The notes under the pieces: generated by a model
The model's database searches: none
Told to the model about the DNA's origin: nothing
Seen by the model: only the letters and a program-made list of their open reading frames with translations
Shown: positions 1 through 36,103 of the stretch, in pieces
How the letters are laid out: every line of letters starts with the position of its first letter
Position numbering within the stretch: position 1 is the stretch's first letter
Made by a program: the position numbers and the translations under genes
Assembly (NCBI GenBank): GCA_016874935.1
Contig: VGSS01000017.1
Span: 1-36,103, forward strand
Source: Deltaproteobacteria bacterium
GTDB taxonomy: Bacteria > Desulfobacterota > BSN033 > UBA1163
Reading direction: 5' to 3'
DNA length: 36,103 nucleotides

Positions 1-386
1 CTCTGGTGCAAACCGCCAGAAGGCAAGGGGTCCATCCAAGGAAATTCCTACAAACCCTCCTCACCGCTGATACAGCAACTGCTCAAGCCGCTCTGTATAA
101 TAATTCCAGTTGACCTCCCGAAAACCCGCATGTAAGATAGGGACTAAACTGTTACATAGGTAATCTTGAGACTGGTTACATTATAAACCCTACAGAGGCC
201 CTATGAGCATTAGTGTGAGCAACGTCCCCAATCTGCAAAGAGAAAAAGTTCGCAAAATCGTGACAGGCGTTTCACTAAGGTTAAGAGGTTACAACAAATC
301 TCCCAATTTTCTTGACAATCAAAATGAAATGAGATACTTAAATAAGTTGAAAAAGTATAGGATGTTTCCGGAAAGGCTGAACGTTT
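1..386. other. No recognised gene; leader of the inositol-phosphate synthase gene
   Basis: I see no protein here that I can name. The minus strand has a short open stretch of about 45 codons ending in TGA near position 51, with no credible start. It could be the end of a decayed gene, but I cannot identify it. The right part is AT-rich and holds a promoter-like sequence (separate entry). A plus-strand frame from 203 to 460 overlaps the start of the synthase gene and looks spurious. Confidence 0.5.
312..338 (+). promoter_or_regulatory. Candidate sigma-70 promoter of the inositol-3-phosphate synthase gene
   Basis: There is a perfect TTGACA at 312-317. A GATACT hexamer (4 of 6 matches to TATAAT) follows at 333-338 with a 15-base spacer, which is short. 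A 17-base spacer would place TACTTA at 335-340. The position, about 50 bases before the start codon, is sensible. The -35 is convincing and the -10 is not. Confidence 0.4.
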
Positions 387-1499
387 ATGAAAAAGAATTC
401 GATCCGAATTGCCATCGTAGGTGTCGGAAACTGTGCCAGCGCTCTCATCCAGGGGATTGAATTCTATAGGGATCTCAGTCGAAAGAAGCCAAAATTCGAA
501 CCCCTGGGCCTGATGCATATGGATCTCGGAGGCTACAGACCCTGGAATATCGAGGTGGGAGCCGCTTTCGATATTGACCGGAGAAAAATAGGAAAACCTC
601 TAAGAGAGGCTATCTTCGCCAGGCCCAATTGCACCCAGACCATCTTTTCCCAATTCAATGATTCAGGCGTCATCGTCTCAATGGGCCAACCGCTGGATGG
701 CGTTTCGGAACATATGAAAGATTACACCGAGGACCGCATTTTCATGGTGGCCAATGAGAAACCCTGCAATGTGGAAAAGGTTCTCAAGGAATCTGGAGTA
801 GAAATTCTTCTCAACTACCTTCCCGTGGGTTCGGATCTGGCGACTCAATTCTATGCGGAGGCCTGTCTGAACACAGGGGTCAGCCTGATCAACTGTATGC
901 CCAGCTTCATCGTCTCTGACCCCGGATGGGCAAAACGATTTGAAGAAAAAGGCATCCCTGTCGTCGGAGATGATGTGAAATCCCAGATGGGCGCCACCAT
1001 CATCCATCGGGCGCTGGCCAGGCTCTTCGAGGACCGCGGAGTGAAACTGGACCGGACCTATCAGATTAACACGGGCGGAAATACCGACTTCCTCAATATG
1101 CTCAACCGGAGCCGTTTGAAGAATAAGCGGATTTCCAAAACCGAAGCGATTCAGTCCCAGCTTGACGTCCCTCTCGAACCGGAGAATATTCACATCGGCC
1201 CTTCCGATTATGTCCCCTGGCAGAACGATAACAAGGTCTGTTTTCTTAGAATGGAAGGAAGAGGCTTTGGAGAAGTTCCATTGAATCTCGAACTGAGACT
1301 CTCAGTTGAAGACTCGCCGAATAGCGGCGGAATCACGATTGATGCCATTCGGTGCTGTAAGATTGCCCGTAACCGTGGAATTGGCGGTCCCCTCCTTTCC
1401 ATCTCCGCTTATGCAATGAAACATCCCCTCGTCCAGTTTCCCGATAATGAAGCCAAGTTGATGGTGGAGGAGTTCATTGGGGGGAAGAGAGAAAGGTAG
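387..1499 (+). CDS. ino1: Inositol-3-phosphate synthase
   Basis: A 370-residue protein recognised as a myo-inositol-1-phosphate synthase, which isomerises glucose 6-phosphate to inositol 3-phosphate using bound NAD. The N-terminus has a Rossmann-type glycine motif (IAIVGVGNCASALIQG, residues 8-23). Further family signatures are VGDDVKSQMGAT near residue 193, NTGGNTDFLNM near 229 and the segment around DYVPWQNDNKVCFLRMEG near 274. The length fits the short bacterial/archaeal form (about 360-390 residues). The ATG has only a modest AAAGG ten bases upstream. The product could feed phosphatidylinositol-type lipids or inositol-based solutes, but no downstream enzyme is present in the window, so the end product is unknown. 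The gene stands alone and converges on the next gene. Confidence 0.93.
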   Translation: MKKNSIRIAIVGVGNCASALIQGIEFYRDLSRKKPKFEPLGLMHMDLGGYRPWNIEVGAAFDIDRRKIGKPLREAIFARPNCTQTIFSQFNDSGVIVSMGQPLDGVSEHMKDYTEDRIFMVANEKPCNVEKVLKESGVEILLNYLPVGSDLATQFYAEACLNTGVSLINCMPSFIVSDPGWAKRFEEKGIPVVGDDVKSQMGATIIHRALARLFEDRGVKLDRTYQINTGGNTDFLNMLNRSRLKNKRISKTEAIQSQLDVPLEPENIHIGPSDYVPWQNDNKVCFLRMEGRGFGEVPLNLELRLSVEDSPNSGGITIDAIRCCKIARNRGIGGPLLSISAYAMKHPLVQFPDNEAKLMVEEFIGGKRER

Positions 1500-1502
1500 T
1501 AG

Positions 1503-1530
1503 AGATTTTAGATTGTGGATTGCGGATTTA
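1503..1530. repeat. Degenerate 7-bp tandem repeat (GATTNNN x4)
   Basis: GATT recurs at 1504, 1511, 1518 and 1525, exactly every seven bases (units GATTTTA, GATTGTG, GATTGCG, GATTTAA). It begins directly after the ino1 stop codon, in the 36-base gap between two convergent genes. It belongs to the group of short-period repeats seen at several junctions in this window. Confidence 0.7.
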
Positions 1531-1535
1531 AAAAT

Positions 1536-2573
1536 TCATTCCAGAAAAGAAGTTAAAACCTTTTTATCTCCCGAACCCTGGATTGCCTTGAAAAATTCTA
1601 CAACCTTTTTCAGGTCCCTTTCTAACCTCTCATAAAGGGCTTCAAAACGGTCGGGGTGGTGAAGGTATCGCCGGTGGGCCGTCAGGACCGCATTGTTCAG
1701 TTTCTTCCTTTCAAACCCTTTGTAGCAGTCTGTTTTAAACTGATCTTGCATCTCTTTAAATTTTTCTTGAATCGATTGAAAGATCTCTTCCCTTCCTCTC
1801 ACCTTCTCCTCTTTCGAAATGGGTTGATCATAGAATTCCGATAACCGTTTGTATGCCTGATCAATCCACCTCGAAAAAAGCAGGGCATCCCCCTGATAAT
1901 CGATCGCCGGGGCCGCCTCTTTTGAACCGGAACCGTACTTCTCAGTCAGAAAATTGATTGACCCTTGATTTCCGATGAAGGTCGCCAGTTGTTCATTCAG
2001 ATCGGTCTCCCCCTTAAAATAGACCGTGGCGTGGACCATCTCGTGGAGAATGATGTTGGCCAGGGTTGGCTCATCCCATTTCAGCATCTTTGAAAAGATG
2101 GGGTCTTTCAGCCATCCGAGCGTGCTATAGGCAGCCGCCTGCTGGAGATAGGTGTCATAACCTCTCCTCTCCAGAACCCCCTTCTCCTTCAGGGCTCCCT
2201 CCAGGGTGAAGAAACTTTTATAGGTCACTTTTCCGATGACGGGGAAGTTCCAGTGATAAAGGTGAAGGCGGTTTTTTTCGCTTGCCGTGATGACATGAAG
2301 GATAGGTCTTTTCACTTCAAAATATTTTGTGTAACTCCCTGTCCTTCGCAATCCCAGCCTCTCCTCACCATAGCGCTTCACCTCCTGGATGATGTGGATT
2401 TTCTTTTTTGCCTCATCTTCCAGCGCTTCGTCCCTGAGAACCTCCTGAACCGGAACACTTTGAAAGGTGATGAAGGACTGGTGCCACCCCAATTTGGACA
2501 AGTAGAGGACGTTCCCACAGCCTGCCAGGGGAAGGAGGGAGAATAGAAGAATGAGGAAGAGAATGGACTTCAC
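1536..2573 (-). CDS. Putative aminopeptidase-like zinc metallopeptidase lipoprotein (PF10023-type)
   Basis: A predicted lipoprotein of about 345 residues. A hydrophobic signal peptide ends in a lipobox (LPLAGC), so the mature protein should be anchored to a membrane on the outer side. The centre has HEMVHATVYFKGETDLNEQLA, an HExxH zinc site followed by the NExLA segment typical of the COG4324 'predicted aminopeptidase' family. Conserved tyrosine and tryptophan residues precede it (YHWNFP, LGWLKDP). The longest open frame starts at a TTG at 2600. I prefer the GTG at 2573, which gives a compact signal peptide and has AAGG upstream, but this is not certain. Substrate and physiological role are unknown even for the family. 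Its neighbours suggest nothing specific. Confidence 0.8.
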   Translation of the reverse strand: MKSILFLILLFSLLPLAGCGNVLYLSKLGWHQSFITFQSVPVQEVLRDEALEDEAKKKIHIIQEVKRYGEERLGLRRTGSYTKYFEVKRPILHVITASEKNRLHLYHWNFPVIGKVTYKSFFTLEGALKEKGVLERRGYDTYLQQAAAYSTLGWLKDPIFSKMLKWDEPTLANIILHEMVHATVYFKGETDLNEQLATFIGNQGSINFLTEKYGSGSKEAAPAIDYQGDALLFSRWIDQAYKRLSEFYDQPISKEEKVRGREEIFQSIQEKFKEMQDQFKTDCYKGFERKKLNNAVLTAHRRYLHHPDRFEALYERLERDLKKVVEFFKAIQGSGDKKVLTSFLE

Positions 2574-2657
2574 TCCATTCAACCTTATTAGATACTGCAA
2601 CCTATATCAAGGCCAAAGCCTTGAGTTACTTCTTACATCTGAAAATACCGATGTAAC

Positions 2658-4625
2658 TTAGACCTTTAGAGCTGATTCATCCCGGCTCCCTCGTAGTTTC
2701 TGAGACACGATGACCAGTGCCATCAGGCCCATTCCTATGAAATCGTAGAGGGCAACAGGGTAGAACAGGAGCAGGCCTGCGACGATGAGCATCACCCGCT
2801 CATAAAGCGTCGTCTTTTTAAAGAACCAGTTTTCAACGCCTCCTGCCAGGGCGGCAACCCCTAAAAAGGCGGTGACCGTCGTCCAGATCACATCCATGAC
2901 AGGACCCTTGAGCAAAATCCCAACGCCTATAGGATCAAGCACAAACATGAAGGGCACAATGAAGGCAGGCAGAGTATATTTCCAGGCATACATCGTCGTC
3001 TTATAGGGATTCCCTTTGGTCAGTGCAGCCGCGGCGAAACAGGAGAGCGCGGTGGGAGGAGAAACCTCCGAAAGGAGGGCATAGTAGAAAACAAACATAT
3101 GGGCCGCAAAGTCTGGAACCCCAAGCTGGATCAATGCGGGAGCGGCAATTACCGCAGAGATGATGTAAGAGGCCGTAACCGGAACAGCCAGTCCGATCAC
3201 CCAGACGATGAGGGCGGTATAGATCGCCGTCAGCAATAGGCTTCCCCCTGCATAGGCAATGATGATCGAGCTAAACTTTAACCCCAACCCCGTGAGGGTG
3301 ACGACTCCAACGATGATTCCTGCGGCCGCGCAGGTGGACGCAACGCTTAAAACACCGATCGAACCTCCTCTTAGTGCTTTCACCAGTTTGCCGGGGGTAA
3401 GCGCTGTTTCCTTGCGGATAAAGCTGACTGCAAAAGCCACGACCGTTGCCCAGAAGACGGCCATAATCGGAGTGAACCCGAGAACCATGATCGCCACAAT
3501 GGCGATCAGGGAAATAAAATGAAACCCGTAGAGATAGGTGAGCTGCCACAGGCTATAAGTTTTGTCCACGGCAATATCTTTAACCCCGAATTTCTTTGCG
3601 TCAATTTCCACCATCAAATAGATCGACCAGTAGTAAAGGCAGGTTGGAATGCAGGCCATGATGATTACATCGAGATAGGATATTTTTAAGAACTCCGCGA
3701 TGAGAAAGGCCGCTGCGCCAAGGACAGGCGGAGAGAGAATCGCTCCAATCCCTCCCGCAGAGAGAAGCCCGCCTGCCGCATCCTTGCTGTAGCCTGCCCT
3801 GGCGAGCATAGGATAGGCCACCGAGCCTAATGTAACAGTCGTGGCCACACCGCTTCCGGAGGGCCCTCCAAGAAGAAAAGAGGCCAGTGTGACGGTCCGG
3901 CCTGCGCCGGTGGGCTTTCCTCCCATGGCCGCAAACGAGAAATCGATAAAAAACTTCCCTGCCCCGGAGAATTCGAGAAAAGCGCCGTAGATCGTGAAGA
4001 GGATGATAAACGTGGAGGAGACGTCGATCGGAACGCCGAAGATCCCTTCGAGGGTCATATACATGTGGCCCACCAGGCGGTCAATGTCATAACCCCGGTG
4101 GGTCCAGGGCTTTGGAAGCTCCGGACCGATGAAGGCGTAAATAATAAAGGCAATGACCACCGCGGGCATGATCCAGCCCGTTGTCCGCCGGGTCGCTTCT
4201 AAGACCAGAAAGATCAGAATGATTCCGAAAACAATATCCCAGGAATTGGGAACGACAGAGCGGTAAATGAACTGATCGAAGTCGATTAGCATATAGAGAA
4301 TGACTGCGACCCCAAGCAGGGCGAAGATATAATCATACCAGATGATCCGGTTCTTAAATCGTTTGAGGGAGGGAAAGACCAGAAAAGAGAGGAAGAGGAC
4401 AAACATGATATGAATTCCTCTCAGGACATGCGTCATGATGATGCCGATGGCTGCGTATAGATGAATCAAAGACATGATCACAGCCACAGCCGTGATAAAA
4501 ACATCCATCTTTCCCGTAAGCCTCCGGGAAGCACCTTCCTCCTCTTCGATGTATTTCTCCGCCTCCCTGAGGGCCTCCTCAGTAACGACTGCTTCTTCAA
4601 ACTGCCTTCTCTTTTCTTCTTCCAT
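2658..4625 (-). CDS. TRAP transporter fused permease (4TM + 12TM)
   Basis: A 655-residue polytopic membrane protein of the fused TRAP permease family, in which the small (DctQ-like) and large (DctM-like) subunits form one chain. About 30 acidic, basic and glutamine-rich residues precede the first membrane helix. The large-subunit part has typical glycine-rich segments, such as LASFLLGGPSGSGVATTVTLG and GGLLSAGGIGAILSPPVLGAAAF. These fused permeases work with TAXI-type binding proteins for sodium- or proton-driven uptake of organic acids. Such a binding protein lies at 6704-7666, beyond the divergent gene at 4731-6020. The start has AGAGGTG five bases upstream. The substrate cannot be read from the sequence; a dicarboxylate or other small carboxylate is the usual assumption. 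Confidence 0.93.
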   Translation of the reverse strand: MEEEKRRQFEEAVVTEEALREAEKYIEEEEGASRRLTGKMDVFITAVAVIMSLIHLYAAIGIIMTHVLRGIHIMFVLFLSFLVFPSLKRFKNRIIWYDYIFALLGVAVILYMLIDFDQFIYRSVVPNSWDIVFGIILIFLVLEATRRTTGWIMPAVVIAFIIYAFIGPELPKPWTHRGYDIDRLVGHMYMTLEGIFGVPIDVSSTFIILFTIYGAFLEFSGAGKFFIDFSFAAMGGKPTGAGRTVTLASFLLGGPSGSGVATTVTLGSVAYPMLARAGYSKDAAGGLLSAGGIGAILSPPVLGAAAFLIAEFLKISYLDVIIMACIPTCLYYWSIYLMVEIDAKKFGVKDIAVDKTYSLWQLTYLYGFHFISLIAIVAIMVLGFTPIMAVFWATVVAFAVSFIRKETALTPGKLVKALRGGSIGVLSVASTCAAAGIIVGVVTLTGLGLKFSSIIIAYAGGSLLLTAIYTALIVWVIGLAVPVTASYIISAVIAAPALIQLGVPDFAAHMFVFYYALLSEVSPPTALSCFAAAALTKGNPYKTTMYAWKYTLPAFIVPFMFVLDPIGVGILLKGPVMDVIWTTVTAFLGVAALAGGVENWFFKKTTLYERVMLIVAGLLLFYPVALYDFIGMGLMALVIVSQKLRGSRDESALKV

Positions 4626-4650
4626 CGCGCACCTCTCCGAATGAAAGTTC

Positions 4651-4680
4651 TTTTTACCTTAAATGCGATTTTAATGTCAA
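4651..4680 (-). promoter_or_regulatory. Candidate promoter of the TRAP permease gene
   Basis: On the minus strand a perfect TTGACA occupies 4680-4675. It is followed after 18 bases by TAAAAA (4656-4651, 4 of 6 matches). It faces away from another perfect TTGACA at 4696-4701 on the plus strand. The two -35 boxes are only 15 bases apart, so the divergent genes may share regulatory protein sites. Confidence 0.45.
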
Positions 4681-4695
4681 TTAAATTTTCCCGAG

Positions 4696-4725
4696 TTGAC
4701 AAAACCCACATTAAATCATAGTAAT
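4696..4725 (+). promoter_or_regulatory. Candidate promoter of the LarA-like gene, possibly leaderless
   Basis: TTGACA at 4696-4701 and AGTAAT at 4720-4725 (4 of 6) are separated by 18 bases. Transcription would be expected to begin about 6-8 bases after the -10 box, at about 4731-4733. The annotated start codon begins at 4731 and has no Shine-Dalgarno sequence. Confidence 0.5.
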
Positions 4726-4730
4726 ATCTT

Positions 4731-6020
4731 ATGACGTTTCCAAGGATGTATCGTATCCGCCAGACTTTTGACCAAACGTCTGCCAAAGATATTTCTGTAG
4801 CGGTCAGGAATGAATTAACAAACCTTTCTCTCCAAAAAACAATCAAATCGGGCGATCGGATCGCTATTACTGCTGGCAGCCGGGGCATATCCAATATTGC
4901 CCTTATCCTGAAAACGATCGTGGAATATCTCAATCTCCTCGGAGCCAAACCCTTCCTCTTTCCGGCTATGGGTTCTCATGGAGGCGCCACTGCCGAAGGC
5001 CAGGTTGCCCTTCTCAGGCATTATCAGGTTACCGAAGAGGTGATCGGAGTCCCTATTCTTTCTTCCATGGAAGTCATGGAGATCGGCAAAACAGAGGGAG
5101 GGCTTCCGGTCTATATCGACAAGAATGCCCTGCAGTCTGACCATATCATCGTGGTCAATCGTATTAAACCCCATACCAAGTTCAAGGGGCCCATTGAGAG
5201 CGGATTGATGAAGATGATGGTGATTGGCATGGGCAAACAAAAGGGAGCAGACCTTTACCACAAGGCAGCCATCGAGTATGGTTTCCCAAAAATCATTGTG
5301 GATGCTGCCAGGGTGGTTTTGAAGAATGGACCTATTCTCTTTGGACTGGGAATTGTGGAGAATGGCTATGATGAGACAGCCAAAGTCGTTGGGTTAATGC
5401 CCGAAGAGATGGAGGCAAAAGAGAAAGACCTTCTACCTCAGGCAAAAGCGATGATGCCCAAACTCCCTTTTGATGATATCGATCTGCTGATCGTGGATGA
5501 AATGGGAAAAGATATCAGCGGGGTTGGAATGGACCCTAATGTCACCGGTCGAAATCGGGACATCATCGGAACCTTTCCTCATCCCACCTGTGTGAAAAGG
5601 CTTTTTGTGCGAGATCTCACCGCTTCATCGAATGGAAATGCCATTGGAATCGGTCTGGCCGATCTAACCACAAAGAGGCTTGTTGAAAAGATTGACCTCC
5701 AGGCCACCTATATGAACTGCATTACGGCAATCAGCCTTGAAAAGGGGGCCATTCCCATCTATTTTGAAACAGATCAAGAGGCCATGAGTGTGGCTTTAGG
5801 TTCTATGGGGCTGATCCAGCGGGAAAGATGCAGGGTGGTTCGCATCAAGAACACCCTCCATCTTGATGAGGTCGAAGTCTCCGAAGTTTATAAGGATGAG
5901 CTCCTCCAGAGATCCGATCTGGAGATATTGGAAGGTCCCTATCCAATGGGTTTTGATTCCCTGGGGAATCTATTGGACCTCCAATTGAACGAGACGAGAA
6001 AAAAGGACATGGTTGATTGA
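4731..6020 (+). CDS. LarA-like (DUF2088) nickel-pincer-cofactor isomerase homologue
   Basis: A 429-residue protein similar to lactate racemase LarA and its relatives, which use a nickel-pincer nucleotide to racemise or epimerise 2-hydroxy acids. Visible family signatures are GSHGGAT near residue 81, NRIKPHTKFKGPIESGLMK near 143 and KGADLYHKAA near 171. They supply histidines and lysines corresponding in kind to the cofactor and metal ligands of LarA. Exact equivalence needs an alignment. No cofactor-synthesis genes (larB, larC, larE) are in the window, so loading would depend on genes elsewhere. The gene is divergent from the TRAP permease and lies between it and the other TRAP genes, which suggests action on a hydroxy acid imported by that system. 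The start has no ribosome-binding site. A second ATG six codons later is no better. Confidence 0.75.
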   Translation: MTFPRMYRIRQTFDQTSAKDISVAVRNELTNLSLQKTIKSGDRIAITAGSRGISNIALILKTIVEYLNLLGAKPFLFPAMGSHGGATAEGQVALLRHYQVTEEVIGVPILSSMEVMEIGKTEGGLPVYIDKNALQSDHIIVVNRIKPHTKFKGPIESGLMKMMVIGMGKQKGADLYHKAAIEYGFPKIIVDAARVVLKNGPILFGLGIVENGYDETAKVVGLMPEEMEAKEKDLLPQAKAMMPKLPFDDIDLLIVDEMGKDISGVGMDPNVTGRNRDIIGTFPHPTCVKRLFVRDLTASSNGNAIGIGLADLTTKRLVEKIDLQATYMNCITAISLEKGAIPIYFETDQEAMSVALGSMGLIQRERCRVVRIKNTLHLDEVEVSEVYKDELLQRSDLEILEGPYPMGFDSLGNLLDLQLNETRKKDMVD

Positions 6021-6101
6021 GGTATTTCCGGGTTAGCAATTTAGAATTTCAAATAACGCCTAAAAAGATGGTTTCGTAAAAGTCTGAAAAGGTTATTTTC
6101 T

Positions 6102-6222
6102 GTCATTCCTGCCCCGTATCAAGTACGGGGTAAACTCCAGCAGGAATCCAGTTTTTTTAAGCATTTAGATTTTCCCTGGATTCCCCTGCCTACCGGCAGG
6201 CAGGCGTTTTCACGGGAATGAC
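6102..6222. repeat. Inverted-repeat element R1 (GTCATTCC...GGAATGAC family)
   Basis: The ends are GTCATTCC (6102-6109) and GGAATGAC (6215-6222), an exact inverted pair. Nested hairpins lie inside. ATTCCTGC pairs with GCAGGAAT around an inner CCCCGTA-TCAAG-TACGGGG hairpin and is followed by a T-run, so it could terminate plus-strand transcription from the LarA-like gene. A second hairpin is built on CTGCC/GGCAG. Four more copies are at 9970, 16373, 28361 and 35785. The element supplies the last 34 or so codons of the DUF1850 gene. Confidence 0.8.
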
Positions 6223-6703
6223 GACTTTTTATGAATTCATCAAAGAGATAAGACCCCAATGGAACGGATTCCACTCTTAACCGGATCCTGTCTCCCTTCT
6301 CTCCGATCTCGCTTAAATAGATCCTTTTCTCCCTCACAATCAATCCCTGCCTCTCTCCGGTCCCACATTTTAAGTTAATCACATCAAACCTCTTAGAAAC
6401 GGGATGATATTCTTTCACCTCCTCGAATCCGTAATATTCCATCACCCCCGGGCTCTTCGTCCTCACCCCTTCAAGGAGAATGGTTTCATCTTTGATTCGG
6501 AATTCTTCGATGACAGGCTCAAGGTAGATGGAATGAGTGTAAAACAGGGAGAAGGGCTCGGTTGGGCTGACCCGTATCTCGAGAGTCGTTTTGCGGTCCA
6601 GGTTTTCTAACTGGAGAAGCGTGACCTTCTTCCAAAATAAAACCCCTCCTGCCACAATCAGAAATCCAATTACAGTCAGGAGGGGCCAGTTCTTTTTTCT
6701 CAA
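6119..6703 (-). CDS. DUF1850 protein, TRAP-associated, with repeat-derived C-terminus
   Basis: A 194-residue protein with one N-terminal membrane anchor (about residues 8-24) and a DUF1850-type domain. The signatures are FSLFYTHSIYLEPVIEEF near residue 51 and GVRTKSPGVMEYYGF near 79. DUF1850 proteins are commonly encoded next to TAXI-type TRAP genes and their function is unknown. The stop of the TAXI gene (TAA) is directly followed by this gene's TTG start, so translation is probably coupled; there is no good independent ribosome-binding site. From about residue 161 the chain is translated from inverted-repeat element R1. The native protein probably ended near there and the repeat replaced the original tail. 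Confidence 0.75.
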   Translation of the reverse strand: MRKKNWPLLTVIGFLIVAGGVLFWKKVTLLQLENLDRKTTLEIRVSPTEPFSLFYTHSIYLEPVIEEFRIKDETILLEGVRTKSPGVMEYYGFEEVKEYHPVSKRFDVINLKCGTGERQGLIVREKRIYLSEIGEKGDRIRLRVESVPLGSYLFDEFIKSRHSRENACLPVGRGIQGKSKCLKKLDSCWSLPRT

Positions 6704-7666
6704 TTATTTAACGGTTATCCCTTTCTCTTTGAAAAATCGGATGGCTCCCGGATGAAACGGAATCGGAGAGCCACCGACGGCCTGGGGCTCCAGCGAAAGC
6801 CACCCTGCGTCCTTGTGAACGGCAACCAGCTCCGGTTTGCGGTCAAAGAGTGTTTTCAGGATATCATAGGCGACATCGCCCTTCATATTTTCATGGCAAA
6901 CGACGATATTCCAGACAACAGTAATCGGAACATCCGCATCCTGTCCGGGATACGCCTTGGCAGGAATGATTCCCTTTACGTAAAGAGGTCCGTATTTCTC
7001 CCTCATCTTGGGAAGGGCCTCATCGTGGCCAATCAGTTTGATCTTAATCCCGGGCGTTGCGCCTACGTCCGTCACTGCCGCAGTGGGAACGCCTCCGACC
7101 CAGAAGAACGCATCGATCTTGCGATCCTTTAAGGCCCCCGCGGATTCGGAAACTCCCAGTCTATCCCTTTTCATGTCCTTATCCGGATCGAGCCCAAAGG
7201 CTTCAAGCACCCTTAACGCCATTATCTCTGTTCCGCTTCCCGGAGCTCCCGTGGACACCCTTTTCCCCTTCAAGTCAGCCACCTTATCAATGCCTCTGCC
7301 TTCAACGGTCACGATATGCTTATTGTTCGGATAGAAAGCAAAGAGGGTTCGAAGTGGGATCTTTTCTTTAAAAACCCCTCTTCCCTGATAGGCATCCCAC
7401 CCTGAATCTGCCATGATGAGCGCTATGTCGGCTTTCCCGGCTCCGATCAACCGGCAGTTATCCACGGATGCGGTTGTGACTTCTGCCGTGGCTTCCGCAT
7501 AGGGGATATACTTAGAGATAATGCTGGCCATTCCACCACCTAACGGATAATAGACCCCCCCTGTCCCTCCGGTAGCGATGGAGAGACGAACCGCCTTTTG
7601 TGCCCATGCCGTGGAAACCCCAAAAACGAATAGAGCGATGATCCCAAAGATGATGAACCGTTTCAT
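6704..7666 (-). CDS. TAXI-family TRAP transporter solute-binding protein
   Basis: A 320-residue periplasmic binding protein. A signal peptide (MKRFIIFGIIALFVFGVSTA, cut near AWA) is followed by the TAXI hallmark ATGGTGGVYYPLGGGMA, and later by KGKRVSTGAPGSGTE near residue 130. It should capture a small carboxylate or amino acid and deliver it to the fused permease at 2658-4625. AAAGGAGG lies seven bases before the ATG, and a strong promoter sits directly upstream (7702-7729), so the gene need not depend on the flavoprotein gene before it. DUF1850 follows without a gap. The ligand is unknown. Confidence 0.93.
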   Translation of the reverse strand: MKRFIIFGIIALFVFGVSTAWAQKAVRLSIATGGTGGVYYPLGGGMASIISKYIPYAEATAEVTTASVDNCRLIGAGKADIALIMADSGWDAYQGRGVFKEKIPLRTLFAFYPNNKHIVTVEGRGIDKVADLKGKRVSTGAPGSGTEIMALRVLEAFGLDPDKDMKRDRLGVSESAGALKDRKIDAFFWVGGVPTAAVTDVGATPGIKIKLIGHDEALPKMREKYGPLYVKGIIPAKAYPGQDADVPITVVWNIVVCHENMKGDVAYDILKTLFDRKPELVAVHKDAGWLSLEPQAVGGSPIPFHPGAIRFFKEKGITVK

Positions 7667-7701
7667 GAAATACCTCCTTTCAGAATTAATGTTGGCCTAA
7701 A

Positions 7702-7729
7702 TTTATATTAGACCTGCCCTCAATGTCAA
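7702..7729 (-). promoter_or_regulatory. Strong sigma-70-like promoter of the TAXI gene
   Basis: On the minus strand TTGACA (7729-7724) and TATAAA (7707-7702, 5 of 6) are separated by 16 bases. This is among the best promoter matches in the window. It lies between the flavoprotein stop codon (7741) and the TAXI start (7666). Confidence 0.65.
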
Positions 7730-7740
7730 GAGCAAAAACC

Positions 7741-9345
7741 TCACGTTTCCAAGACGGGCCGGTGGATGATTTGGAGATCTCCCTTTTCAAGGCAATAGCA
7801 GGTATTTTTCAGCCACTCCCGATCATTCTGATCTGGAAAGTCCCGGCGAAAGAAGGAGCCCCTGCTCTCTTTCCGAGCCAAACTCCCGTTCAGGATAGCC
7901 TTTAAAAGAAGTGCCGCATTCTCCAGCTCTTTCTTCCTAAATAAATTCTTCAGGGTGTCAGGATAGACCTTCTCAATCCTTTTCTCTATCGACGCTAACC
8001 GCTCAAGCCCCTCCTTCAAAGAACTCCCTTCCCGAATCGGGCCTGTATATTTCCATGCCAGATTTTTTAGCTCCCTTAGAATGTCGGTCGGATGATCAAA
8101 GGCCCCCCTCTTCTTTTTTAAATAACCACCTGCCTTTTTCTCCCACCTTCTCTTTGATGTCTCGAGAAACGGGACCAACTCTCTCTCCCTTACATGGTCT
8201 GCGGCGGACTGACCGGCCAGAATACCGAAAACCGCACATTCGGTCAGGGCATTTCCACCGAGGCGATTGGCTCCGTGGACTCCCCAGACGACCTCTCCTG
8301 CTGCATAGAGTCCCGGGAGAGCGGTCCTTCCGTTCTCATCAATTTCAACCCCTCCCATACAGAAATGAACTGCCGGCAAGACCAGAAAGGGACGATCCCG
8401 GAAAGGGAACTTCGATCGCCTCAGAAAATTGAGCGGATATTGACTCCACTTCTCTTCCGGAACCCGTGTCAGGTCAAAATAGATATCTCCGTTTCGGGAA
8501 GCCTCAAAGAGGGTAAAGGAAAGGGAGTCTCTCCGGGTAATGATCGCTCGATTCAAATCGTCTCCAAGATTTAATCTCTCTAAAAGATCTTCCCCTCTCT
8601 CATCCAACACCCTTGTCTCATTCGGGTAGGGAGGGTAGAGGATGAACGTATGAAGCCTCGGCTCTGCAATCACAAAGGGATAGAACTGAACAAATTCGAG
8701 GTCGCAGAGAGAAAGTCCTGCCTTTAGCGCTAAACTATAACCATCGCCAAGGATACTCTTCTGATTGTCATTCCGTAGATAGATCGCTCCCCCGCCTCCT
8801 GTGGCAAGAACCGTAGCCCTCGATTTGATCAGACAGGGCCTTCCATCTCTGAAGAAACCGAAAACCCCACGCGCCTCACCTTCTTCAACGACCAGATCAA
8901 AGATGACCAACCCCGGAATGGGTTTGATGGAACTTCTGATCACCCTCTCTCTTAATGGCTTCATTAAGAGAACGCCCGGGATCTGGGCGGATCCCTCCGG
9001 ACGGTCTACCCAGAACCCCATCTTACCTTCAACCATGGGAATACCTTGTTTTTCTAATGTTACGATAAGGTCAGGGCCCTTCTCAACAAGAGTGTGAACC
9101 ATTCTTGAATTACTCAAGCCCCTCCCTGTCTCCAGGGTTGCCCGGAGATGGTCCTCTCTGGAAAAGCGGGAATTGGCAACCGTAAATGCTCCATTGGCCA
9201 TGGCGCTATTGGTTCCCATGCCGATGGCAAACTTCCCCACAATAGCCACCTGAAGCCCAGTCTTCTCAGCTTCTATTGCGGCCATGATGCCAGCCAGTCC
9301 GCTTCCGATAACGAGGATATCGGTAGAGAGTTCTTCCATAGACAT
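7741..9345 (-). CDS. FAD-dependent oxidoreductase of the fumarate reductase / succinate dehydrogenase flavoprotein family
   Basis: A 534-residue soluble flavoprotein. The N-terminal FAD-binding motif is ILVIGSGLAGIMAAIEAEK (about residues 10-28). ATGGGGAIYLRNDN near 180 and the C-terminal GLYAAGEVVWGVHGANRLGGNAL are classic for the fumarate reductase / L-aspartate oxidase flavoprotein superfamily. The HFCMGG segment near 327 matches the substrate-domain region of the family. No iron-sulfur subunit or membrane anchor is adjacent, and there is no signal peptide, so it is probably a cytoplasmic enzyme on a carboxylate or 2-hydroxy acid. Its position beside the TRAP and LarA-like genes supports that, but the reaction is not decided. 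The start has no strong Shine-Dalgarno sequence; a second ATG lies two codons further in. Confidence 0.85.
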   Translation of the reverse strand: MSMEELSTDILVIGSGLAGIMAAIEAEKTGLQVAIVGKFAIGMGTNSAMANGAFTVANSRFSREDHLRATLETGRGLSNSRMVHTLVEKGPDLIVTLEKQGIPMVEGKMGFWVDRPEGSAQIPGVLLMKPLRERVIRSSIKPIPGLVIFDLVVEEGEARGVFGFFRDGRPCLIKSRATVLATGGGGAIYLRNDNQKSILGDGYSLALKAGLSLCDLEFVQFYPFVIAEPRLHTFILYPPYPNETRVLDERGEDLLERLNLGDDLNRAIITRRDSLSFTLFEASRNGDIYFDLTRVPEEKWSQYPLNFLRRSKFPFRDRPFLVLPAVHFCMGGVEIDENGRTALPGLYAAGEVVWGVHGANRLGGNALTECAVFGILAGQSAADHVRERELVPFLETSKRRWEKKAGGYLKKKRGAFDHPTDILRELKNLAWKYTGPIREGSSLKEGLERLASIEKRIEKVYPDTLKNLFRKKELENAALLLKAILNGSLARKESRGSFFRRDFPDQNDREWLKNTCYCLEKGDLQIIHRPVLET

Positions 9346-9367
9346 GGTAAAAAGTCGCCTGTCAAAA

Positions 9368-9476
9368 GGTTAGGGTAACGAGGCCCGTATCGTTAATAAA
9401 AGGTTACGTTTATCGTCTCTTAATTCTTTACACGTAACCGTAACCGGTAACCGAAACGGGCTTCGTAACCGTAACC
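9368..9476. repeat. Imperfect inverted repeat with GTAACC units
   Basis: The left arm, at 9368-9387 (begins GGTTAGGG, ends GGCCCG), is nearly the reverse complement of the right arm at 9457-9476. Between and within the arms GTAACC recurs at 9434, 9440, 9447, 9465 and 9471. A smaller 6-bp inverted pair CACCCG/CGGGTG follows at 9481-9510. The block occupies the 200-base gap between the flavoprotein gene and the next gene. Confidence 0.65.
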
Positions 9477-9548
9477 CAAACACCCGGAGTATTTTCATGG
9501 TTTGCGGGTGTCAATGCCGTCATGACGCATTCCTTAGAGAATGCCCGC

Positions 9549-9821
9549 TTACTCCGCCTTAAAACGCCGGATTTCGTAGATGACCGGGTTCTTAAAATCC
9601 GGGCAGGGATGGCTTGCGATGTTCTTATCGTTCAACCAGGGATAGTCGGCCCCATAGAGCATTCCATGAACCTTATACATCATGCTGCAGAGGGAGTGCC
9701 AACAAATTTTTCCCTCGATGCCCTCTCCATCGAACCTCACCAGATCACCTACCCGGTGCCCGAACTCACACTCCCCTCTCTGCTCAACCACCTTCACCTC
9801 CACACGATACGGAGCCTTCAT
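9549..9821 (-). CDS. TIGR04076-family small protein
   Basis: A 90-residue soluble protein matching the TIGR04076 pattern. It begins YRVEVKVVEQRGECEFGHRVGD and continues with the segments GKICWHSLCSMMY and HPCPDFKNPVIYEIRR. Three conserved cysteine/histidine positions (GECEFGH, CWHSLC, CPD) could bind a metal or be redox active. The family occurs widely in anaerobic bacteria and archaea and has no established function. GGAGG lies six bases before the ATG. It stands alone with repeats on both sides. Confidence 0.85.
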   Translation of the reverse strand: MKAPYRVEVKVVEQRGECEFGHRVGDLVRFDGEGIEGKICWHSLCSMMYKVHGMLYGADYPWLNDKNIASHPCPDFKNPVIYEIRRFKAE

Positions 9822-9969
9822 TTAAAACCTCCTCAATGCGTTAGCATTCCTCTAATCCCTTAAAACGAAAATCAGTTATCCAAGATAATATTTCCAATGT
9901 CCGAAGTCGGCGGATTTGTTGGCCTTCTACTTAGAGTCTATCCATAAACGAAAGATTTTTCAAAAGGTC

Positions 9970-10073
9970 GTCATTCCGGCGAAGGCCGGAATCCAGTAAT
10001 TTCAATCCCGCTAAAGGCGGGACTGGATGCCCCCGTATCAAGCACGGAGCAGGCTCCTCAAGTCCGGCATGAC
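9970..10073. repeat. Inverted-repeat element R2 (GTCATTCC family)
   Basis: It begins GTCATTCCGGC and ends GCCGGCATGAC-like (CCGGCATGAC at 10064-10073), nearly inverted copies of each other. Internal hairpins are TTCCGGC/GCCGGAA and ATCCCGC/GCGGGAC-like, with a CCCGTATCAAGCACGG segment shared with R1 and R4. It supplies the last few codons of the helix-hairpin-helix gene. Confidence 0.8.
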
Positions 10074-10354
10074 AGCCGAGCAACATGGTTCTTTCGTTCT
10101 TGAGTAAACAACCACCATGGAAGAGGTTCGCCACCCTCCATAAAATGAACAGCCGACATGAACACATCAATCACACAAGGGTCATGTCTCTTACCTTTTG
10201 CTGCGCACAGATCTTGATACATTTTGAATGGATCCATTCCAATCAACTGTTTCGGATGAGTAATGCCAATCAAACGCAGATCTTCTGATATCGCCTTCCC
10301 AATATTTGGCAGTGCGTCCAAGCGTGATACTTTATCTCTTTCTGGACTTTTCAT
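10058..10354 (-). CDS. Helix-hairpin-helix protein, Cdd1 / 'pathogenicity locus' family
   Basis: A small protein of about 98 residues. RLDALPNIGKAISEDLRLIGITHPKQL is a helix-hairpin-helix-like element, and the remainder (DPFKMYQDLCAAKGKRHDPCVIDVFMSAVHFMEGGEPLPWW) matches the Cdd1-type family. These proteins are annotated variously as pathogenicity-locus or mitomycin-resistance-like, and their function is not established. I place the start at the ATG at 10354, where AGGA sits five bases upstream, instead of the GTG at 10384. The last ten or so residues (after TQERK) come from repeat R2, so the natural end has been altered. Confidence 0.75.
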   Translation of the reverse strand: MKSPERDKVSRLDALPNIGKAISEDLRLIGITHPKQLIGMDPFKMYQDLCAAKGKRHDPCVIDVFMSAVHFMEGGEPLPWWLFTQERKNHVARLSCRT

Positions 10355-10425
10355 ATGGTTCCTCATCTCGACAAAAAGGCTCACCGGGAGCCGGGTTTAT
10401 CGGCGATGCAGCCGTTTGTTAGGGC

Positions 10426-10614
10426 TTATTTTATTGGCTCAATTCCAAGGTCTTTGCATATTTTTTTTGCGAGGTCGTCATCGATCTCTGTATGCCGAGG
10501 TACGGAGGAACGTTTGTTCCGGCTGCGATTTCCCCACCATGAATGCCGAGAGCCTTCTCTGATGAATTCACAGCCTTGTGTTTGAAGGTATTTGAGGAGT
10601 TCGGTTCTCTTCAT
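10426..10614 (-). CDS. hicA: HicA-type toxin (putative mRNA interferase)
   Basis: A 62-residue basic protein with the HicA fold signature: LLKYLQTQGCEFIREGSRHSWWGN near residues 6-28, then SVPRHTEIDDDLAKKICKDLGI. HicA toxins are double-stranded-RNA-binding-like ribonucleases that cut mRNA. The usual catalytic histidine is present in the GSRHSWW segment. The start overlaps the hicB stop by four bases (ATGA), so antitoxin is translated first. This is the reverse of the common hicA-hicB order but is known. Confidence 0.88.
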   Translation of the reverse strand: MKRTELLKYLQTQGCEFIREGSRHSWWGNRSRNKRSSVPRHTEIDDDLAKKICKDLGIEPIK

Positions 10615-10829
10615 GCAGGTACGGCTATTTTCTCTTCGGCATATTCCGCCCCAGCGGAAGCGATCGCATCTTGACGGTTGAATTCAATTGCTTCCTGCAA
10701 GGTTATCCGCAGGGTTTCAATCAATTCCTGACGGGTGTGTTCCTGGCAGTTTACGCCTGGAACCTCCTCTATCCATCCTATCCACCAGTCGCCTTGCTGC
10801 TTTACTATTGCAGTATATTCCGTATGCAT
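10611..10829 (-). CDS. hicB: HicB-type antitoxin
   Basis: A 72-residue protein with the partly degraded RNase H-like fold of HicB: YTAIVKQQGDWWIGWIEEVPGVNCQEHTRQEL, followed by a LRITLQEAIEFNR helix. It should bind and neutralise the HicA product encoded immediately downstream. No separate C-terminal DNA-binding domain is visible in this short form. AGGGAGG lies eight bases before the ATG, and a perfect TATAAT is 24 bases upstream. Confidence 0.88.
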   Translation of the reverse strand: MHTEYTAIVKQQGDWWIGWIEEVPGVNCQEHTRQELIETLRITLQEAIEFNRQDAIASAGAEYAEEKIAVPA

Positions 10830-10852
10830 TTAGTGTACCTCCCTATGATCTA

Positions 10853-10858
10853 ATTATA
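10853..10858 (-). promoter_or_regulatory. -10 box of the hicBA promoter
   Basis: A perfect TATAAT on the minus strand, 24 bases before the hicB start. The region 16-18 bases further upstream has no good -35 box (best is TTTCAA), so an activator or a weak promoter is possible. Confidence 0.45.
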
Positions 10859-10898
10859 ATGGAAATTTAGCCTTATTGAAATTTATTTCCGCCCTAAC

Positions 10899-11304
10899 CT
10901 ATTAAAATTAAAATGGTATTTAGGGTGAAAATCATGGATACCCACAATTCCAAATGTACAATGGTTTTGGGGAGGCTTACAGAGGGTGCGTGGAGGAGAG
11001 CCGGGTGCCTCCCGATCGCTTAAAAGTTTCCCTTACCCGCCTACGCAGAATGCCCCGTCCGGAAGGCCGGGGATGAATGCGAAAAGGCTACCCTTCGAAG
11101 CTCCGAGGGAGCGTAGTAGGGTATGCTTCGTCGGGTTTCGCCGAGGCTGTGAAGATGCCCTGTGCGGAAGCACGGGGCATCTTCACTAATGATATAGCAG
11201 AGGCCCCATAAGGCCTCCAGACTTTGTCTGAAAAGATGGGAAAACATTATCAAAAAAATACAAACGGGTCAAGAGTTTTGGAAGAAACCACTGCCTTGGG
11301 TGGT
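10899..11304. other. Gene-free stretch with a cluster of hairpins
   Basis: No protein is supported here. From about 11040 to 11235 several hairpins follow one another. CCCCG/CGGGG near 11052 is first, then GCTCC-GAG-GGAGC near 11099. A 15-bp stem with a GGAA (GNRA-type) loop is at 11151-11184. GAGGCC/GGCCTC is at about 11200-11217, and CAGAC-TTT-GTCTG follows. No T-run follows the large stem on either strand, so it is not a standard terminator. It could be a REP-like element or a structured RNA. Confidence 0.5.
11151..11184. repeat. 15-bp hairpin with GGAA tetraloop
   Basis: Positions 11151-11165 pair with 11170-11184 (GAAGATGCCC against GGGCATCTTC, then GTGC against GCAC) with one G-T wobble. 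The loop is GGAA, a GNRA-type tetraloop on the plus strand. Confidence 0.75.
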
Positions 11305-12444
11305 TTAGGGCAGTTGGAGTTCCTTGCAGAATGTTCGAACAGGAAGAACTCTGACCCCATTTTTTTCAAAATCTCTATTTCCCTCATGGACCTGGTAGAA
11401 TTTTGGTATTTTTGTCCTATCCATAAAATAAAAGAGGGATGGATTGATCTCTTTTTCTCCGGTTTTGCATTCAACAGCAAATAAGGGTTTCCCGTCTTCC
11501 AAGACAACAAAGTCCACCTCACGTTTTTCAATGTCCCGGAGAAACCGAAGATCCATCCTATATCCTTCAGTGTCCTCTATGAAATGGCAATATTTCAAGA
11601 GTTGAGAAGCAATAAAATTCTCAAATCTCGGGCCTGGCTCAGGTACTAATGACCAGTCCCATAGGTAGAGTTTCTGCTCCTTCTTTACGGCTCGCACCTT
11701 TGGCGAGCCATAAGGGGGTATCCGAAAACAATAGTACATCCTTTCAAAAATTTTCAACCAGCGTTCAACAGTTTCATGCGATACCTGAAAAAATTCTTTA
11801 AGATTTTTCACGGAAAGAACCGCTCCGACCCGATTTGGAAGTTCCAAGGCAAGAAGTTCCAGCAGACTAATATCTTTAACATTTTCAAGGTCTCTGATAT
11901 CTTCAGAAACCACCCGACGAGTCCTTTCATTCTGCCATCGCCTCCAGAATTTTTCCTCCCCCTTTAAAAAGGGTTCGGGAAACCCTCCGAATTTAAGCAA
12001 TCTCCTGAAATCTTCCTTCGAGGGCTCTTTGTTCAATTCTATCAAGGAAAAGGGATGAAGCCGATAATAGTGATATCTTCCCTGTAAAGAATCTCCTCCT
12101 CTACTGTAATAATCCAGTCTCGCGGATCCTGTGATGATGAATGACCTTTCTGATTTGTTTGTGTCATAGAATCCTTTTACAAGATTCCGCCATTTTCCGA
12201 ACTTATGGATTTCATCCAACACAATGCATTTCTCTTTGGGCGGTAATTCCCCCCTTAACAATGAAGACCGTGTGGTCACATTATCCCAATTAAGGTAGGC
12301 CGGATGTTTTTCGGTGACCTCAGATAAAAAAGTTAAGGCAAAGATGGTCTTTCCCACCTGGCGGGGGCCACCAATGAACACCATTCTGCTTTTAAGATCA
12401 TTCATGACAGGGTTTTTCAAATATCGTTCATGTATTCTCATCAT
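11305..12444 (-). CDS. AAA-type ATPase with DUF4143 C-terminal domain
   Basis: A protein of about 379 residues. The Walker A motif is GGPRQVGKTIFA (near residue 26 of this start) and Walker B is CIVLDEIHKF. GSARLDYYSRGGDSLQGRYHYY follows as a sensor-like segment. The C-terminal half has the DUF4143 nuclease-like region with EVDFVVLEDGKPLFAVECKTGE, resembling the Holliday-junction/restriction-type D-ExK core. Such proteins are common accessory genes of unknown function, possibly linked to selfish elements or defence. I start at the ATG at 12444, which has GGAG six bases before it; the ATG at 12456 has none. A notable inverted repeat lies about 100 bases upstream. Confidence 0.85.
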   Translation of the reverse strand: MMRIHERYLKNPVMNDLKSRMVFIGGPRQVGKTIFALTFLSEVTEKHPAYLNWDNVTTRSSLLRGELPPKEKCIVLDEIHKFGKWRNLVKGFYDTNKSERSFIITGSARLDYYSRGGDSLQGRYHYYRLHPFSLIELNKEPSKEDFRRLLKFGGFPEPFLKGEEKFWRRWQNERTRRVVSEDIRDLENVKDISLLELLALELPNRVGAVLSVKNLKEFFQVSHETVERWLKIFERMYYCFRIPPYGSPKVRAVKKEQKLYLWDWSLVPEPGPRFENFIASQLLKYCHFIEDTEGYRMDLRFLRDIEKREVDFVVLEDGKPLFAVECKTGEKEINPSLFYFMDRTKIPKFYQVHEGNRDFEKNGVRVLPVRTFCKELQLP

Positions 12445-12503
12445 TGTTAACTCCATTAGATAGGAAGGGATATTCCCCCTCCTTCTTCTGTAAGAGGCTG
12501 AAT

Positions 12504-12532
12504 ATTTCTATTGCCCCCGCTATAAATGTCAA
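12504..12532 (-). promoter_or_regulatory. Candidate promoter of the DUF4143 ATPase gene
   Basis: TTGACA on the minus strand (12532-12527), a 16-base spacer and TAGAAA (12510-12505, 4 of 6). Confidence 0.4.
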
Positions 12533-12543
12533 CCTTTTCTGCG

Positions 12544-12583
12544 TGAGTAAAATAGCTATAACACGATTTTACTCATGAGTAAA
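12544..12583. promoter_or_regulatory. Operator-like inverted repeat TGAGTAAAAT / ATTTTACTCA plus third half-site
   Basis: TGAGTAAAAT (12544-12553) and its exact reverse complement (12566-12575) are 12 bases apart. They are followed at once by another TGAGTAAA (12576-12583), which makes an ACTCATGAGT palindrome at the junction. The set lies just upstream of the -35 box of the DUF4143 ATPase gene. Confidence 0.6.
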
Positions 12584-12669
12584 GTCGATTCTATACGATT
12601 TTATCCGCCCTCACAGGATGCCCGGTTCAGTAGGACGGGGGTTTCATCCATTCATTTAGAGAAAATGCT

Positions 12670-13665
12670 TTAACTATTGATGGGTTGGAAGAATCCACTG
12701 CCTCGGGAGATTTCCTGGGTGACGACTTCTTTTGCTTTTTTGTATCCTTTGTCAACCATCTCCCGCATCTTATCGGGATCGAAGTTGAGAGAGGAGTCCA
12801 CCAACTCATCATCGGGTCTGATCGTTGTGATCCCGACGATTCTTTTCCCCTGGAAAGGGTTTTCGAGGCCAGCAAAGAGTTGGCGTATTTGAGAATCGGT
12901 CAAGCCAAGTTTTTCTTTGGCATTGGCCTTAATCTGATCGAGATAGCGGATGGCTTCGCTATAAACCGTTGCGACCTTTAGGTCGTTATCGGTGATTTCT
13001 TCTGTGAGAAGTTCCAGGGTTCTTTTCAAGATCTCCATGGAACTGGTGAATTGTTTTCTGACCGGCTCTCGGAGGCCCGCATCAGGAGAGAGGATGACGG
13101 AGACGATATGCGTTGCCCCTTCATCAATCGCCTTGCTGAAGGGGGCGATCTCTTTCACTCCTCCATCCACATATTGATGTTTTCCGATTTTGACGGGAGG
13201 CATCATCACAGGAACGCAGGCTGAGGCGAGGATCTTCTTGAGGAGCGTGGGTTTTGTATCCTGGTGTTGATTCCCATATTCAATCTCTCCGGTCTGCATG
13301 TTGACGACCGCGACAAACATCTCAGTGGAGGACCGGATGAGCTTCTCGTATCGTGTTCGATCACCGAAGAATTTAGTAATCAACCTCTCAAGGGGCTTGG
13401 TATCGTTGAGGGCATCGGAGAAAAGAAAAGCAAGAAGATCAGGCCGGTCAGTGAGAATGTCTTGCTGCTCCACATTTTCATAGAAGTGGACGAGGTTCGC
13501 AATGTCCTGACTGGCCACAAGGGGGGCGATCAGGGCGCCTGTGCTCGTGCCTACCACGAGGTCAAAATTGAGACCGAGCTCAACCATCAAGTATTTGACC
13601 ACCCCTGCCGTAAAAGCGCCTTTTGCCCCTCCACCACTTAAGACCAGGGCCCTTTTATTTGCCAT
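12670..13665 (-). CDS. Patatin-like phospholipase family protein
   Basis: A 331-residue serine lipid acyl hydrolase of the patatin family. The oxyanion-hole motif is LSGGGAKGAFTAG (residues 8-20). The nucleophile elbow is GTSTG (serine near residue 43), and the catalytic aspartate is in QYVDGGVKE, giving the usual Ser-Asp dyad. The C-terminal third (residues 210-331) is helical and unrecognised. There is no signal peptide, so it is cytoplasmic or exported by another route. The start at 13665 is chosen because AAAGGAGG sits five bases upstream; the longer frame from 13689 has no such signal. It overlaps the end of the preceding lipoprotein gene by 11 bases, so the two are probably co-translated. 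Confidence 0.9.
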   Translation of the reverse strand: MANKRALVLSGGGAKGAFTAGVVKYLMVELGLNFDLVVGTSTGALIAPLVASQDIANLVHFYENVEQQDILTDRPDLLAFLFSDALNDTKPLERLITKFFGDRTRYEKLIRSSTEMFVAVVNMQTGEIEYGNQHQDTKPTLLKKILASACVPVMMPPVKIGKHQYVDGGVKEIAPFSKAIDEGATHIVSVILSPDAGLREPVRKQFTSSMEILKRTLELLTEEITDNDLKVATVYSEAIRYLDQIKANAKEKLGLTDSQIRQLFAGLENPFQGKRIVGITTIRPDDELVDSSLNFDPDKMREMVDKGYKKAKEVVTQEISRGSGFFQPINS

Positions 13666-14107
13666 CTTTTCCTCCTTTGATCTGAGCAAGAGCTTTCTTC
13701 ATTCCTGCGATGATGGCGGAGACAACCTGGCGCTGGATTTCAGGGGAATTGAAGCCAATTCTTTCTCTCTGATGTTCTGGTTTCTGGAGTTCAAATAGGA
13801 TATCCATTTCAATGAGGTAGGCGAGATCCTTAAAAGAATCTACCCCTTTTAGTTCATCCATCAATTGGTTCATGGTCACTGTTTTTTCTAATGATGGAAA
13901 TTGCGCTGTGAGGAGCTGTTGTTTTGGAGGGTTGTCTCTCAGTTGCCCCCTGACAGTCGTTGTGACCAGGGCGGTCACCCTTTCGAAAAATCCTGCCAGA
14001 GGCTCCGGACCGATCTCCGGCGAATGTTCACAGGCCGCAAGGAAAAGAAGGATGGATAAAAGAAAAATGATCCTGGAGATGGGGATTGGGCATTTTTGCA
14101 AAATCAT
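13655..14107 (-). CDS. Small lipoprotein of unknown function, upstream partner of the patatin
   Basis: A 150-residue predicted lipoprotein: a short basic N-terminus, a hydrophobic stretch and the lipobox FLAAC at about residues 22-26. The mature part is charged and probably helical, with ERVTALVTTTVRGQL and a QRQVVSAIIAGMKKAL helix near the end. I do not recognise the family. GGAGGG lies before the ATG. The stop overlaps the patatin start, which suggests a functional link such as positioning or regulating the lipase. Confidence 0.7.
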   Translation of the reverse strand: MILQKCPIPISRIIFLLSILLFLAACEHSPEIGPEPLAGFFERVTALVTTTVRGQLRDNPPKQQLLTAQFPSLEKTVTMNQLMDELKGVDSFKDLAYLIEMDILFELQKPEHQRERIGFNSPEIQRQVVSAIIAGMKKALAQIKGGKDGK

Positions 14108-14122
14108 TTTTTTCCCTCCTTA

Positions 14123-14158
14123 AAAAAGCCTGGCCTTTAAAAAACGAAGTCAGGCCCT
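14123..14158 (-). terminator. Weak terminator-like hairpin after the PIN toxin gene
   Basis: On the minus strand GCCTG (14156-14152) pairs with CAGGC (14133-14129), followed by TTTTTT. The stem is short and the loop is long. It could separate the toxin-antitoxin pair from the lipoprotein-patatin pair. Confidence 0.35.
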
Positions 14159-14185
14159 ATTTAATCCCAATCTCCCCGCCCCTGG

Positions 14186-14620
14186 TCAATGTTCTTGAGG
14201 ATTTATCGGGGATAATCTTTCCACCTTGGCAGCTTTTAAAAGATTTAAATCCGCGCTGATGAAGGTGACATTTTCTTTCAAAGTTGTCTTTAACCAGACT
14301 GCAGATGCAAGATGGATGCTGTCCGCCGCCCTTAATTGATGCCTCTCAATCACTCTTTTGGCGATCGGCAATAGATCATCATGGAGGTCCACGATGAGGA
14401 GACCTTTCCAGTCGTCCTCAAACTTTTCGACCACCTCTTTCATTTTTGATTTTGATAAGTCACCGTTTCTCATTCTCCTCGCCATGGCTGAGAGGATCTC
14501 CGCATAAGTTAACTTCGAAGTCGTGTTGTCAGGATTCTCCAAGAGAAGCCTTGCTACAACAGATGAACCGTCCTCCCAAACATAGTTCTTAGCGAGGGCG
14601 CTGGTGTCAAAATAGATCAT
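14186..14620 (-). CDS. vapC: PIN-domain toxin (VapC-like)
   Basis: A 144-residue PIN-domain ribonuclease. Acidic positions of the active site are visible: MIYFDTSALAKNY at the N-terminus, LTYAEILSAMARR near residue 38, LRAADSIHLASAV near 95, and TFISADLNLLKAA near 119. VapC toxins cut tRNA or rRNA using magnesium bound by such residues. The start overlaps the antitoxin stop (ATGA), as is typical of these pairs. Confidence 0.9.
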   Translation of the reverse strand: MIYFDTSALAKNYVWEDGSSVVARLLLENPDNTTSKLTYAEILSAMARRMRNGDLSKSKMKEVVEKFEDDWKGLLIVDLHDDLLPIAKRVIERHQLRAADSIHLASAVWLKTTLKENVTFISADLNLLKAAKVERLSPINPQEH

Positions 14621-14901
14621 CGCCTTTCCTCAAGAATTGTCTCCGACAATGGCTTCCCTTTAATTCTCAAAGGCTTAAAGGGCGTCCATTTAGGTTTTTT
14701 TGCAGGAAGCCTTATCTTCCCCTGTTTTGCCAGGCTCGCGAGTTTCTCTTCAAGGCTCGCATTTTGTTCAACGGAGTCGAGGTTGCGAAGCACAGCTATG
14801 GGGACCCCCCTGTCCGTCACCACGATGTTATTCCCCGTCTGAGTAAGACCAAGATAATAAGTCAATCTATTCTTGAGTTCTTTTATGCCGACCAACTGCA
14901 T
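14617..14901 (-). CDS. Type II antitoxin, Phd/YefM-like
   Basis: A 94-residue protein. The N-terminus MQLVGIKELKNRLTYYLGLTQTGNNIVVTDRGVPIAVL is the DNA-binding Phd/YefM ('prevent host death') fold. The C-terminal half is basic and proline-rich and would wrap the PIN toxin. GGAGGG lies before the ATG, and the gene is preceded by a strong promoter with a palindrome over the -10 region. The family usually represses its own operon. Confidence 0.88.
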   Translation of the reverse strand: MQLVGIKELKNRLTYYLGLTQTGNNIVVTDRGVPIAVLRNLDSVEQNASLEEKLASLAKQGKIRLPAKKPKWTPFKPLRIKGKPLSETILEERR

Positions 14902-14926
14902 TTCGACCCTCCTTTAATATGTAGCC

Positions 14927-14955
14927 ATTGTAGCTACTTTTAAAGCAAATATCAA
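14927..14955 (-). promoter_or_regulatory. Antitoxin-toxin promoter with overlapping palindromic operator
   Basis: On the minus strand TTGATA (14955-14950) and TACAAT (14932-14927) are each 5 of 6 matches, with a 17-base spacer. The 8-bp palindrome GTAGCTAC overlaps the -10 box, and a further GGCTAC half-site lies next to it. This fits autorepression by the antitoxin. Confidence 0.6.
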
Positions 14956-15476
14956 GAAAAGATTTTGTGGTCAGTAAACCCCGTTAGAAATTCAAAAGTG
15001 GCATTATTGTCTCACTCGGGGAGGAAAATCCTCGCCTTTAGGCGAAGGCTTTACCTTAACCTTTTAATGGGTGCACAAAAAGGGAGGCAAGCGCGCTTAC
15101 AAACCTTTACAATTGCGGATTATTTTATCTTTTATGGGGAACATACGATGTCACATGAGGTGGCCTTTGGGTCTTGCTTGAAAACGGAGTAGCCAAACGT
15201 TTAAAGGTGCCGCTGTAAAGCTTTGGGAAGCTTCGGCTTCCCGTGTCCGCCCAGCATACCCGCCTCCCTTTTTATGTAATTTTTATCAACTGTGAGGTTT
15301 AGTATGCACACTGTGTGCAGGTTTTTCAGGTTTTCCCTCGTGAGAATTTCTGTGCTGATTTGTTTTTTCTTTAGCCAACTTCAGTCGGTAGAGAATCCAC
15401 CGGCTTGTAGCTGGTGGTAGTTCAATCCTAACGAGACAAATGCCGACGCCACTTCCTGCTTCTTATATTTTTAAGT
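14956..15476. other. Gene-free stretch with hairpins resembling IS200/IS605-type ends
   Basis: No protein is supported. Visible structures, in order: TCGCC-TTTA-GGCGA near 15030-15043; GGGAAGC-TTCG-GCTTCCC at 15225-15242 (7-bp stem, UUCG loop); the palindrome GCACAC-T-GTGTGC at 15306-15318; and CCACCGGCT-TGT-AGCTGGTGG near 15398-15418 followed by TAGTTCA. The last resembles right-end / omega-RNA hairpins of TnpB-carrying elements. There is no TnpA or TnpB frame, so this would be a remnant or a non-autonomous element. Confidence 0.4.
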
Positions 15477-16331
15477 TTAGGGAGTCCAGGGATTTGGGGC
15501 GGGGCGTTTATAGCCTTTCTGAGTGGCCAGGAGGTCAAGGTGGAGGGTGGCGAGGTCTTCCAGGACCGGATCGATGAGCTCAATATTTCTTGTGTCAATC
15601 GTCTTAATGTATTGATGGCATTTGTCGCAGGCGTCGATTCGATAGGTTTCCTCGCCCTCCGCATAGAAATAATGAGAGGAGTCCCGTTCTTTATTGCCGC
15701 AGAAGGCACAGAAAACCCTGTCGATTCTCCACTGGCACCCGCAAAAAGAACAGAGGAGAAATCTTTTTCCCTCTGTTTCCTTAAGGAGGCTCAACTGGGG
15801 CAGGGAACCGCAGATCGGACAGATGCCCTTGAGCCAGGCTTCGGCATTGAGTTCATTATGAAGCTTTTTCGTTCCTGCTTCAATCGAAGGCCTGATGCTT
15901 TCCTGAATGAGGAAGAACAACACTTTCTTATCCAATGCGAACTCCCCCCCGGTAATCTTCTCTATCTTTCCTTCCTCAAAGCCTCCGGTGAACGCCTTGT
16001 TTAAATCGATCTTTTTATGGGCAATGGCTTCCTCGATCTTTTCCACCTGTTCGGCCATGCGGGGGGTTGCCTTTTTGCCAATCTCACAGAGGGAGCGAAA
16101 TAGTGCAAGAGTGGCATTGATATCGAGAGGGAAGTCTTTCTTTTCGAGCAAGGAAAAGCCTTCTTTGGCCAACAGGTCTTTCCACTCTTTTTTAAGAGGA
16201 ATGGATTTGATTTTCAGGAAAGGTTTGGTCTTTTCCTGTTCTTCTCTGATTTTCTGATAGAAACTCAGAATCTCTTTGTAGCCGGGTCTCTTTTTTTTGA
16301 GCTGTTGAACTCGCTTTTTTAGGTTTTCCAA
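15477..16331 (-). CDS. fdhE: Formate dehydrogenase accessory protein FdhE
   Basis: A protein of about 284 residues of the FdhE family, which assists maturation of formate dehydrogenases (FdhE binds iron and the catalytic subunit). The C-terminal half has four CxxC pairs in rubredoxin-like order: GICPICGSLP, CSFCGCQW, VFCAFCGN and IDACDKCHQY. The N-terminal half is helical and charged, as in the family. The longest frame starts at 16376 inside repeat R3 with no ribosome-binding site. The TTG at 16331 has AAGGAG six bases upstream and is much the better start. The gene follows fdhB but is separated by a terminator and the repeat, so expression may be partly independent. Confidence 0.88.
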   Translation of the reverse strand: MENLKKRVQQLKKKRPGYKEILSFYQKIREEQEKTKPFLKIKSIPLKKEWKDLLAKEGFSLLEKKDFPLDINATLALFRSLCEIGKKATPRMAEQVEKIEEAIAHKKIDLNKAFTGGFEEGKIEKITGGEFALDKKVLFFLIQESIRPSIEAGTKKLHNELNAEAWLKGICPICGSLPQLSLLKETEGKRFLLCSFCGCQWRIDRVFCAFCGNKERDSSHYFYAEGEETYRIDACDKCHQYIKTIDTRNIELIDPVLEDLATLHLDLLATQKGYKRPAPNPWTP

Positions 16332-16372
16332 TGAGGTCTCCTTAAAATGCTTTTTCTTTATTTCTGGGTCTG

Positions 16373-16435
16373 CCATTCCCGTGGAGACGGGAATCCAGCA
16401 ATAAGAATCTGGATTCCTGCTTTCGCAGGAATGAC
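16373..16435. repeat. Inverted-repeat element R3 (GTCATTCC family, compact form)
   Basis: Two hairpins: ATTCCCGT-GGAG-ACGGGAAT and ATTCCTGC-TTTC-GCAGGAAT. They are joined by inverted CCAG/CTGG segments and end in GGAATGACGA. It is the simplest of the five copies and shows the two-hairpin plan clearly. It lies between fdhB and fdhE. Confidence 0.8.
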
Positions 16436-16450
16436 GATACGGGCAACAAG

Positions 16451-16494
16451 AAAAAAACGGGCTTGTTTCGGGACTTCAAAACCGAAACAAGCCC
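16451..16494 (-). terminator. Rho-independent terminator after fdhB
   Basis: On the minus strand a perfect 13-bp stem (GGGCTTGTTTCGG, 16494-16482, against 16471-16459) has a ten-base loop. It is followed by G and seven T residues. This is the best terminator in the window. It ends the fdhAB transcript before fdhE, or attenuates it. Confidence 0.85.
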
Positions 16495-16521
16495 TAAACA
16501 CCCCCCGTGAAATTCAGGGTT

Positions 16522-17250
16522 TTATCCGATCCATTGAAAATCTTTAAGAGGTTTCAAGATGCGTTTGAGCGCCATCTTTCTGGTGATCCCGATCGTATTC
16601 TCTGCGACGGCTGTTTTGTGATACTTCTTCGGGTCGTCGATAAGGAGAAAGATGACCCTTACATCATCGGGGTCTGTCAGAGTGGCATTTTTATAGACGC
16701 CTTTTACTTCTGCGAGCCTCTTATTCGCCATTTCAAGCATGGCCTTCCGATCACCAAAGTGCATGGTTCCGGTCGGGCAGGCTTTGACACAAGCAGGTAA
16801 CAAGCCTTCCTTAATCCGGTCAAAGCACATGGTGCATTTAGCCATCACGCCTGCCCCTGAAATCCTCGGGATATTATAGGGGCAGGATTCTTTGACCTCT
16901 TTGAAATCCTCTGCCTTGATCTTCACCTTCGGGTTGAAAATGACCGCGCCGGTTTTATCGTCCTGGATGACCGCACCTTTTGCCTTTCCTTCTGCAACAT
17001 CTTTACAGGGAGGAGAGACACAGTGGCGGCATTGATCCGGGAAGAAATACCAGTTCAATTTTTCACCAACCGCTTCGCTGAACCGAACGACTTTCCATGT
17101 ATTCGAAGAGAGGTCCGGCGGGTTCTGGTGGCTTCCCTGGTTGTATGTTTTTTCTCCAGGCCGCTGATTCCATTGCTTGCAGGCAACCTGACATCCTCTA
17201 CACGCTGTACATTTCGTCGTATCCACAAAGAATGATTTTCCTTCCGCCAT
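16522..17250 (-). CDS. fdhB: Formate dehydrogenase iron-sulfur (beta) subunit
   Basis: A protein of about 242 residues that carries electrons from the catalytic subunit. It has four ferredoxin-type cysteine groups typical of FDH beta subunits: CTACRGCQVACKQW near residue 14, QCRHCVSPPCKDVA, SCPYNIPR with AKCTMCFDRI, and ACVKACPTG. No C-terminal membrane helix is seen, unlike the membrane-bound FDH-N beta subunit. This and the lack of a gamma subunit nearby suggest a soluble periplasmic FdhAB that passes electrons to a c-type cytochrome, as in Desulfovibrio. The ATG at 17250 has GGAGG nine bases upstream and is preferred to the GTG at 17259. It starts 17 bases after the fdhA stop. Confidence 0.92.
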   Translation of the reverse strand: MAEGKSFFVDTTKCTACRGCQVACKQWNQRPGEKTYNQGSHQNPPDLSSNTWKVVRFSEAVGEKLNWYFFPDQCRHCVSPPCKDVAEGKAKGAVIQDDKTGAVIFNPKVKIKAEDFKEVKESCPYNIPRISGAGVMAKCTMCFDRIKEGLLPACVKACPTGTMHFGDRKAMLEMANKRLAEVKGVYKNATLTDPDDVRVIFLLIDDPKKYHKTAVAENTIGITRKMALKRILKPLKDFQWIG

Positions 17251-17267
17251 TGATATCACCTCCTCCG

Positions 17268-20200
17268 TTATTTTTTCGTCTCAGCTTTAGGAGCTGGTTT
17301 GGGTTCAGGTTTTGCTTCTGGCTTGGGCGCGGGTTTGGCTTCTGCCTTTGGCGCTGGTTTGGGTTCAGGCTTCTTTTCGACTTTTGGTCTCTCCTCTTTA
17401 AGGATATTGACCAGAAACACCTTATACTCAGGAATCATGGTGTTGGCATCGCCAATGGACGGGGTGAGAATATTGGCACTATCCCCTCCATCCTTGGGGA
17501 CCAACCATCCATAATGCCAGGACAATCCCACGAGGTGGACGGTCTGGCCAGCAATGTTAAAAGGTTTGATACGATTGGTCACCATGGCTTTGGCCCACAT
17601 TTTGCCTCGCGGGGATGCGATGGTGATGCGTTCGCCGTTTTTGATCCCCCTCAATTTGGCCAATTCCAGACTTAACTCAACATACATCTGAGGTTCTGCT
17701 TCGACCAACCATGGCTGATATCGGGTCATCAGGCCTGTCTGCCAGTGTTCGGTTAGACGGTAGGTGGTTGCCACAAAGGGGAACTTCGGATCGCAGGTCG
17801 TATACTTATCAAGTTCGCCTTTGAAGAGCGGAATAGCCGGGTTGATCCTCTGGGAAGAAAGAGGATTCTTCTCAATGGGGCATTCCAGCGGTTCGTAATG
17901 TTCCGGGAAGGGACCATCCGCCATTCCCACTCCAAAGAAAGATCCAACGCCATCCGGCCTCATAATAAATGGATACCTTCCATTGGGAAGGCCCATGGGA
18001 GGCACGGCATTGTCAGGCACATCGCCTACCCACCTGGTGCCATCCCATTTGATGACCGCCCGTTTGGGATCCCATGGATTCCCGTTGAGGTCCACCGAAG
18101 CGCGGTTATAGATAATTCTCCGATTGAGAGGCCATGCCCAGCCCCACTGTGGAAAGATATTACATGAGGCCACTGGTGTTCTGTTCCGGCGGGCCATCAT
18201 GTTTCCGGCTTCGGGATAACTACCAGAGTAGAGCCAGTTTCCGCATGACGTACGGCCATCTGCAAGCAGGAAGACAAAGTTAGGAACCTGCGTTCCTTTC
18301 TTATAGGCTTTTTTGTCAATTGGATGCTCGGCAATATCTTCGGTAAAGTAGCCATTGATCTCTTTGGCTACCGCATGGAAGTCAACCTTGCCATCCTTTG
18401 CATAATCCCATTTCAACTTCAAGATCGGATCCGGGAAAGCGCCTCCCTCTTTGGCATAGAGTTCTTTCACCTTGGTATAAAGTTCATGAACGATCTGCCC
18501 ATCTGCCTTAGAATCACCAAGAGGCTCGCCAGCTTTATTTCGCCATTGCCCGACTCTACCACTGTCAGTAATGCTTCCTTCTTTTTCAATCGACATAGCG
18601 GCTGGAAGCAGAAAGACCTCGGTCTTGATCTTCTTGGGATCCATTCCAGGCCCTTTCCAGAAAGAGCTGGTCTCATTTTCGAAGAGGTCAATGTCCACCA
18701 GCCAATCCAGCTTAGCCATTGCTTTTCTAGTTTTCTCGGAATTGGGGCCTGAGCATGCTGGGTTCATTCCCATACAGACAAATCCTGAGAAATCACCGTT
18801 GAACATTTTATCGAACATAAAAAGCCAGGAGGCGTTCTGTCCAACATCAATTTTCGGCAACCAACTATATCCGAAATCATTCTCTTTGGTTCCATTTTCG
18901 CCGTAGAACGATTTAAGCAGACTGGCAATATATTTGGGCCTGTTTGCCCACCAGTTCACACTCATCGGATCAACCGCCTTTGGAGTGGTTGCATTATATT
19001 TTTCGAGGTTATCAAATGCCGCATTTACTGCAGGCATATAGCCAGGCAGGATATGGAAGAGCAATGCCTGGTCGGTTATCCCCTGAACATTGGACTCGCC
19101 TCTGAGCGCATTGACTCCACCTCCTGCCATTCCGACATTCCCCAAAAGCATTTGGATCATGGAAGCGACACGAACAATCTGGGTACCTGTCGTATGCTGG
19201 GTCCATCCCATGGCATAGAGCATGGTTCCTACCTTGTCAGGCTTTCCGGTCGCTGCAAAGGTTTCGTAAACTTTTATCAGATCGGCCTTTGAAGTTCCGG
19301 TGAGGCTGGAAACCGTATCCAGATCATATCGGGCATAGAACTTCTTCATTAATTGGAAGACGCATCTCGGGTGTTGAAGGGTCATATCTTTGACAGGAAT
19401 TCCCTTGTCATCTCTATCAAAGACCCATGTTGCTTTATCATAAGCCCTCTTTTCAGGATTGTATCCCGTAAAAAGGCCATCTTTAAAATCGAACTTATCG
19501 CTGACGATAAATGGGGCATTGGTGTAATGGATCACATAGTCTTTGAAGAAAATGTCCTTATCGAGGATGTATTTGATCATCCCGCCTAGAAAGGCAATAT
19601 CTCCTCCTGACCGCATGGGAGCATAAATATCTGCCTTGGCCGAGGTTCGGGTAAATCTCGGATCAACGCTGATAATCTTTCCACCTTTTTCCTGTGCCCT
19701 TAAAACCCATTTCATGGCAACCGGATGGTTTTCTGCGGCATTGCTTCCCATGATAAGAATGCAATCACTCACCCCAATATCTGTCCATGAATTGGTCATT
19801 GCACCGCGTCCAAACGACTCTGCCAGAGCCGCTACCGTGGGGCTGTGTCAGAGGCGGGCTTCCATTTCGATGTAGACGAGTCCGAGGGCTCTGAGAAATT
19901 TCTGATAGAGCCATCCCTCTTCATTATTAACGTGGCAACTTCCTATGCCAGCTATACCATTTGTTCGATTGACGACCTGGCCCTTATCATTCTTTTCGGT
20001 GAAGCTGGCATCACGGCTTTTCTTGATCCTTTTTGCCATTTCGGTAAGAGCCCAATCCCAGGATTTTTCTTCCCATTTTGTGCTATTAGGTGCCCGGTAG
20101 AGGACTTTCGTCAATCGGTCTTTATTGTTGATGAGCTGGTAAAGTGACATTCCTTTTGCACAGAGAGCGCCTTCACTGGTCGGATGATCCGGGTCGCCCT

Positions 20201-20423
20201 CCGTGTTAATCACTTTTCCTTTCGCATCCGTGTGAACGATGATGCCGCAGCCGACTGAGCAGTAACAGCAGACGGTGGTTGTCTCTTTTGCTCCTTTAAT
20301 TCGGAGTTCCTGGGCATAAGATTCTACCGGCGAGAAATCGAATCCCAGGCCGCCCATCACTGTCCCTGCGGCTGTAGCGCCAGAAATCTTTAAAAAACTT
20401 CTTCGCGTAATCTTCATAGCCAA
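17268..20423 (-). CDS. fdhA: Selenocysteine-containing formate dehydrogenase catalytic (alpha) subunit, Tat-exported
   Basis: One gene of about 1,051 residues read through an in-frame UGA at 19850-19848 (residue 192). Simple translation splits it into 191- and 843-residue pieces. The frame continues as RL-Sec-HSPTVAALAESFGRGAMTN, the exact context of Sec in FDH-N/FdhA enzymes. A Tat signal (TRRSFLK, residues 6-12) directs export. C52, C55, C59 and C88 bind a [4Fe-4S] cluster, and the rest is the molybdopterin (Mo or W) oxidoreductase fold. It oxidises formate to CO2 in the periplasm. The last 37 or so residues are an unusual Pro/Lys/Ala/Glu repeat tail. The start is either the TTG at 20423 (AGGTG five bases upstream) or the ATG at 20417. 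Confidence 0.93.
19815..19850 (-). promoter_or_regulatory. Candidate bacterial SECIS of fdhA
   Basis: Starting 16 bases after the UGA, CGGCTC (19831-19826) pairs with GAGTCG (19820-19815) around an apical TGGCA, with one G-U pair. The distance from UGA to loop matches bacterial SECIS elements, and the first bases (TGACACAGCCC) resemble those of E. coli fdnG/fdhF. Confidence 0.7.
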
Positions 20424-20470
20424 TTATTCACCTTCCTTTCGTAAAATTTTTGTAACGGGAATTTTATTCA

Positions 20471-20479
20471 CCCCCCCCC
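20471..20479. repeat. Homopolymer tract C9 (G9 on the fdh strand)
   Basis: Nine consecutive C on the plus strand, so G9 in the fdhA leader, about 50 bases before the start codon and downstream of the promoter. Such tracts slip readily in replication and sequencing. Confidence 0.8.
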
Positions 20480-20539
20480 TTCAACCCGTTTGAAAGTTCA
20501 ATTGGAATAAGGTATTTAAGATGAGATAAAACCTTGTGA

Positions 20540-20567
20540 AACATAACACAATAAAATATTTTGTCAA
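20540..20567 (-). promoter_or_regulatory. Promoter of fdhAB
   Basis: On the minus strand TTGACA (20567-20562) and TATGTT (20545-20540, 4 of 6) are separated by 16 bases. Transcription would start near 20533, giving a leader of about 110 bases that contains the G9 tract. Confidence 0.6.
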
Positions 20568-20684
20568 GGGAAAAATGGAGATAATAATCTGTTTTGATAG
20601 GCATCGGCAAAAAAAATAGATTGATATCCTAAGTTCTCTATGATATTGAAGAATTTACTTATTTCGGTAAGATGGGAGACTCAA

Positions 20685-21366
20685 ATGGAAAAAGAATTGA
20701 TGGAGTTAGTGGAGTTATTGGATCAGAAGTTATTTATTTTCAAAAAGGGATGATGTGAAGAAACTGAGGCAGGAAACTAGCGCAAACTTTCGTAAATTAA
20801 AAGAGGAGAATAAGGAGCTTGTCCTCGGTTGGATCGATGGAATTAAAGCGGAGATGGAAAGGTTGAGAAAAGAAGGCAGGGTGGATCTCGATCCCATCCG
20901 TGATGATATTAAAGAAGAGACGAAAAAACTCGAGTTAAAAATTCAAGCCATGCTCTTCCAATCGATTCAATCCATAGAGTCATCTCTCGAGAAGATGAAA
21001 GAGGAGACCGACTCATCCATCCACCAATCCAAGCAGGAGATAGGTTCAACTCTTCAGGCCGTGAAAGGAGAGACAAATGGCGCCATTCAAAGATCGGGGC
21101 AGGAGATAGCTTCGGGCCTCCAATTGATCAAGGAAGAAGGGAGAGCAAATCTCGCTCAATCAAAAGAGGAGATAAGGGTTGATCTCAACCGGTTAGGAGA
21201 AGGGATGGGGGACCTCAGCGATCAGGTCAGGGCGGCTCTCGGGGAGATCACGGTCTTAAATGAAAAGATCAAAGAAGGGTTCAATGAGGTGAGAGAGTGT
21301 TTCCGTTGCCTGACACCGATCTCTTCTTTGAATGAGGGAATCAGACGTCCCATTAATTTTTCTTGA
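20685..21366 (+). CDS. Coiled-coil protein of unknown function, possibly frameshifted near its start
   Basis: The main open frame runs from a GTG at 20755 and encodes 203 residues. It is very rich in Glu, Lys and Gln, without cysteine-rich or membrane segments until the end. It contains repeated units of roughly 15-20 residues (SSIHQSKQEIGSTLQ, GAIQRSGQEIASGLQ, ANLAQSKEEIRVDL), so a long coiled coil is likely. A second frame begins at an ATG at 20685 with GGGAG six bases upstream. It encodes MEKELMELVELLDQKLFIFKK-type helix and stops at 20751-20753. Dropping one base in the AAAAAGGG run would join the two smoothly into one coiled coil. Either this is an indel, or the GTG is reached by reinitiation. 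I do not recognise a family. The end overlaps the converging next gene by 14 bases. Confidence 0.6.
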
Positions 21367-22468
21367 CAAATTTGATGACCACAATTTCAGGTTTTGTGTC
21401 GAGGCGCATGGGGGGGCCCCAGGTGCCGGCCCCGCTGGAGGTATAAACCAGAAGGTCACCAAACCTTTTGAGCCCATAATCGTAACCCTTATAGATTTTT
21501 GAGGTGATGAACCGGAAGAGAAAAACCTGCCCCTGATGCGTATGACCCGAAATCTGGGCTGAGATTCCCTGATCCATGACAATCTCCAGATCGAAAGGAA
21601 CATGTTTTAAGAGGATGCTGGGTTTCCGGCGGTCGATCTCCATCTTCTGCAGCATCGCCCTGAACTGCTTCTGATTTCTCGAATCCCTGTAACCCGCGCC
21701 AATAAGTTGAAGGCCTTCGATCTCCACTTTTTCATTATTCAACACCCGTATTCCGGTGCGGCGAACGGCATTGAGGTAGGGGGTGTTGTCATAGAATTCT
21801 TCATGATTGCCGGTAACGAAATAGGCGCCGTAAGAAGGAGAGAGCCGCGATAGGGGCTCGACCATGTGATTCAGGTCCATCGCCTCCCCGCCGTCATAGA
21901 GATCGCCGCCGATAAAGACAATGTCCGGCCGAAGGTCCTGAATCATGTCCGCAAGGTGCTGAGCAAACCGGTTATTTCTTACCTGGCCCAGATGGACATC
22001 GCTGATCCAGACCGCGGTTTTGCCTTCCCAGGCGCCGGGTAAATTAGGAAGTGGCAGACTCACGGTGTTGATGCGAATGATTCCGGCATTGATGAACCCG
22101 TAAAGGCTCCCTATCAAAGCGATCCCGAACAGGACGATGATCAATGCTCTTCGATCCATGGGAAGGTGGAACAATTTAATCAGACCATAGACGGTCCACG
22201 CCAGGAGAGAGGCAAGAAAGAGGAGATAGAGGATTCCCAACCAGGATACAGAGGCCGTATAAAGGGATCGCACCAGAAGGTTGGAATAACGGAAAGAAAA
22301 AAAGGACGAACCGACAAGGCTGATAGACAATAATCCCATGGCAACCCTTAAGGACCAGAGCCACAACGGGGAGGTTACTCCGAAGAAGGAAACCAGAGTC
22401 CTGTAAAGGAACCAGTGGCCGAAGAAGAGAATCGATTGGGCGGTAGCGATAAAGAGGAAGAATCGCAT
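21353..22468 (-). CDS. Membrane-anchored metallophosphoesterase (YkuE-like)
   Basis: A 371-residue protein with about four N-terminal membrane helices (residues 1-130) and a calcineurin-like phosphoesterase domain. The metal-binding motifs appear in order: SDVHLGQ near residue 156, GGDLYDGG near 187, TGNHEEFYD near 219, LLKHVPFD near 285 and SGHTHQGQ near 308. The layout resembles YaeI/YkuE-type phosphodiesterases, some of which act on UDP-sugars or lipid-linked substrates at the membrane. The substrate is unknown here. The start is preceded within three bases by a 30-bp near-perfect palindrome that contains the only nearby GGAGG. Confidence 0.9.
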   Translation of the reverse strand: MRFFLFIATAQSILFFGHWFLYRTLVSFFGVTSPLWLWSLRVAMGLLSISLVGSSFFSFRYSNLLVRSLYTASVSWLGILYLLFLASLLAWTVYGLIKLFHLPMDRRALIIVLFGIALIGSLYGFINAGIIRINTVSLPLPNLPGAWEGKTAVWISDVHLGQVRNNRFAQHLADMIQDLRPDIVFIGGDLYDGGEAMDLNHMVEPLSRLSPSYGAYFVTGNHEEFYDNTPYLNAVRRTGIRVLNNEKVEIEGLQLIGAGYRDSRNQKQFRAMLQKMEIDRRKPSILLKHVPFDLEIVMDQGISAQISGHTHQGQVFLFRFITSKIYKGYDYGLKRFGDLLVYTSSGAGTWGPPMRLDTKPEIVVIKFVKKN

Positions 22469-22469
22469 A

Positions 22470-22499
22470 GAGGTTTAACCATTATAATGGATAAACCTC
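22470..22499. promoter_or_regulatory. 30-bp near-perfect palindrome before the metallophosphoesterase start
   Basis: The arms GAGGTTTAaCCATTA and TAATGGaTAAACCTC match as an inverted repeat except for one A/A position. The centre (CCATTATAATGG) is a perfect 12-bp palindrome. In minus-strand RNA it would fold into a loopless-type hairpin whose base holds the GGAGG and ends two bases before the AUG. Confidence 0.75.
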
Positions 22500-22516
22500 C
22501 GGTTCGCCATGACCCT

Positions 22517-23425
22517 TCAGGTTGCAGTCTTTTTTCTCCAATTCACAAAAAAGATTCCGACCGAAACCATTGGAAGGCCCACCATGAGAGAAAACGTGAA
22601 TTCCTCCCCGATGAAGAGAATGCCGGAAAGAACGCCAAAAATGGGGGTGAAGAAGGTGAAAGCGCTGAGCCGGCTCACGGAGTATTGATGGATCAACTTG
22701 AACCAGACAAAATAACTGATAAACGCCACTATCACCGACTGATAAAAAATCGAAGCGAGTATGAGTGTGTCGATCCGATAGATCCAATTCGGTTCAAGGA
22801 TAAGGCTCACCACAAATAGAATGGGGATGGAGAAGAAGAGCTGATAGAGAAAGGTATGAATCGGCTCAACCTTTCCCGCCATATACCTTTTGATATAAAG
22901 GGTGGTGGCTCCCCATAGCACTCCTGCCGCAATCTCCAGGAGATCGCCGATGAGCATATTGGGTTTGGCGGTCTTCGGTTTTCCATAAAAGACAAAAACG
23001 ATCCCCATAAAAGCGATGATCAAACCCAGCGTCTTAAGGAGGGTCAGTCTGTCTCCCCGAAGGAATAAATGGGCGCCGATAGCTACCACAAAAGGGCTCA
23101 GGTAGACGAAGACAACCGAGCGAGCAGAATCTGTAAAAAGCATCCCGAAATAGATGCAGGCGAATTCAAGGCCGAACAAAAGACCCACCATCACGCCGTG
23201 GAATAATCGAATATCGGTGTGGAATAATTTCTCTCCCTTTCTGAGACAGTAGATCGCACCGCAAATCGAGGCAATGAGCGAACGCAGGGCTGAGGCAAAG
23301 ACCGGAGAGATTCCCTCATTGGATAATTTGATGGCAGAATAATTCAATCCCCACAGGAGGGTTAGGATGAGAATGGCCAGAATCGCCTTCAGGTCTAAAT
23401 AGTCTTTGCTTTCAGGAGAACTCAT
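22517..23425 (-). CDS. EamA-type (DMT superfamily) transporter
   Basis: A protein of about 302 residues with ten predicted membrane helices arranged as two EamA repeats. The first repeat starts LTLLWGLNYSAIKLSNEGISPVFASALRS. The second includes AAGVLWGATTLYIKRYMAG and ends LSAFTFFTPIFGVLSGILFIGEEF, a typical DMT signature. Members export or import metabolites such as amino acids, and this one's substrate cannot be inferred. The ATG at 23425 has GAGGGA upstream and is preferred to the TTG at 23446. It lies 48 bases upstream of the metallophosphoesterase, so they may share a transcript with the palindrome between them. Confidence 0.9.
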   Translation of the reverse strand: MSSPESKDYLDLKAILAILILTLLWGLNYSAIKLSNEGISPVFASALRSLIASICGAIYCLRKGEKLFHTDIRLFHGVMVGLLFGLEFACIYFGMLFTDSARSVVFVYLSPFVVAIGAHLFLRGDRLTLLKTLGLIIAFMGIVFVFYGKPKTAKPNMLIGDLLEIAAGVLWGATTLYIKRYMAGKVEPIHTFLYQLFFSIPILFVVSLILEPNWIYRIDTLILASIFYQSVIVAFISYFVWFKLIHQYSVSRLSAFTFFTPIFGVLSGILFIGEEFTFSLMVGLPMVSVGIFFVNWRKKTAT

Positions 23426-23589
23426 CGGCTTGGATCCCTCACTCAAAGGGAAGATTACTAAATTTGAATGGAAAGAGCAACTATTCTTTTTGAAGGATTC
23501 TTTTCGGCCCTCTTGAAGAAGAGAGAAGGATCGATGAAGTGTTTAGAGTGAAAGTTATTTTTTCCGGGCATGACTATCTGCTTTGTATG

Positions 23590-24453
23590 TCATGATCCGA
23601 TCTCACGGATCGGTATCTTATTCATCTTGAGCCCCAGAGGCTCGGGGGGAATCCCCATGCTCAGACCCAGGAGCTGAGGATACAGAAGAGAGGGAAGAGG
23701 AGGATTTGAACCCTGCCGAGAGAGAATCATCTGCTGAACGGTATCGAACTGAATTTGACAATACGTGCAGGCAGTGCAGAGATAATTCGCGCCTGACTCT
23801 CTCCCATTGTTAAGTTTTTTTAACGTCATCTCCGTTGACAACTCATCATGGCTCCCCAGAAGAGGAGCCCCACAACATTCAAGCCTCATCAACCAGCCAA
23901 TGCTTTTGGCCCCGGTCACATTCACTAACCGCTCAAAAATGGAGGGGTTCCCTGGATCATCAAACCGTACAATCTGGCTTGGACGCAGCGCATGACATCC
24001 GTAATGGGCGGCAATTTTTAGCCCTTGAAAGGGTTTTTCGATCTTCTTCCGGATCGCTTCGATTCCTACCTCTTGATCAAGAACGGACAGGAGATGCTTT
24101 ATCTCAATCTTTCCTTCGTAGGAAATATCCTCCTGCTGAAGAACCGCATTGACCTCCTTCCGAAGAGAGAGGTTCTCTTTCAGAAGAAAGTCCGCTTTTT
24201 TCAGGCTCCCGTAGCAACACTGGCATAAGGTCATTACATTCAGCTTCTTCGTTTCGGCGAGTGCCAGATTTCTCGCCGACGCCAGGAGAAAGGTTTTGAA
24301 ATCGATATTCCGCAGAGGATATCCGCAGCAGTTAAACTCCCCAATATCCATCAGCTCCACACCGAGCCGCTCCAAAACCGCCCTGGAGGAGGTTTCGTAC
24401 TGTTGCAATCGAATGGGAATCTGGCAACCTAAAAAGAGTGCGTATTTCATCAT
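23590..24453 (-). CDS. hdrB: HdrB-like subunit with two CCG domains
   Basis: A 287-residue protein of the heterodisulfide reductase B family. Both cysteine-rich CCG domains are complete: C10, C42-C43-G, C77/C80, and C153, C193-C194-G, C226/C229. In methanogen HdrB these residues hold two noncubane [4Fe-4S] clusters that carry out two-electron disulfide chemistry. In bacteria the partner substrate may differ or be absent. The start overlaps the hdrC stop by four bases (ATGA). It is the last gene of the cluster, followed by about 140 bases with no recognisable gene or good terminator. It probably passes electrons between HdrC and either HdrA or a soluble thiol/disulfide carrier. Confidence 0.92.
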   Translation of the reverse strand: MMKYALFLGCQIPIRLQQYETSSRAVLERLGVELMDIGEFNCCGYPLRNIDFKTFLLASARNLALAETKKLNVMTLCQCCYGSLKKADFLLKENLSLRKEVNAVLQQEDISYEGKIEIKHLLSVLDQEVGIEAIRKKIEKPFQGLKIAAHYGCHALRPSQIVRFDDPGNPSIFERLVNVTGAKSIGWLMRLECCGAPLLGSHDELSTEMTLKKLNNGRESGANYLCTACTYCQIQFDTVQQMILSRQGSNPPLPSLLYPQLLGLSMGIPPEPLGLKMNKIPIREIGS

Positions 24454-25328
24454 ATCTTCTCTTTCGTGTATTTGATGGCTGAATTCTTCAGCTCATAAAG
24501 CACGTCGGTGACGGGTACCCCTCTGGGACACTGCTCCTGGCATTGATAGCAGGTCAGACAATCCCAGAGCATATTGGAACCAATGGCCAGGTCTTTCAAC
24601 CCTAATCCAGCGGCATGCATGATCTGATGGGGCAGAAGCCCCAGGACCTCCTGTGGGTTTTCGTAATGCCTCACCACAGGGCAGACGGTCGTGCAGGTCT
24701 GGCAACCGAAACAAATTGAAAAGTTTTTTGCCTGGGAAGAAAGGTCCAATCCACTTTTAAATTTTTCATCCACAGGGGTCAGGTGAAGGACTTCATCTTT
24801 CTTCTTCATTAAATCACATTGAGAAGAAATTGCCTCCCTGGCCTGGGTGAGAGGCTTTTCGTAATCTCCCTGAGCCGCCTCTGCCTTCATCAACCCCCGA
24901 TAAAATGAGAGTGGTGAGAGAACCGAAAGTTCTGGAATTCCTCTTTGGATGAGAAGCTCTCTGACTCTATTCCACAAATTCTGCAGATTGATCCCTACCG
25001 GACAAACCACCGTGCAACGGTAGCAGTTGGTACAGAGATAGACGCCTTCCTGAAGACCACGGATCTCCTGTTCTGTAAGCGGATTGCCGGAAGCCAGAGC
25101 CTTGATCGAGGCAACTTTTTCGGAAGGGAGAATATTGATGTTTGGAATCCCTTCAAAAGCGATTGCAACAGAACAGTGGGAACTGCACATGGCACAATGG
25201 GTACAGGCGTCCAGCTCCATGAGCTGAATCATGGAGAGGTTCTTCCCCATCCAGCTTCTGGAAAAACGCCTGCAGTGAATCAGTGTTTTACACCAATGGA
25301 GAACTTTGTCGGAAAAGCTTAAGTTCAT
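24450..25328 (-). CDS. hdrC: Double HdrC-like iron-sulfur protein (four [4Fe-4S] sites)
   Basis: A 292-residue protein with two HdrC-type ferredoxin modules in tandem. Module 1 has C42/45/48/52 and C99/102/105/109. Module 2 has C206/209/212/216 and C257/260/263/267, each ending in CP or close to it. Ordinary HdrC carries only two clusters and is about half as long. The linker (110-200) is helical. No membrane segment or signal is seen, so it should be cytoplasmic, relaying electrons between the membrane cytochrome b encoded upstream and HdrB downstream. Both neighbours overlap it by ATGA. The duplicated module could make two separate docking faces, an inference from the architecture. Confidence 0.9.
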   Translation of the reverse strand: MNLSFSDKVLHWCKTLIHCRRFSRSWMGKNLSMIQLMELDACTHCAMCSSHCSVAIAFEGIPNINILPSEKVASIKALASGNPLTEQEIRGLQEGVYLCTNCYRCTVVCPVGINLQNLWNRVRELLIQRGIPELSVLSPLSFYRGLMKAEAAQGDYEKPLTQAREAISSQCDLMKKKDEVLHLTPVDEKFKSGLDLSSQAKNFSICFGCQTCTTVCPVVRHYENPQEVLGLLPHQIMHAAGLGLKDLAIGSNMLWDCLTCYQCQEQCPRGVPVTDVLYELKNSAIKYTKEKI

Positions 25329-27475
25329 TTTTCCCCCATAGCAGCCTTAACCAAAACAACGAGAGGGCTGATTAGGATATGGAACATTTTACTGAACGGA
25401 AGATAGGCAACCAGAGCCCCTGTCAGTATCGCATGGACATACCATCCATAGGGATAGATCATCTCCCAGCGGATAGGAATAAGGCCGAGAAGGAGCGAAA
25501 CAGGATAGCCTATAAAAGATGGAAGCGCCTTTGAAAGGGGGATGCCCGTTTGAAGAATCCTCATTCCCTCTACCCAGAACCCTGTCAACAGGATCGCTCC
25601 GATCAAACCCAAGACTACATAATCCTGTCCGCCCGTGATCGCCTTCTGGCTCTTCCCCTGTAGGCGCCTCATGATCGCGAACATAGCTCCAAGGATGATG
25701 CATAATCCCAGAAAATCGTTGATGAACGCAAGAGGAGGAAAATTTTTATCGAGCAGCACCGCCACCTTCTCGCTCATCGGAAAGAGAGCGGAAAGGATAA
25801 GAAGTGTCAATCCAATCAGAAACCGGATAAAGATGGGGAGGTAGATGAGACTGTGAATCGTCCAGCGACCTACCCCTTCCTTCAAGATACTTCTGAGCAG
25901 GAGGACATCCACAATAAAGACCTTGAGGATGGTCCATATCTTCCTGGAGAAGACGATCTGCCAGGCTTTTTCTCCAATGTAGGAGAGCTTTTCACGGGCG
26001 GTAAAGGAAGGGTCAACCATCGTCCCCTGAAACCAGAAGGCGAGCGTGGCTCCAATCCCAAACAGAAAAAGGAGAACGGAAACGATTGAGACCGGATCAT
26101 TGAGAGTCACCGAACTGCTATGACATCCCATGCAGATCACACTCTTTGCCGGAAGCACACGAACCGGAGCTCCCACCTTATTTTCAGGAAAATGACATTT
26201 CTTGCAGGCTTCGTGATTTTTAAAATCGGCAAACCGGTGAGAAGTCATCTTGACAGGTGCGCCATCTTTGACCTTGGCCAACAAGATTCTGCCTGTCTTG
26301 GGATCCTTCCTCACCTCTTTGGATTCATGGTGGCAGGCCTCACAGTTGACGCTCCGGTGAGGATCATGCGCGGTCCCCTCACCATGGTATCCATGGCAGG
26401 AGACGCAACCAAACTGTTTTGTTCGATGAGGAGAAGAGGCGATTCCATCATGGCACTGGATACAGGCGATTCTCCGATGGATTGTTTGCCCATACTCTTT
26501 CGAATCAATATAAACAGAGACCGCTTTCCCATCGACCTTTTTCTCCACATCCTTCTTTTCGTGACAATTCATACAGAAGAGGATCGTTGTGGCCGTGCCT
26601 TCATTGCTGTTGAGGTTGGGCTGGCGATGGCAGCGCAGACATATCTTCTTTTCCGCCTCCATCATCTCTTCATCGGTCATTCCTCGGGCAAAAGAGATGG
26701 TAGGAAAGATTCCACAAAGGAAAAGAATGAGGAAAAGAAAGAGAAGGTCTTTTCTTACCCTTCGCCTCTTCTTCTCTTCAGGATGTCGATTTAACTCCTC
26801 CCACTCCAGAGGATGATGTTCCATGATCTTTTTAGCTTCCATCTGACCCGTAAAGATGGACTTGTCCATTGGAAAGACACTGGCGCGGAGATGTCCATTG
26901 AAGAGATGGACAACAAAGATAAACCCCATGGCCAGAAGCGCCTCATCGCTGTGGATCGTATAAGCGATATTGAACCAGAAGCCAGGTAAAAACCCGGAGA
27001 AAAATTCCGGGAACCAGAGCAAGAGGCCGGATCCCCCGATAAATGTGATTCCCCAGAAGACCGCCCAGTAATCAAATTTCTCCCAGTACGTAAACCGGCC
27101 AAATTGCGGCGGAGATCCCTTCCCCATAAAATAGAGAAGATGCTGGTAGAGATCTCGAAAATCTTTTAGTGAAGGAACCATGGAATGGGGCCCCAATAAC
27201 TTCCCTTTTAATATAACAAGGTAATAGCACACATAGAGCAGATGGAGGGCGAAATAGCCGAAGGTGATCCCGGCGAACCATCGATGAAACAGTCCGGCTC
27301 CCTTTACCCCTCCCCAGAGAAAGATCAGCCCCTGCGCCCAGAAGGCCTGCGGGTATTTGAGGGGAAGCCCGGTTAAAGCCAGGCCCAGAAAGGTGATCAT
27401 CATCACCAGGTGAATAAACCGATGAAAAACATTAAATCGCCAATAGACTTCTCTCTGATCTTCCTTCATGGACAT
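25325..27475 (-). CDS. Fused cytochrome b / heptahaem cytochrome c / NarI-like cytochrome b
   Basis: A 716-residue membrane protein with three parts. Residues 1-205 have four membrane helices and histidines in HRFIH, HRWFAG...ALHLL and VVHLFNGHLR, like the di-haem cytochrome b of formate dehydrogenases. Residues 245-455 begin with a fifth helix and hold seven CxxCH haem sites (C279, C301, C338, C357, C378, C424, C448) facing outside. Residues 460-716 have about five helices and end GWYVHAILTGALVAYLPFSKMFHI, the signature of NarI/DsrM/HdrE-type quinone-linked cytochrome b. It overlaps hdrC by four bases and follows the hexahaem cytochrome gene by four, so these form one unit moving electrons between outer haems, quinone and cytoplasmic HdrC. 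The direction is not decided. Confidence 0.9.
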   Translation of the reverse strand: MSMKEDQREVYWRFNVFHRFIHLVMMITFLGLALTGLPLKYPQAFWAQGLIFLWGGVKGAGLFHRWFAGITFGYFALHLLYVCYYLVILKGKLLGPHSMVPSLKDFRDLYQHLLYFMGKGSPPQFGRFTYWEKFDYWAVFWGITFIGGSGLLLWFPEFFSGFLPGFWFNIAYTIHSDEALLAMGFIFVVHLFNGHLRASVFPMDKSIFTGQMEAKKIMEHHPLEWEELNRHPEEKKRRRVRKDLLFLFLILFLCGIFPTISFARGMTDEEMMEAEKKICLRCHRQPNLNSNEGTATTILFCMNCHEKKDVEKKVDGKAVSVYIDSKEYGQTIHRRIACIQCHDGIASSPHRTKQFGCVSCHGYHGEGTAHDPHRSVNCEACHHESKEVRKDPKTGRILLAKVKDGAPVKMTSHRFADFKNHEACKKCHFPENKVGAPVRVLPAKSVICMGCHSSSVTLNDPVSIVSVLLFLFGIGATLAFWFQGTMVDPSFTAREKLSYIGEKAWQIVFSRKIWTILKVFIVDVLLLRSILKEGVGRWTIHSLIYLPIFIRFLIGLTLLILSALFPMSEKVAVLLDKNFPPLAFINDFLGLCIILGAMFAIMRRLQGKSQKAITGGQDYVVLGLIGAILLTGFWVEGMRILQTGIPLSKALPSFIGYPVSLLLGLIPIRWEMIYPYGWYVHAILTGALVAYLPFSKMFHILISPLVVLVKAAMGEK

Positions 27476-27479
27476 AAGG

Positions 27480-28286
27480 CTAATTCCTTTTTAACCATTC
27501 GTGAACTTTCCTGAGAATCCAGACCAGGGTGTGAGAATAAAAGAAAGCAAGCACCACAAAGACGATGATTCCGAAACCGATCTCAATCCAACGGAGGATG
27601 GTTAACTTATTAAGCTTCTCCACATCCTCTTTCTTGACCCCCTCTTTGGAGGCGTGGATCACATAATCCGTAAACCGAAGCTGGGCGTTTGGATGGCACT
27701 TCTTACAGGCCTCCAGAGCAACTTCCTTCTTCTTTAATGAGAGGCAGGTATGGGCGCCGTGACAATCCGTGCAATAGGCAGAAGCCTCATGTCCTAGGGA
27801 GGCGGCTGCTTTTCCGTGATAATTTTCGAGATATGTCCTCATCTCAGATAGGTGACACTTCCCACACATCTCGGTCATCCATCTTCCGAGTACCAAACGC
27901 GACTGACCGGAAACGACGTAATGGCTGACATGACAGTTTCCGCATGTTGGGGCGTCCTTCTTTCTTTCCACCAGCGCTTTGGCGTGTTCCCCTTTGAGAT
28001 ACCTTTGGTAAACCTGGGGATGGCACTTTTCGCATCTCTTGTAGTCATAAAGAAGAGTGGAAGGCCTGTTTAAGAGATTCGAATTGGGATGTTTCACCCC
28101 TTTTTCCTCGATGTCCGGGTGGCACTCCGAACAGGAGATGCGACCATGAGAGGAAGATTGAAATTTAGTCATATCCACAAACCAGGACCGCTGGGGAAGA
28201 TTCTTCTCCGTGGCCTGGATAGGAGAAAATGTTAATCCAAGCAGACAAAACAAGATGAAAAAAGATAGAAAAGAAACTTTCATCAT
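27480..28286 (-). CDS. Membrane-anchored hexahaem c-type cytochrome
   Basis: About 268 residues from the ATG at 28286, which has AGGAAG upstream; a start at 28328 giving 282 residues is also possible. A signal peptide (VSFLSFFILFCLLGLTF) is followed by six CxxCH sites: CSECH, CEKCH, CGNCH, CGKCH, CTDCH and CKKCH. One membrane helix lies near the C-terminus, followed by a basic tail. The haem spacing and the YLENYHGKAA segment recall NrfH/NapC-unrelated cytochrome c families common in sulfate reducers, but I cannot name the exact one. It should sit on the outer face and exchange electrons with the seven-haem domain of the next protein, bringing the pair to 13 c-type haems. Confidence 0.88.
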   Translation of the reverse strand: MMKVSFLSFFILFCLLGLTFSPIQATEKNLPQRSWFVDMTKFQSSSHGRISCSECHPDIEEKGVKHPNSNLLNRPSTLLYDYKRCEKCHPQVYQRYLKGEHAKALVERKKDAPTCGNCHVSHYVVSGQSRLVLGRWMTEMCGKCHLSEMRTYLENYHGKAAASLGHEASAYCTDCHGAHTCLSLKKKEVALEACKKCHPNAQLRFTDYVIHASKEGVKKEDVEKLNKLTILRWIEIGFGIIVFVVLAFFYSHTLVWILRKVHEWLKRN

Positions 28287-28360
28287 TTTTTTCTTCCTAA
28301 TTGGGATCATGAGATAGAGTTCATTCATAAATGCCTTTTTCCATCATATCGGACCTGAGA

Positions 28361-28445
28361 AGCCTGCCCCGTACTTGATACGGGGGTATCCAGTCCCGCT
28401 TTTGGCGGGATTAAAAACCTGGATTCCCCGCCTCGCCGGAATGAC
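28361..28445. repeat. Inverted-repeat element R4 (GTCATTCC family)
   Basis: It ends in CCGGAATGACGAC. It contains the hairpins CCCCGTA-CTTGA-TACGGGG and TCCCGC-TTTT-GGCGGGA, and shares the CCCGTATCAAG-type module with R1 and R2. It lies between metF and the hexahaem cytochrome gene, so it is inside the presumed operon. Confidence 0.8.
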
Positions 28446-28462
28446 GACTTTGTTGGTAGAAT

Positions 28463-29389
28463 CTACACTATTTGCGGTCTTGGCAGTAAACCTGCCATCT
28501 CAGCAATCTCCCTGACTTTCTCCTCCCATTCAATGGCCATGATGTGAATTCCGCGAACCCCGGGAAGCTGTTTTAGTCTCTGGATTGTCTCCACGCAGAT
28601 TTTGATGCCTTCTTCGGACTGTTTCTCCTTGAGCACTCCCTTTAAACGGTCGATCATCTCATCCGGCACATCCATTCCGGGTACGGAATTCTTCATGTAG
28701 CGAGCCATCCCCACTGATTTGAACGGCGTCACTCCAGCCAGGATCGCCACCTTCTCATGAATCCCTCGGTCCCTCACCATCTCCATCCACTTTTCAAACC
28801 TTGGGATATTATAGATGCACTGTGTCTGTAAAAATTCCACGCCGGCTTTTGCCTTCTTGCCAAGCCTTGCCGCCCGAATCTCAAACGGATCGGCAAAGGG
28901 GTTCTCCGCAGCCCCAATAAAGAGTACGGGTCTCCCTTTTATCTCTTCCCCTTCAAGAAACTTCCCATCGTCCCTCATCGTCTTGACCGTTTGAATCAAC
29001 TGAATGGAATCCATGTCAAAGACGTTTTTGGCCCTTGGATGATCTCCAAACTTCTGATGGTCTCCGGTCAGGCAGAGGATGTTGTTGATCCCCATGGCTG
29101 CCGCTCCCAGAATGTCGCTCTGTATCGCAATCCGGTTTCGATCCCTACAGACCATCTGAAGGATAGGGTCAAAACCCATCTCCTTCAAGATCAGGCAGGC
29201 AGAAAAGGAACTCATCCTCACTACCGAGGTCTGGTTATCCGTGACATTGACTGCATCCACAGCCCCCTGAAGGAGTTTCCCTTTCTTTCGAATTACCTCG
29301 GCATCTGCCCCTCTCGGCGGTCCACACTCCGAAGTCACTACCAGTTGACCTGACTCAAGTACTCTTTCAATGTTCGACTTGGTTTTCAT
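28463..29389 (-). CDS. metF: Methylenetetrahydrofolate reductase MetF
   Basis: A 308-residue TIM-barrel flavoprotein of the MTHFR family, which interconverts methylene-THF and methyl-THF. Family features are TSECGPPRGADAEVIRKK at residue 19, VNVTDNQTSVVRMSS near 48, ILCLTGDHQKFGDHP near 104, GAAENPFADP near 158 and QTQCIYNIPRFEKWM near 189. It lacks the C-terminal extension of NAD(P)H-dependent types and is paired with MetV, as in acetogen-type MTHFR, where a partner feeds electrons. AGGAG lies five bases before the ATG. The gene sits in one direction with HdrA, MvhD, MetV and the cytochrome genes. In this organism it may run oxidatively (methyl-THF to methylene-THF). Confidence 0.93.
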   Translation of the reverse strand: MKTKSNIERVLESGQLVVTSECGPPRGADAEVIRKKGKLLQGAVDAVNVTDNQTSVVRMSSFSACLILKEMGFDPILQMVCRDRNRIAIQSDILGAAAMGINNILCLTGDHQKFGDHPRAKNVFDMDSIQLIQTVKTMRDDGKFLEGEEIKGRPVLFIGAAENPFADPFEIRAARLGKKAKAGVEFLQTQCIYNIPRFEKWMEMVRDRGIHEKVAILAGVTPFKSVGMARYMKNSVPGMDVPDEMIDRLKGVLKEKQSEEGIKICVETIQRLKQLPGVRGIHIMAIEWEEKVREIAEMAGLLPRPQIV

Positions 29390-29408
29390 CGCCGCTCCTA
29401 TAAATCAT

Positions 29409-29473
29409 AAGGTTAAGGCTAAGGTTAAGGTTGAGAAAACACTTAACCTGAACCTTAATCTTGGCCTTCTTAA
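29409..29473. repeat. 6-bp tandem repeat (AAGGTT) on the 3' side of the four-helix-bundle gene
   Basis: AAGGTT/AAGGCT recurs at 29409, 29415, 29421 and 29427 (6-bp period). It is followed by opposite-orientation CTTAACC/AACCTTAA segments and a further AAGGATTAAGGCT, so the block can fold on itself. Confidence 0.75.
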
Positions 29474-29477
29474 AGGA

Positions 29478-29849
29478 TTAAGGCTGAGATTTTTGGGTTA
29501 AGGAATTGATCAAAGAGTTTAATTCCTTCCATATTTCTTCAATAAAATCTATCAGATCTTCAACATCTTTTTTTTCAAAGTACCCAACTCTTCTGCCATA
29601 TATCAGATGACTTTTCGTCTCAGACAAAGATCCACGTGAATGATAATAGAAATTCAACTTGTCCTTTGTATGCTTTCTTCCAAATCCCTCCGCAATATTA
29701 CCCGATACCGATAATGATGATTTTCTGATTTGAGAAGTCAGGCTATAGTCTTCCTTTCTTGGAAGATGTTCAGTCAAATTAAAGATCCTTACGGCAAGTT
29801 CCATAGCCTTTTGCCATACAGGCATATCTTCAAATGATTTATATCCCAT
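29478..29849 (-). CDS. Four-helix-bundle protein (23S rRNA intervening-sequence protein family)
   Basis: A 123-residue protein clearly of the S23/IVP four-helix-bundle family. It has SFEDMPVWQKAMELAVRIF at the start, SLTSQIRKSSLSVSGNIAEGFGR in the middle and a helical C-terminus. Members were first seen in intervening sequences of 23S rRNA genes; related folds include the Avd protein of diversity-generating retroelements. The molecular role of most is unknown. Here it lies between metV and metF, with GGTTAA-type repeats in opposite orientation on each side. The repeat supplies the AAGG that serves as a weak ribosome-binding site. It looks like a small insertion into an otherwise metabolic operon and is probably unrelated to C1 metabolism. 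Confidence 0.9.
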   Translation of the reverse strand: MGYKSFEDMPVWQKAMELAVRIFNLTEHLPRKEDYSLTSQIRKSSLSVSGNIAEGFGRKHTKDKLNFYYHSRGSLSETKSHLIYGRRVGYFEKKDVEDLIDFIEEIWKELNSLINSLTQKSQP

Positions 29850-29854
29850 TCTTT

Positions 29855-29880
29855 CTTAACCTTAACCTCAACCTTAACCT
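29855..29880. repeat. 6-bp tandem repeat (CTTAAC) on the 5' side of the four-helix-bundle gene
   Basis: CTTAAC, CTTAAC, CTCAAC and CTTAAC follow each other at 29855, 29861, 29867 and 29873. This is the inverse of the AAGGTT block at 29409-29432, so the gene is bracketed by inverted copies. Confidence 0.75.
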
Positions 29881-29884
29881 GCCT

Positions 29885-30553
29885 CTATAGTTTTAAATCC
29901 TCTCTTATTCTCTTCCTTGGTCCTCCATCCCTCGACGTTCTCCAGTCTTTGATCGGAATGATCTCCTCGTATTTCTCCATTTGGTTAAGCGCTTTGAGCC
30001 GATCAATGATGAGCTGCCAGCCACACTCGAGATCTTTGTCCACCTCGCATTTCCCATTGGAGCTCCCCCCGCAGGGGCCATTGAGCAAACTCTTGGCACA
30101 GCGGGCGATCGGACAGATTCCCCCGGTCATATGAAGCACACACTCCCCGCACCCCTGACACCTCTCGGACCAGACCCCTTGTTCAAGTGTTACACCCAAA
30201 AAGGTGGTATTGACTGCAGGCAGGACCGTTTTATCCTTGTAGGTCTCAGCCAGATACTGAATCCCGGCTCCGCACGCCATTGAAAGGACGACCTCATAAT
30301 CCCCTACAAATGGACGAATTTGATCAATGTATTCATGATCACACTGACGCTCCAGAGTCTGTTCCCTGATCTCTATCTCCTGGCCATCTTTCGCTCGAGA
30401 AAGCTTCAGTTCGGAAGCCAACACCCCCACTTCCCGCTCCCCCCCTGTGGCGGAAACCGTTACGCATTCGTTACAACCCAGGAGCAAAACTTTCTTGTAA
30501 GGCTTGAGCATTTTTAAGATCTCATCCAACGACTTCCTGTCCGCTACAATCAT
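29885..30553 (-). CDS. metV: MetV-like MTHFR partner protein (zinc-finger / MTHFR C-terminal domain)
   Basis: A 222-residue protein of the MetV family, the obligatory partner of short MetF in acetogens. The N-terminal half has the flavodoxin-like VLLLGCNECVTVSATGGEREV. The C-terminal half is cysteine-rich (RCQGCGECVLHMTGGICPI, then CAKSLLNGPCGG and GKCEVDKDLECGW) and binds zinc and/or iron-sulfur clusters. MetV links MetF to the Hdr/MvhD electron-transfer module in Moorella. GGAGG is five bases before the ATG. It follows mvhD by 89 bases filled with an inverted 7-bp repeat. Confidence 0.9.
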   Translation of the reverse strand: MIVADRKSLDEILKMLKPYKKVLLLGCNECVTVSATGGEREVGVLASELKLSRAKDGQEIEIREQTLERQCDHEYIDQIRPFVGDYEVVLSMACGAGIQYLAETYKDKTVLPAVNTTFLGVTLEQGVWSERCQGCGECVLHMTGGICPIARCAKSLLNGPCGGSSNGKCEVDKDLECGWQLIIDRLKALNQMEKYEEIIPIKDWRTSRDGGPRKRIREDLKL

Positions 30554-30568
30554 CAGAACCTCCGGTCA

Positions 30569-30649
30569 GTTCGGAGTAATTTAGTTCGGTGTTCGGAGTT
30601 TTAAGTCCTTTAGACCTTCACTCCGAACTACGAACTCCGAACTCATAAC
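30569..30649. repeat. 7-bp repeats (AGTTCGG / CGAACTC) forming an inverted block between mvhD and metV
   Basis: On the left, AGTTCGG is at 30569 and 30583 and TGTTCGG is at 30590, all in one 7-base register. On the right, CGAACTN is at 30624, 30631 and 30638, again every seven bases and in the opposite orientation. The two sides can pair to form a large hairpin in the mvhD-metV transcript. Confidence 0.8.
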
Positions 30650-31134
30650 TTTCTCTTTTTCACAGGAGAGGGCCCCAAGGCCCGAATCTTCTCCGCCATC
30701 TCACGGGCCACCTCTGCAAACCGCTGCCCCTGAGCTGAGCTCATGTTGTACATCTCCACACGGCCGGATCCCAATCCGACTTCTTCAAGCAGTGTCTTCA
30801 CATACTGGACGCGTTTCTTTGCCCTCAAATTCCCTCTTAAAAAATGGCACTCACCCTCCAAACATCCTGCTAAATAAACTCCATCCACTCCAGACTCAAA
30901 GGTCTTTAGGATGAGAAGAGTATCCACCCTGCCCGTACAGGGGACCTTCACCACTTTAATGTTCGTCGGATAGTTTAGCCTCATCGAACCTGCCAGGTCC
31001 GCTGCACTGTAGGCTCAATGCTCACAACAAAAAGCCAGTATCTCAGGCTCAAAGGACGTGGCCGTGTCTCGTGTCACGTGTCCGGACTCTTTAACCTTCG
31101 TTATATCTTCTTCCTTCATAGCTAATTCTGTCAT
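30643..31134 (-). CDS. mvhD: MvhD-like hydrogenase iron-sulfur subunit containing selenocysteine
   Basis: A 163-residue protein when the in-frame UGA at 31017-31015 (residue 40) is read as Sec. Taken alone, the downstream part would look like a 113-residue protein lacking its conserved N-terminus. The joined frame reads EPEILAFCCEHUAYSAADLAG, matching the FxCNWCxYxGAD segment of MvhD/FrhD proteins; the second cysteine of the pair is Sec, as in VhuD of some methanogens. The rest (VKVPCTGRVDTLLILKTFESGVDGVYLAGC, then GECHFLRGN) is typical. MvhD holds a [2Fe-2S] cluster and connects HdrA to its electron donor. The start at 31134 has a GGGAG from an 8-bp tandem repeat. Residues 17-27 are encoded by a 7-bp repeat. 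Confidence 0.88.
30986..31017 (-). promoter_or_regulatory. Candidate bacterial SECIS of mvhD
   Basis: Fourteen bases after the UGA, GGACC (31000-30996) pairs with GGTTC (30990-30986) around TGGCA. This is the same apical pentanucleotide as in the fdhA candidate. Further pairing GCCT/AGGC at the base is possible. Confidence 0.6.
31057..31083. repeat. 7-bp repeat (CGTGTCN) inside the N-terminal coding region of mvhD
   Basis: CGTG occurs at 31057, 31063, 31070 and 31077, with three CGTGTC[T/A/C] units in a 7-base register. It encodes a GHVTRDTATS-type segment between the start and the conserved domain. Confidence 0.7.
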
Positions 31135-31135
31135 T

Positions 31136-31169
31136 TTCCCGATCTCCCTATCACCCTATCTCCCTATCT
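31136..31169. repeat. 8-bp tandem repeat (GATAGGGA x4) forming the mvhD ribosome-binding region
   Basis: On the minus strand the units GATAGGGA, GATAGGGT, GATAGGGA and GATCGGGA run directly into AAATG of the mvhD start. They lie in the 41-base gap after hdrA. On the plus strand CCCTATC is at 31146, 31154 and 31162. Confidence 0.75.
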
Positions 31170-31175
31170 ATCTTT

Positions 31176-34100
31176 TTATGCTGCAACCCCCAACAGCAAA
31201 GCTTGACACTTTTCTTCTAATTGATGGCTCTGGAAGTGCATCAGTTCAATCGCCTTTGCCGGACATTCAGCCACACACCCGCCACACCCCTTACACATGG
31301 CTGGATCAATCTCTGCCTCTCCCTTGGCATTGATGACAGGAACATTATAGGGGCAGACTCTTACACAAGTCAGGCAGGCTGCGCAACGATCCCCTTCGAC
31401 CACAGCCACCACTCCTCCTACTCGAAGCACTTCTTGCGAAAGCACGGTCGCTGCCCGGGCCGATGCCCCTAAGCCATGGGCGATTGATTCGTCAATCGGC
31501 TTGGGCGCATGGGCCAGGCCGCAGACGTAAACTCCATCGGTTGCGAAATCGATCGGCCGGAGTTTCACGTGAGCTTCCACAAAAAAACCATCCCCGTTGA
31601 CTGGTACCTTAAACAGATTGGCCACAGGATTGACCTTCGGAGGAACAATAGCCGTTGCAAGTACTAACAGGTCAGGCCGAACCTCCATCTCACGGTTCAA
31701 GACATAACTGGTGAAACGAATTCGCAGGTCTTTCCCGTCCTGAGCAACGTTTAACTCCTTTTGATCATCATACCGGATAAAAAGAACCCCTTTGGCGGCA
31801 GCCTCACGATAAAGATCTTCCCTGAGAGCATAGGTCCGCATATCCCGATAGATGATGAAGACATTCATCTCCGGGTTTATCTCTTTCAGTTTGATGGCGT
31901 TCAGAACCGAATGGGTGCAACAGACCTTTGAGCAATAAGGTCTCTCTTTATTTCGAGAGCCGACACACTGAATAAAAGCCACTGATCGAGCCGATTTCAA
32001 GGAACCATCACGGTTGATCAATTTCCGGTCTAACTCCAGGCTGGTCAGGACTCGAGGGTCCTGACCGTAGAGGTGTTGATCCGGCTTCAGTTCAGAGGCC
32101 CCTGTGGCAATGATCGCGATCCCATGCTCCAGCAGCTTCTCTGTCCCATTGGTCTGAATCGTCGATTTAAAATTCCCCACAGAACCTTCCACCTGTTTCA
32201 ATTCGGTATTGAGGAAAACCTCAATCTTCGAGTTCGACTGGACCTCATTCATGATCCGGTTCAGATGTTGTTGAACATCCTCGCCCCGCCAGGTCTGGTG
32301 GATATTTCGGGCCTGCCCACCCAAGACATCGCTCTTCTCGATGAGATAGGTGTGAAAACCCTGGTCTGCAAGGCTGAGAGCCCCCATCATGCCCGACAGA
32401 CCCCCACCTATAACAAGACAGCTGTGATTCAGGCTTCGGTCCATTTGATGGAGGGGTTTTAAATTCCTGGAACAGGCCACAGCCATTTGAACGAGTTCCT
32501 TCGCCTTATCTGTGGCCATCTCCTTCTGAGCCATATGAACCCAGGAACACTGGTCTCGAATATTGGCCATTTCAAACAGGTATGGATTGATTCCCACTTC
32601 GCGGATCGTATCCCGGAAAAGAGGCTCGTGAGTCCGGGGCGAGCAGGAAGCCACGATCACGCGATTCAGATTCAGTTCCTTCACTCGCTCCTGGATGATT
32701 TGTAATGAGTCTGCGGAACAGGTGTAGATCGTATTCTCCGCGTGGACCACTCCAGGAAGCGACTTTGCAAATTCCGTAACTGTTTTCACATCCACTGTGC
32801 CGGCGATATTGACTCCGCAGCTGCAGATGAAGGCCCCGATTCTCGGTTCTTCGCCGGCCACCACTTCTCTCTCAGGAGGATATTCCTTCTTTCTTACCAG
32901 TGTTCCGCGGGCTTCTCCGATGACGGAGAGGGCCTTTGCCGCTCCACCACTGGCCTGGATCACGCTGTCCGGAATGTCTTTGGGCCCCTGGAAAGCGCCG
33001 CAAACGAAGACGCCGGGTTTTGATGTCCGGACCGGTTCGAAACTGCTGTTCACAGGAAAAGAGTATGGATCCAGATCGATATCCAATCGTTTGGCCAGAT
33101 CCGCAGCATCCTTCGAAATCCCAATGCCAACGGACAAGATCACCAGGTCAAATGTTTCCTCCACTCTTCTTCCATGTTCATCCGTATATTGGATGAGGAG
33201 GTCGCCCGGTTCCTTCCCTGGAAGAACTCGTGTAATTCTCGATTTGATAAAACGAACGCCTGCTTCCTCGGCACGGTTATAGTATCTTTCGAAATCCTTG
33301 CCGTAGGTACGCATATCGATGTAGAAGATGGCCGTATCCAAAGGACCAGCTGAATGTTCCTTTGCCACAACGGCCTCTTTAATGGCATAGGTGCAGCAAA
33401 CGCCCGAGCAGTAAGGTTTGGCCCCTTCATGCACATCCCTTGATCCCACGCACTGGATAAATGCAATTTTCTTCGGGTCCTGATGGTCCGGGGAGCGGCG
33501 GGTGAGATGGCCTCCCCAGGGACCTGAGGCGCTGAGCATTCGTTCAAATTCCATGCTGGTAACCACATTGGGATAACGGCCATACCCTAATTCCGAGGAG
33601 TGGCCCGGATCGTAGAGTGAATAGCCGGGTGAAAGGATGACCGAACCGATTTCCAGTTCTTCGGTGTAAGGGGCTTGTTGATGGTCGATCGCCTCCCGTT
33701 TGCAGACATGGACGCAGAGGTGGCATTCGGAACAGATCCCGCATTCAAGGCATCGCGCTGCTTCTATCCTCGCCTGTTCTTCGGTGAGAACCAGTTCCAC
33801 CTCTCTAAAATTTCTCACCCTCTCTTTCTCAGGCAATTCTGGATTTTTTGTTCGAGGAGACAAATCAACTTTACCCTCTTCGATTATCTCTCCTATCTCT
33901 TCTTGTGAGAGATCAACCACAGGGAGGGGAATCTGTTCCCTTGGGGTAAGAAGCGGAACGCATCTTAAATAGCGGTCAATGGAAAGCGCGCCACGCCGGC
34001 CGTCGGCAATGGCCTGGATCAAAATCCAGGGCCCTCTTGCCACATCGCCTCCGGCGAAGATTCCCGGGCGATTGGTGGTTAACGTTTTTGAATCGATGGC

Positions 34101-35750
34101 AAAGGTCCCTTTGGACGTGACCTCAAGGCCATGGGTATCTTCGAGAAAAGAGATTTCAGGGGCCTGGGCAACAGCGGCAATCATCGTATCTGCAGGGATG
34201 ACATACTCAGAACCTTTAACAGGTATGGGGCGTCTTCTACCAGAACTATCCGGCTCCCCTAATTCCATCTTCACACACTTCACACCAGCGACATGGTTCT
34301 CCTCTACGACCACCTCGACGGGAGCAGTGAGAATTTGAATGTCGATCTCTTCCCGTTCTGCGGCTTCAATTTCCCAAGGATTGGCAGGCATCTCATCCTT
34401 CGACCGGCGGTAGAGGATCTTCACTTCTCTGGCGCCCAACCGCAGAGCAGTCCTGGCCGCGTCAATCGCGACATTTCCTCCGCCGATGACAACCGTCTTC
34501 TCACCTACTTTTGGCGCAGAAGGGTTACCAGGGGCAAGGATAGGTCCATCTTGCATTCTTCCAGCGAAGTCATGTTTTTCTGCCAGACTAACGGCCTGAA
34601 GAAACGGAACCCCATGATGAACGCCCGGGGCATCCTCTCCTGGAATCCCCAGCTTCTGTGGTTCGTGTGCCCCCATTGATAAAAAAACGGCAGAATAACC
34701 TTCCTCAAAAAGACGGTTGATGTTGCGAATAGGGGTATTCAATTTCAATTCGACATTGGGGTGATGAACGATGTCATCAATCTCCCTCTGGAGCACATCT
34801 CTCGGGAGACGGTAGGCCGGAATCCCAACTCTCATCATCCCTCCAGCGACTGGAAGGGCCTCGAAGATCGTGACCTGATAACCCATCCGTGAGAGCTGGT
34901 GGGCGCAACTCAATCCCGCTGGTCCTCCGCCAACAATGGCCACCTTTGCTTTAGGCCGTTCTATTTCTTCCTGACTTCGAACTCCTTTATCTTCTTCTTT
35001 ACTCTGAACTCCGAACTCCGAACTCCGAACTTCTTTTAACTCCTCTCGATGTTCATAAACCCAGTCAGCAGCAAAACGCTTTAAATTGCAGATCGCCACA
35101 GGGGTGTCGAGCTTTCCCCGATTGCACTTCTCTTCACAAGGATGGTTACAAACACGCCCTACCGAGGCAGGAAAAGGATTGTACTCTTTCACCACATCAA
35201 GCGCCTCTTTATACCGTCCGGCATGAATGAGGGCAACATAGCCCTGGGCGCTTGTCTCTGCAGGGCAGGTCGATTTGCAGGGGCTCGTTCCTCTCTTGGT
35301 AACCAGGAAGGTGTTGGGAACAGCCTGCGGATAGGGTCGATAAATCGCTCTTCTCTGGTCAAGACCCTGGTTGAATTCATTGGGAAGGAGGATGGGACAG
35401 ACTTCTGTGCAATCATTGCAACTGGTGCATTTGTCCATGTACACATAACGAGGATGTCTTTTGAGAATGGCCTTGAAATGTCCGGCCTCTCCTTCCAAAC
35501 CGACCAATTCAGAATTGGTAATCATCTCGATATTGAGATGGCGGCCCGCCTCCACCAGTTTTGGAGAGATAATACACATGGCGCAGTCATTGGTCGGGAA
35601 GGTCTTATCGAGCTGTGCCATCTTCCCACCGATCGCCGGGGATCGCTCCAGCAGATAGACCCTAACGCCGGAGTTTGCCAGATCAAGGGCAGCTTGAACC
35701 CCGGCAATCCCTCCCCCCACGACTAACGCAGCACCAATCTTTTCAACCAT
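31176..35750 (-). CDS. hdrA: Tandem HdrA with inserted GltD-like NAD(P)H oxidoreductase module
   Basis: A 1,524-residue flavo-iron-sulfur protein. A first HdrA-like module begins directly at an FAD motif (ALVVGGGIAGVQAALDLA). After CTSCNDCTEVCP (near 108) it is interrupted at about 145-640 by a GltD-like module: PCKSTCPAETSAQGYVALI, VGRVCNHPCEEKCNRG, a second FAD motif IVGGGPAGLSCAHQL and the NAD(P) motif VIGGGNVAIDAARTA. The first HdrA resumes (CLECGICSECHLCVHVC, FIQCVGSRD...YCSGVCCTYAIKEA). A full second HdrA follows from about 972 (GAFICSCGVNIAGTVD, LVIGGGLSGMMGALSLA, IQCVGSRNKERPYCSKVCCTHS) and ends in two ferredoxin motifs. It should bifurcate or confurcate electrons between NAD(P)H, ferredoxin and MvhD/HdrBC. 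The ATG at 35750 has AGAGG six bases upstream; the longer frame runs into repeat R5. Confidence 0.92.
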   Translation of the reverse strand: MVEKIGAALVVGGGIAGVQAALDLANSGVRVYLLERSPAIGGKMAQLDKTFPTNDCAMCIISPKLVEAGRHLNIEMITNSELVGLEGEAGHFKAILKRHPRYVYMDKCTSCNDCTEVCPILLPNEFNQGLDQRRAIYRPYPQAVPNTFLVTKRGTSPCKSTCPAETSAQGYVALIHAGRYKEALDVVKEYNPFPASVGRVCNHPCEEKCNRGKLDTPVAICNLKRFAADWVYEHREELKEVRSSEFGVQSKEEDKGVRSQEEIERPKAKVAIVGGGPAGLSCAHQLSRMGYQVTIFEALPVAGGMMRVGIPAYRLPRDVLQREIDDIVHHPNVELKLNTPIRNINRLFEEGYSAVFLSMGAHEPQKLGIPGEDAPGVHHGVPFLQAVSLAEKHDFAGRMQDGPILAPGNPSAPKVGEKTVVIGGGNVAIDAARTALRLGAREVKILYRRSKDEMPANPWEIEAAEREEIDIQILTAPVEVVVEENHVAGVKCVKMELGEPDSSGRRRPIPVKGSEYVIPADTMIAAVAQAPEISFLEDTHGLEVTSKGTFAIDSKTLTTNRPGIFAGGDVARGPWILIQAIADGRRGALSIDRYLRCVPLLTPREQIPLPVVDLSQEEIGEIIEEGKVDLSPRTKNPELPEKERVRNFREVELVLTEEQARIEAARCLECGICSECHLCVHVCKREAIDHQQAPYTEELEIGSVILSPGYSLYDPGHSSELGYGRYPNVVTSMEFERMLSASGPWGGHLTRRSPDHQDPKKIAFIQCVGSRDVHEGAKPYCSGVCCTYAIKEAVVAKEHSAGPLDTAIFYIDMRTYGKDFERYYNRAEEAGVRFIKSRITRVLPGKEPGDLLIQYTDEHGRRVEETFDLVILSVGIGISKDAADLAKRLDIDLDPYSFPVNSSFEPVRTSKPGVFVCGAFQGPKDIPDSVIQASGGAAKALSVIGEARGTLVRKKEYPPEREVVAGEEPRIGAFICSCGVNIAGTVDVKTVTEFAKSLPGVVHAENTIYTCSADSLQIIQERVKELNLNRVIVASCSPRTHEPLFRDTIREVGINPYLFEMANIRDQCSWVHMAQKEMATDKAKELVQMAVACSRNLKPLHQMDRSLNHSCLVIGGGLSGMMGALSLADQGFHTYLIEKSDVLGGQARNIHQTWRGEDVQQHLNRIMNEVQSNSKIEVFLNTELKQVEGSVGNFKSTIQTNGTEKLLEHGIAIIATGASELKPDQHLYGQDPRVLTSLELDRKLINRDGSLKSARSVAFIQCVGSRNKERPYCSKVCCTHSVLNAIKLKEINPEMNVFIIYRDMRTYALREDLYREAAAKGVLFIRYDDQKELNVAQDGKDLRIRFTSYVLNREMEVRPDLLVLATAIVPPKVNPVANLFKVPVNGDGFFVEAHVKLRPIDFATDGVYVCGLAHAPKPIDESIAHGLGASARAATVLSQEVLRVGGVVAVVEGDRCAACLTCVRVCPYNVPVINAKGEAEIDPAMCKGCGGCVAECPAKAIELMHFQSHQLEEKCQALLLGVAA
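35006..35033. repeat. 7-bp tandem repeat (GAACTCC x4) inside hdrA
   Basis: GAACT occurs at 35006, 35013, 35020 and 35027, exactly every seven bases, with a further GAACTCC at 34979. It encodes the hydrophilic linker EVRSSEFGVQ and its continuation, between the GltD N-terminal iron-sulfur part and its FAD domain. The unit is the same as in the mvhD-metV gap. Confidence 0.85.
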
Positions 35751-35784
35751 GTTCAACCTCTTGATTTCAATTTCAATCAGAATC

Positions 35785-35862
35785 GTCATTCCGGCGAAAG
35801 CCGGAATCCAGTTTTTTCATTCGGCTAATCATTCTCTGGACTCCGGTTTCCACCGGAGTGAC
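35785..35862. repeat. Inverted-repeat element R5 (GTCATTCC family)
   Basis: It starts GTCATTCCGGC-GAAA-GCCGGAAT (hairpin) and ends with CTCCGGT-TTCC-ACCGGAG followed by TGACGAC. It is a two-hairpin element like R3, located directly upstream of hdrA. Its edge supplies a spurious ATG for the longer hdrA frame. Confidence 0.8.
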
Positions 35863-35935
35863 GACTTTTTACGAGTTTATCGTTACTCTGCATTGAATTC
35901 TGTGTTTTGGTCATTCTAAGTTGTTTCGAAATTCG

Positions 35936-35975
35936 CCTGCCTGCGCGAAGCCCCGCTCTGCGGGACGAAGGCAGG
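35936..35975. repeat. Nested hairpin CCTGCCT...AGGCAGG
   Basis: The outer arms CCTGCCT (35936-35942) and AGGCAGG (35969-35975) enclose CCCGC-TCT-GCGGG. ATTTCG/CGAAAT-type pairing extends the base. It lies after the stop of the edge gene on the minus strand. The GCCTGCC arms recall part of R1. There is no U-run, so termination would be weak. Confidence 0.65.
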
Positions 35976-35992
35976 TATTTCGTGCTTCGAAT

Positions 35993-36103
35993 TTATACCT
36001 TTATGGCATCCAGATATTCCGAAATCCGATCCTCTGCTCCCATCGGAATGAAGTGAACTCCCTGGCAGAGGTCTTTTAGTCCCTCGACCAGTCTGGTCAC
36101 CAT
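35993..36103 (-). CDS. C-terminal end of a gene cut by the window edge, possibly a MetF-like reductase
   Basis: The last 36 codons of a minus-strand gene, ending TAA at 35995-35993. The peptide (LVEGLKDLCQGVHFIPMGAEDRISEYLDA) resembles the final segment of methylenetetrahydrofolate reductases, where a RLKxLxGVHIMAIxWEEKVxEI pattern occurs; the metF of this window ends similarly. The first visible codon is ATG, but this is probably internal. If it is a second MetF-type protein, the cluster would hold two. Other TIM-barrel enzymes of C1 metabolism are possible. Confidence 0.4.
   Translation of the reverse strand: MVTRLVEGLKDLCQGVHFIPMGAEDRISEYLDAIKV

Follow-up and report, generated by a model that had tools for sequence, protein, structure and literature searches.

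The mvhD gene found at 30643..31134 on the minus strand of the window, i.e. the whole stretch of 36,103 nucleotides analysed here, almost certainly encodes a selenocysteine (Sec)-containing MvhD in which an in-frame UGA would be decoded by means of a bacterial SECIS (bSECIS) hairpin. A sequence-only reading had proposed this gene of 163 codons plus stop, with UGA as codon 40, as coding for a selenoprotein, and the proposal is now supported by the frame, by homology, by the presence of Cys or UGA in the corresponding column of the homologues, by the conservation of the SECIS and by the finding of selA, selB and selD in the genome. Of the two observations named there as refuting it, a genome devoid of Sec machinery and homologues lacking the upstream segment, neither was made, although tRNA-Sec was missing from this incomplete MAG. 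The selenoprotein family is long known, in Deltaproteobacteria since 2006, and the mvhD described here is a further member of it. The Sec-containing FrhD/MvhD listed in 2006 comprised 19 bacterial members, 8 from Syntrophobacter and 4 from Syntrophus (PMC1794560), and PF02662 is listed as a selenoprotein family with a CxxU motif in a 2026 review (PMC13188914). The present gene adds to this family a clean example, in which the comparative evidence for a SECIS is strong, and leaves the general view unchanged.

Reading frame and homologues of mvhD

Translation of the minus strand from ATG 31134 to 30643 gave a frame of which the sole interruption is the UGA at 31017-31015, codon 40, and of which the terminator after 163 codons is TGA. 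When UGA is rendered as U, the product begins MTELAMKEEDITKVKESGHVTRDTATSFEPEILAFCCEHU-AYSAADLAGSMRLNYPTNIK..., so that the motif around Sec40 is FCCEHU, i.e. FxCxxU. The first Cys of the CxxU pair is Cys37 (codon at 31024..31026). The start codon is kept in the closest relative together with an AGGGAG-like stretch upstream, and its position is the same in another; ATG 31134 is likely, but unproved, as the exact start of mvhD because constraint is weak over the first ~25 codons (dN/dS of some 0.3-0.7 against relatives). ORF finding with translation table 11 yielded nothing but the C-terminal 113 amino acids (30643..30984, minus strand), starting at ATG 30984, and the truncation foreseen for standard gene calling was therefore reproduced mechanically. 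The loss of the cluster-binding motif that had been predicted for this short product holds for C36, C37 and U40, which are missing, but not for C66, C91 and C96, which are retained.

The protein, with Cys substituted for Sec, matched PF02662 (FlpD, methyl-viologen-reducing hydrogenase delta subunit) with a value of 1.6e-48 over residues 32-154, and the match spans positions 1-123 of the 123 of the profile, the part before the UGA included. An alignment across the UGA position was likewise obtained with six distinct MvhD/VhuD-type sequences whose structures are solved. In one of them, 9sfi_K, residues 40 and 91 both correspond to a non-standard residue X; these are probably Sec, in line with the statement that some archaeal FrhD/VhuD contain more than one Sec (PMC13188914).

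In a set of 130 homologous sequences taken from fetched loci, column 40 is occupied by Cys in 66, by UGA in 63 and by Ser in one, and hence by Cys or UGA in 129/130. The 63 sequences with UGA come from many families. C37, C66 and C96 are invariant in the 130 sequences, and column 91 is Cys in 127 and UGA in three (here the codon at 30862..30864, within the motif AGC-LEGEC, specifies Cys91). That the UGA stands for the second Cys of the FxCxxC motif is borne out by both the translation and the homologues. The single Ser belongs to a very divergent MvhD-like sequence (L161, genome G019; branch length 4.6). TAA or TAG stops seen inside some homologues were rejected as interruptions, as they lie upstream of the gene start or at the C-terminal end, outside the conserved domain.

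The homologues also align to the segment upstream of the UGA, which the sequence-only reading had described as coding-like. Codons 28-50, the part missing from the truncated ORF, differ from nine relatives by 0 to 2 nonsynonymous and 0 to 7 synonymous changes, so that dN is near zero over about 51 nonsynonymous sites. These counts show that purifying selection acts on the stretch preceding the downstream ATG. A tree of 127 homologues, on which the majority of the forks lack good resolution, requires about 12 changes of state, suggesting that Sec and Cys have been interchanged several times in MvhD.

The hairpin downstream of the UGA codon

The bSECIS element lies at 30978..31014 (minus strand) and is supported by folding, a rule-based scan, the synonymous freeze described below and pairing. 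RNA folding gave the hairpin CGGACCU-GGC-AGGUUCG with a 7-bp upper stem (31001-30995 with 30991-30985) and a GGC loop (30994-30992), prolonged by a lower stem (31014-31011 with 30981-30978) in the full fold GCC..(CGGACCU GGC AGGUUCG)..GGC. The first G of the loop is nucleotide 21 after the UGA. The published bSECIS rule, as quoted in PMC13188914, requires an apical loop of 3-9 nt with a G in its first two positions, a stem of 4-16 bp and a distance of 16-37 nt from the UGA, and in the rule-based scan the mvhD hairpin fell within these ranges (7 bp, 3-nt loop, loop G at nt 21). In a simple fold, the energy of the 61-nt stretch is unremarkable (z -0.86, not significant by itself); since this single-sequence value is insufficient as proof of a SECIS, a comparative test was used. 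An Rfam scan of the mvhD locus gave sub-threshold chance matches only, the Rfam models not being built for generic bSECIS elements.

The comparison of Sec and Cys versions was carried out on the codons that form the hairpin. Among codons 45-50, the Sec versions use near-single codons (GAC 59/59, CTG 58/59, GCA 54/58 and GGT 54/59), whereas the choice among synonymous codons is free in the Cys versions (shuffling test, p about 0.0005 for each codon, uncorrected for phylogeny). This freeze is restricted to codons 45-50 of the Sec versions, being weaker at codon 52 and absent from the other flanking codons. The sequence GACCTGGCAGGTTC is present in 51/59 Sec versions against 1/65 Cys versions, and pairing of the upper stem reaches 91.6% of cells in the Sec versions against 52.5% in the Cys versions. 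Covariation is limited: a two-sided change, from C-G to G-C in 3 distinct sequences, was seen solely at the outer end of the upper stem (pair nt 14/30). The argument for a SECIS is carried by conservation and not by covariation, and the freeze of synonymous codons, confined to the Sec versions, is the decisive evidence that the hairpin matters. The SECIS-like hairpin noted in the first reading is thus real, fits the bSECIS rule and is conserved in the Sec versions. The one Cys-type MvhD that retains the otherwise Sec-specific GACCTGGCAGGTTC (L141) has likely exchanged Sec for Cys while a remnant of the SECIS stayed behind.

These data also bear on the short ORF. It could be supposed that the cell makes and uses the 113-aa protein, with no contribution from the upstream frame, as ATG 30984 is in frame and has a weak AGG-rich stretch in front. 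We consider this extremely improbable: none of the Cys-type homologues start at that ATG, residues P30, C37, Y42, D46 and G49, invariant or nearly so, are encoded upstream of it, and the ATG itself is located inside the SECIS hairpin.

A second position for Sec was observed in three bacterial relatives (L144, L147 and L152, from genomes G042, G043 and G041, respectively), in which residue 40 is Cys and residue 91 is encoded by UGA (AGU-LEGDC). About 24 nt after the latter UGA, a hairpin of 7 bp, capped by a GGA loop, resembles a SECIS; it is separate from the residue-40 SECIS, and the apical parts of the two look alike. The existence of lineages with Sec at residue 40 and of at least three with Sec at residue 91 suggests, as a tentative and rather doubtful reading, that the Sec site is unfixed in bacterial MvhD and that what is selected is a single selenium somewhere among the Cys residues that surround the [2Fe-2S] cluster, not a fixed residue.

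Selenocysteine machinery in the genome

The genome is a MAG of 3.05 Mb in 206 contigs, 90.9% complete. Its selA, selB and selD scored 626, 371 and 388 bits, all above the curated cut-offs, and selD is itself interrupted by an internal TGA. The fourth gene, selC, was not detected: a covariance model, ARAGORN and BLAST did not find tRNA-Sec in this 90.9%-complete MAG, nor was it present beside selA or selB. tRNA-Sec is present in 8/9 congeners and in 22/30 genomes of the relatives search, those 8 included. In the close relative G002, the gene order is RluD-YlmD-YggU-tRNASec-FolK (names from reading of the ORFs). In this MAG, selA-RluD-YlmD lie together on contig 38 and the next segment differs from that of G002, the YggU-tRNASec-FolK part being absent after them; FolK has no match in the MAG. 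Given a completeness of 90.9% and the equally unmatched FolK, an assembly gap appears more likely than a loss of tRNA-Sec.

Independent support for the use of Sec is provided by the same contig. The second selenoprotein gene of the window, for formate dehydrogenase-N alpha (FdnG, 17268..20423, minus strand; TIGR01553 1444.9 bits for a cut-off of 814.2) contains a UGA as codon 192 (19850-19848), within ARLUHSPTV, the usual Sec site, and standard ORF finding yields two pieces of it, of 191 aa and 843 aa.

The failure to find tRNA-Sec would be compatible with a decayed or mis-sequenced Cys-type mvhD, in which UGC or UGU had mutated to UGA or been misread, with no Sec insertion. This explanation is nevertheless very unlikely in view of the identical UGA in 63 homologous sequences from many families, the purifying selection acting before and after the UGA, the SECIS-specific synonymous freeze and the presence of selA, selB and selD. 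The same negative result could be taken to mean that UGA is read as another amino acid, through a genome-wide change of code or readthrough by a normal tRNA. That possibility can hardly be credited and ranks below the preceding one, as the terminator of mvhD itself is TGA, the internal UGA aligns with Cys, and both a SECIS and the Sec machinery are present. Decoding of the UGA as Sec is by far the preferred reading.

Five MvhD paralogues were counted in the genome and three of them, mvhD included, contain one UGA each. The other two (L162, G000 C30, and L163, G000 C6) have a different candidate SECIS, CTGGA-GTT-TCCAG, with the loop G at nt 28.

Gene neighbourhood and possible role of MvhD

The genes hdrL, mvhD, metV, metF, hdrC-like and hdrB-like are borne by one strand (23590-35789). 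hdrL (31176..35789, minus strand, 1537 aa) is directly upstream of mvhD, which starts about 40 nt after it, and encodes an HdrA/GltD fusion, in which a GltD-like domain is inserted into HdrA; its frame is uninterrupted, with Cys and not Sec in NDCAMC. mvhD precedes a metV-like gene (29885..30553, minus strand; PF12225, MTHFR C-terminal family) and metF, coding for methylenetetrahydrofolate reductase (28463..29389, minus strand; PF02219, 2.9e-40).

The product is an MvhD of the FlpD/FrhD/VhuD family, a [2Fe-2S] electron-transfer subunit docking on HdrA-type flavoproteins. The bSECIS hairpin just downstream of the UGA at 31017-31015 would recruit SelB and Sec-tRNA, so that the ribosome reads this codon as Sec. 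Sec40 would take the place of the second Cys of the conserved CxxC and is most likely situated at or beside the [2Fe-2S] cluster, which may relay electrons between HdrL, encoded next to mvhD, and the partners of HdrL, in this case probably MetVF and HdrBC. As deduced from gene order, MvhD most likely serves as electron connector within a methylene-THF reductase complex linked to Hdr. Such a role is suggested by the single [2Fe-2S] cluster of MvhD near the bifurcating FAD of HdrA, where it acts as electron connector (PMC12350162), by the association of MvhD with Hdr and MetVF in Moorella (PMC5736913) and by known HdrL-MvhD pairs (PMC2702500).

The locus was compared with these and other systems. 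The Moorella thermoacetica HdrABC-MvhD-MetVF complex (PMC5736913) likewise unites MvhD with MetV, MetF and Hdr subunits, whereas at the present locus the HdrL fusion takes the place of HdrA, and genes for membrane cytochrome b and multihaem c are located between metF and hdrC/hdrB. In Desulfobacterium autotrophicum HRM2, mvhD1, D2, D3 and D5 adjoin hdrA/hdrL (PMC2702500), and a Sec-containing MvhD follows right after HdrL as in the present case. The HRM2 HdrL, in contrast, is Sec-containing in 2/3 copies, and one HRM2 locus runs on into dsr genes and not, as here, into metV/metF (PMC2702500). The FrhD/MvhD/VhuD of Syntrophobacter fumaroxidans and Syntrophus aciditrophicus share PF02662, the CxxU site, the broad lineage and the occurrence of several Sec and Cys copies per genome (PMC1794560); that study stresses operons with FrhG/FrhA (hydrogenase), whereas the neighbours here are hdrL and metVF, with no hydrogenase. 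The annotation problem foreseen in the first reading is seen in Desulfococcus multivorans, whose mvhD homologue is divided between two locus tags (PMC5109826). With the standard code, a 113-aa fragment devoid of CxxU is obtained, and metabolic reconstructions of such uncultured anaerobes would miss or misread MvhD, which in the present case is a member of an apparent methylene-THF reductase/Hdr complex.

After metF, the region 23590-28328 (minus strand) contains genes for a multihaem cytochrome c, a membrane cytochrome b/multihaem c, and HdrC-like and HdrB-like proteins; the cytochromes possibly link the putative MetVF-Hdr complex to the membrane. Between metV and metF, a gene of the 23S rRNA-intervening-sequence (IVP/four-helix) family is present at 29478-29849 (minus strand), adjoined by a long palindromic repeat with a hairpin at about 29401-29481.
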